Shown: one piece after another, positions 1-64,000 of the stretch
How the letters are laid out: the number at the start of each line of letters is the position of its first letter
Numbering within the stretch: position 1 is the stretch's first letter
IMG/VR virus record: IMGVR_UViG_3300010316_000005
Location: 111,737-175,736 of that record
DNA length: 64,000 bases
Direction: 5' to 3' (one strand)
From: a virus
Notes under the pieces: model-generated
What the model saw: only the letters and a program-made list of their open reading frames with translations
What the model was told of the DNA's origin: nothing
The model's database searches: none
Translations under genes and position numbers: made by a program

Positions 1-223
1 CAGCAGTTTCTACACCCGTTTGGTGCGCTCTTGCTTTAATCATATCAGTGTATAGTGAATTTAAATCAGTAGCACTAATTGTTGAATTGTTTGCTGTAGG
101 TTGACTGCTAACTGGATAACTTGCTACAGTTTGTCCATATCCCGACTGACCTGATCCGACGCCAAATATATTATCAATTCTAGCTTGTAAATTATTATGT
201 CTTGTTGCTGTAATGTCAGCCAT
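1..223 (-). CDS. Partial virion structural protein (C-terminal part off the window)
   Basis: An open minus-strand frame begins with ATG at 223 and runs off the left edge. About 74 residues are visible, starting MADITATRHNNLQARID. The start is preceded by a clear Shine-Dalgarno sequence (GGAAG, 6 bases upstream) and lies just after the stop of the 487-residue fibre gene, so it is the next gene of the same leftward operon. The visible part is rich in Ser, Thr, Gln and Asn, contains a GVGSGQSGYGQ segment and has no catalytic motif. Similar short structural proteins follow fibre genes in marine T4-like phages; that link is from memory of gene order, not an alignment. Confidence 0.7.
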   Translation of the reverse strand, partial: MADITATRHNNLQARIDNIFGVGSGQSGYGQTVASYPVSSQPTANNSTISATDLNSLYTDMIKARAHQTGVETA

Positions 224-232
224 ATTGCTTCC

Positions 233-1696
233 TTAAACTTTTAGTACGCACTCAACTAGTTTCTCACCATCATCGAGATTTGTCTCTAATGCAATACCTA
301 CTAGCGCCTTAGTTGCTAAGGTAGTACTTACTCCGTCTGACATTGCGTAAACAGCTTGGCCTTTTTTAACAGCGCCTTTTACTCTTACTGGAAGACGTCC
401 TTTTAGTCCAATGTACTGGCCGTCTGCTTCACTGTTCATCATATAAGCCGGATCGGTTGACACAACTCCTACACAAAAATCACTTGCACTAGCTGGGCCA
501 ACTTCGTGATCACTGTGTGCGCAAACTGCTACTGCTGTCCCCGGTGCTAGATCATCGCCTGTAGTATATTTTTCCGCTAAGTCAGCGTATCTTGCTTGCG
601 TAGCAATACCTTGGAAAAGGTTTGCTGTTAAGTTACCTGATGCGTCTCTTGCTGCAATTGTGTTAGCAGTTGATGCAACCGCTGCTGAGCGATACGAAGC
701 ACCGTCAACTCTTAGTGCGTTAGCTTGGGTTGCTGTGCCGCTGAGCGTAGTTGCATAAACAGTGTCCCACTTTAATGATGCTGTGCCTAAGTTGTATGTG
801 TTGTCGCTTCCTGGAAGTAATCCAGATGATCTAATCTCAACTGATGTTGTAGCTGTGCCGCCTGCATCTCTTGCCTTAAATCTAATAACGTTAGATGATC
901 CTAGTTGGTTTTCAATAACTGCATCGCTGCTGTTCTCGACATACAGTCTAAACGGTAAGCTATCACCGATTGTAATACCAGCATCACCAAATACGTTGTT
1001 GCCGCCTGCTTGAACAAAATCGTTAGCAGTAAAGCCACCTAGTCTATCAGCGTTTGACGCAGTTCCCCACCAGCGATAATCAGTTGATGTTACTCCAGTA
1101 GCTGAATCTTTTAAAGTTAAGCCTTGTCTAATGTATGTAAAACCTGTATATGGCCCGGTATTAGCAAACGATATACCTAGTGTAAATGATGCGTTGTTGC
1201 TGATAACATAAACAGACTGATCGTCAAGGGTAGCACGAATAACTGTTTTTGTATTGCCTACATCATCAAGTACATTTTCGCTAACTAGCTGCGTTACACC
1301 TGTACCTGCTGCCTGCGGGCCAATTAGTATGAAGATTGCTCCATTGAATACATAAAGCTGATCATTAGCAGTATCCCACCAAAAGTCGCCTATTGATAAG
1401 CCGCCTGGTTCCGAGGCTGCTACTTCTGATCCGCCTGTAGTTCTCCACTGCGTTCCATCGTAAAACTTTAGTTTACTATTTGCGCTGTCAAACCAAACCT
1501 GACCGCTTAGTGCTCTTGGCGGAGGGTTTGCTCCGGCAAAGTTTTCTAAAAGAAACAAGAAGTTTTCGTTTACTGTTTCTCCGTAGCCTGCGTAGTTCTT
1601 ACCGATAAATTTAATATCAGTAGCAGTCGAATCTATAGTTCCATCTTCTACTATAGTTAGAACTGTGTTGTTATATCTGTCAATTTGATAAGCCAT
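233..1696 (-). CDS. Tail fibre-like structural protein, paralog 3 of 3
   Basis: The 487-residue protein opens with the module shared by the next two upstream genes: MAYQID, then GYGETVNENFLFLLENFA and a G-Q-V-W-F/W-D segment ending in a Y-x-G-x-Q-W motif (residues 1-90). The rest is beta-rich fibre sequence. The last 120 residues contain YADLAEKY and a Pro-Gly-Thr turn followed by a GVVS-Pro-Ala segment. That layout resembles intramolecular-chaperone/peptidase G2-type fibre ends, but no catalytic residues can be assigned. It is probably a virion surface protein or fibre tip fixed to the baseplate by the shared N-terminus. The SD is AAGGG upstream of ATG 1696, with a late promoter octamer at 1727-1734. 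Confidence 0.8.
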   Translation of the reverse strand: MAYQIDRYNNTVLTIVEDGTIDSTATDIKFIGKNYAGYGETVNENFLFLLENFAGANPPPRALSGQVWFDSANSKLKFYDGTQWRTTGGSEVAASEPGGLSIGDFWWDTANDQLYVFNGAIFILIGPQAAGTGVTQLVSENVLDDVGNTKTVIRATLDDQSVYVISNNASFTLGISFANTGPYTGFTYIRQGLTLKDSATGVTSTDYRWWGTASNADRLGGFTANDFVQAGGNNVFGDAGITIGDSLPFRLYVENSSDAVIENQLGSSNVIRFKARDAGGTATTSVEIRSSGLLPGSDNTYNLGTASLKWDTVYATTLSGTATQANALRVDGASYRSAAVASTANTIAARDASGNLTANLFQGIATQARYADLAEKYTTGDDLAPGTAVAVCAHSDHEVGPASASDFCVGVVSTDPAYMMNSEADGQYIGLKGRLPVRVKGAVKKGQAVYAMSDGVSTTLATKALVGIALETNLDDGEKLVECVLKV

Positions 1697-1726
1697 TATT
1701 TATGAACCCTTCGTGTGCTTTACTAT

Positions 1727-1734
1727 TATTTATC
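1727..1734 (-). promoter_or_regulatory. T4-type late promoter (GATAAATA)
   Basis: On the minus strand the octamer reads GATAAATA, one base from the T4 late consensus TATAAATA. It lies 31 bases upstream of the fibre ATG at 1696, leaving room for a start site near 1717 and an SD. A second copy, CATAAATA at 1697-1704, abuts the ATG and is too close to serve that gene. Confidence 0.55.
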
Positions 1735-1738
1735 GTTT

Positions 1739-3622
1739 TTACGGATAAGTGAACGAGTCCCCAACGGAGTAGTTCCATGATGATCCATCTGATATGTAAA
1801 CCATTAACTGCCTTGTCGGAATAAGGGTTACTGTACCAGATGATGTGTTAGAATTTTGAATATCTTGTATTACAGATTCGTTCTGTGTGCCATTGCTATC
1901 AACAGCGATTCTTGATACTGTAAGAGACTCGCCTGCGTCAGCGTCAGTACTGTCTCGAATAGTTACTTCAACTCCCGACACAGTTGCGTTTGTATAGCCC
2001 GCAGCGTGAATTCGTACTATCTTGGTACTGTTTGTAGGGTCGGGCGGTATAAGGTCGTCTAAGAAGCTCTCTACATTGTTTATCAGCGTTGCTCCTACAC
2101 CTAATCCACTTATGTCCATTGTAAGAATAATTGGTGCTTGTATAACTTGATCGTCAACATACTGCTTAGTAGCAGCATCTTGCGGGCTTGTTGGATCTGC
2201 AACTCCTTGTATAGGAGCATCATCAAGAACAATAGCATTGTTGCTAGTATTGATGTTTAATGCCGTTCCGTTAGTAGAAATAGTATTTCCAACAAAATTC
2301 ATACCATCTACGTTTAGTTCAGTTAATGTTCCTATTTCAGTTAAACCTGTAGCTCTAGTTATAGTTGGTCCAATTTCTGTAGGTGTAATTTTGTCAACGC
2401 CGTTGATTCTATAAACCTCTCCGTTTAATAGATCCATTCCAACGTTCGAAGTCCAGCTATTTGTAAGTATGCGCCAAGTAAGGGTCTTGTCACCGTTTAG
2501 CGATCTAAGAATGATGCCGCCGTCTTCTACTGCAAAGTCAGAAAGCAATGTATTGTCGCCCATTGTAGCAAGTTCAATCTGGTGATCCTCTACTCTAAGA
2601 GTAGTAATATCTAATGATACTGTTTCACCTTCAATTAACAAATCTCCAGTAACTCTTAAATCTCCCGAAACGTCTAGAGTGTATTCTGGTTCGCTGTTAA
2701 AGATACCTACTCGAGCTGTGCCTGCATCAATATACACCGCGTCCTCAATAGTTCCACCAAGTGCTGATGAATTTACCCTTAGAATTAAGTCTTGGTTGTT
2801 GATTTGGTTCTGCATAATAAAGTTATTAGTACCTGGTTCAACAAACTGTCTGTGGTTCTGAGATAATCCGATAGAAATACCACCTTGGTTTTGAATAGTT
2901 AATGTACCAACTGTAATACCATTTCTATTAGCAGGAAGGAACTGGTCAACTGATACTGCGTTTCCGCTAGCATCTACTAACGCTCTTGCTCTAGCAGCCG
3001 TTCCTCTAAATTGGAAATTTGTTTGATCGAACACATTAAGCCCACTAAATACCTGCCCACTTAAATTATCATCAGTTACTAATTCAGTAATCAGGTCTGC
3101 CGTCGACGGTACAAATTGACTGTCACTATACACAGCAACTCTATTGCCGCCGATGTATAAGCCAAGTACAGTAATAAGTCTACCGTTAATGTCTACTAAA
3201 TTCTCAGCTTTGAATCCGCTTGTTCCCTGGTTGTTAGTATACTCTGGGCCAATTAATGTTAGGTCAGTGCCGTCAAATGTGTAAAGTTGATTGTTTACAT
3301 TGTCAATCCAGAGGTCGCCTGCAACCATCTGTGGACGATCTGGCTGAACAAATGGACCGCCTGCTGCGTTCCATTGTGATCCGTTGTATACCTTTAATCT
3401 TTGTTCTGATTTATCCCACCACACTTGCCCAGTCAACGGGTTGCTTGGTGCGGCAGTATTAGCAAAACTTTCTAACAGTTTGATAAAGTTTTCATTAAAA
3501 GCTTCACCATAGCCATTGTAATTTCTACCAACTAATGTTAAATTAGTACTAGTATCATCAATTTGCCCATCGATTAACTCTGTTAGCAATGTACCGTCTG
3601 TTCTGTTTAGTTGATAACTCAT
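1739..3622 (-). CDS. Tail fibre-like structural protein, paralog 2 of 3
   Basis: The 627-residue protein has the same N-terminal anchor as its neighbours: MSYQLNR, GYGEAFNENFIKLLESFAN, GQVWWD and VYNGSQW within the first 90 residues. The middle is beta-rich shaft. Around residue 480 is the tail-fibre segment PTSPQDAATKQYVDDQV, a motif (DAATKxYVD) found in many phage fibres and also present in the collagen-like fibre at 62708. The C-terminal 130 residues are a separate beta-rich domain without recognisable enzyme residues. The gene starts 3 bases after the stop of the collar-domain fibre gene, so the two are co-transcribed and likely co-translated. Confidence 0.8.
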   Translation of the reverse strand: MSYQLNRTDGTLLTELIDGQIDDTSTNLTLVGRNYNGYGEAFNENFIKLLESFANTAAPSNPLTGQVWWDKSEQRLKVYNGSQWNAAGGPFVQPDRPQMVAGDLWIDNVNNQLYTFDGTDLTLIGPEYTNNQGTSGFKAENLVDINGRLITVLGLYIGGNRVAVYSDSQFVPSTADLITELVTDDNLSGQVFSGLNVFDQTNFQFRGTAARARALVDASGNAVSVDQFLPANRNGITVGTLTIQNQGGISIGLSQNHRQFVEPGTNNFIMQNQINNQDLILRVNSSALGGTIEDAVYIDAGTARVGIFNSEPEYTLDVSGDLRVTGDLLIEGETVSLDITTLRVEDHQIELATMGDNTLLSDFAVEDGGIILRSLNGDKTLTWRILTNSWTSNVGMDLLNGEVYRINGVDKITPTEIGPTITRATGLTEIGTLTELNVDGMNFVGNTISTNGTALNINTSNNAIVLDDAPIQGVADPTSPQDAATKQYVDDQVIQAPIILTMDISGLGVGATLINNVESFLDDLIPPDPTNSTKIVRIHAAGYTNATVSGVEVTIRDSTDADAGESLTVSRIAVDSNGTQNESVIQDIQNSNTSSGTVTLIPTRQLMVYISDGSSWNYSVGDSFTYP

Positions 3623-3625
3623 GTT

Positions 3626-5725
3626 TTAGATTCCAGTGTAAATAATGTAATTTAGTGCTACGTATGGGTTCATAACATCTAGTGAGGCGCCTAGGCGCTC
3701 ATCGCCTACTTCTCTGTAAACGTTGTCGCCTTCTGCTCCACCGCCTACTAATCCACCTGATGTCGGTAGACCTTGCGCACTCAGCGTACCTGTTTCAAAT
3801 GTCAAGTCAGTAACGTCAGTGTCAGGTGTACCAGTAGTGGGGTTAACTGCATAATGTTGTGTTCCTGCATCACCCTTTAGATCATGTTCGTGATCTGGAA
3901 GATGTCTTTTCTCAATGTCCGACGTTTCAATACCGCCTGATGCACCGAGTATATCAGCTAGATCACCTGTGACAGTATTGGCGCTGACGCCGCCCATATT
4001 ATCAAGACCCAACGGAAATCTGCCGCGCATATCCGGAAGCGCAAAGCTGTTAACACCTAAGTCAGCTAACAAATCTGGATTTCTAAATGAATACTGAATA
4101 ACATCAAACAATTCGTTAAACGATGAAATAGCAAGTACTGAACCGTTACATAATAGCCATCCACTTGGGGCGTCGGCTCCACCGTATGGTAGAATAATGC
4201 CTACAGGGAAAATAGGCACTGATTTAAGAAAGTTTGTTTTAGTAATCTTAAATAAGCCAGTGTCACGACTTAGCACTATTTCGTCTGTATTCGGTGAATC
4301 AAACGTTTCTGATTTAGTTGAAATAAATGAGTTTGATATTTGAATATTAAGTGTCTTATTTGTGCCGCCTGTTTGCCCATCAAATGCAAAACTAGCATTT
4401 GCTACGTCGCCCGTAACACCAATTGTAGTAGCAGTAGTTAATTTATCCGATGAACTCGATCTACCAGTTAGAGTACCGATTACATTACCTTGAACATTTC
4501 CAAATATATTATTTGCATATAAGTTTAGATATCTGTTTCCAGTTGCGCCGATGCTATACACATTATTTGATGTTGGCTCAATATTTTTTGTTTTTAGCAA
4601 TCCCGAGTTAGTAGACGAATCGTCTACTCCAACTTGTAGTTCGCCGCCTACATACATGTTGCCGCCAATACCGGCTCCGCCTTCGACGATCAAAGCACCT
4701 TCGTCTACTGCGGTACTATTTGTTGTTCCATTAATTCTAAGGATGCCAGTATCTTCGTTGCCTAATTCTGGAGAGATTTGGACGTTACCAACAACATCTA
4801 AGGTTTCTGCAGGAGCAACATTGTTAATCCCCACTCTTTTCGAAGCATCAATTCTCATTACAGTATTGTTCGACACGCCAGAACGCAGTCTAAAGTCGAT
4901 GCTCGCACCGCTTGATGCGTTTGTCATAACTGCTGCTTGACTTTCTACTTTAAGAACTAACTGGCCGTTTGAGCCTAGTGATATTCCTTTGTCGGTGTTA
5001 ACTTTAACTTGGTCGAGGAAATTAGCAACCGTGTCATTTCTTACAAATTTGTCCGACGGTACTATTTCACTACCGACAATAAGGTTTTCAGCTTTTTGTG
5101 ATGTGCCGTTAAACTTGTAAATCGTAGTCAAGTCATCATACAAGTTTAATCCAATTTGAATTGGCTGTCTTGTAAAACCAAGTATAGCCGACTTAGGCGT
5201 AAATTTATCACTACTTAAAATTGCTACGGTTTTGTTTTGAATTTTTAGAGTTAATACAACATATGTTAAATTATCAGTTCCGACAATTTGTTCACTAGCT
5301 ATACCAGTCAACAAACCATCACTAAATTCCGGACCTACTAGAATCCAGTCAGTACCAGTAAATAAATATAACTGCTGAGTATCTGTGTTTGCCCAAAGAT
5401 CTCCTGCAATTGAGTTTGATACTTCTGGTGCTATTGCGCCCTTTTTTAGGCCGCTGGCGGATAGCCATTGGACGCCGTCATATATTTTAAGCTGATCGAT
5501 GCCTTGAGTATTATCATACCAAAGTTGCCCTTCAACTGGCCTTTCGGGAGCAGTTGTGTTAGCAAAGTTTTCTAATAGATGCAGAAAGTTTTCTGCAACA
5601 GTTTGTCCGTACCCTGGAAAACTGCGTCCCGGAAATCCTAGACTAGTGTCTTCATTTAGGGTAGCATCTTCAACGATAATATTACTTTTATTAATACTAT
5701 CTGTATATCTTATTTCATATGCCAT
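3626..5725 (-). CDS. Tail fibre protein with phage tail-collar domain, paralog 1 of 3
   Basis: The 699-residue protein carries the shared anchor (GYGQTVAENFLHLLENFAN, GQLWYD, YDGVQW) in residues 1-95. A long beta-rich shaft contains repeated G-N-V-x-G-T-L-T-G segments. At about residues 505-580 is a phage tail-collar domain, recognised by GWLLCNGS and FALPDMRGRFPLG, as in T4 gp12 and many short tail fibres. The last 100 residues include HLPDHEHDLKG, a His-rich pattern typical of collar-domain fibres that bind a metal ion, and end in NPYVALNYIIYTG, the usual collar-fibre terminus. It is likely a receptor-binding or short tail fibre. Its start codon overlaps the stop of the preceding gene by one base. 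Confidence 0.88.
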   Translation of the reverse strand: MAYEIRYTDSINKSNIIVEDATLNEDTSLGFPGRSFPGYGQTVAENFLHLLENFANTTAPERPVEGQLWYDNTQGIDQLKIYDGVQWLSASGLKKGAIAPEVSNSIAGDLWANTDTQQLYLFTGTDWILVGPEFSDGLLTGIASEQIVGTDNLTYVVLTLKIQNKTVAILSSDKFTPKSAILGFTRQPIQIGLNLYDDLTTIYKFNGTSQKAENLIVGSEIVPSDKFVRNDTVANFLDQVKVNTDKGISLGSNGQLVLKVESQAAVMTNASSGASIDFRLRSGVSNNTVMRIDASKRVGINNVAPAETLDVVGNVQISPELGNEDTGILRINGTTNSTAVDEGALIVEGGAGIGGNMYVGGELQVGVDDSSTNSGLLKTKNIEPTSNNVYSIGATGNRYLNLYANNIFGNVQGNVIGTLTGRSSSSDKLTTATTIGVTGDVANASFAFDGQTGGTNKTLNIQISNSFISTKSETFDSPNTDEIVLSRDTGLFKITKTNFLKSVPIFPVGIILPYGGADAPSGWLLCNGSVLAISSFNELFDVIQYSFRNPDLLADLGVNSFALPDMRGRFPLGLDNMGGVSANTVTGDLADILGASGGIETSDIEKRHLPDHEHDLKGDAGTQHYAVNPTTGTPDTDVTDLTFETGTLSAQGLPTSGGLVGGGAEGDNVYREVGDERLGASLDVMNPYVALNYIIYTGI

Positions 5726-6336
5726 TATGCGTTACCTCCGCTTAGGCTTTGAATTCTTACAGTGTAGTCAATTTGAATAAGTCTGTTTAATGACTTCTGT
5801 ACAGGATGGAAAATAACATGAGTAATTAAACGTCCTGTTCCACTTGGTGAGTAGCTTCTTAACCCTAACTCATCAAACACGAATTCGTCATCTGCTGAAG
5901 TAGCAGTGTCAAATGCTTGCTGTCCATTTGGTTCACCGTAGTCTAACAAACATCTAACTAGCATGTCAGTATAGTTTGTACCACTAACGTGTCTTGTTTC
6001 AATAAAGTTTCTAGCAGGATCTAAGTTGTTAGCCGAACGGGCGTCGACTACTTTTGAATATGTTTGATTATACAATGTAGCATTTGTGCCAGTTGAGTTA
6101 GGAGTCAAGTAAGTAATAATACCTGTAGGGTCAACACTAGTGCCGCCGTTACCAAAGCTCATTTCATACACAAAACCTTCGCCTGCGTTGCTCATGCTTT
6201 CTGCTAATGCAATGCTCATATTTTCATAATGGATCGCATTTCTTTTGTTTATAAACACTGTACCAGATTCTGGATCTGATATCTTAATGTGTCCTTGTAC
6301 TGAAATTCCGCTAGTATCTTTCATATTGTCACTCAT
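5725..6336 (-). CDS. Conserved virion/baseplate protein, function unknown
   Basis: The 203-residue protein begins at ATG 6336 with SD AGGAAAC 5 bases upstream. It contains GVGVQ-like beta segments, FINKRNAIHYENMSIALAE near residue 30, and a C-terminus VIFHPVQKSLNRLIQIDYTVRIQ. There are no signal peptide, membrane segment or enzyme motifs. It sits between the giant baseplate-region protein and the fibre genes and has its own late promoter octamer, so a baseplate-periphery or fibre-attachment role is plausible by position only. Confidence 0.7.
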   Translation of the reverse strand: MSDNMKDTSGISVQGHIKISDPESGTVFINKRNAIHYENMSIALAESMSNAGEGFVYEMSFGNGGTSVDPTGIITYLTPNSTGTNATLYNQTYSKVVDARSANNLDPARNFIETRHVSGTNYTDMLVRCLLDYGEPNGQQAFDTATSADDEFVFDELGLRSYSPSGTGRLITHVIFHPVQKSLNRLIQIDYTVRIQSLSGGNA

Positions 6337-6353
6337 TTTTGTTTCCTACATTG

Positions 6354-6361
6354 TATTTATT
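6354..6361 (-). promoter_or_regulatory. T4-type late promoter (AATAAATA)
   Basis: Minus-strand AATAAATA followed by C lies in the 35-base gap between the giant gene stop and ATG 6336. The predicted start (about 10 bases downstream) leaves the SD inside the leader. It would allow separate late expression of the 203-residue protein and the fibre genes. Confidence 0.55.
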
Positions 6362-6371
6362 CTGGTAGCTG

Positions 6372-9300
6372 TTAGTTTCCGGCACGTATAAACGACCCTA
6401 TGTCAGTTTTTGTTTCACCTAAGGTTTCACCAGTTAATGTCCAAATTCTTCCTGTTTTTCTCATCACAACAATCTTTTCATTGTTTAATGGTATACCGTC
6501 GGCATGTATATCGTCCTGAATGTCAAAGCTAATAATATCACCGTCGATTGTAAATTCTGCTTGCTGCACAAGATCACCATCTGGTGAGTCAAGCGCCACT
6601 ACTTCACTAAACTTACTTATCTCATTCTTCCTTAGTCGGCGGCCACCTACGAAAACTTCAACTTCGTTAATACCATATGATGCCTGCAATGTAGAATCTT
6701 TGTAACCGATAGTTATGCTCTGGCTTCCATCTCCGATAAAGTTACGCAGAACTGTTCTATCATTGTAAGGAACAGTTTTTCTAGCGCCTTGATCAAACAC
6801 TTCTTCTCCTGCTGAATATGTATCTTTAACTCCTGTACCAAGTGTACCTCTGCGAAGTTGCCTTAGTAGATTACCGTCTTTTACTAGGTATTCAATGCGC
6901 TCGCCATCAATCCAAACAATGCCCGGTTTATTAGACTTCTTGTCCGGTGCTGGTAGCAACGATGCGTCTTCTACTTCAACTCTTAAATCATAGTAATTTA
7001 GGTCCTTGCTAAGAACTGTTACAGCATCGTTAATTCTCTTGTAGTGAGTTCTATTAAGAACATCCTTAAAGATTCTGTAGGCAAATTTAGGCACCGAAAC
7101 AGGAGTAGCAAACTGCACTACTTCTATAACATCGTTTGTTCCCGGAGGAGTTGTTAGCTGGACCTTTAATCTGTCGTCAGTAATATAATAGTCAACGCTC
7201 GGAGATAGTAAGATTCCATTTTTTGCAACCCATACGTATTGCGCATCTTCTGCCGGCTTTCTCAGTTTGATTTCACCGTATGATAGACGCTGATAAGTTT
7301 TTGCTTCCTTGCTTCCCGGAACAATAGCAAATCTTGACACAACATCATAGTTCTGTTTTTCAATACCAAGGATGTCGTGGTTTGAGAATTTAATAATTTC
7401 AATTCTTTCATTTACACCAGGTGCATATTTAAACGTAATATTGTTGTTGTCAAATGTATATTCACTATCAGAAATTAGGTAAATTTCCAGTAAATCGCCT
7501 ACGTCACCTGTACCGTCATTTAACCTAATCGAGTTGGTATTCGGATTCAGAAGCCACCTGTTAGGCGTCTCTATTATTGCGCCATTTAAAAATACGCGCA
7601 GATTAGTAGTGTCAATAGTCGTTGACGGAAACTGGAATGATTCAATTGCATATTCTCTAACATCAATGCTTTTGATTTCATACTGAATATTGTATCCAGA
7701 ACTTAGAATCTTATTTCCGACTTTTACCAAGCAGTTGTGTTCGGTTGGCTCAACAAAGAATGGCGTTTCAGCAATCGGAAACACCGTAGATGCTCCGTCA
7801 CCGATTAATACTTCTTTATTAACTTGACTATAATTTACTTCAGTGTTATTATCAAACACAATATAGTTGATTGTCTGTCCAGTTTCTGGTGTTACTGTTA
7901 GGCTAATAGTTAAAGTATCTTTACCTTCTGTTTTAGTAGCACCGATCTCAACGTTTTCGCCATCAAGAGTTAAGAATACACCGTATCCATCTTTGAAATA
8001 AGTGTTAATTTCGTACTCATCAGTATCGGCAACAGTCATAGCCTTTCCAAAATCAATAACATTTTGTACACCCGCTTCCAGTGTTACTATCGATAGAGCG
8101 TGCCCTTCAGTTAAGTCAGGAATATTAATTGTTAAGTTGCTCCAATCAACGTCATAATCGCCTCGGGTTAATATTATGCCGTCTACTTTTACAACAATTG
8201 CGTCAAGACTCGACGGAGTTGCACCTAAGTCAAACGTTTCATTTACTCCGTCAGTAATGTGATACTGGCTAACAATCTTACCTGGACCGGTCGAGTCTCT
8301 TGTATACACTCTTAAATCCAGTGTATCCATTACTTGACCTGGTACCATTTCTTCTGGTCCAGTTGACGTAGTAGCAGTAACAAAGCTGTCGCCGTCTACA
8401 ATAATATCTTCTGCTTTTAACCCAGTCGCAGTTGTCTTGTCAAATGCTCCACCTGTTAATTGAGTATCATACGATGCCGGATCCGGTGCCACAGTACCAT
8501 CTGATGTTATTTTTCTAATAATCATTATGTCGCCGTCTTCAGTGGCAATATCGTAATCACTCAGAATAAACACATCAGTTGTGCCGTCGCCTGTAATACT
8601 TTCTAGTTTAGCATCTTCGTTAAGTTGTTCTTCAGTGCCAAAATTAGGATCATCAATTCTGACTCCATTCAAATAAACATTGTACACAGTGCCGCTTTCA
8701 AACGGTTCGTCTAGACCTACTGCAACAGTTGAGCCGTCAAACGTAAACACATAGTCTTCATATGAATTATCAAATTCGTCCCATGTATCCGTATACCAAT
8801 CATTTGTGTTCCAACCTTGCTCTTCACTAAATCCAAACGATGTAACTTCAACACCGCCATAGTCGACACCAGTCATTAACTGTGCTAAATCTTTACCGAG
8901 CATACCGCTCAGTGCTGTATAGCCAAATTGTATTCTGTCTTCTGCACTTAACATCGACAGTGGCTTCTGGTAGCTAATTACGATATTTGCGTCTAATGCA
9001 GGTGGATTAGTAAACGTAACTTGTCCTTGCTCTCTAATATATCCAGCATCTGTGTTTGTTACGTTACGGAAAGTAAACTGACTACGAAGCATTTCTTTTC
9101 CGTCTACTGTTACTGTCACAGTGTCTAACCGTAAGTTCATTGGCCATTCTAAGTTAAACGTTGTTTGAGAATTCGAACCAACGAACGTTTCAGTTTCTGC
9201 TAGCGAGTTAATGTAGTACTTGCCCGACGTTCTATCAAACTTGATAGTGATGCTCGGAGATCTCACTACGCCGGAGCCAAGTATTGCTGATGCTCTAGCC

Positions 9301-12300
9301 ACAACGCCGTTTTCTACTTGGGGAACAGCAATATTAATAGCAGGAGCACTTGTATAACCTTGGCCCGGGTTAGTAACTTTAATTGCTGTTACCTTTCCGT
9401 AGCCAATGTACGCTTTAGCAGTGGCGCCGGTTCCGCCGCCTCCTACTAATTCTACAGTTGGTGCAAACACATATCCGCTGCCTGCATCTCCAATCATAAT
9501 ATTAGTAATTTGTCTACCATAGTTGTCAAGCCAATTCTTCCTTGGGTATTGACTTACATTAGGATCAACATTTAGCAATCCGCCATCTTGGAAGATTGCT
9601 CTATTTGGCACAATCTTCTTTTCAGTTTCACTGTAGAACGGTGGCAAGTCAAAATCTGTTATAACACTATTTGTAGGCTCTAGTCTTTCTTTTACGCTTA
9701 CAAATTCTCTAATAACAGTCTTGTACGGCTTCACTTCGTTTACATATGCTTCGTAGCTTGAGAGTGTATTGCCGTCGAAAGTAACATCTTGATCAAACTC
9801 ACCAAGATTGTGATTAATTTTAACATAGCTTGTCTTGAATAGCCAGTCAACATATTGCTGCTCAGACATCACATAACGCAAGCTTGCGAAGAATAGTTGG
9901 TTATACTCTCTTCTCAAGTTGCTTGTAAATATACTGTCGCGGATTGCTTTAAATATAATTCTCAATTCAACTTGAGCATCATTGTCATAAAACGTGCTAT
10001 CATAACTACGGTTGTCAAAACCAACCTTATTCTTAGCTGTGTTATATAGAGATTCTTTAAACTGTATTGTACCGTCTTGACGTCCAATAGTTTTATAGTC
10101 TACTGTGTAATCTTCAGATCCAGTGTTGTCAACTTTTTCAAGTAGCAACCAGCCGCCTGTTCCGACGTTTTGAATTTTAACAATATCACCTATGCTATCT
10201 GCCAACGCGGTTAATTCATATGACTCAGTTATAATAAAGTCACTTGATGTAAATTCATTATACCCAGTTGCATACCAATCAGCATAATCCCAATACAACG
10301 GAACATTGTAGTCTTGCACACTTCTTCTAAACCATTCTGATGCTTCTTCGTTCCAGGCCCATATTGCCCATCTGCCATCAGCATCAGTGTCGGCATTAAC
10401 AAGTACTGAGAATCTTCTTACTGTAATTCTAGTATTTTCGTCGTACCCTGTTCCTCTGCTTAGTATCTTAACTGCGCTAATTCCACCTACGTTAGTAAGT
10501 GTAAGCTCTATTTCAGCATCTGTGCCTGCGCCGACAATTGCATACTTCGGAGCAGAACGATAACCTCTACCTGCACTTAGAATGTTAACTTTAGCTAATT
10601 TACCATTTCTAATCACAGGCTCAAGTATTGCAGGAGTAACCTTGTTTGTACTAATGAATCGTAATTCATCAACTGTGTCAACTGTTAAGTCAAACTCTTT
10701 CGAAGCCGACGTCGGCTTAGGTTCTGTTTCAAACAATGCCGATATATCATACTCGTCAACTACAATGTTTTCGAGCAACACAAGGTTAACTCGTTCAATA
10801 TATTGCTTTAGAGCTTCTTCGCGGTTTACAAATATACCCTGACGTGGCTTATTTTGAATTCCGTACTTTTGTTTAGGTGACAGGTCTGGGTTAGGCACTG
10901 GGCGACCTTGTTCGTCATAACCAATTAAGCTATCAAACCACTTTCGTTCAATCTCACTATGCGGTACACTATTCTCGTCACCATCGCTAATAATCTGATA
11001 TTGACTGTGCGTATTTTGCTCATCTCTTTCGTTTTCAGTATATCTGATATTTAGAACAATATCTTCGTTATAGATTAAGCTGCCTATGTTATTTAGAACA
11101 ATTCTGTCCGCAGCAAGCAAGCTAGCAAATCTGTAGCCTTCTTTTCTCGGCTGCGCAATAAGTCTACTTACGTCAAACGCACTAACCTTTCTATCAATTA
11201 CTGCATCAGTTGGAATTGTCTTCTTGTTAGCGACCCAGAAGTAGTACTTTGGAATAAACCGTTGGGCAACGCTGTCATAGTCAAATGTCTGACTGAAGAA
11301 ATCATCACCATACAGAGATTTACCACTAATGCCTCTTTGAATGCCTAACTCTGAATCAGCAATCTGATCCCAGTTTGACGGAGGCACTGCGCTCTCAACC
11401 CATTCAAATACGTTAACAAAGGATCCTGGTTGTAGTTCATTCCAGTTTGCTTTTTGATACTGGATGTCTCCCTGATAAGGATAAGTGAATCTTGTTGTTT
11501 TTGTATACCACCATAATTTACCAACATGCTCCGGGCCCCAGAATGTATCTTCTGTTACTTCTGGCCCTGCTCCTACGTTATATGTTGCCGGATCAATTCC
11601 CATTTCATAATGCAGTTCTTGCTTTGCAGGACCGGCAATCTTTCCTTGTATTGGATCAATGTAATCCAGGTATTGAACAATGCTGTTTGTTCTCTTATTA
11701 TAAAGGAACATGCCTTTAATCTTAGATACATCAACTGGCGGAATAAGTTCTCTTTTCTTATTCCATGCAAATTTTTCATTTGGCTTTCTATATTCAATTA
11801 ACTTGCCTTTCTTAGGCATTCCGATGTATACGTGGTTACCTTTGGCAAATATGTTTTCGCCAAAGTCAAAGTCTGCTAGGTCATAGCGGAATGACTCTGA
11901 GAATATTAACGCATTTTCTATTTCTTCGTATACGTAAACTGTACCCGAATCTAGTATGATATTATTAAAGTCAGTATAACCTTTATCAAATGTAGTTATA
12001 ACACCCGAGTCTGCGTCAAACGTAGTTGGTATTATCATGTCACCTCTGGCACTACTTACGATTAGGTTGTCGCTACTAAATGACATCTTATCGCCAAAAC
12101 GTTCTGCTAACTCATTCTTAGGTGACTTTAATTCCTGCGACAATACAAATTGCTGATTTACTAATGAATATATATAAATCTTGCCTTGGTTGTACTTTAC
12201 ATCATCGTTAAACTGATCTGATATAGCAATCTTTGTACCTGCTGGATTAATCACAACCGAAGAACCAAATGTATCTCTGTCATCAGGTGGGTTAATTTCT

Positions 12301-15300
12301 TGTACTTTTTCATACTTATTATCACGTTGACGATATACCAGGACCTTACTAATAATAGAACTGTCAAACGCTGCTCGCTTTTCAGAAATTATAACATAGT
12401 TGCCTGATTCTGTAACAGCGAAGTCTGAGTCAACTACTGTTGGATCGTTTTCTGACATTGCCGAATCAAAGTTTGTTGGAAAATACTCTGATTCTCCAAG
12501 TAACGCTTGGCCTTCGTTTACAGGCAATACGCCTAAGTAATCAACTCCTGACGAAATTGCTTCCCAATTAGTAGAGCCAGTATTAGGAGTTGCTGCGCCG
12601 ATTGGTACGTTAGTAAGAGCTCTAAATAATCCCACGCCAGTGACATTTACAATCGAACCTTCTCCGTAGGCTGCATCGGTGCTGTTGAAAGTTCCCCTAA
12701 AGTTGTCATCGACTCCACGTCTCCAGCTTACTTTTCTCCACAATAGTTTATCGCCAATTGACACTGACGTTTGGTTAAACACCGGCTGCAATGCTTTATA
12801 GTAATCACCTAGGAAATATACAATATCATTTGTTTCATAAACATTGTTTTCTCTCCAGTTACCTTTAAATGTGTCGTCTCTAGTGTACCCGTGCTTGAAT
12901 ATTTCAACGCTGCCTTGGGCATTTGACACATACAATGTATACTCGTTGTCTTTCTTGATAAGTTCAACTTTAGTACCAAAGTTTGTAGTATCTGAGTCGT
13001 AAGCATACTCTGAAACTAAGTTCAATAGCAATTGATAACTACCTGGTGCATCTTTATAGTAAATTGCTACTGCACCTTCGTTAGTTTTTGACGAACTACC
13101 AAACTGGTCTGCTACAATGTTATAAATCTGAGTATAATTCTTGTTTAGTACTGTTGGATAAACGCTTCTAAAGCTGCCTGCATTATCATCCTCTTCGGTA
13201 TAGATCCAATATTCTTCATTAATAATTGGATCAAACCCGTCAGCTGGATCAAAGTCAGTATCTTTTTCAAAAACTAAGAACTGTAAGTTGTTAGTGCTAG
13301 TGTTTACAACAAAGCTGTCTTCGACATCATTAACTTTTCCTATTACTCTGTTGACTGTATTGCCATTTGCAACACTTGGGTTGAGAACAATCTCTGTAGT
13401 AGCTAGGTTGTTAATAGTTGCATAAGTTCCAGCAGTGTACTTAATGTACACTCTAACATTTGTTAAGCCTGTTTGATATGCGACTACTTCAGCAGTAAAT
13501 GTTGATTGTGCATCAGCCGCCGACGGCTGGCCAAACTGATCAAATGGTGTCTGTCTATCTGTAATAATATCAGATATGGATGGTTCAAACGTGTTGCCAA
13601 GGCCGTCGGCAACTAGTTGAATGTCAATAAATCCATCCCATTTGTCAACTAACGTCTGGGTTGCATTTAAAATGCCATAATTTAGCCCTGTGTTAGCAAA
13701 GTCAATTGTTCTGTTACTTAGGTCATAAAGGTAAAAGTTTAATTCTTCAGTTAAAGAAAGCGTGTCAGCAAACGATTTGTTTACTCTAGAAATCCATCTG
13801 CTGTCTGCCACAGGAGTAATATCATTAAAATAACTTAGATTTTGAACATAGCTAGATGTGTTAATCAAATCAGTTGTATTGTTTTCATCGTCATTTACAT
13901 TATAGTACACAGCATTAGTCGTGCCGCCGTTGGCGTAAGCATCAACGTATACTAATCCTTTACCAGCATCAGTATAGTTTTCATTGTTTATGTAAGAAAA
14001 AGGACTAGTATCAATCTGCCACCAGCCGCCGAGGCTTTGATTTTCAGTTGGCTCAATTTCTACATAATTACCAATTAATGGCCCCGAAGCTGTTTCGTAT
14101 TGAATGAATATCGAACCACTTACTGCAAAGACGCCAGTTGTATCTGCAAGATAAATTATAAGGTTTACACCTGCAATCTTAGTATAAACAACAGTTGCAC
14201 TAGCAGTCGACGTTGTTAATATATCGCCTACTTGCGGTGGGTTAATGTAGCTATCTACTCGAACAATATGATCTACTTTATTAACTATGCTATGGCCGTT
14301 GCCGTTGTTATCAATAAGTTCTTTACTAATAATTGTTGAATCTTCAAACGTAATAGCACCATCAAAAGGTTCCCTAACATCTAAATCGCCATTTGTATAA
14401 GACTGCAAATTCCACTGCAATCTAACTTCGTCGCCTGCAATTAGAGCCTCGAACTGATCTGCTGGCGCTCTAACTAAGATGTGATCAGTTGCCTGAGCTT
14501 CTTCTAGCTGTAGACTAGGGTCACCTGTAAGTAATAGGCTAGAGTCAAGATCAGCATCTCCGTTTGCTGTTCTTAATTCAACATACGAACTAAACGAATT
14601 AAAGTCTAATCCAGTTCCTTCGTCTACTTCTGGTTCAATGTCTCTGTGTGCTTGCCATAGCGTATTTCTATATTTTACAATATCATTTTTGCCATAGGGT
14701 GCAGATGCCAAATATTCACCTCTGTATCTAGTCTTAACACTCGATGCTCCCGGAATACCTACTGCTATAAATGTATCGTCATCCGATATCGACACACTTT
14801 CGCCGAAGCGAGCATTGTCATCGTTAAACAATACTGTTTCTAACGTAAGAGGCTGTTGCTGAATAAACATTGCAGTTTCTGTGTTTCTAGTGTATAGGTC
14901 AACCTTGCCGGGTGTGTTAAAGTTATCAATTTCAGGATCAGGGTTGACATCAATAGTATACCCGGGCGATGAAACTATCATAGTTGTTTGTTTTTTAGAT
15001 ACATCAACATCATAGGAGAAACCATTTTGCGATGAGCCGTCACCTGTTATATCTACTATAGTGCCTTGCTCCCTGTACACACTATTGTTTTCGAGCACAC
15101 CCCAATGGGCGTTGCTATAGTCATCAATCCAAATTCTTTGGTTATCATATATATTTTGTTGTATGATATCGTTCACCGAAGTCAAGTCAGGAATTCTTAC
15201 TTCTCTAAGCTTAACCATAATTAACAATTCTTCATCAAAATCAATTATTTCGTTATCTTCAGGTACAATAATTTGCAGTGTGTTAAACTTTGATTCGTAC

Positions 15301-18300
15301 ACTTCGTAGAATCCGTTAACATTATAATCCTGAGCAGCTCTTATTGCAACAAATTCTCCATTAGCTACTTCTTCAGCAACCCAGGCATCTACTGTAATTT
15401 CTTTAAGTGATTCGTTCTTTTCAGTAACGTCGTCAATAGTCGCTAACGTTGTTGCGTTTCCGAAGTTCTCGTGAATTTGGTAAACTGACCAGTCATCTCT
15501 GCCGTCGTCTGTTAACCAAATGTATTGACCCTTGTTTAACAAGTTAACATCAGTACTGTTAATTTCAGCTTTTGACCCTGCTTTGAATTCTACATCATTT
15601 TCATGTACATATCCACTGTCAATTACAAAACTTTTTAGAGTTGTTGTCGGGAATGGCGTACTAGTATAACCTTCTGGCTTGTCAATTAGATCCATTGGAC
15701 GAATTCTGTAGACTTTATCTTCAATTGTAGGATCGATTGATTCTACAAATTCAATACCTTGAGGTTCTTCGTAGAACTGAGTTTCATCAAGTTCAAATTC
15801 AATTTGCTCTATGTCTGTAGTTGCTCCGTAGCGACCTAGCTGTATTGCCCAATCTTCAAAGAATTCTAAGCTGTCTCTGTCTGAGCTGCCAAGGGGATTG
15901 AATAGCTTTTCAATAGCGTTCTTTGTACCCTTGTCTTGAATAAATCCTTGATAGAACTTATACTGACTCACATCATCATTAATGATATTTGCTAGATAGT
16001 CTCGTTTCTGGTACCCAATTAAGTGCTGCGCAAGACGCTGTTGTTCAGAGTCAAAATTATCCGAGTCTAGGTCATAGAAATCTGTAAATTGATTGATTCT
16101 ATAATCAAAGTTTGTTAGCAGTTCTGCTACAGGCTTTTCATTTAATCTAATCCAGAAGTTTGGGTTAAAGTCTTTTGATCCTGGCACAGCAAAAGTTGCT
16201 ACATAAAAGAATTGCTTGTATTTTACAAGACTACCAATTTCATAATCTTTCCAAGATTCCCATTCTGTTGCTCTGGCATCGTCATAAACAAATCCAGGAA
16301 TGTTTAAGCTCCCGTCCCAGTTATCAGAACGATATCCTAGTACCTTGATTCTTTCTTGACGGTACCCAGTAGTTGGCTGATAAATTACATCACCAAAGAT
16401 AGTTTCATTGTCTAATAGAACAACATGTTCTTTTTGTACAAGAGGCAACACAATGTTGTACACGCCGTCGTTGTTTTCTCTAACCTTGATACCAAATTCA
16501 TTGCCATTTCTTTGAACGCTGTTAAATCTGCGCTCTAACGGAAGTCCATCTGACTTTCTCAAAGAGTACTCATAAAAGTCATCAAAGATATCATCAACGA
16601 CAGCAAAGTCTCTCTTAAAGTTTACTTCGTATGCACTTGGGCTCAGTGATATAGTTGTTCCTGCACTCCATCCCTGGGTTGTCCAGAACAAGAATTCTCT
16701 TGCCATTTGACTCCAGTTTTCAATTGACTCATTTACATCATTGAAATAGTTAAAGTCAAATCCTTGTGATTCAAGGTATGCACCGTATCCAAGAATAAAG
16801 CTAACTACGTCTTGGCTTGTTTTTAGGCGTGTTCCATAAGATAGGCGCTTTGTTGTTCTAGTGTCAAAGTTTTTGTAAAACACTCCGCGTTTTCCGCCAA
16901 CGATCGGAACTTCACTTAGCTTAATTAAATTTTGAGCATCAAACGAGTCACCACTTGTAAAGTTTGCTGTTGCTCTGTAATACTGGCTTTCAAACTCAAC
17001 AACTTGACCGTCATAGAACGGCTTGTTAGGATCCCAATCCACACTCGTTTCTGAAATTCCTCCAACTACAATAGTTCTGTCGTTAGTTGTAGGTATTGGG
17101 TCAAAGTAGTTCAAGAACGGATTGTTATCAAAGTAGCCTCTTACAACAAATCCGTTTGCTCGTTTTTCAACAATGATACCACTGTATACAGGTGCGTCAA
17201 TTGGCGAACTTGTGTTTAAGAAAACTTGGTAGTTCTCTTCTGGCACAAATACGCCGTCTTCGATATTTTCGCGAGGTGAGCGGCTGTCTAGTAGCAATTG
17301 GAATTTACTCTTATCAGTAAATCCTCCAACGCGCAGTCCCATCTGTGTATTCATAGATGTTATGTCATTTTTATAATCATCATAAACACTAACAATGTTG
17401 CTCGATAGCAGATTGTAAATGTAGTTTACTAACCCACTTGTATTTACTCTTACATTATCTCGATATGTGTTTGGAAAAACAATTGACTTATTTGATATCT
17501 GTGTTAGTGTATCAGTATAAGTGTACTGTCCTGCTAGGTTTCTAAAGACTCTTGACAAGTCGAACCCTAGTCCCATAACTCTTGCCGGGTTAGCTAGCAA
17601 CCATGCTTTAATAAGTGCAAACGGATACTCAGCACTTTTTCTCCAAGCAGACTCAACTGGAGCAACATCGCCAAATATAAAATCATCTGACGTATTTCTG
17701 TAAAAGAAGTTTTTAGCATATCCACTTTCAATCGGTGATTTTAATTTACCCTGAGAATCAACTGGAATATATTTTGTAAAGTCCGGACGGGCATATCTTG
17801 CTCTAGTTACTAATTCTTTATTTGGTTCACGGACATATCCATTTTCAATGTCCTGCCATAGTACTAAGTTATTTGCACTATAAGGGGCTGGGCCATAAGT
17901 TGTATCCCACCATTTTGGCTTAAGAGTAAATCCTAGCATTTCCCATGGGTGTGAGTGTGGTCTATCAGTGTCTAGGAATTCTCTGTAAACACCTCTCCAA
18001 AATCCTGGTAGTACTTCGCCGTCAATAGCAGACGTCATTTTGTAATAGTTATATGTGTACTGATTTTCTCTTTCATAGAAGTCGTTTTCAGTATAATCAC
18101 TTTCTACTACTCTCGACCATTGTATAAAATCTTTTAGGACTAGATCGTTAATTTCTTTCCTGTTGTACGCAGCCGACCTGTACTTGCCGCCTACAAAGTC
18201 GTGGATATTCAGCAGTGTGTTTTCGTAATCGACTTTAATGTTGTTGAATATTCTCTTCTCAAGATCTAGCAGTAGGTTGTCTCTGTAGTCTTTGTATGCT

Positions 18301-21300
18301 CTGATTGTACTACCGTCATGTCCTTGAACCATAGCAATACCAACTGAGTATTCTTCAATCTCCGGATTGTCCTGGGCTCCAAAGAAACCATCAGTTGTTG
18401 GAATATAAAGTAGCTTACTTAAACCAGCAAATCTCAGAGTAGTAGCTTGGTCGTCACAGTCTGCTTGACCAGCGTACTTCTTGTTTGTATAAACTGGATA
18501 AAACCAACCAACGCAGCCATCTTCATTTTGACCATAGATCTTAAATGGACCTTGGGCAAATGGCTCTTCAGTTTGGTATGTGTCATCAATGACAATTTGT
18601 GGTTCGTACTTTGGATACATGCCTAACTTAGATGGAGTTGGCGGAATAAATGATCCGTCAGTTGTTTCGTATTCGTAAACTTCAATAGTATCGCCATCTT
18701 TTTGTCCAGCAGTAACTAAGACAAATCCTTCTTCACTGAAAGTATAATCTTTGCCATGGATCAGTTGCGAACCGTTTAAGTACACGTTGATTGCTCTACT
18801 CGATAGTTCTGTTAGATTAAACGGATTAGTTAGTGCATAAAATGGGTTGTCTGGATCTTCAACATCAAACTCAATACGATTAGTAGTTGTGTATCCAATC
18901 ATATCCGAGAAGTAAAACGGCTGAGTCTTAATTTTATCTCTATTAAGATCCTGCAATAGTCTGTCAACGTGCTGCTTAGCCGGAGCGTCAATGCCTAAGC
19001 TTTCTGCTCTACTTAAGAAAGTTCTCTTAAATGTAGCATACTCGTTCTTGGCAAATTCAATTGATTTAACGATGTTGTACTCTTTGCTAGTAAAGTGATA
19101 TAGTGCTAAGTTGATCGGACCACTGTGCTTTACAAATCTTCTTCCATAACGATCTACGTTTCCTAAGTCTCTTAGGTTTGACTGGCCAGGATACGTGCCA
19201 GTAAATTCACGAGTTTCTTCGACAATAGAACTAACATGGTCAATTGCTTCACCAAGTGTAAATTCGTTAATGTCTTCATTACTTGGATTTCTTTCAAAGT
19301 TGATTGGAAATTCGTAGAACCCGTTGTTATTCTTAGAGGTTGCTGAATGCGATTTCAAAACAATTTTGTCGTCTACAGCAACATCGCTATAGAATCGCAC
19401 TAATGCTTTGCCATTAACTCTGTCGATTTCGTAATCTGCGGCTGCTGTTTGAATCCTGTTGTTTCTGTAAACACTTACGGCAAGATCGTTCAAGTCGCCT
19501 GCTCTATTATAAACATCAACTTCGAAGTTGTTTAGTTGAGGACCAGCAACATACTGTCTAACTACTTTTTGCTTAGTTATCTGAGCAACACTTGACCAGC
19601 CGTTGACCCACGCAAAATTTGTTAAGTCAGTGTACTTGCGCAGATTACCTTTGTTAGCTTCAACTGTAATAATTTCTTCATCGTTTTGAACTGTGAAGCT
19701 ATCAGTTGTTAGATTAAATTCAAATAGTATGTCACCTGAGTTGTTAATATTCTTGTATGTTAATGGAAATCCTAGTTCTGGATCATTTGCTCCAGTACCT
19801 TCTTTGTACGAAAATACCTTCGTACCATTAAATGATGAACTGTCGAATGTTGCTAAATCACCATAGAAGTTTCCTTCTGGGCAACATAAGTCAAACAACG
19901 GTGCTTGGTTTACATTGTCTTTTTGCTGAGCTACGTTCCATACATCATACTGGTAATAAAATGCTGTGCCGCCATACGTATCACCTGTTCTCACAAATAC
20001 CACTTCTAGATCCTGCGGAAAGGTGTCGCTAACTTCTTGTAGCGTAATTTGCGGAACGTTTCCAATTGTAACAAATTTAACTTCGTAAATGTTGCCTGTA
20101 ACTAATATGTCAGTGTCAGCAGTAAACAACACTCGCATACCGTCGACTAAATCTACGCCGTCGATATTGTATCCAAAAGATCCTTCAATAGTTGAAAACA
20201 CATCTTTTGTAAATGTATCAACTAAATCGATATCTTGCTTTGCTTCTGATCCAAATCTGTAAAGTTTTAGTCCTGCTTCAAATTCGATAATAGGACGCTT
20301 GGCTCTAAATGACTCGTCAATTACAACAGGAAGTCCGTTATATTCTAGGCTCTTTTCTAGAACATTTTTATGGAACCATCTGTTATAACGTGACCACGGG
20401 TTTCTATCTGGGCTAGCTCTGTTAACTACTAAGTAGTCTTTAGTTTTTGGATAAGCACTGGAATTTTCAAAAGGCAGTCTGTCATACGGAGTGCCGTCCC
20501 ACGGTACAAGGTCGTCTTCAGAAAACGCATTTAGAAGAACTAGATCACTTTCTTTAACTAATCTTATTTGGCCGCCTACACCTTCCACATACCAAGCATC
20601 TTTTTCATATATTGCCGGGGTCACATCGCCTTGGAAAAACACTTTTAATCCGTTTGTAAATTCTACGCCGTTCGAACTTTTGTATGTTTTCTTACCGATA
20701 ATGTCTTTATCAACGTCAAGGAACGTATTTTCTTCAATGTTGTTAATTCTCATTTGACCGCTTGTGTCGACGTTATTCTTTGAGATATAAAACAATCTGT
20801 CAGGTGCGTTAAGTGGAATAGTAAATTCAACTACTCCTGACTCAACGTATACTGTTGCCAACTCTTGACCGTCAGTTGCTTCTTTAGAAATGCCGTCATT
20901 GTAAATAGTGCTAACATTCTCGTCATCGCCAAACGATACTGATCCTGCGTCTGGCGTCACAATAAAGTCGCCGATGTCATAGTCGTTACCAAACAACTCT
21001 GAATCAAAAAGTCCCTGGCCTCGAATACCTTCACGTCCAGCTACTACGAGAACTTCTCCAGGCAGGAAAGTTCTCGATAAAGCAAATGCAATTGGGTGGC
21101 CTGGTGTATCAATTTCAAAGCGATACGTTTGTCCTCTATATAATTTTAGAGTCGGATTCTTTTCCAACGTGCTGTTAAAGACGTATGATGTGTTGTCGTC
21201 ATCTTCTGCCAGAGTAACTGTATAAGTACTCACTACTTCCTTGCCTTGGCCGCGCACAGGAACGCTAATTGGTCCTGTAGGAGCCCAGTAGTACTCACGG

Positions 21301-21728
21301 AAGTTTACAAGCTTGTCCCAATCAACATTAGGGTTCCACGCATATGTTTCTTGTGCGTTTAATCTACTATGGTTGTCAACGTTTCCATTAAAGAACTTAA
21401 TCTGGTTAATGTAGTCTGTATAATCTTTATAGAAGTCTACATTGTCGAGATTGTCTTTAACAACTACTGCTGGCTCAAATTGGTAATTTTCTCTATTGCT
21501 GCTTACATCTGGCACATAGCTATCTTTAGACGAAAATGCTTTCGCATCACGGCGTCCGTAAAACCCGTTTAGTTTCTCTGCGACACCAGGTTGAATTAAC
21601 TGGTCAAGAGTTGCTTGTAAGAATTTGTTATTTGCTTCCGTTCTAAAGAACCTTGGAAGAAATGCTGAACTCTTTCTGTCGTCATTGTCAGGTGTTGGTA
21701 GACCGAACTCGTTTTGATCGTTTGCCAT
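6372..21728 (-). CDS. Giant (5118-residue) baseplate-region structural protein
   Basis: One uninterrupted frame of 15.4 kb starts at ATG 21728 with SD GGAGG and lies 20 bases after the gp6 stop, the gp7/gp8 position of T4. It looks modular. At least five segments share a W...Y..G..V.Y...YY.A pattern like CBM5/12 (chitin-binding type) modules, near residues 1560-1590, 1819-1846, 2334-2364, 2951-2983 and 3008-3039. FG-GAP-like propeller blades of the type FGxSVxxxxxxxxIAVG occur near 2305-2331, 3146-3171, 3206-3229 and 3280-3315. Gly-rich GxGYxxAPxVxxxGGGGTGA repeats lie in the last third. There is no signal peptide. I infer a baseplate-wedge or side-appendage protein that replaces or extends gp7/gp8; the module calls are from motif reading only. 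Confidence 0.85.
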   Translation of the reverse strand: MANDQNEFGLPTPDNDDRKSSAFLPRFFRTEANNKFLQATLDQLIQPGVAEKLNGFYGRRDAKAFSSKDSYVPDVSSNRENYQFEPAVVVKDNLDNVDFYKDYTDYINQIKFFNGNVDNHSRLNAQETYAWNPNVDWDKLVNFREYYWAPTGPISVPVRGQGKEVVSTYTVTLAEDDDNTSYVFNSTLEKNPTLKLYRGQTYRFEIDTPGHPIAFALSRTFLPGEVLVVAGREGIRGQGLFDSELFGNDYDIGDFIVTPDAGSVSFGDDENVSTIYNDGISKEATDGQELATVYVESGVVEFTIPLNAPDRLFYISKNNVDTSGQMRINNIEENTFLDVDKDIIGKKTYKSSNGVEFTNGLKVFFQGDVTPAIYEKDAWYVEGVGGQIRLVKESDLVLLNAFSEDDLVPWDGTPYDRLPFENSSAYPKTKDYLVVNRASPDRNPWSRYNRWFHKNVLEKSLEYNGLPVVIDESFRAKRPIIEFEAGLKLYRFGSEAKQDIDLVDTFTKDVFSTIEGSFGYNIDGVDLVDGMRVLFTADTDILVTGNIYEVKFVTIGNVPQITLQEVSDTFPQDLEVVFVRTGDTYGGTAFYYQYDVWNVAQQKDNVNQAPLFDLCCPEGNFYGDLATFDSSSFNGTKVFSYKEGTGANDPELGFPLTYKNINNSGDILFEFNLTTDSFTVQNDEEIITVEANKGNLRKYTDLTNFAWVNGWSSVAQITKQKVVRQYVAGPQLNNFEVDVYNRAGDLNDLAVSVYRNNRIQTAAADYEIDRVNGKALVRFYSDVAVDDKIVLKSHSATSKNNNGFYEFPINFERNPSNEDINEFTLGEAIDHVSSIVEETREFTGTYPGQSNLRDLGNVDRYGRRFVKHSGPINLALYHFTSKEYNIVKSIEFAKNEYATFKRTFLSRAESLGIDAPAKQHVDRLLQDLNRDKIKTQPFYFSDMIGYTTTNRIEFDVEDPDNPFYALTNPFNLTELSSRAINVYLNGSQLIHGKDYTFSEEGFVLVTAGQKDGDTIEVYEYETTDGSFIPPTPSKLGMYPKYEPQIVIDDTYQTEEPFAQGPFKIYGQNEDGCVGWFYPVYTNKKYAGQADCDDQATTLRFAGLSKLLYIPTTDGFFGAQDNPEIEEYSVGIAMVQGHDGSTIRAYKDYRDNLLLDLEKRIFNNIKVDYENTLLNIHDFVGGKYRSAAYNRKEINDLVLKDFIQWSRVVESDYTENDFYERENQYTYNYYKMTSAIDGEVLPGFWRGVYREFLDTDRPHSHPWEMLGFTLKPKWWDTTYGPAPYSANNLVLWQDIENGYVREPNKELVTRARYARPDFTKYIPVDSQGKLKSPIESGYAKNFFYRNTSDDFIFGDVAPVESAWRKSAEYPFALIKAWLLANPARVMGLGFDLSRVFRNLAGQYTYTDTLTQISNKSIVFPNTYRDNVRVNTSGLVNYIYNLLSSNIVSVYDDYKNDITSMNTQMGLRVGGFTDKSKFQLLLDSRSPRENIEDGVFVPEENYQVFLNTSSPIDAPVYSGIIVEKRANGFVVRGYFDNNPFLNYFDPIPTTNDRTIVVGGISETSVDWDPNKPFYDGQVVEFESQYYRATANFTSGDSFDAQNLIKLSEVPIVGGKRGVFYKNFDTRTTKRLSYGTRLKTSQDVVSFILGYGAYLESQGFDFNYFNDVNESIENWSQMAREFLFWTTQGWSAGTTISLSPSAYEVNFKRDFAVVDDIFDDFYEYSLRKSDGLPLERRFNSVQRNGNEFGIKVRENNDGVYNIVLPLVQKEHVVLLDNETIFGDVIYQPTTGYRQERIKVLGYRSDNWDGSLNIPGFVYDDARATEWESWKDYEIGSLVKYKQFFYVATFAVPGSKDFNPNFWIRLNEKPVAELLTNFDYRINQFTDFYDLDSDNFDSEQQRLAQHLIGYQKRDYLANIINDDVSQYKFYQGFIQDKGTKNAIEKLFNPLGSSDRDSLEFFEDWAIQLGRYGATTDIEQIEFELDETQFYEEPQGIEFVESIDPTIEDKVYRIRPMDLIDKPEGYTSTPFPTTTLKSFVIDSGYVHENDVEFKAGSKAEINSTDVNLLNKGQYIWLTDDGRDDWSVYQIHENFGNATTLATIDDVTEKNESLKEITVDAWVAEEVANGEFVAIRAAQDYNVNGFYEVYESKFNTLQIIVPEDNEIIDFDEELLIMVKLREVRIPDLTSVNDIIQQNIYDNQRIWIDDYSNAHWGVLENNSVYREQGTIVDITGDGSSQNGFSYDVDVSKKQTTMIVSSPGYTIDVNPDPEIDNFNTPGKVDLYTRNTETAMFIQQQPLTLETVLFNDDNARFGESVSISDDDTFIAVGIPGASSVKTRYRGEYLASAPYGKNDIVKYRNTLWQAHRDIEPEVDEGTGLDFNSFSSYVELRTANGDADLDSSLLLTGDPSLQLEEAQATDHILVRAPADQFEALIAGDEVRLQWNLQSYTNGDLDVREPFDGAITFEDSTIISKELIDNNGNGHSIVNKVDHIVRVDSYINPPQVGDILTTSTASATVVYTKIAGVNLIIYLADTTGVFAVSGSIFIQYETASGPLIGNYVEIEPTENQSLGGWWQIDTSPFSYINNENYTDAGKGLVYVDAYANGGTTNAVYYNVNDDENNTTDLINTSSYVQNLSYFNDITPVADSRWISRVNKSFADTLSLTEELNFYLYDLSNRTIDFANTGLNYGILNATQTLVDKWDGFIDIQLVADGLGNTFEPSISDIITDRQTPFDQFGQPSAADAQSTFTAEVVAYQTGLTNVRVYIKYTAGTYATINNLATTEIVLNPSVANGNTVNRVIGKVNDVEDSFVVNTSTNNLQFLVFEKDTDFDPADGFDPIINEEYWIYTEEDDNAGSFRSVYPTVLNKNYTQIYNIVADQFGSSSKTNEGAVAIYYKDAPGSYQLLLNLVSEYAYDSDTTNFGTKVELIKKDNEYTLYVSNAQGSVEIFKHGYTRDDTFKGNWRENNVYETNDIVYFLGDYYKALQPVFNQTSVSIGDKLLWRKVSWRRGVDDNFRGTFNSTDAAYGEGSIVNVTGVGLFRALTNVPIGAATPNTGSTNWEAISSGVDYLGVLPVNEGQALLGESEYFPTNFDSAMSENDPTVVDSDFAVTESGNYVIISEKRAAFDSSIISKVLVYRQRDNKYEKVQEINPPDDRDTFGSSVVINPAGTKIAISDQFNDDVKYNQGKIYIYSLVNQQFVLSQELKSPKNELAERFGDKMSFSSDNLIVSSARGDMIIPTTFDADSGVITTFDKGYTDFNNIILDSGTVYVYEEIENALIFSESFRYDLADFDFGENIFAKGNHVYIGMPKKGKLIEYRKPNEKFAWNKKRELIPPVDVSKIKGMFLYNKRTNSIVQYLDYIDPIQGKIAGPAKQELHYEMGIDPATYNVGAGPEVTEDTFWGPEHVGKLWWYTKTTRFTYPYQGDIQYQKANWNELQPGSFVNVFEWVESAVPPSNWDQIADSELGIQRGISGKSLYGDDFFSQTFDYDSVAQRFIPKYYFWVANKKTIPTDAVIDRKVSAFDVSRLIAQPRKEGYRFASLLAADRIVLNNIGSLIYNEDIVLNIRYTENERDEQNTHSQYQIISDGDENSVPHSEIERKWFDSLIGYDEQGRPVPNPDLSPKQKYGIQNKPRQGIFVNREEALKQYIERVNLVLLENIVVDEYDISALFETEPKPTSASKEFDLTVDTVDELRFISTNKVTPAILEPVIRNGKLAKVNILSAGRGYRSAPKYAIVGAGTDAEIELTLTNVGGISAVKILSRGTGYDENTRITVRRFSVLVNADTDADGRWAIWAWNEEASEWFRRSVQDYNVPLYWDYADWYATGYNEFTSSDFIITESYELTALADSIGDIVKIQNVGTGGWLLLEKVDNTGSEDYTVDYKTIGRQDGTIQFKESLYNTAKNKVGFDNRSYDSTFYDNDAQVELRIIFKAIRDSIFTSNLRREYNQLFFASLRYVMSEQQYVDWLFKTSYVKINHNLGEFDQDVTFDGNTLSSYEAYVNEVKPYKTVIREFVSVKERLEPTNSVITDFDLPPFYSETEKKIVPNRAIFQDGGLLNVDPNVSQYPRKNWLDNYGRQITNIMIGDAGSGYVFAPTVELVGGGGTGATAKAYIGYGKVTAIKVTNPGQGYTSAPAINIAVPQVENGVVARASAILGSGVVRSPSITIKFDRTSGKYYINSLAETETFVGSNSQTTFNLEWPMNLRLDTVTVTVDGKEMLRSQFTFRNVTNTDAGYIREQGQVTFTNPPALDANIVISYQKPLSMLSAEDRIQFGYTALSGMLGKDLAQLMTGVDYGGVEVTSFGFSEEQGWNTNDWYTDTWDEFDNSYEDYVFTFDGSTVAVGLDEPFESGTVYNVYLNGVRIDDPNFGTEEQLNEDAKLESITGDGTTDVFILSDYDIATEDGDIMIIRKITSDGTVAPDPASYDTQLTGGAFDKTTATGLKAEDIIVDGDSFVTATTSTGPEEMVPGQVMDTLDLRVYTRDSTGPGKIVSQYHITDGVNETFDLGATPSSLDAIVVKVDGIILTRGDYDVDWSNLTINIPDLTEGHALSIVTLEAGVQNVIDFGKAMTVADTDEYEINTYFKDGYGVFLTLDGENVEIGATKTEGKDTLTISLTVTPETGQTINYIVFDNNTEVNYSQVNKEVLIGDGASTVFPIAETPFFVEPTEHNCLVKVGNKILSSGYNIQYEIKSIDVREYAIESFQFPSTTIDTTNLRVFLNGAIIETPNRWLLNPNTNSIRLNDGTGDVGDLLEIYLISDSEYTFDNNNITFKYAPGVNERIEIIKFSNHDILGIEKQNYDVVSRFAIVPGSKEAKTYQRLSYGEIKLRKPAEDAQYVWVAKNGILLSPSVDYYITDDRLKVQLTTPPGTNDVIEVVQFATPVSVPKFAYRIFKDVLNRTHYKRINDAVTVLSKDLNYYDLRVEVEDASLLPAPDKKSNKPGIVWIDGERIEYLVKDGNLLRQLRRGTLGTGVKDTYSAGEEVFDQGARKTVPYNDRTVLRNFIGDGSQSITIGYKDSTLQASYGINEVEVFVGGRRLRKNEISKFSEVVALDSPDGDLVQQAEFTIDGDIISFDIQDDIHADGIPLNNEKIVVMRKTGRIWTLTGETLGETKTDIGSFIRAGN

Positions 21729-21748
21729 TACTTAAATTAACCTCCGCA

Positions 21749-24700
21749 TTATGCGCTTTGTATGCCTGATGTGCTAGCTGATACACTTGTAATAATTGTG
21801 CCGTCAGCTCTTAAATTTGATGCTGTAATTTCATCAATTACTTCTACGTCCGAAACTTGTGCTGCATTAACAAAAATTTCGTCTACTTCTGATTTTATTT
21901 CAAACAAGCTACCAAAAGCTTTGTTTTCAGTTTTCGGAACAATAACAACAGAAACTAATTGCGGTGTAAGTGTGTTCATAACATATGCTGCTAATTCTTG
22001 GAAATAAAAGGTATCCCCGAAGTCCCAGTATTCTATACTAAAGAACTTGTTTACAGCGTCAATAACTCCGGCTTTAATCTTATTATCATTAACTGATAAT
22101 GATTTATTTTTCACAATTTTAAAAGTCACTTGTAAATCATCTTTTGCCTCTTCGCCGAATAACGGCTTGTATTTAACCGGATGATAAATCACTTCGTCGC
22201 TGATTGACTTAATTCTATTGATGTCTGCACCATAACTTCTAAACAGTTGATCTGTACTCGGAGGAAGTGGCTTCGTAGTAGTTCCGCCTTGTAGATATTT
22301 TCTATACTCAATATCATAATTTTTAGTTAACACATACGTATCAATAATGTTACTCGATGCTGGATCAATTCTGTAGTTAGAGTCGGCAACATGGACGTAA
22401 TGGAACTTTAATCCATCGCGGCCATAATAAGCACGGTAGTTGGTATTTGTAGTAACATTGTTTTTTGAAATGTTACTTTGCTTGAACACGTTTTCTGCAA
22501 CTAGGTAAAATATCTGTCCATCTGGATAAGATGTTCTGTTCTTGTATTCATCGTCTGATCCGTTTTGAACAATTACAATTGTGCCGTCGGTATTACTAAA
22601 ATACTTGAAGTCTTCTGTTCCGTCAGTTGTTAGGTACTTTTGCTGAAATACAATCTTGTCTTCTGAATTTATTTGTGGATCAACTAATGTATCAAACACT
22701 TCTGGATTATCGATAATTCCATCATTGTCGTCATCAAAGAAATCTATTTCAATTTTGCGAGTATCAACATAGCTGTCAGCATCCTTAAATGCATCAGTAA
22801 TTGACCAGTTAAAATCTCTAGTAAGAGAATCCAGTGAATCAGGCTGTGTGTTAATGTTCAATACAGAGATTTTATCTTTTACAATTTGTCCAGTTCTTGG
22901 ATTGTAAATCTTGTCTGCTGAATCAAAGAAGAATCTAATCTCGTCTGCACTTTCAAAAACATAACGCAGGTTCCTATAGGTCATCTCATATGATTCGCCG
23001 TCGGATTTGAAATACAGTAACCAACTTGCGTCAAGGTTTGTTCCAGTTACATCGCCTGCTTTACCAAGACTAAAATTGTTAATAGTGTTGATATCTTCTG
23101 CTTCTACAATAACCCAGGCGCGCTCTTCTTGATCGTAGCGCAGCGCAAAGTCTTTGTAAATAAATGCTCTATCAATAATTTGTACTTTTACGTCATTTGA
23201 AATTGTTCTTGAAAATATCGGAATGATTTGGTCAACAATTGCACCTGCTGGTATTACGTCGTTGACTACAATAGGTCCGAATCCGTCTAGATCAAGCTCT
23301 GTGCCATTTTCATATATCGACACAATTTTACACCATTTGTATTCCGATGCACCTTTTTTACTTTTGTTAGTAGTTAGTGTACCATCTGGCAAAAAGTATT
23401 GCGGATTGCCAGCTAGTGCAGGAGCAACAAAACGAATCAACGCATTCTTTTCTACGAATCGCAAATTGCTTTCTGTAAATGTTGATACTGCATAGTACGA
23501 ATTCGTCGTTGTAGCAAAACGTCCTGTGCTTCTGTTTGTAGCAGTTGACACTGGATCCCAAGTTGCGCCTAATTCGTCAACAAACACATTATTGTAATTC
23601 TTGAAGTAATAGTTTCTCATATTCTTCGACGACAGTGTTGGTTGTATCAGATTAAAGATTACACCTTCAATATCAGTTTGAGTTGCAAACTTAAATTTCT
23701 TCTTGCTATTAAATTCTTCTCTATATAATACACCGTCGTCAGCAAACAAGCTAGTATTTGAATACTTTCCTGTTGGATCTTTCAGATCGTAATACTTACT
23801 AATGCCACTTGAAATTCTGTTAACACTTTTAGTCTTAATGATATCTTGACTAATACCGAGAGGACCAATATTATAATCCTCGCCAGTAATCAATCTATTT
23901 TGAGTATAATAAGTCGAAGGAGCGTTGGCTTTAATTTCGTTATTGGTCTCGCTAGTAGTTGCATTTGACACAGTGTACTTCAAACTCATACCAACGGTTA
24001 ATACTTCTCTACTATTGCTTCTGCTTATATACGGAATTTCAATTGTAATATTAGACATGGAATTAGGGCTAACAACAGAATTTCGATTGTCTGTTGTTCT
24101 ATAATAAATCTTAAAGTTACCCGATGGTAGGTCTCCAAACACGCCATCACTAAATACTAGGTTAATTCTATCATCAGTTCTTGTTGTAACAGCATAAACA
24201 TTTCTTACGCCGCGGAATAAGCTATTGTAAATGATGTTGTTACCTTCAACTGCATCAAGCTTTGTCCATAGTCTGTTTTCTTGTCCATTTGAGTCAACTG
24301 TATAAAGCCACACGTCTGAGTCGTTGATATTCGGAGTATCAATGTTTACAATTTGGTTTGGAATTGGATTGTTGATCGAGAACGTGCCTTCTTCTAATTC
24401 TCCCTGACGGAAGTGCATAAAGAATCCTGTATTTGAACTACCGGCACCTTGGCCATCATCTCTATACAAGAACGACGGAGAATTTCCTAATAGGGGAGGT
24501 TCTTCGACAATTGATCCATTTGAGATAGCTGTACTTACAATTTCAAACTTTGTAGGAACGCCTTCGACGTTTCTTGTAAAGCTGTATTTTGGAACTTTGG
24601 TGTTTGTTGCGTTAAAGCGGTACTGTTCAGTCGAAACGTTTTCAATTCTTTCCGAAGCAAGTGGACGTCCAATGCTGTTGTTAACAGGAAGCGCAGAGTT

Positions 24701-25180
24701 TAGCACTTTGACAAACTGCTCAAAATAGTTGGCATTTGCTCTGTCATTCCAGCGGATAGTTGATCCCGACAAGTTAATTCCTGAACTGTCAAAGACTGAT
24801 TCAGTAGTTGTAACCGTTTCAATTTTCAACAACCCGTTTGCTGACTGGTTTCTTTTTGGATTGTAAGAAATTAGTCTAGCAAGTCGCAATATGCTTTCGC
24901 GGCGTTCAGCAGTTTCGAGGAAGTTTTCTCTCGCATTTAAGTCAACGCGGAAACTTAGGTTTTGGCCCAAGAACGCAATCAAATCAATTAACGCAAGGTA
25001 TTCAGAGCTTTCAATGTAGTCATTGAAATCTTCCGGATAGTTTTGACGTAGATAGTTAATCATTGTTCTACGTAGATTGTCAAAGTCGTAGCTCTGGAAG
25101 TCTGCGTTTCTGAATGATTGGTATATTGTTTTCCAGTCTTGTGTAACTAATAACCTTGACTGTCTGTCAGTTGAAGACAT
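21749..25180 (-). CDS. gp6: Baseplate wedge protein gp6
   Basis: The 1143-residue protein matches T4-like gp6 best at its N-terminus, with RNADFQSYDFDNLRRTMINY and YIESSEYLALIDLIAFLGQN, followed by RENFLETAERRESILRLAR in the first 100 residues. gp6 forms the continuous ring of wedge dimers around the hub that opens during sheath contraction. T4 gp6 is about 660 residues, so this one is much longer; marine T4-like versions are often enlarged. The start at 25180 has SD AAGGGAA at 6 bases. It follows gp25 across a 55-base gap with a late promoter octamer. Confidence 0.93.
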   Translation of the reverse strand: MSSTDRQSRLLVTQDWKTIYQSFRNADFQSYDFDNLRRTMINYLRQNYPEDFNDYIESSEYLALIDLIAFLGQNLSFRVDLNARENFLETAERRESILRLARLISYNPKRNQSANGLLKIETVTTTESVFDSSGINLSGSTIRWNDRANANYFEQFVKVLNSALPVNNSIGRPLASERIENVSTEQYRFNATNTKVPKYSFTRNVEGVPTKFEIVSTAISNGSIVEEPPLLGNSPSFLYRDDGQGAGSSNTGFFMHFRQGELEEGTFSINNPIPNQIVNIDTPNINDSDVWLYTVDSNGQENRLWTKLDAVEGNNIIYNSLFRGVRNVYAVTTRTDDRINLVFSDGVFGDLPSGNFKIYYRTTDNRNSVVSPNSMSNITIEIPYISRSNSREVLTVGMSLKYTVSNATTSETNNEIKANAPSTYYTQNRLITGEDYNIGPLGISQDIIKTKSVNRISSGISKYYDLKDPTGKYSNTSLFADDGVLYREEFNSKKKFKFATQTDIEGVIFNLIQPTLSSKNMRNYYFKNYNNVFVDELGATWDPVSTATNRSTGRFATTTNSYYAVSTFTESNLRFVEKNALIRFVAPALAGNPQYFLPDGTLTTNKSKKGASEYKWCKIVSIYENGTELDLDGFGPIVVNDVIPAGAIVDQIIPIFSRTISNDVKVQIIDRAFIYKDFALRYDQEERAWVIVEAEDINTINNFSLGKAGDVTGTNLDASWLLYFKSDGESYEMTYRNLRYVFESADEIRFFFDSADKIYNPRTGQIVKDKISVLNINTQPDSLDSLTRDFNWSITDAFKDADSYVDTRKIEIDFFDDDNDGIIDNPEVFDTLVDPQINSEDKIVFQQKYLTTDGTEDFKYFSNTDGTIVIVQNGSDDEYKNRTSYPDGQIFYLVAENVFKQSNISKNNVTTNTNYRAYYGRDGLKFHYVHVADSNYRIDPASSNIIDTYVLTKNYDIEYRKYLQGGTTTKPLPPSTDQLFRSYGADINRIKSISDEVIYHPVKYKPLFGEEAKDDLQVTFKIVKNKSLSVNDNKIKAGVIDAVNKFFSIEYWDFGDTFYFQELAAYVMNTLTPQLVSVVIVPKTENKAFGSLFEIKSEVDEIFVNAAQVSDVEVIDEITASNLRADGTIITSVSASTSGIQSA

Positions 25181-25206
25181 GCGATTTCCCTTACTCTATT
25201 ATAAGG

Positions 25207-25214
25207 TATTTATC
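25207..25214 (-). promoter_or_regulatory. T4-type late promoter (GATAAATA)
   Basis: Minus-strand GATAAATA followed by CC lies 27 bases upstream of the gp6 ATG, leaving room for a short leader and the SD. It is the only sizeable gap in the leftward baseplate operon. Confidence 0.6.
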
Positions 25215-25235
25215 ATATTTTAATATAAGAGTATT

Positions 25236-25670
25236 TTATTGTATCAGGGATTGATCGAAGCGAAATAACAGCTCTTCTGAGATATTATAAGGCAAATAAC
25301 TTAGGGTGCAACTTACTTCAATGCCGCTGTCATAGGTGTCTACAAAGATAGATTCTACTTTTACTCTTGGATCATAATTTATAATTTCAGTTACGTCAGT
25401 TACTATAGCATCTCTTATGTTATTTGTAAATGGCTCAAATAGCACATCCCAAATAATTGTTCCAAATTGCGGATCGTTTAATTTTTCGCCCTGTCGTATG
25501 TGAAAGTGATTGATGATATCTTGCTTAATAAGTTCGAAATCATACAGCGCAAAGTTTTCTGTGTTTTCACTTACGCTAGAAAAGCCTCTATAGGTTCTGC
25601 CAGGTGCCGCTTTCTTTGGCCCTGATTCTACTTTAACTCTTTTATATAGGTTTTTCTCTAATCTACTCAT
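25236..25670 (-). CDS. gp25: Baseplate wedge protein gp25
   Basis: The protein belongs to the GPW/gp25 family. The diagnostic stretch has HIRQGEKLNDPQFGTIIWD, then LFEPFTN and a INYDPRVKVESI segment. gp25 joins the wedge to the first sheath ring and is the sheath-assembly initiator in contractile systems. I chose ATG 25670 (144 residues, MSRLEKNLYKRV), close to the 132 residues of T4 gp25. The frame stays open to a GTG at 25718, but that would overlap the muramidase gene by 41 bases and add an unlikely basic leader. The ATG overlaps nothing and sits 8 bases past the upstream stop, with only a weak SD. Confidence 0.93.
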   Translation of the reverse strand: MSRLEKNLYKRVKVESGPKKAAPGRTYRGFSSVSENTENFALYDFELIKQDIINHFHIRQGEKLNDPQFGTIIWDVLFEPFTNNIRDAIVTDVTEIINYDPRVKVESIFVDTYDSGIEVSCTLSYLPYNISEELLFRFDQSLIQ

Positions 25671-25674
25671 AACG

Positions 25675-25682
25675 TATTTAGC
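25675..25682 (-). promoter_or_regulatory. Possible late promoter variant (GCTAAATA) upstream of gp25
   Basis: Minus-strand GCTAAATA followed by CG overlaps the stop codon of the preceding gene and lies only 5 bases from the chosen gp25 ATG. A transcript started from it would lack that ATG, so it may be inactive or may serve gp6. It is listed because the same [AG]CTAAATAC form recurs at 34432 and 42348. Confidence 0.3.
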
Positions 25683-27318
25683 TCGCAGGCGGACACTTAG
25701 ATATTGTAGTACCGTCACTGAATACTACTTTCATAGGACCAGGAATATCAGGAACAATCTCTACAACAATAATATTATTGATTTTATCAAACTCTTCGTT
25801 TACCCTATAATCACCTTTAGGTATCTTGGATTCTTTTTCTTCAATTTTAGCCTGTAGCTCATTATTGAAAAATACAACAGCCTTGACACAAAAATCATTA
25901 CCATTGAATGGCACTGGAGCAGGTGCTGTAGCAATTGGCTCGCCGCCTGTAAAGCTGTCATTGTTTGATGTAGTCGATGTTTTATCTTCTTCAAACTCAG
26001 CAGGTTCCCTTTCGTCAAAATCTTCAACTACTTCATGTTGGGGTGTTGTTTGATTCCTTGGATCATTAGCATCAGGATTACTCGGTGGCGCTGCCTTGTT
26101 GATTGATTGCGGAAGTGGCTTGCTAGTCAATGTAGTTGCTCCAGAGCCGTCGGGCCTAGTGTTTCCAAATTCCGATATATAACTAACTGGAGTTGGTTGT
26201 TTAACTTCAACTTCTTCGATGCCGCCCGGTGTATTGACTTTCTTGTATTGCTTAGTTACTTGTTGAGGTCCTCCAGGAGTATTGACGGTTTGAGTCTTTT
26301 CATATACGCCATTTGGCAGACCATTTTTAGTACCAGGAGTATTATTGCTCGTAACTTGAGCCTTTTGATCATCTGTAAAGCCGACTGCTCCAATATCATC
26401 ATCGGGCACCATGCCATTGCCGTTTTTAAGACCTAAGTTAGCGCCGGGTGCTGTTCCGTTAAGTAATAAGTCTCTAACTTTCTTGCCTGTTCTAAAATCA
26501 TATCTATCGTCTAATGGATCAATTTCTTCGTACACATACGGAGTATCTGCTTGGGGCAAGATGCCTGCGTAATCTTGTTGTATTTGCTCAGTTGCACTTT
26601 GAAAATTTGTTCCGCCGGCTTGTATTCTCCGCTGGGCTGCGGCAGTGTAAGGAGAACCTAGTCCGTAGTTCTGTCCTCCACCAGCTCTAATTGTTGCTTG
26701 AGATTTAGGAGAAATGCCCTGTACTGGATACGGGCGTGCCGATACACCTAATGTAACTGTGTGTTGGGTTCTTTTTCCATTGCGTCGATATTGTCTTAAC
26801 TGATCTGTATAGATCTCAGGAGAGCCTCTTGCTTTGTTAACCGCACCTTCATAATAACTTTGTCCAGTTTGGCCTTTGTTGCCTGGATAAGGCAACGGAA
26901 TGCCTGCCCATACTTTACAAAGATTAAAATGAAACGTTTGATCAGGTGTCTTGTCAGGTCCTTGGCCGGCTGCTTGCCAAGTTCGCAGTCCTGCTCCTTC
27001 TAATAATTTAAGAGCAAGCAAGTCTTGGGTTACATCATTAAAAATAGTGTTCAGGCTCATGCCTGTTTTTTTAACAGTGCGCTGAAGAGTTTCGTATACA
27101 AATTGATATCTACCGACCGCTTGCCAAGATACGCCCTTTTCTTGAATTCTCTGTTGTTGATATTGATAGATCTGAGCAATAGTAAATTGTATTAACCTTG
27201 GCTCCCATCCTCCGTACACACTCATATACGGGCTTGGTGCGCCGTGGTGTTGTTCAGGTTTAGCAACTAATCTTAAAACTTCGTATTCTTGTTCGTATAT
27301 TGTATATTGAACTGACAT
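25678..27318 (-). CDS. Baseplate-associated muramidase (lysozyme-like) protein
   Basis: The 546-residue protein has an N-terminal lysozyme/transglycosylase-like domain of about 175 residues. Visible hallmarks are KPEQ at 20-23 with Glu22 as candidate acid, SVYGG at 33-37, VGRYQF at 68-73, TQDLLALKLL at 97-106, KVWAGIP at 135-141 and QSYYEGAVNKA at 153-163. This order matches phage muramidase domains with the pattern GRYQ...QD.LA..LL...WA.LP...SYY.G..N. The remaining 370 residues are Pro/Gln/Gly/Thr-rich, probably disordered, with a small beta-rich C-terminal domain. It starts one base after the spike gene stop (TAATATG), so it is translationally coupled to gp5 and probably digests peptidoglycan during injection. 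Confidence 0.8.
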   Translation of the reverse strand: MSVQYTIYEQEYEVLRLVAKPEQHHGAPSPYMSVYGGWEPRLIQFTIAQIYQYQQQRIQEKGVSWQAVGRYQFVYETLQRTVKKTGMSLNTIFNDVTQDLLALKLLEGAGLRTWQAAGQGPDKTPDQTFHFNLCKVWAGIPLPYPGNKGQTGQSYYEGAVNKARGSPEIYTDQLRQYRRNGKRTQHTVTLGVSARPYPVQGISPKSQATIRAGGGQNYGLGSPYTAAAQRRIQAGGTNFQSATEQIQQDYAGILPQADTPYVYEEIDPLDDRYDFRTGKKVRDLLLNGTAPGANLGLKNGNGMVPDDDIGAVGFTDDQKAQVTSNNTPGTKNGLPNGVYEKTQTVNTPGGPQQVTKQYKKVNTPGGIEEVEVKQPTPVSYISEFGNTRPDGSGATTLTSKPLPQSINKAAPPSNPDANDPRNQTTPQHEVVEDFDEREPAEFEEDKTSTTSNNDSFTGGEPIATAPAPVPFNGNDFCVKAVVFFNNELQAKIEEKESKIPKGDYRVNEEFDKINNIIVVEIVPDIPGPMKVVFSDGTTISKCPPAS

Positions 27319-27319
27319 A

Positions 27320-29896
27320 TTAGCCGCCTTCCATGATCTGTCTTAGCCACGTAGGAGTACTTCTATATCTAGCGTTTCTGCCTCCCCAAGTGTAAGCAGC
27401 ACTTACGCCCGGTTGGCCTTTAGCAATATCAAGATGTATGCCTGTGTTGCCCATGTATCCGTTGCCTGCGCCAATTGCAGTAGCGCCTGCGGATCTAGCT
27501 GCTTGAACAAAGGTTTTAATAATGCCTAAGTGATTGCTGTTTGTTGTGTTTAGGCGCTGGCCGTCGTTATAAAGCCATACGTCAGCAGCATAACCATTAT
27601 CGTGCCTACGACTGCCTGTTCTGCGCTTACCAGGAGGTGCTTCTTGACCGCCACTAAAGACAACAACTTCAACTTTAGCTTTGTTAGCAGCAGCATCAAG
27701 TATTTGAAGTAGACCGTCTTGTATTGGTTTGTTGCGAGTTTGGCCGGAATAACCCTTCATATAAGTAACACTCGGAGTAGTCTTACCAGTAGCTGGTCCT
27801 GTTGGAATAGCTTCTTTTCCAAGACGCTCATATGCCCCTACGTTGTATCCTGTTTGACCGCTTGTTCCTGCTACCACAACGCTGCTCTGTAGTGCTGCTT
27901 TATTTTTCAAGAATGTGTCAGGTGTTAAGATTCTATCAGCATTTTTGAGTGCGCCGGGGCGTTCTCTGTCAGTAAATTCTGACTTAAACATAATAGGATC
28001 TAGGTTTTCGTGTTGCGCCCAAGGTTCGTGTTGCGGTGCTCTTGGAACAATCGTGTCATATTCGATAGTAACTTTTTCACCCGGTAGTACATACTGACCA
28101 GTAAGTGGCGTTAGCTTGTATGTCTTGTCAGCTGGATCTGGATTCTGCGGACTATTCTGTGTCAAGAACGCGCTAGCGTCTTTTGCTTGATCTGCGATTG
28201 CAGCGGTTGCAGCACCTTCGTTAAGTCTAATATTCGGACCACCTTGTATTCTAATATCACTACTTGACAATATATCAATTTGTCCTTCGGATGTGATTTT
28301 AGTTGCACCTTTTGTGTTTACATCTAGGTTACCTTCGGTATATTTTAAATTGCCGGAGAATACAAATTCATTGTTGTTTCCTTCAACTCTTAACGAATTA
28401 GTACCGTTGACTCTTACGTTTTTATTTGCCTCAACTGAAGTATTAAAGTCGTTGCCGATTGTAAAGTTGGAATTATTTGATACCTGGGCAAAATAGTCTT
28501 CACATTGGTCTACCATAGTATGCTTGGCTTTTCTGTACCAGTTAATTCCAGCAGTTTCGTGTACACTATCTTCAGCTCTTTGATAAATGCTGCCTTTAGC
28601 ATACAAATGCATATCGCCGGCAGTTTGTAAAATTAAGTCAGCGTCGATATCAAGTTTAACTGCGCCTTCTGTTATTTCAAAATGCGTGCTGTTCACTCCT
28701 GAACTTATTCTTGAACTCGACAACGCTTCGATTACTACTTGACCATTTCTGATTTCATCATCAACCTCATTGTTATAATAATTCTTTTGATGATCAGGCC
28801 AGCGGCCATCTGCTCGCATATTAATGTTTCTGCCTGCTTCCATATTAATGTCGCGTTCAGCAGTTACGTTAAAGTCAGCGTTAGTCATTAAACTAATGCT
28901 GTCCTCGGCGTGAATATCAATCTTGCCATCCGACGATAATTCAATCCAAGCAGTTCCTCGACTGTTAGCAATATAGATTAAATCTTCTGAATTATGTAAA
29001 ACAATCTGATGTCCTGTTCTAGTTCTAAAGCGCATTACTTCATTTTGCGGGATAGTTTCGTCGCCACCTTGATCGCCAATTTCTTTGTTAACATATAGCG
29101 GCGGGCCATCTGCCGGGTGAGTTGCTCTGACAAATTTGTCATCGCCGTCATCCATTACAAAGCTACTTCCGCCTAATCTGTTAAATGGTACATCAGCTTG
29201 TTCGTCGGCATGGCCGTACTTTGTCGTAGGGCGGCCCTTACGTTTATCCATCGGACCTGGCGTTGATATACCAAATACCATACTTGGTACTTCACGTCTT
29301 GCACTCGAGGTTGTTGTTCCTCGAGCCTCATCAAAAATTAAACCTTGTACTTCTAAGATTTCTGTAAAGTCTTTGTTATACGGCTTTGGATAAAGTGTAG
29401 GATCAACTGCTTGACCTTGTTCAATAGTTTTGTTATATTCACCAACAGGCACCTTTAATCCTTTTAGATTTTGTGGCGTTGATTCCGTTGTATTAGCAGT
29501 ACTTGCTCTAGGATCAGGCATAGTAAAGTTCATACCTGTTTCAGGTATGCACCCGATCCAATATCCATAGGCGCTGTGTCCTTCAGCAAAAATAACAAGT
29601 ACCCTTGCTCCCGGATCCGGAGGAATCATCCACATACCGTAACTTTTTTGTGTGCTTTGGAAATCGTCATTTGGTGTTAGCCCCTTAAACGGTGTTACTC
29701 CGTAAAATGGCGACAAATATCTCACTGTTAGCAGTTGGCCTGATCTCTCTGGAACACCACTAGTGCCGTTTACTCTTAGTAATTCAACTTCTAACGTTCC
29801 CATACCAAACGGATCAAGATGACTCACTACTATAGCTTCATAAGGACCAGTGTCCTTGATTTGTCCGTCTTTAACTGGAAATCTTACGTATTGCAT
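27320..29896 (-). CDS. gp5: Baseplate hub/tail spike gp5 with C-terminal M15-type peptidase domain
   Basis: The 858-residue protein has an N-terminal OB-fold region like T4 gp5/VgrG (ALVIFAEG-type turn and GYWIGCIPE near 100-125). A long beta-helix stretch (about 290-570) carries alternating strands such as INMEAGRNINMRADG and QIDILSSSDIRIQGG. T4 gp5 holds a lysozyme domain inside; here a different enzyme sits at the C-terminus. His765 in RRHDNGYAADVW with Asp772, and His821 in GIHLD, form the HxxxxxxD...H zinc site of M15/DD-peptidases. It would cleave peptide cross-links of the cell wall as the spike passes. The SD AAAGGTG precedes ATG 29896. It pairs by position with the hub protein upstream. 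Confidence 0.88.
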   Translation of the reverse strand: MQYVRFPVKDGQIKDTGPYEAIVVSHLDPFGMGTLEVELLRVNGTSGVPERSGQLLTVRYLSPFYGVTPFKGLTPNDDFQSTQKSYGMWMIPPDPGARVLVIFAEGHSAYGYWIGCIPETGMNFTMPDPRASTANTTESTPQNLKGLKVPVGEYNKTIEQGQAVDPTLYPKPYNKDFTEILEVQGLIFDEARGTTTSSARREVPSMVFGISTPGPMDKRKGRPTTKYGHADEQADVPFNRLGGSSFVMDDGDDKFVRATHPADGPPLYVNKEIGDQGGDETIPQNEVMRFRTRTGHQIVLHNSEDLIYIANSRGTAWIELSSDGKIDIHAEDSISLMTNADFNVTAERDINMEAGRNINMRADGRWPDHQKNYYNNEVDDEIRNGQVVIEALSSSRISSGVNSTHFEITEGAVKLDIDADLILQTAGDMHLYAKGSIYQRAEDSVHETAGINWYRKAKHTMVDQCEDYFAQVSNNSNFTIGNDFNTSVEANKNVRVNGTNSLRVEGNNNEFVFSGNLKYTEGNLDVNTKGATKITSEGQIDILSSSDIRIQGGPNIRLNEGAATAAIADQAKDASAFLTQNSPQNPDPADKTYKLTPLTGQYVLPGEKVTIEYDTIVPRAPQHEPWAQHENLDPIMFKSEFTDRERPGALKNADRILTPDTFLKNKAALQSSVVVAGTSGQTGYNVGAYERLGKEAIPTGPATGKTTPSVTYMKGYSGQTRNKPIQDGLLQILDAAANKAKVEVVVFSGGQEAPPGKRRTGSRRHDNGYAADVWLYNDGQRLNTTNSNHLGIIKTFVQAARSAGATAIGAGNGYMGNTGIHLDIAKGQPGVSAAYTWGGRNARYRSTPTWLRQIMEGG

Positions 29897-29924
29897 TATA
29901 CACCTTTACTTTTAATTATTTGAT

Positions 29925-32900
29925 TTAGAACGGTCCAGTGCTGCTTCCTGGCCGCCTTACTGGTGGGCGATTTCCTGTTACTATACTACCGTCAGTAAGT
30001 ATAACAGACTGTACTCCATTATTTTCAAAGCTACCAGTCTGCAGAAGTTGTCCTTGAGCTAAGCCTGGATCAACTTGCGCGTTGCCAAAACCTACTCCGG
30101 AATTATTTGAAAAAGCATTATCTACATCTGATTGAGTAACTACCATATTAGGATTGATAGTGTTTGTATCAGATGCCAAGCCCCGGCCTTTTGCTGAAAT
30201 TCCTGAGTTTCCAGTAGTACCTGTTCTGTCATCAAAATTCTTTCTAATTAGCTTTAATTCTTGCGTAAATTTACCACCACTAAATTTGTTTGTTGCTGCC
30301 CAGATATGATATATTCCATGGAACGGTCTTGATAGTTCTGGAAAATCCATTACAAAACCGTTAACAGGATAATCTAGCGGAGTTTTGAAATTAATATTAC
30401 ACCAGATTTCTTCTCTTACACTAGGCATACCTAATTCGCTGTTTATCAGTTTTGAACGCTGTGGTGCAGCATAGTTTCCAAGGTCAGTTGGAAGGTAATA
30501 AGGATCTCCCCAAATTTCCATATTAGCAGTAATCATATCAACTGGCGAATTAACAATAGCGTTATGCACATATTCTGTAATTTCCATCTTTGCACTCGTT
30601 GTTAGATCTCGTCGCTTTCCGCCTAATGTAAAGAACTCGTGCCTAGGAGTAAATCCTAGAAATTTAGCACCTTCTAAATCGTTAGTAGCAGACGCTCCTG
30701 ATTGCTTTGAAGGATTCTTTTCGGCAGAAGGACTGTCAGTAGTTTTTGCTGTTTGGCCGGATAAATCTGTACGGCTATTTCCAATGTCGCCCTTTACTGC
30801 TTGAAAGTAAGCGAAATTAAAATTGATGTCAAAGTTAAGAACATCTTCGTTTTTTCCGGTATAATAGTAGTTGTACTCCTTTGCCGCTTGTTCCTTAAAC
30901 AATGCTGCACTATTTCCTACTTCTCCTGTTCCTGCTATCTTAGCTTCGTCATAATAATACGGATGAACTGCATAAACGTAAACTCTTGGATGTCTGCCAA
31001 ATTCTCTTTCAGCAGCATTATTTTTTTCTGTAAACACAGATGTTTCAATTCTAAAGTACAGTTTGCGGCCGTCACCATTATCCTCGTCGGGTGCGTCTCT
31101 AATTACCTTGGCGTTTTTAACTGTTTCTGTAATAAGGTCAGTAATTGCAGTATCGGCGTGAAATTTTACACTTCTTGCTTGAGTAGTATTTGCTGGTTCT
31201 TGACTTCTATCGTAGAGTTGCTTTTCTATTGACCAAACTGCTAGCGGTCTATTAGCGTTAGCATCAGTGCCGTCTGCAATATCAGAAACAAATTCACTTT
31301 CGCCAATTTCATTAACGTTATCAAACGCCCATGATCTTAAAAATTTATACATTCCGTTAATTGGTGCGCCTGGGCCCCCAAAAGCATCAAGCTGTTGTGC
31401 TTCGGAGACTTGTATGCCCCGGTTCACCCCAAGAGCCACGCCGCCTGCTATATTTTCTGTTAATTCTGTTGTAGATCCCGATATTCTATTTTTAACTGCT
31501 TGATGTAAACTATCGTGATTAGGAGGGAAGCAGATTAAAAATCTGTCAAACTCACTAGCAACGATTTCATTCTTTTCTGCTTGTTCCATTAATGCGTTTA
31601 AGCTATTAGTTACTGAATTATCAGCCGTTAGCAATAGTTCATGCGGGCTTTTGCCTGAAGTTTCAAGTGTAGTCAGAGTCTTGTTAACTCGGTCCTCGGT
31701 TGCTAAGTCACTTGTAACCACTGCTTCTACATCGTAAGTACATCCTGCTCCAGTAACTTGGAATTGCATATTAGTAATAGCCATAGGTATATATCTAGGA
31801 ACAGCAAAGTCATTTCTAATTTCGGCGCCGTATTCGTCCCATCCAATAAATCCAATTCTCAAACAATAATAAGCTTTGAGGTGATTTTGATATCCTGCTT
31901 GGGCTGCTCCCGCGACCATCGTTTCTAAGAACTTTCCCATACTATAAGGTTCAGTTACCTTAAAGCTTATAGTTGTACCAAGTGCTAAACCTGTGTTTGG
32001 ATTAGGGGCTAGAACGCTATCAATTTCTAAATCGTCAATAAAATATTCCAAGTACTCTGGCGGAGATTCTTCTGAAATAGTTACTTTATTTTCGTATTCG
32101 CCGCCGCCGCTTTTTAACAAGTTGTACTTAAATGTGCCTCTTCCTCTGTACAAGGAAGGGTCGTTCATTTCAGCATGATCAAGTACACCCATAGTTACAA
32201 TATAGTTGTAGGTGTTATAATCTCGTAAAACATTTTTAAGTTTTGTTGATCCATTAAACCCTGTTGTTGCCACGGCCGCAGGTACTGCTGATGCGTTTGA
32301 CGCACTGTTTAGATTTGACTGAAATGCAGCCGAGGTATTGTCAATATAGTTAAACAATCCGCCTACTGAATTGCCTACTAGATTGTTTAAGTTTCCAGGA
32401 GTAATATTCAAATTTTGGGAGAAGTCATTGACTGTATTAAAAATACTACTAATGGGTCCTAGCAAGCTGTTTAATCCACTTTGCACTAAATTATTAAGAG
32501 TATTATTCAGCGCACTTGTTAGTTGCTGAGGATTTGACAATAGATTAGACACCGAATCAACTGTGCTTACTACATTGTTAACCTTGCTTGTAATACCTGT
32601 AATATTTTGATTCACTGAACTTTGAATGTTGTTAAACCCACTAGTTAGATTTCCGGCTGCTTTTTGGAATACCGGAATATTTGTGTTTAGTAAGCTTTGG
32701 TTAATATTACCTACTGCACCATTTAGTGTAGATGAAACTGCACTAGTGACTCCAGTAATATTGTTTATTGCACTTTGCGCTTGATTAGAAAAGCTATTTA
32801 ATTGTCCGCCAATTTTAGGCAATCCTGCTGATAACGAACTACCAATAGAATCTGACAAATTACCTGTGTTAACAGTAATACTTGCTACTTCGCCGAGTAT

Positions 32901-33221
32901 GTTTTGAACTCGACCAAGTGAATCTACTATTTGTTTATTGTTAGTTAATAACTGGTTCGAAAAGTTATTAACAACCTTGTCAACTTCGCCGGTAATACTA
33001 GATGTAAAATTGTTAATATTACTTAATGGTCCAGCAATTGAGCTATCGATGGTATTAGCAATCTTAGCAATGTCGCCGCCGAAATTATTTAAATTCGGAA
33101 TACTTGAATTTAAATTGCGCACTGCAGAATTAAGATTTGAGTTAACTGTTGTAAAGTTTGAACTAACTGACTTTAAGCTGCTACTAAAATTTGAACCAAT
33201 ACTACTTAAATTAAATGCCAT
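29925..33221 (-). CDS. Large hub structural protein (gp27 position)
   Basis: The 1098-residue protein has two parts. Residues 1-330 are a low-complexity Asn/Ser/Leu/Ile helical region with irregular repeats such as SNINNFTSSI and VNNVVSTVDSVSN, likely coiled coil. Residues 330-1010 are a folded beta-rich region (SLYRGRGTFKYNLL, YPVNGFVMDFPELSRPFHGIY). It lies between the LysM-type protein and gp5, where a trimeric gp27-like hub would be expected, so I infer it holds the gp5 spike. Sequence identity to T4 gp27 cannot be judged by eye. Its ATG abuts the stop of the upstream gene. Confidence 0.7.
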   Translation of the reverse strand: MAFNLSSIGSNFSSSLKSVSSNFTTVNSNLNSAVRNLNSSIPNLNNFGGDIAKIANTIDSSIAGPLSNINNFTSSITGEVDKVVNNFSNQLLTNNKQIVDSLGRVQNILGEVASITVNTGNLSDSIGSSLSAGLPKIGGQLNSFSNQAQSAINNITGVTSAVSSTLNGAVGNINQSLLNTNIPVFQKAAGNLTSGFNNIQSSVNQNITGITSKVNNVVSTVDSVSNLLSNPQQLTSALNNTLNNLVQSGLNSLLGPISSIFNTVNDFSQNLNITPGNLNNLVGNSVGGLFNYIDNTSAAFQSNLNSASNASAVPAAVATTGFNGSTKLKNVLRDYNTYNYIVTMGVLDHAEMNDPSLYRGRGTFKYNLLKSGGGEYENKVTISEESPPEYLEYFIDDLEIDSVLAPNPNTGLALGTTISFKVTEPYSMGKFLETMVAGAAQAGYQNHLKAYYCLRIGFIGWDEYGAEIRNDFAVPRYIPMAITNMQFQVTGAGCTYDVEAVVTSDLATEDRVNKTLTTLETSGKSPHELLLTADNSVTNSLNALMEQAEKNEIVASEFDRFLICFPPNHDSLHQAVKNRISGSTTELTENIAGGVALGVNRGIQVSEAQQLDAFGGPGAPINGMYKFLRSWAFDNVNEIGESEFVSDIADGTDANANRPLAVWSIEKQLYDRSQEPANTTQARSVKFHADTAITDLITETVKNAKVIRDAPDEDNGDGRKLYFRIETSVFTEKNNAAEREFGRHPRVYVYAVHPYYYDEAKIAGTGEVGNSAALFKEQAAKEYNYYYTGKNEDVLNFDINFNFAYFQAVKGDIGNSRTDLSGQTAKTTDSPSAEKNPSKQSGASATNDLEGAKFLGFTPRHEFFTLGGKRRDLTTSAKMEITEYVHNAIVNSPVDMITANMEIWGDPYYLPTDLGNYAAPQRSKLINSELGMPSVREEIWCNINFKTPLDYPVNGFVMDFPELSRPFHGIYHIWAATNKFSGGKFTQELKLIRKNFDDRTGTTGNSGISAKGRGLASDTNTINPNMVVTQSDVDNAFSNNSGVGFGNAQVDPGLAQGQLLQTGSFENNGVQSVILTDGSIVTGNRPPVRRPGSSTGPF

Positions 33222-33515
33222 TTATAGTCCTAAGCTTTGTTTTAAGTTTTGTTCTTGTGGTAGATATATTTGCGTCCCTGCTGTGAAATCAAATACAGGA
33301 TCTTTAATTGTATCTGGATTTCTCTGAGCAAATACCCACCAAAGATTCTTTGTTCCGTATAAGTCAAATGCTAGCAAGTCTGGTCGATAAGTGTACGCTG
33401 TCGTAACAGTGTATAATATATCATCCTTTGCTGCTGGCACAGAAACAACCTTCAATATATCTAAATATCCCGACTGCGTAATGTCAGTTTTTGAATATGG
33501 GCTAAATGATTTCAT
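33222..33515 (-). CDS. gp53: Small LysM-like baseplate protein (gp53-like)
   Basis: The 97-residue protein has the pattern VTTAYTYRPDLLAFDLYGT, then LWWVFAQRNPD and a closing GTQIYLP, the spacing of a LysM-type fold. T4 gp53 and the tail-X proteins of other contractile tails share this fold, linking wedge and hub. It is half the length of T4 gp53 (196 residues). The ATG overlaps the stop of the gp48-like gene by one base (TAATG), so translation is coupled. The symbol is given by fold and position. Confidence 0.65.
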   Translation of the reverse strand: MKSFSPYSKTDITQSGYLDILKVVSVPAAKDDILYTVTTAYTYRPDLLAFDLYGTKNLWWVFAQRNPDTIKDPVFDFTAGTQIYLPQEQNLKQSLGL

Positions 33516-34411
33516 TAACTAAATCCCTCTGGTCCGTTAACAAATGCTCCATCTGCAAAGTCTTTCAAACTAAATTGAGAATGACTGCGGCGGGCATAGT
33601 TTGGTGTACAAGTTACTGATATTGTGCTGTGTGTTGGCACGTAATTTGGCTCTTCGCCGTTGACTATTGTACAAGGCACATAGTCAACGTTACTTTGTAA
33701 GTCAACTGTAAAGTTGGTAATAAGAACCGGAATATTGTTTAACACATACTTTCCGTATCCGTTCAATCTCGACAGCGGAGGTGGTGCTCCAACGTTAGAT
33801 CCATTGCCATAAAACATCTTCGTAATTGTTCTTAAGAAGTGAATACTAGCAATCCAATATCTTGCATCAGAGTCGTTCTCAACATAAAAGTCGCCGGTGA
33901 TTGTAATATCATCAACTTGGCTGTTTTGATAAGCATGAAATGGATAGTTTGTATGCGTTACTGCAATGCTATCATAATTTGCTCGCTGACTTAACAGTAC
34001 AACAGGGTTAAACGGAAATACCATTCTGCCCCCTGTTTGTGTTACCAACGGATCAAGTACATATCCGCCGGATATTTGATCTGGAACTTTTAAGCTAACT
34101 CGCCAATCGCCTTCAGCAGCATCAGCAATGGCATTACCGTTTCTAACACTTGCAATTATCTGATCAGGTCTTGCTGGGTTTGCTCCAGCATTAACACCTT
34201 GCAAGGCGTTTTGTGACATCCTAGATGCAGTACCTAGATTCTTTAATCCGTCTCTAGTACCTGAAATAATGTTGTCAATTGCTGCCGTTGCGGATCGTGC
34301 GTTGGTAATTGCCCTAATAGGCGTAGAAGACACAAAGGCATCTAATGCCCGTGCTCCTGCTTGTATCCCTGTGCTAAAATTTGTAATAGCACCAATAATA
34401 TTAATAGCCAA
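33515..34411 (-). CDS. gp48: Baseplate tail-tube junction protein gp48/gp54-like
   Basis: The 298-residue protein has an Ala-rich helical N-terminus (1-110) and a beta-rich C-terminal domain with VVLLSQRANYDSIAVTH, PFHAYQNSQVDDITITGDF and ARYWIASIHFLRTITKMFYG. This matches the tube-like proteins that cap the baseplate hub and start tail-tube growth in marine T4-like phages. T4 has two (gp48 and gp54) and only one is present here, so it may do both jobs. The start is TTG at 34411, with SD AGGAG 11 bases upstream; the only nearby ATG is out of frame. It is the first gene of the leftward baseplate operon. Confidence 0.78.
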   Translation of the reverse strand: MAINIIGAITNFSTGIQAGARALDAFVSSTPIRAITNARSATAAIDNIISGTRDGLKNLGTASRMSQNALQGVNAGANPARPDQIIASVRNGNAIADAAEGDWRVSLKVPDQISGGYVLDPLVTQTGGRMVFPFNPVVLLSQRANYDSIAVTHTNYPFHAYQNSQVDDITITGDFYVENDSDARYWIASIHFLRTITKMFYGNGSNVGAPPPLSRLNGYGKYVLNNIPVLITNFTVDLQSNVDYVPCTIVNGEEPNYVPTHSTISVTCTPNYARRSHSQFSLKDFADGAFVNGPEGFS

Positions 34412-34431
34412 TTTTTCATTCTCCTACTACG

Positions 34432-34439
34432 TATTTAGT
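34432..34439 (-). promoter_or_regulatory. Late promoter variant (ACTAAATA) for the leftward baseplate operon
   Basis: Minus-strand ACTAAATA followed by CG sits 21 bases upstream of the gp48-like TTG and leaves the SD in the leader. Its upstream end shares position 34439 with the -35 box of the rightward gp55 promoter, so the two cannot be occupied together. Confidence 0.5.
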
Positions 34440-34467
34440 TGACAAAATTAAATACATACATTATAAT
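34439..34467 (+). promoter_or_regulatory. Consensus sigma70-type promoter for gp55
   Basis: TTGACA (34439-34444), a 17-base spacer and TATAAT (34462-34467) form a perfect host-type promoter. The predicted start near 34474 is just upstream of the gp55 SD. It implies early, host-polymerase expression of the late sigma factor. Confidence 0.85.
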
Positions 34468-34489
34468 AAAGTAATGATCGGAGAATCAA

Positions 34490-35341
34490 TTGAGAAAGAA
34501 AAAATATCTTAATAACAAGGACTTGCTAGCAGAAATTCATAAATCAAAGGATTCGTACAACTCGTACACAGAACCTGATTATGCCAATTTTGACATCATA
34601 TTACTTGACGTTGACAAGATTAACATTAGGACTATTGCTGAAGCAAAGCGCAATAAAGCCAAGCTTCAAAGTAGCGCGGAATATGAGAGACGCAAGCTAC
34701 TAGGTGAAAAAGTAAAACAAGCAGAATGCGAGGTTGACTACAAATCTATTACCAAAGAAGAAATTATTTTTCGAGTAATGACGTTTGATCACATACCTGA
34801 AGAACCAGGTCGCAAGAAGAACCCAAAGACAGTTGCTGACACAAAGACCAAGCTAAACTTTCCACCGTTTCATCACTATAAATTCAACGACGACGGTGAG
34901 TTGATATGCGTCGGAAAAAGTCATTGGGTCGGCGGTATGGAGAACGGACACTTCTCGAAAGACCACGGCAAAGCAACGAACAGTTTAGCTATGATGTGGA
35001 TGAAGCTTGTGGACAGATATGCCACTCGAGGCAATGTTAGAGGTTACACTTACAACGATGAAATGAAGGGGCAAGCCATACTTCAGCTATCGCAAATTGG
35101 CCTTCAGTTCGACGAATCAAAATCTAATAATCCGTTTGCTTATTATACCGCTGCGGTAACAAACAGTTTTGTAAGAGTAATCAACTTAGAGAAAAGAAAT
35201 CAAAATATCAGAGATGACATTCTTGAGATGAATGATCTCAAGCCTAGCTACACTCGACTACATGCCGGAGAGTGGGATGCAGCCATTAGACGCAATGAAG
35301 AAGCTGCGCCTACTGGAGTGTCAGGCAAAAAAACTAGTTGA
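34490..35341 (+). CDS. gp55: Late-transcription sigma factor gp55
   Basis: The 283-residue protein carries the conserved gp55/sigma region-2-like block at about 165-250. Landmarks are LAMMWMKLVDRYATRGN, FRGYTY-type VRGYTYNDEM, then SKSNNPFAYYTAAVTNSFVR and LEKRNQNIRDDIL. In T4, gp55 binds host core RNA polymerase and directs it to TATAAATA promoters. This protein is longer than T4 gp55 (185 residues) because of an N-terminal extension. The start is TTG at 34490 with SD GGAG at 34480-34483; the nearby ATG at 34474 is out of frame. Late octamers across the window are the expected targets. Confidence 0.92.
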   Translation: MRKKKYLNNKDLLAEIHKSKDSYNSYTEPDYANFDIILLDVDKINIRTIAEAKRNKAKLQSSAEYERRKLLGEKVKQAECEVDYKSITKEEIIFRVMTFDHIPEEPGRKKNPKTVADTKTKLNFPPFHHYKFNDDGELICVGKSHWVGGMENGHFSKDHGKATNSLAMMWMKLVDRYATRGNVRGYTYNDEMKGQAILQLSQIGLQFDESKSNNPFAYYTAAVTNSFVRVINLEKRNQNIRDDILEMNDLKPSYTRLHAGEWDAAIRRNEEAAPTGVSGKKTS

Positions 35342-35366
35342 CAAAAGTCTTTTATTATCATATACT
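35338..35366 (+). promoter_or_regulatory. Sigma70-type promoter for gp47-gp46
   Basis: TTGACA (35338-35343), 17 bases, TATACT (35361-35366). The -35 box overlaps the gp55 stop codon. The predicted start near 35373 leaves an SD AAGGAA at 35377-35382 in the leader. Confidence 0.8.
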
Positions 35367-35389
35367 TAGTGTATATAAGGAATAAAATT

Positions 35390-36403
35390 TTGTTCAAAAA
35401 AGCAGCCGTATTTACGGATATTCATTTTGGTATGAAAAGTAACTCACGCACTCACAATCAAGACTGCGAAGACTTTGTTGACTGGTATATTGAAACTGCA
35501 AAAGCCAACGGTTGCGAAACTGGAATCTTTTGCGGTGACTGGAATCACAACAGAAACAGCCTCAATCTTATGACTATGGATGCAGGCATTAGAAGCTTAG
35601 AAAAATTAGGCGCAGCCTTTGATAACTTTTATATGTTTGCTGGCAACCACGACCTGTACTACAAGGACAAACGTGATATTAAATCAACTGAGTTTGCAAG
35701 ACTAATTGATGGTATCACGTTTGTCGAAGACATAACTGTAATCGAAGATGTTGCCCTTGTGCCTTGGCTAATTAGCGAAGAGTGGAAGAAGGTAGCGAAA
35801 CTTGATTGCAAATATATGTTTGGGCATTTTGAATTGCCAACATTCTTAATGAACGCAAGAGTAAGAATGCCCGATCACAACGATCTAAAATCAGAACATC
35901 TTACAAAACCTGAATACGTATTTTCAGGACATTTCCACGCTAGGCAGCAACAAAAGAATGTTCACTACATCGGCAATGCGTTTCCGCATAACTATGCCGA
36001 TGCGTGGGACGACGACCGAGGCATGATGATACTTGATAGAGAAAATGACTTAGCACCAGAATTCATTAACTGGCAAGACTGTCCGAAATACAGAACCTTG
36101 AAGCTGTCAACACTATTAGACGATACAGATAACTTGATTAAAGAAAAAATGTACCTTCGTGTTGAGCTAGACATACCAGTTAGTTTTGAAGAGGCTAGTT
36201 TCCTAAAAGAAACATTCATTAGTCAATACAAATGTAGAGAGATTACGCTCATTCAGCAAAAGCATTTAGAAGAAATTACTTCTGAGCTTGATATATCATC
36301 ATTCGCAAGTGTAGATCAAATTGTCTCAGAAGAGATTGCTGAAATTGACACAGAAAACTTTAACAAAAAACTTCTATTAGACATTTATAACGGGTTAACT
36401 TAA
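35390..36403 (+). CDS. gp47: Recombination endonuclease subunit gp47 (SbcD/Mre11-like)
   Basis: The 337-residue protein is a metallophosphoesterase. All metal-site motifs are present, counted from the chosen start: FTDIHFG (Asp10, His12), CGDWNHNR (Asp50), AGNHD (Asn86, His87), FGHFE and SGHFHAR (His181, His183). With gp46 it forms the nuclease that processes DNA ends for recombination-dependent replication and host DNA breakdown. The frame opens at GTG 35369, but TTG 35390 has SD AAGGAA at 7 bases and gives an N-terminus MFKKAAVFTDIHFG like the family. The gene overlaps gp46 by one base (TAATG). Confidence 0.93.
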   Translation: MFKKAAVFTDIHFGMKSNSRTHNQDCEDFVDWYIETAKANGCETGIFCGDWNHNRNSLNLMTMDAGIRSLEKLGAAFDNFYMFAGNHDLYYKDKRDIKSTEFARLIDGITFVEDITVIEDVALVPWLISEEWKKVAKLDCKYMFGHFELPTFLMNARVRMPDHNDLKSEHLTKPEYVFSGHFHARQQQKNVHYIGNAFPHNYADAWDDDRGMMILDRENDLAPEFINWQDCPKYRTLKLSTLLDDTDNLIKEKMYLRVELDIPVSFEEASFLKETFISQYKCREITLIQQKHLEEITSELDISSFASVDQIVSEEIAEIDTENFNKKLLLDIYNGLT

Positions 36404-39246
36404 TGGGAATAAAATTTAAAAACTTAACAGTAAAAAACTTTATGAGTGTCGGAAATCAAACTCAGGCTGTTGACTTTGACAAAGAAAATTTAACGCTAGT
36501 TCTAGGTGAAAACTTAGATCAAGGTGGCGACGATAGCGGATCACGCAATGGTACAGGAAAATCTCAACCATTAAGCGCAAATGTACTTACTCCTAACGGG
36601 TGGATAACGATGGGAGATATCAAAGTCGGAGACAGTGTTATTGCGCACGATGGCACTACTACAAAAGTAATTGGAGTATTTCCCCAAGGAAAACTAAAAA
36701 CTTATCGTGTAAAATTTCAAGATGGTAGAGAAACTCGAGCATCAGCAGATCATTTGTGGTCTGTTTATAGCAATCGATGGTTTAAGAAAAACGATCCATC
36801 TGCTAAAACTAAAATCTTAACAACAGATCAAATTGCCAAAAAATTAGACAAGTATATTCTACCAAACGGAAATAAGAATTCTTGTGCGTACATGTACTCG
36901 CCTTTGCCTAGTGCAATCGAATTTGAAGGAAGGAACTTGTTAATTAATCCATGGCTTCTTGGATTTTTGTTAAGTGACGGCTGTTTATCTACAAAAACTG
37001 GTATAGGATTTAGTTCAGCAGACAAGGAGTTAATTGAGAAAGCTAAATTAATCTTAAATAACGAATTAAATCTAAATGTTAAAAAACTTCCTGGAAAATA
37101 CGACTACGCTATTGTAGGCAACGGAAGAGGCAAATCACATCCGTTGCGTGTTTTGCTCATGGAATACAACCTTAACGGAAAAATATCCTACGAAAAATCA
37201 ATACCGGAAGAATACAAGAACTCTTCAATAAATGATAGACTAGAAATATTAAAAGGGCTATTTGACTCTGACGGCACTGTAGATTTTAGAACAGGAACAC
37301 CTTCATTTACATCAACTAGCTATCAACTAGCACTAGATGTTGCATATATTATTAGAAGCTTAGGCGGATTAGCATCTATATCTAAAAAGGTACACAATTC
37401 TGTAAATCATAGAGACTCTTACACAGTGTCTGTAAGAACTAATTTTTCAAAAGAGATTTTTTCTTTAACAAGAAAAAAGAATCTTGTTAAAGATACCTAT
37501 CAATATCAAAACAAATTAAGATCAAGGTTTGTTTCAATTGAACCAGACATAGAAGAAGAATGTCAATGTATTCAAATTGAACATCCATCTAGTCTTTATA
37601 TCACTGATAATTTTGTTGTTACCCATAATACCACCATAATCAACGCGCTGTCGTATGCACTATACGGAACTGCGTTAACAAATATCAAAAAGAATAACTT
37701 AATTAATAAAACAAATAGCAAAGGAATGGTAGTTACTCTATCATTTGAAAAAGATAATGCCGACTACAGAATTGAACGTGGTCGCAGTCCTACTTTCTTT
37801 AAGTTTTATATCAACAACCAAGAGCAAGTCGCAGACGAAAGTCAAGGAGACAGTAGAGATACTCAGAGAGAAGTAAATGATCTTCTCAATATGAGCCACG
37901 ATATGTTCAAGCACATTGTTGCGCTAAACACTTACTCAGAACCTTTTTTGTCAATGCGGGCAAACGATCAACGCGCTATTATTGAACAGCTACTTGGCAT
38001 AACAATTCTTACTGAAAAAGCTGACTCCTTAAAAGAAGAAATCAAAATAACCAAAGAAGCTGTTATCACAGAGACTTTAAAGATCAACGCTATTCAATCG
38101 TCAAACGAAAAGATTCAAACAGCAATCGACAACCTCGCAAAGAATCAAAGAGTGTGGAAATCAAAGCGTAGACAAGATATTGAAAAGCTTAACAGCAGTA
38201 TCGAAGAACTAGAAAAAGTAGATATCAACAGTGAACTAGAAGCACACGAGAAACTACAAAACTGGGAAATAACTAACACAGAACTTCGAACTCTTAACAA
38301 AGAGAAATCTAGCTTTGAAAGTACTTTAACAAGAGCAGAACGCGCTGTTGAAAAAGCAAAGGAAGAAATTTCTAATCTGTCTGACGCAATGTGTTTTACG
38401 TGCGGTCAGAATCTTCACGCTGACAAGATGGAAGAACTAACAAACACAAAGAATAAAGAATGCGAAGAAGCTATTGAATATCAGGCTGAGATTCAGAGTA
38501 AGCTAGACAAAGTGCTAGGTAAAATCGAAGCGATTGGCGACATCGACGGGCGTCCTTCTACGTTTTATGAAACAATGAAAGAAGCGTATGATCACAGAGG
38601 CAATGTTGACAGCCTAAGAACTGCGCTCGGTAACAGAGAAACTGATGAAGATACTTATCAGGCTCAGATCGACGAGCTAAAGAATACTGCTATCCAAGCG
38701 ATTAACTGGGATGTAGTTAACGACTACAACAACTTTAGAGATCACCAAGAGTTTCTACTCAAGCTTCTTACAAACAAAGACAGCTTTATTAGAAAAAAGA
38801 TCATTGATCAGAACCTAGCATATCTGAATAACAGACTGACTAGCTATCTTGATAAACTTGGACTACCGCATCAAGTTAAATTCTTAAATGACCTCAGTGT
38901 CGAGATTACTCAACTAGGACAAGATTTAGACTTTGACAACCTAAGCAGAGGAGAACGCAATAGACTAATTCTAGGACTTAGCTTTGCGTTTAGAGATGTA
39001 TGGGAAAGTTTGTATCAAAATATCAATCTACTGTTCATCGACGAACTTATCGATAGCGGCATGGACTCAGCAGGCGTTGAACATTCGCTAGCTGTACTAA
39101 AACAGATGACTAGAGACAGACAAAAGAACATTTATCTAATCTCACACAAAGATGAATTGATCGGACGTGTTAACAGCATATTAAAAGTTGTTAAAGAAAA
39201 CGGATTTACAGCTTACGAGACAGATTTGGAGATTAGAGATGGATGA
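36403..39246 (+). CDS. gp46: Recombination endonuclease subunit gp46 (SbcC/Rad50-like), intein-containing precursor
   Basis: The 947-residue precursor holds a 356-residue intein (residues 54-409). Removing it gives 591 residues, near T4 gp46 (560). The intein splits the Walker A motif: NGTGK before, TTIINALSYALYG after, so only the spliced protein has a complete P-loop. The spliced protein has a coiled coil with a zinc-hook CFTC (Cys664, Cys667 of the precursor), ABC signature LSRGERNRLI near 847 and Walker B LLFIDELID near 880. It is the ATPase partner of gp47. Splicing is therefore required for activity. Confidence 0.95.
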   Translation: MGIKFKNLTVKNFMSVGNQTQAVDFDKENLTLVLGENLDQGGDDSGSRNGTGKSQPLSANVLTPNGWITMGDIKVGDSVIAHDGTTTKVIGVFPQGKLKTYRVKFQDGRETRASADHLWSVYSNRWFKKNDPSAKTKILTTDQIAKKLDKYILPNGNKNSCAYMYSPLPSAIEFEGRNLLINPWLLGFLLSDGCLSTKTGIGFSSADKELIEKAKLILNNELNLNVKKLPGKYDYAIVGNGRGKSHPLRVLLMEYNLNGKISYEKSIPEEYKNSSINDRLEILKGLFDSDGTVDFRTGTPSFTSTSYQLALDVAYIIRSLGGLASISKKVHNSVNHRDSYTVSVRTNFSKEIFSLTRKKNLVKDTYQYQNKLRSRFVSIEPDIEEECQCIQIEHPSSLYITDNFVVTHNTTIINALSYALYGTALTNIKKNNLINKTNSKGMVVTLSFEKDNADYRIERGRSPTFFKFYINNQEQVADESQGDSRDTQREVNDLLNMSHDMFKHIVALNTYSEPFLSMRANDQRAIIEQLLGITILTEKADSLKEEIKITKEAVITETLKINAIQSSNEKIQTAIDNLAKNQRVWKSKRRQDIEKLNSSIEELEKVDINSELEAHEKLQNWEITNTELRTLNKEKSSFESTLTRAERAVEKAKEEISNLSDAMCFTCGQNLHADKMEELTNTKNKECEEAIEYQAEIQSKLDKVLGKIEAIGDIDGRPSTFYETMKEAYDHRGNVDSLRTALGNRETDEDTYQAQIDELKNTAIQAINWDVVNDYNNFRDHQEFLLKLLTNKDSFIRKKIIDQNLAYLNNRLTSYLDKLGLPHQVKFLNDLSVEITQLGQDLDFDNLSRGERNRLILGLSFAFRDVWESLYQNINLLFIDELIDSGMDSAGVEHSLAVLKQMTRDRQKNIYLISHKDELIGRVNSILKVVKENGFTAYETDLEIRDG
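36562..37629 (+). mobile_element. LAGLIDADG intein in the gp46 P-loop
   Basis: The intein runs from Ser54 (SQPLSANVLTPNGW) to His408-Asn409, with Thr410 as the +1 residue. Splicing blocks are visible: block A at the start with MGDIKVGD, block B SADH with His117, and blocks F/G CIQIEHPSSLYITDNF then VVTHN. Between them is a two-motif homing endonuclease: LLGFLLSDG (185-193) and LKGLFDSDG (283-291), both with the acidic residue kept. Ser1, terminal His-Asn and +1 Thr fit a class 1 intein with an ester first step. Everything needed for splicing and homing appears intact. The junction codons (tct; aat/acc) were located directly. Confidence 0.93.
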
Positions 39247-39526
39247 GTTTGACGACGATGACACCCACGACAAGCTTATGACAGCAGTAATAGAGTATGC
39301 CAAAGCAACTGAAGACTGGGATAAGCGCCATTCATTAAGAACATACGAATCTACTTCTAAGCTTATTAGAAAAATTAGAAAATTAGCAGAACAAAGGCAA
39401 AAAGAACTTAGGCAAGAACGAAATATTGAATTTGAGAAGAAGCAGATAAAAAAGAATTATAAAAAATTAGACATTTATAAAAATAATCATCTCAATTTCA
39501 AGAAAGGCAATAACAAAAAGTCGTAA
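39239..39526 (+). CDS. Small charged hypothetical protein
   Basis: The 95-residue protein starts at ATG 39239, overlapping the last 8 bases of gp46, with SD GGAG at 39228-39231. The N-terminus is acidic (MDEFDDDDTHDK) and the C-terminal half is strongly basic and helical (KLIRKIRKLAEQRQKEL, then KKQIKKNYKK). The frame extends upstream to 39188 inside gp46, but the ATG with SD is preferred. Function is not recognised. By position it belongs to the gp47-gp46 transcript. Confidence 0.7.
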   Translation: MDEFDDDDTHDKLMTAVIEYAKATEDWDKRHSLRTYESTSKLIRKIRKLAEQRQKELRQERNIEFEKKQIKKNYKKLDIYKNNHLNFKKGNNKKS

Positions 39527-39540
39527 GCATAATTAACGTT

Positions 39541-39969
39541 ATGCTATGGACATATCAAGGTAAAATAATAGACGAACTTCCGAAAGGTTGCGAAGGTTTT
39601 GTTTACTTGATAACAAATCTTACAAATCAACGTAAGTACATAGGCAAAAAATTGGCTCGATTTAAAACAACTAAACCACCTCTTAAAGGCAAAAAAAACA
39701 AAAGGCGCGGAACAAAGGAAAGTGATTGGAGAACCTATTGGGGTTCTTCAGATAATCTACTTGCTGACGTTGCTGCGATAGGCACAGACAAATTTACTAG
39801 AGAAATTTTACATTTCTGTCCTAGTAGAGGAGTATTAAGTTACATAGAGGCAAAAGAACAGTTTGATCGCAGAGTACTTGAAACTGACGAATACTATAAT
39901 GGTATCATTAATGTTAGAGTAGGCGGATCAAGGTTGTTAACAGAGCATTTTAAAAACAATCCCATATAG
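39541..39969 (+). CDS. GIY-YIG family endonuclease (Seg-like)
   Basis: The 142-residue protein begins with a GIY-YIG core in variant form: FVYLITN at 20-26 and KYIGKK at 32-37. An ESDWRTYWGSS segment follows, with SYIEAKEQFDRRVL supplying the family's catalytic Glu. There is no visible C-terminal DNA-binding module such as NUMOD3. Free-standing phage GIY-YIG nucleases (T4 Seg proteins) act as homing or exclusion nucleases. No clear SD precedes ATG 39541. The gene ends where a 590-base structured gene-free stretch begins, a common arrangement for mobile endonuclease insertions. Confidence 0.82.
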   Translation: MLWTYQGKIIDELPKGCEGFVYLITNLTNQRKYIGKKLARFKTTKPPLKGKKNKRRGTKESDWRTYWGSSDNLLADVAAIGTDKFTREILHFCPSRGVLSYIEAKEQFDRRVLETDEYYNGIINVRVGGSRLLTEHFKNNPI

Positions 39970-39989
39970 GCAAACAATACAGCACACAA

Positions 39990-40200
39990 GGTTAGCGGGC
40001 CAGATTTACAATACCGCTGTGGAAAAGCCGGCATGAAAACCGGACACGTAACATGCTATTCGACTACCCAGAGGTAGGAAGCCATCAAACAAATTGGGCT
40101 CACTGTTTAGCATAGATTGATTGCTGTCAGTCGAAAACACCAGACGCTCTTAAAAACCCTTTAGCAACAGGAACGAAGCGAGGGGCGTAGTGTTGGTGAT
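39990..40200 (+). ncRNA. Candidate structured RNA A1 (multi-helix)
   Basis: This stretch has no supportable gene but dense complementary segments: TAGCGG 39993-39998 with CCGCTG 40014-40019; CCGG 40028-40031 with CCGG 40040-40043; TTCGACT 40059-40065 with AGTCGAA 40129-40135, enclosing a CTACC/GGTAG hairpin (40064-40068/40073-40077); AACAC 40136-40140 with GTGTT 40190-40194, stacked near ACGC 40144-40147 with GCGT 40185-40188. The composition is richer in G and C than flanking intergenic DNA. It does not read as tRNA or tmRNA, and I do not see group I intron core elements. Strand is assumed from the flanking genes. Confidence 0.45.
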
Positions 40201-40202
40201 TG

Positions 40203-40231
40203 TTTACATTTGTATGCATTTAGTTTAATAT
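40203..40231 (+). promoter_or_regulatory. Possible sigma70-type promoter inside the gene-free block
   Basis: TTTACA (40203-40208), 17 bases, TAATAT (40226-40231). The predicted start near 40238 lies just upstream of the pseudoknot-forming segment at 40269-40389 and well upstream of the next gene, so it could drive a separate small RNA. Confidence 0.4.
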
Positions 40232-40264
40232 ATTCAAATAAAAACAATCGCTAGCACTATATGT

Positions 40265-40395
40265 CGACGTAGGTACGGGAAAGGTCAGAGCCCATAGAGC
40301 AGCGTGTATAAACTAAAATACCTACTTCCAAGTCACGGCTGAGGATACTCACATGAAGACAGCGGGACCGTAACAGGTTCCGTCTGACCAATTCA
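40265..40395 (+). ncRNA. Candidate structured RNA A2 with pseudoknot
   Basis: Two perfect 7-base pairings interlock: GTAGGTA 40269-40275 with TACCTAC 40319-40325, and GGTCAGA 40283-40289 with TCTGACC 40383-40389. Their order (1, 2, 1', 2') is a pseudoknot. Inside the second arm is a hairpin CGGGACC 40363-40369, loop GTAACA, GGTTCCG 40376-40382 (one G-U pair), directly stacked on the long-range helix. This economy of pairing is hard to get by chance in AT-rich DNA. No known RNA class was recognised. Confidence 0.5.
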
Positions 40396-40504
40396 ATCTA
40401 CATGAATATATCTCTTTAATCAATTCCATTAACAACATAAAGTCATACCACATCGAACATGTCTTAATAAGAAGATATTGTAGTTTGAGCGACAGCGAGA
40501 ACTA

Positions 40505-40527
40505 GTATCTGCGAAGTAGATACTTCG
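40505..40527 (+). other. Two mutually exclusive hairpins upstream of the 226-residue gene
   Basis: GTATCT 40505-40510 can pair with AGATAC 40518-40523, or CGAAGT 40512-40517 with ACTTCG 40522-40527. The helices overlap and cannot coexist. They end just before a late promoter octamer, so they belong to the 3' end of the preceding transcript, perhaps as a weak processing or termination signal; no T-run follows. Confidence 0.4.
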
Positions 40528-40529
40528 AT

Positions 40530-40537
40530 GATAAATA
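40530..40537 (+). promoter_or_regulatory. T4-type late promoter (GATAAATA)
   Basis: GATAAATA lies 34 bases upstream of ATG 40564 and leaves the SD TAAGGA in the leader, so spacing is suitable for late expression of the 226-residue protein. Confidence 0.55.
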
Positions 40538-40563
40538 ATATTATATCATTAAGGATTATGAGC

Positions 40564-41244
40564 ATGAAAGTCTATGAAACAAAAAACGATGACATCGATG
40601 AGGGCCCGTTAGATCTACTTACAAAATCAGGTAGAGAACAAAGAGGTGCATTTAAATCTGGAAAAAAGACATTAAAGGCAACTGCTGCTAATTTAATGAA
40701 AGAGTTTGCTTATTATCTCGGTCAAAGAGGCAAAAAAAGCTACAATCAGGCATCTACTCAGGATGTAGTTGATTTCCTTAAAACAAAGCGTGCAAAAACT
40801 GATGACATCAATACAAATATGCCAATGGACAAAGACAGAATAGCTCAAATTTTTAATGACAAAGCGCAAGCAGCAATGAGGGGCGGCGATGCTCAAGGGG
40901 CAAAAGAACCTGCGTTCAAGAGTCAACAAAATCAGCCTAATCCTTCATTTAAGAGTCAACGTGGCGGTGATAGTAACTCTAATTCGCAAGGCAGTGGAGG
41001 CAATCCGCAATTCAAGTCAAAACGAAAAGATCCAGTGAAAAAATTAAAGTTACCTAGTCAAGTTGTGTCAGGAATTCAAGGCCTTACAAGTCAGCAAAAG
41101 CTTCAACTTGGTCAAGCACTTGTAAAGAAGTATGGCGGGGACAGTCAACAGGTGAAAGCTAAAGCTAAACCAAATACCATTGTAGATAAAAACTTTGACA
41201 AGAATCAAAAACTTTCTTCGTTTGGAAAAGTTGGAGGCGCATAA
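40564..41244 (+). CDS. Hypothetical basic protein with Phe-Lys-Ser repeats
   Basis: The start chosen is ATG 40564 (226 residues), 9 bases after SD TAAGGA. The frame is open further upstream, but those starts lack a usable SD. The N-terminus MKVYETKNDDIDEGPLDLL is followed by a helical segment (AANLMKEFAYYLGQRGKKS). The middle is Gln/Gly/Ser/Asn-rich with a repeated xFKSQ/K motif (AFKSQQ, SFKSQR, QFKSKR). The C-terminus is basic and helical (LTSQQKLQLGQALVKKYGG). A late promoter precedes it and it converges on the gp26 pair with a 3-base gap. It may be a packaged or head-associated protein; no function is recognised. Confidence 0.72.
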   Translation: MKVYETKNDDIDEGPLDLLTKSGREQRGAFKSGKKTLKATAANLMKEFAYYLGQRGKKSYNQASTQDVVDFLKTKRAKTDDINTNMPMDKDRIAQIFNDKAQAAMRGGDAQGAKEPAFKSQQNQPNPSFKSQRGGDSNSNSQGSGGNPQFKSKRKDPVKKLKLPSQVVSGIQGLTSQQKLQLGQALVKKYGGDSQQVKAKAKPNTIVDKNFDKNQKLSSFGKVGGA

Positions 41245-41247
41245 CGC

Positions 41248-41475
41248 TTAGAAAAATGGAAGTCCTGACTTCTTTGTCGTTTCTAAGTTGCCTTCAACAA
41301 TTTTTGACATAATTTCTCTGTCTTCGGAGCATGTAGCAAACCCTTCATCTAGGGTTAGCCCGCCTCTCATGTACCAACACAACTTCATTATGTTTTGTTT
41401 AATCTGTTTGACTTCGTTGTCTAGGTTTTTCACTTCTTTAAGGATCTGATCGTGAGGCAAACTCAAGATCCTCAT
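41248..41475 (-). CDS. Small conserved protein downstream of gp26 (gp51 position)
   Basis: The 75-residue protein starts at ATG 41475, overlapping the gp26 stop by four bases (ATGA), which indicates translational coupling. Its N-terminal half is a predicted amphipathic helix (DQILKEVKNLDNEVKQIKQ). A WYMRGGLTLDEGFATCSEDREIM segment follows. In T4, gene 51 (hub assembly catalyst, 249 residues) directly follows gene 26. The position matches but length and sequence do not allow that name. Confidence 0.72.
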   Translation of the reverse strand: MRILSLPHDQILKEVKNLDNEVKQIKQNIMKLCWYMRGGLTLDEGFATCSEDREIMSKIVEGNLETTKKSGLPFF

Positions 41476-42335
41476 CCGAAAAAATTTGATTGGTCAAACG
41501 TAATTGGAATATCATAAGATTTAGGAACGCCTGCTTCGATTTCTTCTTTAGTCGATTTAACTTTAAGCGGCTGAATAGTAAATTTATCTTTTTCAGCTTC
41601 GATGTGGTCAAGTACTTTCTTAAAAAAGTCTTTGTCACTGTTGTCAACAAACTCTTTGATATGATTCTGATCAGTAACACTAAATTCGTCAGTTTCGATT
41701 CTTAAAATGCTATGCTCGAGGGTTTCAATAGTCAAATCAGTTAGCTTTTTAAAGCTGTCATTAAACGTAACTAGCTTTTCTTCTTCACTGAGGTTAACGT
41801 TGTTTAGTGTTTTGAATATTTTTTGTTCTTCGTAGGTCTTTAGAGTAGTCTTAGTAAACTCTTGGTATGTTAATGGTTTAATAAAAACTTTAAATTCGTC
41901 TATTTGAACTTGATTGTTGTAGTTTACTGTGCTTAATTGGTCTAACATGCCACTCAAATTTAATTCATATGACTTTTTCTCCTTGGTAACAGGAGTTTCA
42001 AGTTCAATATCCATTGTTTCGCCGTATGTAGCAAGTCTAATAGCAATTAATATTACATCAAGGTCAATAACTGGAATTTGCCAAGCATCTTTGATGTTTG
42101 GCATACAACTTTGAATAACTTCAACTGTGGTTTCGCCATTGACCAGAGCATCAGGAGTTTTCATCATGATTTCATCACGCGCAGTCATTGGATAAACGGG
42201 GAATACCCCGTTTTCAGTCTTGTCCAATGCACCTTGTGGGTAAAAATTACCCTTGCTAGGCAAAGGAATGTATATCTTTGGTTGTCTGAAATATTTTTTT
42301 AATGGATTTGGTGTTCCAGATTGCATCTCATTCAT
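41472..42335 (-). CDS. gp26: Baseplate hub protein gp26 (T4_baseplate family)
   Basis: The protein has the family landmarks IYIPLPSKGNFYP near residue 20 and YPMTARDEIMMKTPDALVNG near 45-65. IQSCMPNIKDAWQIPVIDLD and LIAIRLATYGE follow. T4 gp26 (208 residues) is a minor hub component needed for hub assembly; this one is 287 residues. The frame is open to 42374, but ATG 42335 has SD AGGAGT 6 bases upstream and gives the expected MNEMQSGTPNPL start. It is followed by a coupled 75-residue gene and reads opposite to the surrounding genes. Confidence 0.85.
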   Translation of the reverse strand: MNEMQSGTPNPLKKYFRQPKIYIPLPSKGNFYPQGALDKTENGVFPVYPMTARDEIMMKTPDALVNGETTVEVIQSCMPNIKDAWQIPVIDLDVILIAIRLATYGETMDIELETPVTKEKKSYELNLSGMLDQLSTVNYNNQVQIDEFKVFIKPLTYQEFTKTTLKTYEEQKIFKTLNNVNLSEEEKLVTFNDSFKKLTDLTIETLEHSILRIETDEFSVTDQNHIKEFVDNSDKDFFKKVLDHIEAEKDKFTIQPLKVKSTKEEIEAGVPKSYDIPITFDQSNFFG

Positions 42336-42347
42336 TTTTTTACTCCT

Positions 42348-42355
42348 GCTAAATA
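42348..42355 (+). promoter_or_regulatory. Late promoter variant (GCTAAATA) for the tape-measure gene
   Basis: GCTAAATA followed by C sits 57 bases upstream of the tape-measure TTG on the plus strand. It overlaps the gp26 leader and faces the opposite late octamer at 42378-42385. Confidence 0.4.
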
Positions 42356-42377
42356 CTATAATAGTATGTATCATATA

Positions 42378-42385
42378 TATTTATA
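42378..42385 (-). promoter_or_regulatory. Perfect T4 late promoter (TATAAATA) for gp26
   Basis: The minus strand reads TATAAATA, identical to the T4 consensus, 43 bases upstream of the gp26 ATG at 42335. The predicted start near 42371 leaves the SD in the leader. It faces the rightward late octamer at 42348-42355. Confidence 0.65.
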
Positions 42386-42411
42386 TACGCAGATAATTAG
42401 GAAATACTAAA

Positions 42412-45400
42412 TTGGCAGATGATGTAAACATTCAGAACGTAGGCGGCGACAATGGCGTAGCCAGTGAGGTCACGCTTGAACGTCTAGTGAAGTCTATTGA
42501 GAAATTAGCCAAGAATAGCGGCCTTGATCCAAAAGCCGAAGCTGCTAAGGTTCAAAAAGAACACACCAAAGCGGTTAACAGTGATATCGAAGTTGTTAGA
42601 GAGTCTACTAAGGAGCAAAAAGAGTATACCGACGCTGTAAAGGCGAGTACAAGGGCGCTAGGAAGCCTTGCAAAAGGTCTTATTGGAATGGCTGCTAGTA
42701 CATTAGGTGCCTTAACTGGCAGTATGTCAGGTGTCATCAAAGAACTTAATGCAGGATCACGTGCATTAACTGACTACGTACAACATCTACCAATAGCCGG
42801 CGAGCAATTGTCACAATTAACAGGTGTAATTGATAGTTCCTTTGATGCATTCCAGTCAATGGCCAAAGCCGGTGGTGCATTTAACTATAGTTTAACTGAT
42901 ATGAGAATAGCAGCCAAGCAAGCTGGCATGGACTTGATGGAATATAGTTCATTCATCAATCAAAATTCTGATATAATGGCTTCATTTGGCGGAACAGTTA
43001 CAAAAGGTGCTAAACAAATTAGTCAAATGACTAGCACAATGGCAGATGACACTCGAGAACAGTTAATTGCTATGGGGTTGACTGTTGAAGAAGTTACAGA
43101 ACAAATGGCATACTATCAAACCCTTGATAGAGCAGGCGCTAGAACTAGATTATTTGACGCACAACAGCAAGCCGAAGCAGCAGCCGGACTTACTAAAAAT
43201 ATGTTAACTTTATCTAAGCTAACTGGTAAAGATGTCCAAAGTATGCAAGATAAATTAGCTGCAAACCAAGCTGATGTTGCTTTTCAGATGAAAATTGCTA
43301 AAATGGAAGACGAAGAACGTCAAAAATTCCAAAAAGGACTCAACGAGGCTCAAGAATTATATGGCGATGCTGGTGCATTGTTCTATAAACAGCAAGTATT
43401 AGGAATGCCGGCTCTAACTAGAGAAACTCAGATGCTAGTTGCTACTATGCCCGGTATGGCTGCACAACTTTCTAACATGGCTACTACTGCCGGGGATGCT
43501 AATGTAACACTGCAACAGTTCGAAGCTGCTAAAATAGACAGAATGGTCAAAGGAATAGCAGCGGCAGCAGAAGCAGCCGGAGGAATGGAGCATCTTCTTG
43601 ATGCATCAGCAGCTGGGTTGGACGGAGAAATTGGAATCATTTCGGATGTTCTTAACGGCATGGGAATACAATTTACCAAATATATCAAAACAGTTAATGG
43701 AGTTACAACATTTGAAGAAGATAAACTACGTGAGGACATTATTGCAGCACAACAACAACCAGATTCTAATAAACCTGCTAATGAATTAATTACTTCAATG
43801 GCAGAGTCTCGAGATGCATTCTATGACGCCGCAGTAGCACTAGAAAAGGATGTGATTTCACCTTTAATTGATACCGCAGGCCCTCTAGTTAAAGAATTTG
43901 CTAGCTTGGCAGGCGAATTTACCGAGTCTGCCGTGTTTGACGACTTCTTTGAAGGTGTTAGAACTACAATTGAAAAGTTTCGACCAATGATTGCTGATTT
44001 TATCGAAGCATTCAAGCATGATCCTAAACAAGCTGTTGTTGATATGTTCTCAAACATAACTGATGCTATGTTAGATGTATTGCTAGGTCCAAATACTAAA
44101 ACAATCAATACTCCATCTGGGCCACAAGAAGTTGATATAGAGCGCGAAGGCGGATTAGTTTATAAAATGTGGGATGCAGTTGCGCCAGCAATGATAGAAG
44201 GTGTGAAATACATTTGGGAAAACACTTATTTGGTTGAAGCTATGGCAGCAGGAGTTGTTGCGTTATGGGCAGCACCAGCAGTTATTGGGGCACTTGCAAG
44301 TGCAATAACTGCTAGAATGGCAATGTCAGCACTTGATCTACCAGGCGGCCGCCGAGGTGGCAAAGGTATGCTTGGCCGATTAATGTCAGGTACAGGAAAT
44401 ATGTTAAAAGGTGCGCCGGCAGCTGGAGGCAATCTGTTAAAGTCGCTTGCTCCTTTTGCTCGTATCGGTGCCGCACCGGTTGCAGGACTTACTGCCGCAT
44501 TAACACCGACTGAGATGGCAGATGGTACACTTACCGGTCCAATTGAAAAAGAAATGCGTATAGAAGGCATCACAGTTGAATCAATTGGTGGCATGGAGGC
44601 GTGGGCTGCTGAAGTTGAAGAGAGATTACAAATTAAGTTAAACGACATGTCTCAAATAGATCCAAACGTTGCTCATATAACTGGCGCTATGATTCCTGAA
44701 TTACAACAATTGTTTGATAATGTTAATCAATCATTGTCAGGAGTAAATGTATACTGGGGAAGAGAATGGAAAGGTCGTCAAGAAGACAGAGAAAAAATGG
44801 CCAATCTAATTAACAGTATTCAAAATTATGCTGAAAATGCCGAAGTTGATTTAGCAGACATACCAGAGTTTGCTCAAATTGTAGAAAAAATTAACACACC
44901 ACGCAAGTTTGATTCGAGCACTCTAAATGCTGCTGAAAAACTTATGGCAGATAAAAATCCAGATTTACTTGATCCAAGAAAATATCCTCAATATAATAAC
45001 GGCACACAAGGATTTGAAAACTTTGGCAACGGTACTTTAGCTATGCTGCACGGTATGGAAGCTGTTGTTCCGATAGACAGTCCACTCGGTAAAATGATAT
45101 CTGATTTAAATAGCTCTACTAATACAGTAAGCTTCAATCGAACTAATTCTGACATTGAGGAAATGATGAGTGGACTAAATCGTTCTGTTAACTCATTAAA
45201 CTTTAGTGAAGCTAATAGTAGCATCAGTAAAATGATGAGTGGTCTAAATCGGTCTGTTAACAAATTAGACTTTAGTGAAGCTAATAGTAGCATCAGTGAA
45301 ATGATGAGTGGCTTAAACGAGACTACTAAAAAATTAAACTTTAGTGAATTTGATGATACCAAAGAAGATACAAAAGTAATCCAAACAGAAAGCAAAGTTG

Positions 45401-45624
45401 ATTTAACTGGCTTGACATCTGTAGTAGAAGAGTTGAAATCTTCACTATCGAATACTATGTCTACTGCCAGTCAGGCGTCAAGTGAACAGGTGAAAGAGTT
45501 AAATACAACTATGCAACATATCTTAGCGATATTAACTCAACAAAAAGAACTTGATGTGAAGATTGAAAGAAATACAAGCGGTATAACAGGCAACATAGCA
45601 AGAGGGCGTGTCTCGAACATTTAA
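42412..45624 (+). CDS. Tail tape-measure protein
   Basis: The 1070-residue, mostly helical protein starts at TTG 42412 with SD TTAGGAAA. The N-terminal half is Ala/Met/Gln-rich helix. A hydrophobic stretch near 600-640 (MAAGVVALWAAPAVIGALAS) could be a membrane-active segment. Near 870-888 is NFGNGTLAMLHGMEAVVP, the typical G-T-x-A-x-L-H-G-x-E-A-V-V-P signature near the end of many tape measures. Three 23-residue repeats follow. The protein would set tail length, filling the role of T4 gp29 (590 residues), so a longer tail is implied if the same rule holds. Placement beside gp26 fits hub assembly. Confidence 0.82.
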   Translation: MADDVNIQNVGGDNGVASEVTLERLVKSIEKLAKNSGLDPKAEAAKVQKEHTKAVNSDIEVVRESTKEQKEYTDAVKASTRALGSLAKGLIGMAASTLGALTGSMSGVIKELNAGSRALTDYVQHLPIAGEQLSQLTGVIDSSFDAFQSMAKAGGAFNYSLTDMRIAAKQAGMDLMEYSSFINQNSDIMASFGGTVTKGAKQISQMTSTMADDTREQLIAMGLTVEEVTEQMAYYQTLDRAGARTRLFDAQQQAEAAAGLTKNMLTLSKLTGKDVQSMQDKLAANQADVAFQMKIAKMEDEERQKFQKGLNEAQELYGDAGALFYKQQVLGMPALTRETQMLVATMPGMAAQLSNMATTAGDANVTLQQFEAAKIDRMVKGIAAAAEAAGGMEHLLDASAAGLDGEIGIISDVLNGMGIQFTKYIKTVNGVTTFEEDKLREDIIAAQQQPDSNKPANELITSMAESRDAFYDAAVALEKDVISPLIDTAGPLVKEFASLAGEFTESAVFDDFFEGVRTTIEKFRPMIADFIEAFKHDPKQAVVDMFSNITDAMLDVLLGPNTKTINTPSGPQEVDIEREGGLVYKMWDAVAPAMIEGVKYIWENTYLVEAMAAGVVALWAAPAVIGALASAITARMAMSALDLPGGRRGGKGMLGRLMSGTGNMLKGAPAAGGNLLKSLAPFARIGAAPVAGLTAALTPTEMADGTLTGPIEKEMRIEGITVESIGGMEAWAAEVEERLQIKLNDMSQIDPNVAHITGAMIPELQQLFDNVNQSLSGVNVYWGREWKGRQEDREKMANLINSIQNYAENAEVDLADIPEFAQIVEKINTPRKFDSSTLNAAEKLMADKNPDLLDPRKYPQYNNGTQGFENFGNGTLAMLHGMEAVVPIDSPLGKMISDLNSSTNTVSFNRTNSDIEEMMSGLNRSVNSLNFSEANSSISKMMSGLNRSVNKLDFSEANSSISEMMSGLNETTKKLNFSEFDDTKEDTKVIQTESKVDLTGLTSVVEELKSSLSNTMSTASQASSEQVKELNTTMQHILAILTQQKELDVKIERNTSGITGNIARGRVSNI
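45145..45351 (+). repeat. Three in-frame 69-bp tandem repeats in the tape-measure gene
   Basis: Units at 45145-45213, 45214-45282 and 45283-45351 encode NSxIxxMMSGLNxxxxxLxFSEx. The second and third are closest, sharing the segment NSSIS[KE]MMSGLN. Each unit is 23 residues. Such repeats can change tail length or C-terminal coiled-coil length by slippage. Confidence 0.85.
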
Positions 45625-45638
45625 TAGGATAAACAGCC

Positions 45639-46187
45639 ATGTCATGGAAAAAATTTTATGTTTATCAATATATAAGAGAAGATGGTTCTCCGTTTTATAT
45701 TGGTAAAGGATCAAAGAATAGGATAAATGAAAGCCATTCTCCTTGGATACAGGTTCCTTCTGTTAAGTATAGAGAAATTATCAAAGACAACCTAACAGAG
45801 TTAGAAGCCTTTGACTTAGAACTTTTATTAATTAAAAAATACGGAAGACAAATAGATGGCGGCTTGTTAGAAAATAAAAAAATATCAAGATGGGTTGCGC
45901 AAGCAGGATGGACGCATTCAGACGAAGCAAAAGAAAAAATATCTAAAGCAAATTCTGGAAAAGTCAGAACAACAGAACAAAAGAAAAACTATAAGGGAAC
46001 TAAGTCAGTAGAACATGCTAATAAAGTTAAAAAAGCTGTTCAAGAATTATGGAATGATCCTGAATATAAGGCACAACGGCTAGCTAAAATTAAAGAAAAG
46101 CCGTTTGCTCATAAAGGAAAGCCTTGGAGTTCTTTAAGAAGAGAAGCACAAATGAAAAAACAAATTAATAAAGGGGCGTCGTTATGA
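45639..46187 (+). CDS. GIY-YIG/NUMOD3 homing endonuclease joined to the portal gene start
   Basis: The 182-residue protein has a GIY-YIG core (VYQYI 8-12, FYIGKG 19-24, LELLLIKKYGR 60-70) and a NUMOD3 DNA-binding motif (HSDEAKEKISKANSGK, 93-108), followed by a basic tail. Its first five residues, MSWKK, are the same as those of the portal protein that follows. The stop overlaps the portal ATG (ATGA at 46184-46187). The SD AGGA at about 45626 is likely the original portal SD. I infer a free-standing homing endonuclease gene inserted just inside the portal reading frame, with the portal start rebuilt behind it. Confidence 0.9.
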   Translation: MSWKKFYVYQYIREDGSPFYIGKGSKNRINESHSPWIQVPSVKYREIIKDNLTELEAFDLELLLIKKYGRQIDGGLLENKKISRWVAQAGWTHSDEAKEKISKANSGKVRTTEQKKNYKGTKSVEHANKVKKAVQELWNDPEYKAQRLAKIKEKPFAHKGKPWSSLRREAQMKKQINKGASL

Positions 46188-47941
46188 GCTGGAAAAAGCA
46201 TTTCCAACCAGTGCCTACAGGAAATAACCCAAGCGGGAGTTATTCACCATTAAGCACAAGAACACACGGGACACAGCCTGGACCAGCTAAAGCTAACTAC
46301 TCTAGCTACCTTCCTGACGTCTATGTCGGAACTCCAAACAGAGTTGAGAGATACGGTCAGTATGACACAATGGACCTTGACTCAGAAGTTAACGCGGCTC
46401 TTGACATCCTTGCTGAGTTTTGTACTCAAAAGAATGAACAGAATGATACGCATTTCACATTAAACTTTAGAAACAAAGCGACTAATACTGAGATTACAGT
46501 TATTCAAAAGTATCTACAGCAATGGCAGAAACTACAAAACTTTGAAATAAGAATGTTTCGTATACTTAGAAACTGTTTCAAGTATGGTGATGAATTTTAT
46601 GTACGCGACCCAGAAACTAAAGAATGGTTTCATGTCGACGCTGCTAACGTAACAAAGATTATTGTAAACGAATCAGAAGGCAAGAAGCCGGAGCAATACG
46701 TTATCAAAAACTTTAACATCAACTTCGGAACCCAAGTAGCAACAACTCCTCAGCCAACAGCAGGCGGACAAGGCACTGCCGGAGCAAGCGGTACAGGTTA
46801 TTATACTGGCGGCGCACAAGGAATGGTCGGCGGCGCACAAGCCGGCGGCACTGGCAACAGATGGATGAATGAAGATAATGAAATTACTGTTGATGCTGAC
46901 AATGTCATTCACTTGAGTTTGTCAGAAGGATTAGACAACAACTTTCCGTTTGGTAACTCACTACTTGAAACAGTTTTCAAAGTGTATAAGCAAAAAGAAT
47001 TACTAGAAGATGCGATTATTATCTATCGTGTACAACGTGCGCCAGAACGTAGAGTGTTCTACGTTGACGTAGGCAACATGCCAAGCCACTTGGCAATGCA
47101 GTTTGTTGAAAGAGTCAAAACAGAGATTCACCAAAGAAGAATTCCTTCTTCGACAGGCGGAGGGCAGAATGTCATAGACAGTAGCTACAATCCGTTGTCA
47201 ATCAACGAAGACTATTTCTTCCCGCAAACAGCAGAAGGTAGAGGATCAAAAGTTGAAACACTACCAGGTGGCACTAACCTAGGTGAGATTGACGACCTTA
47301 GATATTTCACTAACAAACTAGTTCGTGGTCTTCGTATTCCGAGTTCATACCTTCCAACAGGTGCTGACGATTCAAACGCACAGTACAACGACGGACGTGT
47401 AGGTACTGCATACATCCAAGAGCTACGCTTTAACACCTACTGTGAACGCTTGCAAGGTCTCCTAGTAGGCCAGTTTGATACAGAGTTTAAGAGATACTTG
47501 CTAGAGAAAGGTGTCAACGTTGATACTAATATGTTCTCACTCAAGTTCCAGCCGCCGCAGAACTTTGCTGCTTACCGTCAGAGTGAAATTGACAACGCAA
47601 GAATTCCAACGTTTACACAGATGTCGGCTATTCCATATGTTTCAAATCGTTTTGCTATGAAGCGATTCTTAGGTATGACTGATGAAGAAATTGCTGAGAA
47701 TGAACGTCTGTGGAGAGAAGAAAATGATGAAAACCTATCTATGGAACAACCAGATGCTAGCGGAGAACTAAGAAGCGCAGGTATTAGTTCAGCAGGCCTT
47801 GAAGGCGACATGGGCGGAATGGAAGATGAAATAGAAGGTGGCGAACCACCTATTGACGGAACTGCCGCTGACGGTCCAGGTTCAGTAACAGATAGTGGAG
47901 GCGGCGCAACTACTCCACCACAAACTAACCAAACGATATAA
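46184..47941 (+). CDS. gp20: Portal vertex protein gp20
   Basis: The 585-residue protein matches T4-like portals, with DVYVGTPNRVERYGQYDTMD near 45-65 and LDSEVNAALDILAEF next. Later landmarks are IIYRVQRAPERRVFYVDVGNMP and RGLRIPSSYLPTGADDSN. Portal dodecamers nucleate prohead assembly and thread DNA. At about 185-225 there is a Gly/Ala/Thr-rich low-complexity insertion (TAGGQGTAGASGTGYYTGG and similar), likely a flexible loop. The C-terminal 70 residues are acidic and Gly-rich. The start ATG 46184 overlaps the endonuclease stop; an AAAGGGG at about 46170 inside the endonuclease gene can act as SD. Confidence 0.95.
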   Translation: MSWKKHFQPVPTGNNPSGSYSPLSTRTHGTQPGPAKANYSSYLPDVYVGTPNRVERYGQYDTMDLDSEVNAALDILAEFCTQKNEQNDTHFTLNFRNKATNTEITVIQKYLQQWQKLQNFEIRMFRILRNCFKYGDEFYVRDPETKEWFHVDAANVTKIIVNESEGKKPEQYVIKNFNINFGTQVATTPQPTAGGQGTAGASGTGYYTGGAQGMVGGAQAGGTGNRWMNEDNEITVDADNVIHLSLSEGLDNNFPFGNSLLETVFKVYKQKELLEDAIIIYRVQRAPERRVFYVDVGNMPSHLAMQFVERVKTEIHQRRIPSSTGGGQNVIDSSYNPLSINEDYFFPQTAEGRGSKVETLPGGTNLGEIDDLRYFTNKLVRGLRIPSSYLPTGADDSNAQYNDGRVGTAYIQELRFNTYCERLQGLLVGQFDTEFKRYLLEKGVNVDTNMFSLKFQPPQNFAAYRQSEIDNARIPTFTQMSAIPYVSNRFAMKRFLGMTDEEIAENERLWREENDENLSMEQPDASGELRSAGISSAGLEGDMGGMEDEIEGGEPPIDGTAADGPGSVTDSGGGATTPPQTNQTI

Positions 47942-47944
47942 ATA
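47937..47944 (+). promoter_or_regulatory. TATAAATA late promoter sequence at the portal gene end
   Basis: The perfect octamer overlaps the portal stop codon. It is only 6 bases from ATG 47950, so a transcript from it would probably miss that start; it may feed the genes downstream instead. Confidence 0.4.
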
Positions 47945-47949
47945 ACATT

Positions 47950-48198
47950 ATGCTACTACGTGAACTATTTTATTTTGACAGGGAAACATTAGAAACAACA
48001 GACGACGACTCATACGAGCCGGAGTATGATGATACACCTCTGGGCAAAGACGATACTAGAAAAACACGTTTGAAATTATTTCAAATAAACAGAATTAGAA
48101 AAGCATCAGACTTACACAACGGCGAAAAACAAAAAGAACTTGAATTTGTAAGACAGATGTACGGCGTGGCAGCTAATGCAGATACTGGCGGCTTATAA
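47950..48198 (+). CDS. Small hypothetical protein after the portal gene
   Basis: The 82-residue protein starts 9 bases after the portal stop. It has an acidic N-terminal half (DDDSYEPEYDDTPLGKDD) and a basic helical C-terminal half (RLKLFQINRIRKASD, EKQKELEFVRQMYGV). In T4 the 80-residue core protein gp67 occupies this slot, but the gp67-like sequence here is the acidic protein at 48917. Function is not recognised. Small proteins of this type are common after portals in marine T4-like phages. Confidence 0.75.
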   Translation: MLLRELFYFDRETLETTDDDSYEPEYDDTPLGKDDTRKTRLKLFQINRIRKASDLHNGEKQKELEFVRQMYGVAANADTGGL

Positions 48199-48205
48199 TT
48201 AACTA

Positions 48206-48805
48206 ATGACCAAGATTGCTTTTGTTCTCGGTAACGGTACTAGCAGAAAAGATATTGATCCGATTAAATTAAAAGACTTAGGAAAAGTATACGGGTGCAA
48301 TGCATTGTATAGAACTTTCTCACCTGACTACTTAATAGCTGTTGATGATAAAATGATTAGAGAGATTGCTAAATCTAAATATCAATTGTCTAATCAAGTT
48401 TGGACTAACGAAAATAAAAATTATAAAAATATTTCTAATCTACATTACTTTCGTCCTTCAAAAGGATGGAGCAGCGGTCCTACTGCTCTTTGGTTAGCCA
48501 GTCAGCACAAGTATCAACACATCTATATACTTGGATTTGATTATCAAGGGTTAAATGAAGGCACAACAGTTAATAATTTGTACGCCGATACTGACAATTA
48601 CAAATCTAGTCGAGCTACTGCTACCTATTACGGTAACTGGTTAAAGCAAACTAAAACAGTGTTTAAAGATAATCCAGAAATTAATTTTACAAGAGTAATA
48701 GAACCAGGCGGATTTATCCCAAAAGATTTGGTAAATATCAAGAACACGAGACATATTAAAATGGAAGAATTTTTAAACATTTTTCCTAAATTATACACGG
48801 ATTAG
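48206..48805 (+). CDS. Rossmann-type DUF115/glycosyltransferase-like protein
   Basis: The 199-residue protein opens with a nucleotide-binding-like strand and loop, IAFVLGNGTSRKDID (4-18). VYGCNALYR, then PDYLIAVDD (55-63) and a GPTALWLAS helix (91-99) follow, with IYILGFDYQGLNE near 107-119. This order resembles DUF115-type and sialyltransferase-like phage proteins that handle nucleotide sugars, but no catalytic residue can be fixed. It is out of place among head genes and lacks a strong SD, so it looks like an accessory insertion between the portal and core genes. Confidence 0.7.
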   Translation: MTKIAFVLGNGTSRKDIDPIKLKDLGKVYGCNALYRTFSPDYLIAVDDKMIREIAKSKYQLSNQVWTNENKNYKNISNLHYFRPSKGWSSGPTALWLASQHKYQHIYILGFDYQGLNEGTTVNNLYADTDNYKSSRATATYYGNWLKQTKTVFKDNPEINFTRVIEPGGFIPKDLVNIKNTRHIKMEEFLNIFPKLYTD

Positions 48806-48838
48806 TAAAACGGTCAGTTTTGATACCGTTTACTGGTG
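48804..48838 (+). terminator. Hairpin terminator-like element before the core gene
   Basis: AGTAAAACGGT (48804-48814) pairs with ACCGTTTACT (48825-48834) over ten pairs with one bulged A, followed after GGTGGG by a run of four T. The T-run is short, so termination may be partial. Confidence 0.5.
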
Positions 48839-48916
48839 GGTTTTCTATAATCATGTAAATATTTATTGACAGCCTTACACCAATGCGGTGCAATAGTATT
48901 TACAGGAGAAACCCCA

Positions 48917-49960
48917 ATGGCAGATCGTAGCAAGTTCGAAGAAATGCTAAAGCTTCTAATTAATGAAAACACAGAAGAAGCTAAAGAATTATTCCACGAT
49001 ATCGTGGTAGAGAAATCAAGAGATATTTATGAGTCACTTCTAAACGAAGAAGCAGAGGAAGATGACCTAGACGAAGCAGATGACGAAGATACTACAGAGT
49101 CAGATGACGACGATGTTAGTGAGTCATCTGATGACGATGAAGAAACAAACGAATCAGACGATGACCTAGAAGAAGGTTTTGACTTAGACGAGTTTGAAGT
49201 TGAAGCAGATCCAGCAATGGGTGGCGATCCAACTGACGACATGCTAGGCGACCTTGGCATGGACGACGGCGAGGAAGACGGCGACATGGATATGGACATG
49301 GACGACGAAGGTGAAGGCGATGTTGAAGATCGTGTTGAAGACCTAGAAGACGCACTAGAAGACCTAAAAGCTGAATTTGAAAAAATGATGTCAGGTGATG
49401 ACGGCGAAGACGACATGGATGACATGGGCGGCGACGACGAAGAAGATGGCGACATGGACTTCGGCGGCGACGACGAAGAGCCAGAAGAAGAAGCATATTC
49501 ATTTGAATCAGATGACGATGATGACGACAGCGACGACGAAGTTAAAGAAACAAAGAAATCACCAAAAAGCGCAAGCGAGCAAATGCGCGAGTATGTTGAA
49601 AAAGTAGGCGGTGACAAGTACGACTCATACGGTAAAATGGGCGACAACGGTACAAACACTAAGTCGCTTGTGGCAGGAAAGAATGATATGGGTGGTACAA
49701 CATCTAACATTCTTCGCACAGATACTGAAAATAGCGGTGAAGCAGGTAAGCCAGGTGGCAATATCAAAGGCTCAGCACTTTCAGATCAAAACCCGAAGGA
49801 CATGAATACTAAGAATATTAATGTTCCTGGTGGTAAAGCTGGTAAGACTGGATTTAAAAAGTCAGAGCCAGGACATGGCGCCGAAAAGAAAGGTAAGCCA
49901 GATACTGCTGACAAAGCTGCAACGAGCACACTTAACAAAGTAAGCACGAGAGCTAAGTAA
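48917..49960 (+). CDS. gp67: Acidic prohead core protein (gp67-like, extended)
   Basis: The start chosen is ATG 48917 (347 residues) with SD AGGAGA; the open frame upstream to 48866 lacks an SD. The first 45 residues (SKFEEMLKLLINENTEEAKELF and on) resemble the helical start of T4 gp67. About 160 residues of Asp/Glu-rich sequence with Met and Gly follow, then a Lys/Gly-rich tail. gp67 is an internal scaffold core protein cut by the gp21 protease. T4 gp67 is only 80 residues, so this is a greatly enlarged version. The order portal, core, protease, scaffold, capsid equals T4. Confidence 0.75.
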   Translation: MADRSKFEEMLKLLINENTEEAKELFHDIVVEKSRDIYESLLNEEAEEDDLDEADDEDTTESDDDDVSESSDDDEETNESDDDLEEGFDLDEFEVEADPAMGGDPTDDMLGDLGMDDGEEDGDMDMDMDDEGEGDVEDRVEDLEDALEDLKAEFEKMMSGDDGEDDMDDMGGDDEEDGDMDFGGDDEEPEEEAYSFESDDDDDDSDDEVKETKKSPKSASEQMREYVEKVGGDKYDSYGKMGDNGTNTKSLVAGKNDMGGTTSNILRTDTENSGEAGKPGGNIKGSALSDQNPKDMNTKNINVPGGKAGKTGFKKSEPGHGAEKKGKPDTADKAATSTLNKVSTRAK

Positions 49961-49980
49961 GCAAGATTGGGGTTATTGGA

Positions 49981-50604
49981 ATGAAAAACTTACGAGAGCA
50001 TTTGACATTCGACCAAGCTAAAATGGTTGTAGAATCTACTGAAGATGGTAAGAACCTTCACATGAAGGGGATTGTCATTCAAGGTGGGATCCGCAATGCT
50101 AATCAGCGAGTGTATCCTGTAAACGAAATAGGCAGGGCTGTCAAGACTCTCAATGATCAGATAACTGGAGGATATAGTGTTCTCGGAGAAGTTGATCATC
50201 CAGAAGGCCTTAATATAAACTTGGACCGTGTAAGCCATATGATCAACGAAATGTGGATGGATGGCCCAAACGGTTATGGGAAAATGAAAATTCTACCAAC
50301 ACCGATGGGAAACCTAGTTAAAACAATGCTGGAAAGCGGCGTTAAACTAGGTGTCTCGTCGCGCGGCAGCGGCAACGTTAGAGAAGACGGATCCGGAGAA
50401 GTTTCCGATTTTGAAATAATCACTGTGGACGTTGTGGCCCAGCCTAGCGCCCCTGGTGCATATCCAACACCTATTTATGAGCATCTAATGAATGCTCGTG
50501 GGGGATATCAGGCATACGAACTAGCACAGGCAACTAAGAACGACCACAAGGCACAGAAATATCTAAAGGAATCGTTGATTAATATAATCAACAAACTCCA
50601 ATAA
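49981..50604 (+). CDS. gp21: Prohead protease gp21
   Basis: The 207-residue protein has the herpesvirus/T4-type assemblin landmarks LGEVDHPEGLNI with His73 and KLGVSSRGSGNV with Ser126 or Ser127. VVAQPSAPGAY follows near 160. It cleaves capsid, scaffold and core proteins after the prohead is built. Length equals T4 gp21 (212). The start ATG 49981 follows TGGGG 16 bases upstream and GGA 3 bases upstream, a modest SD. It lies between the core and scaffold genes. Confidence 0.94.
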   Translation: MKNLREHLTFDQAKMVVESTEDGKNLHMKGIVIQGGIRNANQRVYPVNEIGRAVKTLNDQITGGYSVLGEVDHPEGLNINLDRVSHMINEMWMDGPNGYGKMKILPTPMGNLVKTMLESGVKLGVSSRGSGNVREDGSGEVSDFEIITVDVVAQPSAPGAYPTPIYEHLMNARGGYQAYELAQATKNDHKAQKYLKESLINIINKLQ

Positions 50605-50620
50605 TTAGGAGAAGAAAATT

Positions 50621-51715
50621 ATGTTGGATGCACTGAAAACACTTTTCGAAAACGACGTTGTTTCCGAAGACATCAGAGCTCAAATTGAAGAAGCTTGGGA
50701 CACGAAGATTAGAGAAAACCGTCAAGCGGTAACATCTGAGCTACGTGAAGAGTTCGCACAGAAGTACGAGCACGATAAGAGTGTAATGGTGGAAGCTATT
50801 GATGCTCTATTAACTGAGCGCCTTTCGGAAGAGATTGCAGAATTCGCAGAAGATCGTAAGCAGCTAGCTGAGCAAAAAGCCAAGTACGCTGTTAAGATGC
50901 GCGAAAATGCTGAACTTCTAAAAGGCTTTGTAGTTAATCAACTTCAAAGCGAAATTCAAGAACTACGCAACGACAAGAAGGCAATGGCTGAAAGCTATAG
51001 CAAGCTTGAAGAATTTGTAGTTGAAGCTCTATCTTCAGAAATATCAGAGTTTTATGAAGACAAAAAAGATTTAGCTGAAACAAAAGTACGTCTAGTACGC
51101 GAAGCTAAAACACACTTTGGTAAAGTTAAATCTAACTTTATCAAAAGAAGCGCAGAATTAGTTTCTGAAACAGTGTCAAAAACACTGAACAAAGAAATTA
51201 CTTCATTGAGAGAAGATATCGATCAAGCACGCGAAAACGACTTCGGTCGTAAAATATTCGAAGCATTTTCTACAGAGTATGGCTCATCACACTTAAATGA
51301 GAAGTCAGAAACTGCAAAGCTAATGAAAGTACTTGCTGTTAAGGACAAGCAACTATCAGAAGCAAAAGTAATTGCTAAGAAATCACTCAGACTTGCTGAG
51401 TCAAAAGAAGCTGAAAAACAGCGTCTAGTAGAATCAGCAACTAGAGAAAAGAAATTAAATTCCCTACTAAACCCTCTTGGAAGAGAGCAAAGGGAAATTA
51501 TGACAGACTTACTGGAATCAGTTCAAACTGGCAGACTACAATCTGCTTTTGAGAAGTACCTACCGGCAGTTATTGACGGTAACTCTCCAGCGAAGAAGAA
51601 GGCAAAACTAACAGAAGGCAAAGAGATAACGGGCAACCGTGAAACACAAACAAAAGCAAGTAGTAACGCAGGCGACAATGTATTAGACATTAGACGTCTA
51701 GCTGGATTAAGTTAA
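50621..51715 (+). CDS. gp22: Prohead scaffold protein gp22
   Basis: The 364-residue protein is almost entirely charged helix with long coiled-coil segments (LTERLSEEIAEFAEDRKQLA, then RLVESATREKKLNSL). It ends in a Lys-rich region and a short DVLDIRRLAGLS tail. Position between protease and capsid genes, length and composition fit T4 gp22 (269 residues), the main scaffold that is degraded by gp21. SD AGGAGA precedes ATG 50621. Confidence 0.88.
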   Translation: MLDALKTLFENDVVSEDIRAQIEEAWDTKIRENRQAVTSELREEFAQKYEHDKSVMVEAIDALLTERLSEEIAEFAEDRKQLAEQKAKYAVKMRENAELLKGFVVNQLQSEIQELRNDKKAMAESYSKLEEFVVEALSSEISEFYEDKKDLAETKVRLVREAKTHFGKVKSNFIKRSAELVSETVSKTLNKEITSLREDIDQARENDFGRKIFEAFSTEYGSSHLNEKSETAKLMKVLAVKDKQLSEAKVIAKKSLRLAESKEAEKQRLVESATREKKLNSLLNPLGREQREIMTDLLESVQTGRLQSAFEKYLPAVIDGNSPAKKKAKLTEGKEITGNRETQTKASSNAGDNVLDIRRLAGLS

Positions 51716-51725
51716 GGAGACAAAC

Positions 51726-52919
51726 ATGTCAGAACTACTAGAAAGCCGTTGGCACGATACGAAGGTAGCCCTTCTTGAAGGTCTAAACGGAAATAAGAAA
51801 AGCGTAATGGCAGCAACGCTAGAGAATACCCGTAGGTATCTTTCAGAAACTGCTACAGCAGGCGGCACATCAGCTGGTAACGTAGCAACACTTAACCGTG
51901 TTATCCTACCAGTTATCAGACGTGTTATGCCAACTGTTATTGCTAACGAACTAGTTGGTGTACAGCCAATGACTGGTCCAGTTGGTCAAATCCATACTCT
52001 ACGTGTACGCTACAGCGACACAGCGGGTACTGGCGCAGCAGGCGCAACAGCAGGTGATGAAGCTCTAAGCCCATTCAAAATTGCTGAAGCATATTCCGGC
52101 TCGTCATATAACAATGGCTCAGTTGATACTGGACGTGCGTCACCTACAGCGGCACAAGAAGGCATTGCAGGTAACAGACTAAGCATCCAGATCCTAAAGC
52201 AAACTGTTGAAGCTAAAACACGTAAGCTATCAGCACGTTGGACTTTTGAAGCTGCGCAAGATGCACAGTCGCAGCACGGCATCGATGTAGAAGCAGAAAT
52301 CATGGCTGCTCTTGCACAAGAAATTACTGCTGAAATCGACCAGGAAGTTCTACAGTCACTACGTTCACTTTCAGGTACAGCAGTACAAACATACGATCAG
52401 GCAGCAGTATCGGGTACTGCTACGTTCGTTGGTGATGAGCACGCAGCACTTGCAGTTCAAATCAACCGCGCGTCAAACCTAATCGCACAACGCACACGTC
52501 GTGGCGCTGGTAACTGGAGTGTTGTAAGCCCATTCGCGCTAACAATCCTACAGTCAGCAACTACTTCTGCGTTTGCACGTACTACTGAAGGTACATTTGA
52601 AGCACCAACAAACACCAAGTTTGTAGGTACTTTGAACAACGCAATGAAAGTATATGTTGATACATATGCTTCAGATGCTACACCAGTTCTTATTGGTTAT
52701 AAGGGTTCTGCAGAATCAGACGCTGCGGCGTTCTACTGCCCATATATCCCACTTATGAGCTCTGGCGTTGTACTAGATCCGTCAACATTCGAACCAACAG
52801 TTAGCTTCATGACTCGTTATGGTTATGTTGAGCTAACAAATACTGCGTCGTCACTTGGTAACGCAGCTGACTACTTGGCTAATGTTGCTATTACTAATGG
52901 TAACGTAAGCTTCTCGTAA
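51726..52919 (+). CDS. gp23: Major capsid protein gp23
   Basis: The 397-residue HK97-fold capsid protein has T4-like landmarks: VILPVIRRVMPTVIANELVG (61-80), VQPMTGPVGQI (81-91) and KARWTFE-type LSARWTFEAAQD (169-180). The C-terminus has DPSTFEPTVSFMTRYGY. It is clearly shorter than T4 gp23 (521). Candidate gp21 cleavage sites of the L-x-E type are LLE at 16-18 and LSE at 39-41. SD AAGGAGA precedes ATG 51726. Its codons look more GC-rich than neighbouring genes, as expected for a very highly expressed gene. A strong terminator follows 21 bases after the stop. Confidence 0.95.
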   Translation: MSELLESRWHDTKVALLEGLNGNKKSVMAATLENTRRYLSETATAGGTSAGNVATLNRVILPVIRRVMPTVIANELVGVQPMTGPVGQIHTLRVRYSDTAGTGAAGATAGDEALSPFKIAEAYSGSSYNNGSVDTGRASPTAAQEGIAGNRLSIQILKQTVEAKTRKLSARWTFEAAQDAQSQHGIDVEAEIMAALAQEITAEIDQEVLQSLRSLSGTAVQTYDQAAVSGTATFVGDEHAALAVQINRASNLIAQRTRRGAGNWSVVSPFALTILQSATTSAFARTTEGTFEAPTNTKFVGTLNNAMKVYVDTYASDATPVLIGYKGSAESDAAAFYCPYIPLMSSGVVLDPSTFEPTVSFMTRYGYVELTNTASSLGNAADYLANVAITNGNVSFS

Positions 52920-52940
52920 GAGATTCAAAATAAATTAGAA

Positions 52941-52966
52941 AATAGGCCCTACGGGGCCTATTTTTA
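52941..52966 (+). terminator. Rho-independent terminator after gp23
   Basis: AATAGGCCC (52941-52949), loop TACG, GGGCCTATT (52954-52962), followed by further T residues to 52965. The nine perfect pairs with a UNCG tetraloop form a strong terminator closing the head operon. Confidence 0.93.
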
Positions 52967-52992
52967 TGGTTGTAATTCCGTGAGTTTGAATG

Positions 52993-53000
52993 TATAAATA
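52993..53000 (+). promoter_or_regulatory. Perfect late promoter (TATAAATA) before the broken endonuclease gene
   Basis: TATAAATA lies 27 bases after the gp23 terminator and 5 bases before ATG 53006. The predicted start is at or just past that ATG, so it may drive a leaderless or non-coding transcript. Confidence 0.5.
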
Positions 53001-53005
53001 ATTAC

Positions 53006-53451
53006 ATGAGATCTCAAATAATAGAAATTATAAAAACAACTAATCCAAGAGCGACTAGTAGAATTATAAAAAATAACAAAGATTTAAAAAATTGGGTAGA
53101 ACAAAATTCTTTGCCCGACAGTAATTTTTCCAAAAGAATATACAACAGTTTAAATCCGAACAGAGATATTTGTGAATATAACAATATAAAAAAGTTTAAA
53201 TCTCTCACGCACGGATATTCATTTTGTAATAAAGTAAATAAATGTTTATGTGCAAAAGAAAGTGTTGCTCGGTCAGTTTCTAATGCTATACTGATTTTAA
53301 AATTAGAAAGCACCGTTCTAATTTTACTAAAAATAAATTACTTCGCAGGAACGACACTTCTGGCACTACTGAAAAAGAATTAGCACAGTCAATTGGCTGG
53401 CATCAATTGGGAGATTGCGGCAATTCCATTTATTCTATAAAATTTCTTTAA
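53006..53451 (+). pseudogene. Homing-endonuclease-like gene split by a -1 frame change
   Basis: Frame one (53006-53383) encodes a Lys/Asn-rich N-terminus with HGYSFCNKVNKCLC near residues 70-83, a Cys-pair pattern seen in phage endonucleases of this style. After about 53284 the meaningful frame becomes the -1 frame. It encodes KHRSNFTKNKLLRRNDTSG and ELAQSIGWHQLGDCGNSIYSIKFL and stops at 53449-53451. The two parts join at TTTAAAA (53296-53302), a -1 slippery heptamer in the correct phase, just ahead of an 11-bp hairpin. Either the gene is a decayed remnant or it uses programmed frameshifting; decay is the simpler view. Confidence 0.6.
53298..53326 (+). repeat. 11-bp inverted repeat at the frame junction
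   Basis: TAAAATTAGAA (53298-53308), 7-base loop, TTCTAATTTTA (53316-53326): a perfect inverted repeat overlapping the slippery heptamer. It is AT-rich, so the stem is only moderately stable. Confidence 0.8.
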
Positions 53452-53469
53452 AGAGTATTAATTTATTGG

Positions 53470-53497
53470 TTGACATTCTTTTTTAATGTGTTATATT
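53470..53497 (+). promoter_or_regulatory. Sigma70-type promoter for the 188-residue protein
   Basis: TTGACA (53470-53475), 16 bases, TATATT (53492-53497). The predicted start near 53504 gives a leader of about 34 bases with AAGGGA. It suggests early expression, unlike the late genes on either side. Confidence 0.7.
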
Positions 53498-53537
53498 AGT
53501 TTTAACAAATAGGAATATATAAAGGGAATTACAGGCA

Positions 53538-54104
53538 ATGAAGATTAATTTACGCAAAGCAAACGCATTACAGAACGTAATTAGAGAAGCACTACAGGAG
53601 TTGGATCTTTCGACTACTGTGAGCATTAACGAATTTGAACAGGCAGCAACTAGAATTGAGCAGGTTCGTGACCAGTTTAACACAAATTTTAAAACGCGGT
53701 CAGATTTAGTTTCTGCATTGTACGAGATTCGTACATCGGTTGCAAAAGCAAATTCGCAGGCAGGCATTAGCGACGCCCTCGCAACGCTAGCTGAAATCGA
53801 CAAGAACATCGCATTCTTGACAAAGTTAGCAAAGAGTGCTGAGCAAGCTGAACTTGCTGTTATTAACGGCAAGCTTGGTAAAATTGCCTCAGCAGACGGT
53901 AAAGACGCGTTCTACATGCGTGAGGACACAGTTTCGACTAGCATCTTTACAAAGCAAGACCTTGACAGCTTTAAGCAGTCGCTTGCTGTTGTAAAGAAGA
54001 ACAAGCAAAATTTACAGGACCAACTTCTTGAGTTGAATGTAACCACTAAGATTTTAATTGCTGACTCGACTGTTAAAGTTCTTGAAGACCAAGGTCTTGT
54101 CTAA
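53538..54104 (+). CDS. Helical hypothetical protein with its own early-type promoter
   Basis: The 188-residue protein is mainly alpha-helical (LRKANALQNVIREALQEL, then FEQAATRIEQVRDQFN). A short central loop (GKDAFYMREDTVSTS, near 135) and a C-terminal helix pair follow. There is no signal peptide, membrane segment or enzyme motif. It sits between two terminators with a sigma70-type promoter, so it is an independent, probably early unit inserted between capsid and fibre genes. The 3' end reads straight into a structured gene-free block with no terminator for 400 bases. I do not recognise the function. Confidence 0.8.
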   Translation: MKINLRKANALQNVIREALQELDLSTTVSINEFEQAATRIEQVRDQFNTNFKTRSDLVSALYEIRTSVAKANSQAGISDALATLAEIDKNIAFLTKLAKSAEQAELAVINGKLGKIASADGKDAFYMREDTVSTSIFTKQDLDSFKQSLAVVKKNKQNLQDQLLELNVTTKILIADSTVKVLEDQGLV

Positions 54105-54112
54105 GGAGTTTA

Positions 54113-54400
54113 CTACCTTTGTATATCATACATAGTTAAAAAGGTAGCTAGCAGGAATTCGCCGGACAAATGTCCAACGAGCTAAGAGTTATAAGGCAGC
54201 ATAACAGACTGCTACGAGTTTGGTAGTTAGGCTCCGCCGAAAGGCCTCGGGTAAACTACCTAGGAAGAAGGAAGAAAAAGAACAAGCACCTAGTATGAGG
54301 ATCATACGATTTAAAAAAGGCTTTTTATGCCCTAGCGAGTCGTGCTCCAGTCCTTTATTATACCGCAAGGTTTGCATATTGCTGACTGGATATAGGACCT
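54113..54400 (+). ncRNA. Candidate structured RNA B
   Basis: Perfect or near-perfect helices follow one another: CTACCTTT 54113-54120 with AAAGGTAG 54140-54147; GGACA 54164-54168 with TGTCC 54171-54175; GCAG 54196-54199 with CTGC 54209-54212; GGTAGTT 54222-54228 with AACTACC 54254-54260, enclosing GCC-GAAA-GGC; AGCAC 54285-54289 with GTGCT 54342-54346, enclosing GTATGA/TCATAC (54293-54298/54302-54307); TCCAGTC 54346-54352 with GACTGGA 54384-54390, enclosing ACC-GCAA-GGT. Two GNRA tetraloops suggest tertiary contacts. It begins 8 bases after the 188-residue gene stop and would be transcribed with it, ending at the terminator at 54531. Confidence 0.6.
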
Positions 54401-54507
54401 CAATGCTTTTTGTTTTTTGTTAATTGCTCTGGTGCGGACGGAATGTCGGCCTATTGTAAATTGATTTTGCTTGCTACTTACTTTCTTCTTTCTACTTTAA
54501 TAAAAAC
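54401..54507 (+). other. Gene-free T-rich linker between RNA B and the terminator
   Basis: About 107 bases with runs of T (around 54407-54420 and 54480-54500). I see no gene, strong hairpin or promoter in it. The first T-run directly follows the last helices of RNA B and could itself terminate some transcripts. Confidence 0.5.
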
Positions 54508-54531
54508 AAAGCTCGCTTCGGCGGGCTTTTT
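54508..54531 (+). terminator. Rho-independent terminator with UUCG loop
   Basis: AAAGCTCGC (54508-54516), loop TTCG, GCGGGCTTT (54521-54529), then T to 54531. There are nine pairs with one G-U. It ends the transcript of the 188-residue gene plus RNA B. Confidence 0.92.
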
Positions 54532-54549
54532 CTATGTTTATGACAAAGA

Positions 54550-54557
54550 GATAAATA
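54550..54557 (+). promoter_or_regulatory. T4-type late promoter (GATAAATA) for the fibre operon
   Basis: GATAAATA followed by C lies 19 bases after the terminator and 93 bases before ATG 54643. It is the only late octamer in the gap and is well placed to start the rightward fibre operon. Confidence 0.6.
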
Positions 54558-54642
54558 CTGTTGTCGTAAATCGTGCCGCTATACTAGTGGACTTATGCGG
54601 AATTGACCCACCGCGTAGACCTAGAACGTCAAGGAGAAAACA

Positions 54643-55074
54643 ATGGGACGTCCAATAAATGATAGATATTTAGGTGTAACTGCTGATGGCGGCAACCTAT
54701 CTAATGAAGAAAGACTAACAGCAATTGTAAAAGTAGGAGCGAACTCAGTTTCTGAAACTGGCATCGTACTTTCGCAGAGAGCTGAAACTAAGTTTAAGGT
54801 AAACGATACTGCTGACGGTACTGCGGTAAACGTAGACGGCACACAGCGAGACGGTACTGCTGGTACTGGCAACGTAGGCTTTTGTGTACTTGTAGACAAA
54901 GACGTGCCACTAGCAGGCGAAATGGTTGTTAGAGGTTATGTTGCAGGCGGCGGTGACGGAGTTAATATTCGTAAGTTCCACAACAGAACTGTTATTGACT
55001 TTAACAACAATCGTTACACTTGGGAAATACAAGATGATTCAACTGCGAATATCTTAGTACTAACTGCTCTGTAA
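54643..55074 (+). CDS. Small beta-rich virion protein
   Basis: The 143-residue protein starts at ATG 54643 with SD AAGGAGA. It opens MGRPINDRYLGVTADGG and has beta-type repeats with Gly-Thr turns (DGTQRDGTAGTGNVGF). It ends IDFNNNRYTWEIQDDSTANILVLTAL. There is no signal peptide or enzyme motif. As first gene of the fibre operon under a late promoter, it is probably a virion surface or decoration protein; that is inference from context. Confidence 0.78.
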   Translation: MGRPINDRYLGVTADGGNLSNEERLTAIVKVGANSVSETGIVLSQRAETKFKVNDTADGTAVNVDGTQRDGTAGTGNVGFCVLVDKDVPLAGEMVVRGYVAGGGDGVNIRKFHNRTVIDFNNNRYTWEIQDDSTANILVLTAL

Positions 55075-55099
55075 TATTAAATTAAGTTAGGAAACGTCA

Positions 55100-56071
55100 A
55101 TGAGTAAATTTTTAAGAATCCCAACAGGTGACTATACTATAGAAACCCAGGACAACGGCACTATTATGCTTGATGTCGGAGAATTTGGCGAGGTTGTAGT
55201 TACTGGTAATATTAGAATACTCGGCGACAGCACTACGGTTGAATCAACAAATTTGGATATTTTAGATAATATTCTAACTTTAAATAAAGGTGAAACCGGA
55301 GCAGGCATAACATTAGATGAGTCAGGTTTAAGAATTGATAGAGGTTCTTTGCCTGACGCATTTATTGTTTTTGATGAAAACACAGTATGGACTGATCCTG
55401 TATCAGAAACTTCAATAACTGGAGCGTTTTCTTTAAAAACAGAAACTGGCCAAGTACTTGGAATAAAGACTAACTCAATTGCTACAGAAGGTGGCGATTT
55501 ATATTTAATCAACGATGGCCTTGGCAAAGTTAGTGTCACAGGTACGACAAACTATGAAGAGCAAGTATTTGTATACGATGCAGGAGTTAATACCGGAGTT
55601 GTAAAAGATGACGATATTATTCCAAACATTAAAGCTGTTGTTGACTATGTTGATACATTCCAAGATACAAATGTTGAAGACAAAATTAATGAAGGTGATA
55701 CTAAAGTTGAAGTATTAGACTTTAGTGAGACAAGTCAGCCAAGTAACATTGATTTTGTTATTGACAATAATAGAGTAATGAATATTTCATCTTCTAAAAT
55801 TACACTTGGTAACGGCGTTACGAAGTTTGAAACTGAAGAAGTAGGTGATACTATTTGGTTTGAAGCAACGCAAGATGGTACAATTAAAATATCACCAGTA
55901 TTAGAAATTACAACTGTCGAAACGGAGCCAGTAGCACCTGACAACGGCACTCGAATATATGTTGATATGCCGGCTGAAGGCGGCTCGGGTATATATTTTG
56001 TTGATAATAACAACAACAGAGATGAACTAATATCTAGAAATAGAGCAATCGTGTATAGCATGGTTTTATAA
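55100..56071 (+). CDS. Tail fibre-like structural protein
   Basis: The 323-residue protein has fibre-type beta sequence. GNIRILGDSTTVESTNLDILDNIL near residues 35-60 and LTLNKGETGAGITLDESGL are typical shaft segments. The same ITGDLLIxGETVSLDITTLRVED-like idea occurs in the minus-strand fibre at 1739-3622. The C-terminus is short and polar. SD AGGAAA precedes ATG 55100. It is a probable fibre subunit or adaptor of the operon. Confidence 0.78.
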   Translation: MSKFLRIPTGDYTIETQDNGTIMLDVGEFGEVVVTGNIRILGDSTTVESTNLDILDNILTLNKGETGAGITLDESGLRIDRGSLPDAFIVFDENTVWTDPVSETSITGAFSLKTETGQVLGIKTNSIATEGGDLYLINDGLGKVSVTGTTNYEEQVFVYDAGVNTGVVKDDDIIPNIKAVVDYVDTFQDTNVEDKINEGDTKVEVLDFSETSQPSNIDFVIDNNRVMNISSSKITLGNGVTKFETEEVGDTIWFEATQDGTIKISPVLEITTVETEPVAPDNGTRIYVDMPAEGGSGIYFVDNNNNRDELISRNRAIVYSMVL

Positions 56072-56080
56072 GGAAGAAAA

Positions 56081-56443
56081 ATGGCATTAGAAAATTCGCA
56101 GTTAACAACTGCACAGTTAGATATCTTCGGCGGCGGCGTGCCATCGGGCAAACGCTACGCTATTACAACTATTATGGTATGTAACACCTATGACCCAAAT
56201 GATGTTAACGCTGGATCAAACACTGCTAGCTTTGACATGCACTTGAGAAAATCAGGACAACCACTAAACAATAGTGTAACAACCGTAGTTAGGGAATTAG
56301 AACTACCAGCAGGCGAAACATATACTTTTGATACTGAAAAGGTCATTCTTGATCAAGGTGAAGAAGTAAGCTTTGTTGCACAACCTGATATTGGCGCAGG
56401 CACTACAAATCTAGCAGTATCGGTAAGTTACCTGGAAGTATAA
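56081..56443 (+). CDS. Small beta-rich fibre-operon protein
   Basis: The 120-residue protein starts at ATG 56081 with SD AGGAAG. It has a segment of the form KRYAITTIMVCNTYDPND, then FDMHLRKSGQPLNNSVTT and a EVSFVAQPDIGAG end, all beta-rich. It shares general layout with the 112-residue protein at 62377 (ASNNKFKITLSVLES-type end here LAVSVSYLEV), so the two may be distant paralogs flanking the long fibre. Confidence 0.75.
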   Translation: MALENSQLTTAQLDIFGGGVPSGKRYAITTIMVCNTYDPNDVNAGSNTASFDMHLRKSGQPLNNSVTTVVRELELPAGETYTFDTEKVILDQGEEVSFVAQPDIGAGTTNLAVSVSYLEV

Positions 56444-56445
56444 CA

Positions 56446-59400
56446 ATGAAATTAATTAAGGCGCAAAGTACTAATCTAAGAAATATTAGAGGCGGCGGTG
56501 TTAAATACGGCACAGACGGACGTGTTACTATGGACAGCGACAATTCACTTATTGTCCCAAAAGGTCCTACGTCCACAAGGCCAATTAACGCATCACCAGG
56601 TGACATGCGCTATAACACTGACACGTTAAAGTTTGAATTCTTTGAACACGGTGAGTGGATTAACAGCATTGACACAGCCGACAACGTTTACTATGTAAGT
56701 CAAAACGGCTCAGACAACTATAATGGTAAAACAATCGGTAGTGCTTTTAGTAGTATAGGTCATGCACTATCAGTTATACCAGACAATTCGACTCTTAAAG
56801 TTCTAGCAGGCGACTATACGTTAAACAATCCTGTAATAGTACCTCGTAATGTAGGAATTATCGGCGACAGTTTAAGAACTGTTACGGTTCGTGCAGGTAA
56901 CCCAACACAAGACATGTTCTGGGTTAATAACGGATCTTACCTTCAAGGAATGACATTCAAGGATCACGAAGCGCCGTCATCGGCTGTTGCGTTTAACCCT
57001 GACGGTTCAGCTGGTGAGATCTTCCAATCACCTTACGTGCAGAACTGTACATCTATAACAACTACTGGTACTGGTATGCGAGTAGATGGTAGACACGCAC
57101 AAGGTCTTAAATCCATGGTCGTTGACGCCTTTACGCAGTACAACCAGGGCGGCATCGGCATACACATGCTGTACCTAGGAAATACTCAGCTTGTTTCCGT
57201 GTTTACAATTTGCTGTGACATTGCTATTCTTTGCGAAGAAGGCGGTTTCTGTTCACTAACTAACTCAAACAGCTCGTTTGGTGTAATCGGTCTTAAATCA
57301 ACTGGAGTTAGTCAGCCTAAGTACACTGGCACAGTAGCACAGTCAATTGTTGATCCTACATTCGGTGGCGATACTATTTTGATTAACAATCTTGTGAATC
57401 GTCCAAATTCGGGCGATGCTGTAAAGTTTTCAACGCTAGATGACTATTATACTATCAGCACAGCATCAGATGTTAAAGTCGGAAAAACTAGGATTGATTC
57501 ACCTGACTTTTCAAGTCAGCTCGGCGCACTTACAACTGCTAAACGTACAGTGCTAGACGACAAAGCTGTAATTAGAGTTAACACAATTGCTTACATAAAC
57601 ACAACTTTCCCGGATTTGAAATACGATCAAGCTAAATGTTCAAGAGATGTTGGTATTATTATCGACGCTGTTCTTGACGATATGGTATTAAACACTAACT
57701 ATAAATCTGTTATTGCTGGAAAAAGTTATTATCAAAATGCTGCCGTAGAAGTAATTAATAATCAAAAAACAGAAACACTTGCGGCAATTGGTTATGCTAA
57801 GACAGAAGTACTTGCACTATTAACTCCAGCTACAGATGCTTATATAAGAGTTGCAGATAACTTTGATGAAATAACTGACATTATAACAAATGGAATAGTT
57901 AATGCTGACCCAATTGTATTTAATACTCCAGTAGGAGCAACTTCGGCACAAGTTAGAGCTAAAGATATTATACTAGCAAATGCAGACTTTATTGAAGAAG
58001 AAGCAGTATCTTATATTGAATTAAACTATCCAGATTTAACTTACGATGAAGCAGCTTGTCGTAGAGACGTGGCATTTATCCTTGATGGAATTATTTACGA
58101 CATACTATATCAAGGTAATAGTCAAAGCATTGTTGTTGGTGAACAGTACTATAGTGGCGGCACGCTGCAATTAGGTGCAGGCGAAAAACAAGCAACAATT
58201 AACACATACAAGTATATGAGACAAGTAACTAGAAACTGCCTATTGAATATTTCAGTAGTTAGACTTAACACTACGGTTACTCAAGACAACGGCACTACTT
58301 CTGCAACGGTTGCAGAAGCAGACAAATCAGATCTATTGTTTAATATTATTTCTAGCTATATAGAATCAGGCGGATATATTAACGACTTTGTTGAAACAAC
58401 AGCCCCAAATGAAGCTACTCAAGAACAAGACGCAATTGATTTAAGAGATATCATTGTTGCTAATAAAAGCAAGATTGCAGTTGATACAATTGAATACTTA
58501 AATGAAAAGTATAGTGACTTTAATTATAACGAAGAAAAGTGCTCGAGAGATGTTGGGCTAATTCTTGACGCAGTAGCAATGGATATGGCACTTGGAACTA
58601 ATTATAATTCAGTAATAGCAGGACTATCTTATCAGAGAATTAATACTATAAAAGTTCGTAATGACCAAAAAGTACAAACAAAGTCAGCAATCGAATTTGT
58701 TAGAGATACTATTCTTGCTCTAAACATCGGCACAACTGCTACTACTAGAGTTACTGATGCGTTTACTGAAATACTAGCTATATTCGATGGCAACGCAGCA
58801 AGCGCACTAGTATTTACTGACCCCGACGATGTAACTCAGGATAACTTAAAAGCTAAATTGCTTCTGCAAGCAAATAGAGATTTCTTAATGGCAGAGACTA
58901 TTGCGTTTATCAACAATCGCTATCCTCCATTTGTTTACGATGAAGATAAATGTTCAAGGGACGTAGGATTAATACTTGATGCCGTTGCTCTTGATATGGT
59001 ACTTGACACTAATTATAATACTAATGTAGCAGCTATGTCTTATTACAGAGCAGCAGCTAGCGACGTAATTGACAGTCAATTACCTCAAACATTGCTAGCA
59101 ATCGACTTTATTAAAACACAAATACTTAAATTAGATATTAGTTCAGTGGCAACTAACAGACTATCATTATTGTTTACTAAGTTAAGAAGTACCATCGAAA
59201 CTGGAACACCGGCTTCAATTAACAACAACGATCCTATTAACGCAACAGCAACAAGAATTAATTCTAGATTACAGCTTGAGTTTAACAAAACGTTTATCCA
59301 AGATGAAATAGATGCGTGGATTGCTGTTCAAGTAGCCGGAAACATTGCTCCATTTACCAGCGGATTTACATACGATTCAGCTGCGTGTAGAAGAGACGTG

Positions 59401-62370
59401 GGCTATATTGTCGAAGCTGTAATCTTTGATGTTCTATACGGAGGCAATGTTGCTTCAAGAATAGCTGCTGAAAGCTATTTTGTTGGAGCAGTAGGACAAC
59501 TCGGAGTAGGTGAATCAGAAGAAACTATTGCAGCGTACAACAGACTACAAGAAATAATAGAACAAATAATACAAGAACAAACAGTATCAGTATCAGCAGG
59601 AAACAGTTCTGCACAAAACCTTGACGCTAACGCAGGCGGTGTGCTCGAGGCAACGCAAGCATCAGATAGTATACAAGTTATTATAGATGTAATCACAGCC
59701 GGGTCGTTAACAGGTCTAGCTGCTAGAGAACTTCCATTAATTACTTGGGCATCTTCGACACTGCAATCAGACTACGCTAATATTGTTAGCAATAAAAACA
59801 GCATAGCAGAAGATACTATTTTTGAAATTAACAATAGTATTGCTGACTTTGCTTACGACGAAGATGCTTGTGCTAGAGATGTAGGATTTATTGTAGATGC
59901 ATTAACGTACGACCAACTTTATGGCGGCAATAGTGCAATTAGAACTGTTGCACTAAGCTATTATACTGGTACACAAAGTCAATTAGGCTCAGATGAAAGA
60001 ATAGAAACTATTGCAGCTTACAATCATCTTTCGGACGTAATCAGTAACGTAGTACAAGAAATTTCAGTTACGGCAACAGTAGGTAATGTTGAAAGTCAAG
60101 TTATTAATGGTAACCCGACAATAGAAGAAACAGCAAACCAGTTAGCTATTAAACTAGGATATGTAACTAATGTGTTAATACAGGCTTCTACTTCAGTAAT
60201 AGTTAACAAGGTTAACCCCGGCTTGGCTTGGATTGATACTGAATTGCAAAGTGATTACTTAGAAATTGTAACTAACAGATTAGACGTTAGAGAAAGTGCT
60301 ATAGCTTATATTAATAACAGATTCAAACGCTTCCAGTATGATCAAACAAAATGCTCGCGCGATGTTGAAATCATTATGCAAGCGGTTGCTGACGATATGT
60401 TATTTCAGACAAACTACAAAACTGTTCTTGCTGGCAGAAGCTATTACAGAGCAAGTGCTTCTGAAGTAGTAGGAAATCAACTTTCGGAAACCGTAGCGGC
60501 ACTAGAATTTGTTAAAACGGAAACACTAGAATTAATAGCATCAGACTCGTCAACTAATCAACCAGAATATGCAACAGTGTCGAACCTGTTTGATACACTA
60601 ATTGATATTGTATTAAACGGCGAAAGCGCCGCACCGTTAATTGATTATACATCGCCGATTGTTAGCAATGACTTTAAAGTTAGAGCAAGTTCAAATCTTC
60701 AAGACAATAGAGATTTTATAATTGCTGAAGGAACAGCATACATTACAGCATACTATCCTCTACTGGGATACGACAGAGCTACGTGTGAAAGAGACATTGG
60801 ATTAATTGTTGACGCATTAGGTTATGATTTGATGTTTGGGTCAAACTTTAGATCAATTACAGCAGGGCGTTCATATTATAGACAAGGCGCCGCAGTAGTG
60901 ACGGATTCGCAAAAAGCTGCTACACTTGGCACTTTTGCATATCTAAAAACTTTAGTTAGCGACTTGACACAAGGAAGCATGACTGCACAAGCATCTGTAG
61001 AAAGCAACATGGATATTATTATAGACATCCTTGATAATGGCCTTGGCGTTGTTCCGTCGTTTGTTACACCGGCGCCAGCAAGTGGTACTGGAAATGCAAA
61101 TGACATTGGATATGCTAACGCACGAGACTTAATTGAAAGTAACCGTGCGTTTATTAAAGCTGAGGTTGTACAATATATTACAAACAGTTATCCTGCGCTA
61201 ATATACAACCAAGCAACTTGTGAAAGAGATGTAGATTATATTCTTGATGCAATGTATTACGACCTAACATACGGCGGCAATATGGAAACATTAGTAGCAG
61301 CTAATGCTTATTATTCGTTTACTACTTTACAAATACCAACAGGTGAGAAAGCTGCTACACTAGCAACTTATGCATTTATGAGAGATCTGATCGGTGATAT
61401 TTCACAGTCAGTTGATGTTGCAGAACTACAAGTTGTAGTAGCACAGGTAGCAGGCGTAGCAGGCAGTGGCGCGGCTGAGCTAGCAGCAGAAGGACTTGTT
61501 GATGATATAATTACAACAATTGATACAGGTACTGCTCCAGCTGAAGTAGCAGCAAGTAATTCATGGGTTGCGTCGGCATTAGTTACAGAATACAACAGAC
61601 TTCAAACTAACAAGTCTACTATACAGACAGACGCAACTGCCTTTATTGAAGAAAACTATGCCTACAAAGTAGATACATGCGAGCGCGATATTGGATTTAT
61701 TGTTGATGCAGTATCATACGATATGTTATATGATGGTAACAGTCAAACAATAGACGCGGCTGACGAATACTATAGCGGCGGCACACTTCAGATTCCAGAG
61801 ACTGAAAGAGGCGTAACTATTGCAACTTACACGTATCTAAAAAGTGTTGCTGCTAATGTTGTATTAGAAATAGAAATGAATCCACTTCAAACAGTAGAAC
61901 CTCAAGTTATTGTCGGAGCAGCAACTACTGATGAAGAAACAGACAAACTAAAAGATCTATTTGATGTAATAATTAGACTAATTGACAGAGGTTATATTTG
62001 TGAAGTAACCCTCGACGAAACTATAGCAAGTACTGACGAAATAACAATTAATGAGGTTATTGCCGGATCACAAATTACATTTCATCAGTATAGTTTGATT
62101 GTTGCAAGCGGGCATACATTTGAATGGGTTGGTGCAGGAATTAACGTTAATTCAGCACTTCCGTACGAAGGCGGACGTCCGATACTAGAAAATCAAGTTG
62201 TTCAAGAACAAGGCGGCAAAATTTACTATACTGGAACAGATCAAGAAGGCGACTTTAGGATTGGTAACGACTTAACGATAAATAGAACAACAGGTACAAT
62301 TGAAGGTGATACGTTTGATCGAAGCCTGTTTGCTGTGCTAACACCATACATACTAGCAATTGAGGATTAA
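56446..62370 (+). CDS. Long tail fibre with beta-helix N-terminus and ten CxRD repeats
   Basis: The 1974-residue protein begins 2 bases after the previous stop. Residues 1-75 carry a baseplate-fibre start (GDMRYNTDTLKFEFFEHGEW). Residues 80-300 look like a right-handed beta-helix of the pectate-lyase type (YYVSQNGSDNYNGKTIGSAF, VLAGDYTLNNPVIVPRNVGI). From about 385 to 1800 there are ten helical repeats with an invariant Cys-x-Arg-Asp. The last 130 residues form a beta domain (YYTGTDQEGDFRIGNDLTIN) often seen at fibre ends in marine phages. It is probably the long tail fibre. Confidence 0.85.
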   Translation: MKLIKAQSTNLRNIRGGGVKYGTDGRVTMDSDNSLIVPKGPTSTRPINASPGDMRYNTDTLKFEFFEHGEWINSIDTADNVYYVSQNGSDNYNGKTIGSAFSSIGHALSVIPDNSTLKVLAGDYTLNNPVIVPRNVGIIGDSLRTVTVRAGNPTQDMFWVNNGSYLQGMTFKDHEAPSSAVAFNPDGSAGEIFQSPYVQNCTSITTTGTGMRVDGRHAQGLKSMVVDAFTQYNQGGIGIHMLYLGNTQLVSVFTICCDIAILCEEGGFCSLTNSNSSFGVIGLKSTGVSQPKYTGTVAQSIVDPTFGGDTILINNLVNRPNSGDAVKFSTLDDYYTISTASDVKVGKTRIDSPDFSSQLGALTTAKRTVLDDKAVIRVNTIAYINTTFPDLKYDQAKCSRDVGIIIDAVLDDMVLNTNYKSVIAGKSYYQNAAVEVINNQKTETLAAIGYAKTEVLALLTPATDAYIRVADNFDEITDIITNGIVNADPIVFNTPVGATSAQVRAKDIILANADFIEEEAVSYIELNYPDLTYDEAACRRDVAFILDGIIYDILYQGNSQSIVVGEQYYSGGTLQLGAGEKQATINTYKYMRQVTRNCLLNISVVRLNTTVTQDNGTTSATVAEADKSDLLFNIISSYIESGGYINDFVETTAPNEATQEQDAIDLRDIIVANKSKIAVDTIEYLNEKYSDFNYNEEKCSRDVGLILDAVAMDMALGTNYNSVIAGLSYQRINTIKVRNDQKVQTKSAIEFVRDTILALNIGTTATTRVTDAFTEILAIFDGNAASALVFTDPDDVTQDNLKAKLLLQANRDFLMAETIAFINNRYPPFVYDEDKCSRDVGLILDAVALDMVLDTNYNTNVAAMSYYRAAASDVIDSQLPQTLLAIDFIKTQILKLDISSVATNRLSLLFTKLRSTIETGTPASINNNDPINATATRINSRLQLEFNKTFIQDEIDAWIAVQVAGNIAPFTSGFTYDSAACRRDVGYIVEAVIFDVLYGGNVASRIAAESYFVGAVGQLGVGESEETIAAYNRLQEIIEQIIQEQTVSVSAGNSSAQNLDANAGGVLEATQASDSIQVIIDVITAGSLTGLAARELPLITWASSTLQSDYANIVSNKNSIAEDTIFEINNSIADFAYDEDACARDVGFIVDALTYDQLYGGNSAIRTVALSYYTGTQSQLGSDERIETIAAYNHLSDVISNVVQEISVTATVGNVESQVINGNPTIEETANQLAIKLGYVTNVLIQASTSVIVNKVNPGLAWIDTELQSDYLEIVTNRLDVRESAIAYINNRFKRFQYDQTKCSRDVEIIMQAVADDMLFQTNYKTVLAGRSYYRASASEVVGNQLSETVAALEFVKTETLELIASDSSTNQPEYATVSNLFDTLIDIVLNGESAAPLIDYTSPIVSNDFKVRASSNLQDNRDFIIAEGTAYITAYYPLLGYDRATCERDIGLIVDALGYDLMFGSNFRSITAGRSYYRQGAAVVTDSQKAATLGTFAYLKTLVSDLTQGSMTAQASVESNMDIIIDILDNGLGVVPSFVTPAPASGTGNANDIGYANARDLIESNRAFIKAEVVQYITNSYPALIYNQATCERDVDYILDAMYYDLTYGGNMETLVAANAYYSFTTLQIPTGEKAATLATYAFMRDLIGDISQSVDVAELQVVVAQVAGVAGSGAAELAAEGLVDDIITTIDTGTAPAEVAASNSWVASALVTEYNRLQTNKSTIQTDATAFIEENYAYKVDTCERDIGFIVDAVSYDMLYDGNSQTIDAADEYYSGGTLQIPETERGVTIATYTYLKSVAANVVLEIEMNPLQTVEPQVIVGAATTDEETDKLKDLFDVIIRLIDRGYICEVTLDETIASTDEITINEVIAGSQITFHQYSLIVASGHTFEWVGAGINVNSALPYEGGRPILENQVVQEQGGKIYYTGTDQEGDFRIGNDLTINRTTGTIEGDTFDRSLFAVLTPYILAIED
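57590..61870 (+). repeat. Ten ~140-residue helical repeats with invariant Cys-x-Arg-Asp
   Basis: Each unit starts with a Y-[PA]-x-[LF]-x-Y segment, has CxRD[VI] within ten residues, then an [IL]x[DE]A[VL]xxD helix and a YY motif. Two types alternate: one with TNYxSVxAGxSYY (CSRD form), one with GGNxxxxxAxxYYSGG and GExxxTIATY (C[RAE]RD form). The order is about A B A A B B A A B B. Average spacing is about 430 bases. Confidence 0.85.
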
Positions 62371-62376
62371 TAAATA

Positions 62377-62715
62377 ATGGCAACTCCTATTAACATATTT
62401 AGAACAGTTACTGCGGAAGTGACTACTTCAAATGAAACAATATATACTTCTCCTTTGGGCAATACCGGAGTTGTGTTAATGGCTCAGGTCGCTAATGTTT
62501 CATCTACTTCGGGAGAGATAACTTTTTTACACTTTAATAGTGGAACTAACACTGACACTGAGCTAGTAAAAGGATTCACTATTCCCGGAAATGATTCTTC
62601 GAGTATGGTTACTGGTAAGATGATTGTTGAAGAAGGTGACAGTATTAAAGTATTTGCTTCAGAAAATAATAAATTTAAAATTACTCTAAGCGTACTGGAG
62701 TCATTGAATGCGTAA
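62377..62715 (+). CDS. Small beta-rich fibre-operon protein
   Basis: The 112-residue protein starts 6 bases after the long-fibre stop and has SD GAGG. It has beta strands (ETIYTSPLGNTGVVLMAQVA, TELVKGFTIPGND) and ends in FKITLSVLESLNA. There is no enzyme motif. Its stop overlaps the start of the collagen-like fibre gene by 8 bases. It may be a fibre-joint protein related to the 120-residue protein upstream. Confidence 0.75.
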   Translation: MATPINIFRTVTAEVTTSNETIYTSPLGNTGVVLMAQVANVSSTSGEITFLHFNSGTNTDTELVKGFTIPGNDSSSMVTGKMIVEEGDSIKVFASENNKFKITLSVLESLNA

Positions 62716-64000
62716 TTTAGGACTTCTTAGTAACAGGGTTAAAGTTGCATTACCCGGTGATGCAGATCCCGATCGTTACAATTTTTTAAGTTTAGAAAAT
62801 GCCGAACCTAATCTAGGTGTGCCGCAAATTGTAAACTCGGTCTTTTCTTCTGACACTGACGGAAACAGAACTTGGCTAAACTTCGACGATGGTCTCTTTA
62901 TAGACACAGATAACACAATCAATGTCGACGCATCTGTTGTAAGAACCATAGGCCAGCAGGACATTCTAGGAGAAAAAACATTTCTGGATATAACTTCTTT
63001 TGATCTAGGCGCAAATATAGCTGAATTAACTATAAGTGGTAACGCTATAACTTCACTTCCTGATCAAAATATTATTCTTAACCCAAACGGAACTGGAGTT
63101 ATTTCAGTAAGTAATTCGAGAATAATTAATCTAGCAGAACCTCTATTACCACAGGATGCTGCTACTAAGAATTATGTTGATCAGTTTGATTTTGGAAAGT
63201 ACCCTAAATGGAAATATCAAACTGGTAATTATACAGCAACAGCCGGCGATGCTATAATTTTAAACAGCAGCAGTGGTTCTTTTAATATAACACTTCCTGC
63301 TACTCCGACTTCCGGTGATATCGTTATTATCGGCGACGGCGACGATGTGTCAGCTAACCCAGTTACTGTATTAAGAAATGGCGGAACAATTGAAGGACTG
63401 GAAGAAGATTATGTTCTTACATTGTCCGAAAATATTTATAGGTTTATCTTTGACGGAGTTACGTGGCAGAGATTCTCGTTGGCTGGCCCAACTGGTTACT
63501 CGGGAAGTTTAGGATACACAGGTAGCTTTGGTCCACAGGGCTTCACTGGAAGTAGAGGTGATACTGGATTTGTTGGAAGCAAAGGCGACCTGGGATTCAC
63601 TGGCAGTGAAGGACCTCGAGGATTCACTGGAAGTAGAGGTGATACTGGATTTGTTGGAAGCAAAGGCAATACTGGATTTACTGGTAGTCGCGGATTCACT
63701 GGTAGTCAGGGCGAACAAGGTATTATTGGAAGTCAAGGCTTTACTGGATTTACTGGTAGCGAAGGATTTACTGGTAGTCAGGGAGAGCGAGGATTCACCG
63801 GTAGTCAGGGAGAGCGAGGCGATACTGGATTTACTGGTAGTCAAGGCATCCAAGGTGATATCGGGTTTGCTGGAAGTCAAGGCTTTACTGGAAGTCAAGG
63901 TATTATTGGATTTACTGGTTCATCGGGATTCACTGGTAGTCAGGGCGAACAAGGTATTGCTGGAAGTCAAGGTGAAGGCGGGATAATTGGATTCACTGGC
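62708..64000 (+). CDS. Collagen-like tail fibre protein, 3' end beyond the window
   Basis: A frame with no stop runs from ATG 62708 (SD GGAG, overlapping the previous stop) to the window edge: 431 residues visible. The first 260 residues are fibre-type, with the motif LPQDAATKNYVDQF (DAATKxYVD) near 150. From residue 260 (position 63485) the sequence is a collagen-like run of G-x-y triplets built mainly from GFTGS, GSQGEQ/GSRGDT and GERGFTGS units. Collagen-like segments form triple-helical shafts in phage fibres. The missing C-terminus would hold the receptor-binding tip. Confidence 0.88.
   Translation, partial: MRNLGLLSNRVKVALPGDADPDRYNFLSLENAEPNLGVPQIVNSVFSSDTDGNRTWLNFDDGLFIDTDNTINVDASVVRTIGQQDILGEKTFLDITSFDLGANIAELTISGNAITSLPDQNIILNPNGTGVISVSNSRIINLAEPLLPQDAATKNYVDQFDFGKYPKWKYQTGNYTATAGDAIILNSSSGSFNITLPATPTSGDIVIIGDGDDVSANPVTVLRNGGTIEGLEEDYVLTLSENIYRFIFDGVTWQRFSLAGPTGYSGSLGYTGSFGPQGFTGSRGDTGFVGSKGDLGFTGSEGPRGFTGSRGDTGFVGSKGNTGFTGSRGFTGSQGEQGIIGSQGFTGFTGSEGFTGSQGERGFTGSQGERGDTGFTGSQGIQGDIGFAGSQGFTGSQGIIGFTGSSGFTGSQGEQGIAGSQGEGGIIGFTG
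63485..64000 (+). repeat. Collagen-like G-x-y repeat with 9-15 bp DNA units
   Basis: At least 172 residues of uninterrupted or nearly uninterrupted glycine-every-third-residue sequence. At the DNA level ggattyactggtagtc-type units recur many times (GFTGS). The repeats continue past the window edge and may vary in number between isolates. Confidence 0.9.

Follow-up and report, generated by a model that had tools for sequence, protein, structure and literature searches.

A conserved structured RNA with a seven-base UG register is linked to a small protein gene in phages

The window, a 64-kb stretch of a 175.7 kb virus record, holds an undescribed class of structured phage RNA next to the gene for a 188-residue protein (p188). 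The structure of this RNA is conserved, a protein gene is linked to it, and the RNA and p188 behave as a unit in being retained, lost, or rearranged. The conserved RNA spans 54217-54497 on the plus strand (~280 nt) and is followed by a terminator with a UUCG loop. Conservation is highest at UG dinucleotides 7 bases apart, arranged 2+4+2, in regions drawn as unpaired. An earlier note on this DNA had proposed a structured RNA here and overlooked both the p188 linkage and the seven-base UG register. We consider it likely that the RNA and p188 constitute a two-component, probably early-expressed ribonucleoprotein in which p188 would bind by reading the seven-base register.

The folding energy of the region was -124.9 kcal/mol (z = -3.0), 1 of 100 shuffles folded equally well, and the reverse strand gave z = -3.1. 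Because this energy is just ~3 standard deviations below shuffles, and equally so on both strands, it is not decisive by itself. Relatives were needed since the energy was modest and Rfam was empty for the RNA. A blastn search of the window region against cultured phages returned no match. Relatives were collected from viral contigs via p188 and the downstream fibre-side gene, which gave two sets of loci, and a CcrColossus query contributed 79 further loci. We then used 16 upstream-type relatives, with the window excluded, to generate a covariance model named R1.

R1 matched the window at its full length (39.0 bits, E = 1.4e-9), confirming the structured RNA with a model derived from 16 other phages. 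In a MAFFT alignment of the 16 relatives that was not fitted to structure, 89.5% of pairs were formed versus 77.9% when shuffled and 26 pairs had two-sided changes versus 16.6, with 0 of 500 shuffles reaching either measure. The R1 structure placed on the MAFFT alignment beat 500 of 500 shuffles on every measure, and it collapsed when pairing partners were slid. Across 79 loci there were 66 R1 matches, the last few of them weak. The resulting 66-sequence alignment, which was fitted to R1 and hence leans towards the model, had 91.7% of pair cells paired versus 66.7% in shuffles, two-sided changes in 47 of 48 pairs, and a covariation score of 0.598 versus 0.200. Compensatory changes in homologues, which the earlier note had named among its checks, are thus pervasive. 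The divergent group L024-L049, to which R1 was poorly sensitive, yielded 42 pairs in its own alignment, 21 with two-sided changes, in a similar layout. An iterated sequence profile united the window, the other groups, and CcrColossus (E 3.3e-11) as one RNA family. R1 did not detect the RNA in Caulobacter, Brevundimonas, Erwinia, and Vibrio phages, where its presence is suggested by the sequence profile (CcrColossus) or by intergenic gaps bearing UUG/UG runs that were read by eye.

No protein frame was conserved across the RNA in the 66-sequence alignment, in agreement with the earlier reading of the window. The longest stop-free runs were similar to shuffles on the plus strand and slightly above them on the minus strand, and the two short frames of the window had sporadic matches only. 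A folding energy just 3 standard deviations under shuffles, and the same on the other strand, would be compatible with chance folding or a missed protein gene. However, the probability of either is negligible, as both are refuted by the covariation, the independent R1 match, and the absence of a conserved frame.

The region comprises the following features, in which pairing percentages refer to alignment cells:

53470-53497 (+): candidate sigma70-type promoter, TTGACA-16-TATATT with TG before the second hexamer, 11/12 matches
53538-54104 (+): p188, the linked protein, 188 aa, a predicted helical coiled-coil with a short N-terminal strand (MKINLRKA motif)
54105-54216 (+): lineage-specific hairpins that separate the p188 stop codon from the RNA, outside the R1 match and not part of the family core
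54217-54497 (+): conserved structured RNA, full-length R1 match (model 1-271)
54222-54260 (+): P1, 5' hairpin, extended here, GAAA cap; R1 helix 1, 84.9% paired, two-sided changes in 7/7 pairs
54262-54287 (+): closing helix P2, 5' strands, purine-rich here, pairing with 54469-54497; R1 helices 2-4
54293-54307 (+): P3 hairpin (GTATGA/TCATAC); R1 helix 5, 92.2% paired, two-sided changes in 7/7 pairs
54347-54389 (+): P5 stem-loop (CCAGTC/GACTGG); R1 helix 8, 97.1% paired, two-sided changes in 5/5 pairs; its loop contains UG units at 54373 and 54380 and an inserted hairpin capped by GCAA
54403-54427 (+): four UG units at 7-base spacing (54404, 54411, 54418, 54425), unpaired in the consensus, homologous columns at least 95% conserved
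54428-54453 (+): variable hairpin breaking the UG array, missing from some relatives in the alignment (e.g., L018, L122, L098)
54454-54468 (+): final pair of UG units (54455, 54462), placed by alignment columns and window coordinates
54469-54497 (+): closing helix P2, 3' strands, pyrimidine-rich here, placed by the R1 match and covariation
54508-54538 (+): intrinsic terminator, 9-bp stem (54508-54529), UUCG loop, U-rich tail

P2 was 81.6-97.8% paired over the 66 sequences. The GNRA caps (GAAA at 54238-54243 and GCAA at 54363-54370) are not conserved, and the stems beneath them vary in length. The helices, both GNRA hairpins, the UUCG terminator, and the promoter-like site at 53470 all lie where they had first been placed. 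The original extent of 54113-54531 holds for the conserved RNA and the terminator, while the hairpins in 54113-54216 are lineage-specific because the conserved RNA starts at ~54217. The hairpins of 54105-54216 were partially shared with L059 only, and in L060 and L064 the p188 stop codon directly precedes the conserved RNA.

With Rfam 15, no family reached the curated gathering score in the 64-kb window, and a permissive search of 53900-54660 left the RNA without a match near any threshold. An rsmX match in the window was at chance level (14.6 bits versus a cut-off of 56). Rfam searches of the relatives returned only GOLLD, tRNA, tmRNA, and chance matches, all elsewhere than the RNA. No description of it was found in the open-access literature. 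Gauged against Rfam 15, Pfam, NCBIfam, PHROGs, and open-access papers, the RNA is new, and Rfam models do not place it with GOLLD, HEARO, or the group I introns.

Three known RNAs invite comparison. GOLLD (RF02032) is likewise a structured phage RNA, with unknown function, that often occurs in tRNA islands, and it co-occurs in stretches L005, L009, L014, L306, and L326. However, it occupies a separate stretch from our RNA in L005, L009, L306, and L326, and its Rfam model has no match to our RNA. GOLLD forms RNA-only cages, whereas the window RNA is tied to one protein gene. GOLLD is also much longer, with many examples exceeding 800 nt (PMC12286853). ROOL is a phage and prophage RNA of unknown function, often near tRNA islands, that by its description has no known protein partner (PMC12286853); the RNA reported here has a linked p188, and the window has no Rfam match. 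OLE, a structured bacterial RNA that forms a ribonucleoprotein together with proteins dedicated to it (PMC12286853, PMC12054373), provides a model for how the RNA and p188 might work together, although no sequence, Rfam, or partner-protein relation was found.

We quantified linkage with a p188-blind scan of viral contigs using a DNA motif from the RNA, which gave a sample biased to one subgroup. Among the matches listed, 57 copies had a 1.5 kb flank on both sides, of which 56 had a same-strand p188 no more than 1.5 kb away; for the remaining one the distance was 1.86 kb. The window fits this pattern, with p188 ending at 54104 and adjoining the RNA on the same strand. Conversely, the 40 loci without p188 from the fibre-side gene search had no convincing R1 match, and a UUG heptad run was present in 0 of the 35 capsid-to-fibre gaps among these loci. 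One p188 gene was found in 13 of 14 large records (that of Vp_R1 is split in two pieces), and each large record in which R1 detects the RNA has a single copy of it. In PA5oct, the gap downstream of the p188 homologue (gp304) is just 72 nt and no RNA was seen beside the gene. The recurrence of the RNA across many large phages, next to this one small protein in nearly all cases, suggests a joint RNA-protein particle. Separately, L102, a 6552-base contig of a Myxococcales MAG that is filed as bacterial, has two tandem p188 genes with a UUG heptad run between them, and may be phage or prophage.

A profile of ten RNA stretches placed the RNA 3' of p188 in many loci and 5' in others. It is downstream in the window and the Caulobacter phages, and upstream in L008-L018 and most of L276-L352. 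The cultured carriers of p188 are Caulobacter phages CcrColossus and CcrPW and several Brevundimonas phages; the gap 3' of p188 is ~285-315 nt in four cultured-phage records and ~285-290 nt in CcrColossus and CcrPW. An RNA that can precede or follow p188 in this way is not a fixed untranslated region. Furthermore, several L001-L009 loci have an extra open reading frame between the RNA and p188, L326 has a promoter-like site between them, and in L305, L326, L333, and L352 the RNA begins directly after the 3' end of a tRNA. These arrangements, together with the variable order, speak for the RNA acting as a molecule in its own right. They also make it quite unlikely that the RNA works in cis within the p188 mRNA, whether as a 3' untranslated region or as an autoregulatory or stability element, even though in many relatives, as in the window, it follows p188 closely.

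The 66-sequence alignment has columns at or near 100% conservation that are mostly UG units in the 2+4+2 arrangement, and the eight units of the window follow the same arrangement. Runs of at least three UUG at period 7 flanked 73 of the 103 unique p188 genes, whereas after shuffling they occurred in 3 of 515 flanks. No other period from 4 to 14 came near this signal except the harmonic 14 and, weakly, 12. CcrColossus has six consecutive UUG units at 7-base spacing. As a family definition, however, the bare repeat (six UUG at 7-base spacing) was rejected as too common, because p188 was present in just 2 among the at least 120 stretches listed in a p188-blind scan. By eye, UUG units 8 bases apart were observed downstream of p188 in Erwinia phage pEa_SNUABM_47 (L363) and Vibrio phage Vp_R1 (L364).

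Such an array might alternatively act as a sponge or decoy that captures an RNA-binding protein or nuclease of the host or a rival phage, with p188 merely protecting or delivering the RNA. CsrB and RsmZ, which titrate CsrA, offer an analogy for how short repeated motifs could be presented to a protein, although the repeats of CsrB are GGA motifs and the units here are UG at a fixed 7-base spacing. Identical short units repeated in unpaired regions, along with a probable early promoter, fit a titration device. On the other hand, the strict linkage exceeds what a passive protector would need, and we know of no host protein with a 7-base UG register. On balance we regard a sponge as somewhat unlikely, and we favor p188 itself as the probable reader of the register.

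The fetched loci contained 197 open reading frames homologous to p188, of which 103 were unique. Window p188 has no assignment in Pfam, NCBIfam, or PHROG, and no known RNA-binding domain. Its AlphaFold model is a helical coiled-coil with two short strands (mean pLDDT 90.7, pTM 0.67). A profile search confirmed homologues in PA5oct, 2.275.O, pEa_SNUABM_47, and Vp_R1. Fold comparison of the model retrieved viral homologues, including those of pEa_SNUABM_47, Vp_R1, and two giant viruses of eukaryotes; the BFVD matches were A0A1V0SA40 (Catovirus) and A0A5K0UAD2 (Yasminevirus), at TM of about 0.5-0.66. In the PDB, the only fold match was the moderate one to 3kdq (Foldseek E 0.018, probability 1.00, TM 0.44/0.53), a conserved Corynebacterium diphtheriae protein of unknown function. 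We take 3kdq, DIP1984, and DUF6847 to be one family. Pfam DUF6847 faintly matched one p188 member (E 0.0035), NCBIfam NF038048 matched no p188 member at E ≤ 0.1, and a PDB sequence search with the p188 profile returned coiled-coil noise only, without retrieving 3kdq. NF038048 also had no match in 189 genomes of one phylum or in control genomes. Some plasmid-borne members carry a toxin annotation ('septicolysin'). A Pfam Vps5 match to one p188 member (E 1.2e-5, under the cut-off) was taken as coiled-coil similarity.

A short-repeat RNA next to, and often upstream of, a small protein gene is reminiscent of type III toxin-antitoxin systems such as ToxIN, in which case p188 would be the toxin and the repeat RNA its antitoxin. 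We judge this very unlikely. No toxin-family match for p188 was found in PADLOC or Pfam: no PADLOC model matched window p188, and other members had single weak PADLOC matches, none of them to a type III toxin. The predicted fold of p188 is a coiled-coil, and 7-base units within a branched RNA are unlike the repeats of that system, which are longer.

Sigma70-like sites (at least 10/12 matches) within 110 nt 5' of p188 were present for 38 of 91 unique genes, versus 3 of 162 control windows. From such sites we infer that p188 and the RNA are transcribed early from the 53470 promoter. The idea of an early transcript amid late genes draws indirect support from this enrichment and from a TAAATA at 54552. 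The TAAATA (54552-54557, plus strand) lies within GATAAATACT, between the terminator and a Freshwater-2 leader, and resembles a T4 late promoter; GATAAATA is conserved in L059 and L060.

We propose that the host-type promoter at 53470 would drive an early transcript of p188 and the RNA that stops at the terminator. The RNA would fold into the 5' hairpin P1 and the long closing helix P2, which encloses several hairpins. This fold would expose eight UG units 7 bases apart, two in the P5 loop followed by four plus two in an unpaired arc. Coiled-coil p188 would then bind the UG register, with one subunit or half a subunit per unit, to form the ribonucleoprotein. Going further, it is conceivable that p188 forms a regular oligomer along the RNA in which each subunit or half-dimer reads one UG unit, and that this represents a new kind of phage ribonucleoprotein found in several giant-phage groups, perhaps with relatives outside phages. 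Tentatively, host RNA metabolism or translation might be what the particle acts on in trans: relatives are often located in tRNA islands, although no tRNA was found in the 64-kb window itself. In L001-L023, p188 homologues lie within extended arrays of tRNAs, and tmRNA and GOLLD occur close to some of them; the tRNA neighbourhood is missing at several p188 loci. A conserved RNA, a conserved partner, and a near-invariant seven-base register pose a concrete, testable question of RNA recognition. The pair is present in very different phages, including the laboratory-tractable CcrColossus and CcrPW, and bears on the use of noncoding RNA by large phages, as with GOLLD and ROOL.

The window carries a T4-like head module whose major capsid protein is nearest to those of giant phages such as Phosso, Vibrio phage 2.275.O, and PA5oct. 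Gene order is protease, scaffold, capsid, homing-endonuclease fragment, p188, RNA, terminator, leader RNA, and fibre-side genes. A position between capsid and fibre genes would suit a virion role, with p188 associated with the head and the RNA aiding assembly or packaging like the pRNA of phi29, and the record of PA5oct gp304 carries an ESI-MS/MS note. Nevertheless, many relatives are placed within tRNA islands and not next to head genes, the cassette is missing from related phages whose head genes are the same, and the promoters are sigma70-like rather than late-like. We therefore consider a virion role unlikely.

The homing-endonuclease fragment (53006-53383, plus strand) is a degenerate N-terminal piece of a Hef-like enzyme with 37% identity over 87 residues to PA5oct gp328, which occupies the equivalent position after the capsid gene. 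This position resembles a homing hotspot, into which the p188-RNA cassette would also have been inserted. Further downstream, a Freshwater-2 leader RNA (RF02980) at 54575-54645 (plus strand) lies immediately 5' of a 143-aa gene at 54643. Its score in the window falls under the cut-off (45.6 versus 49.9 bits), but it is above the cut-off at the equivalent site in L092 and L087, which links the Freshwater-2 motif to the phage fibre-side gene.
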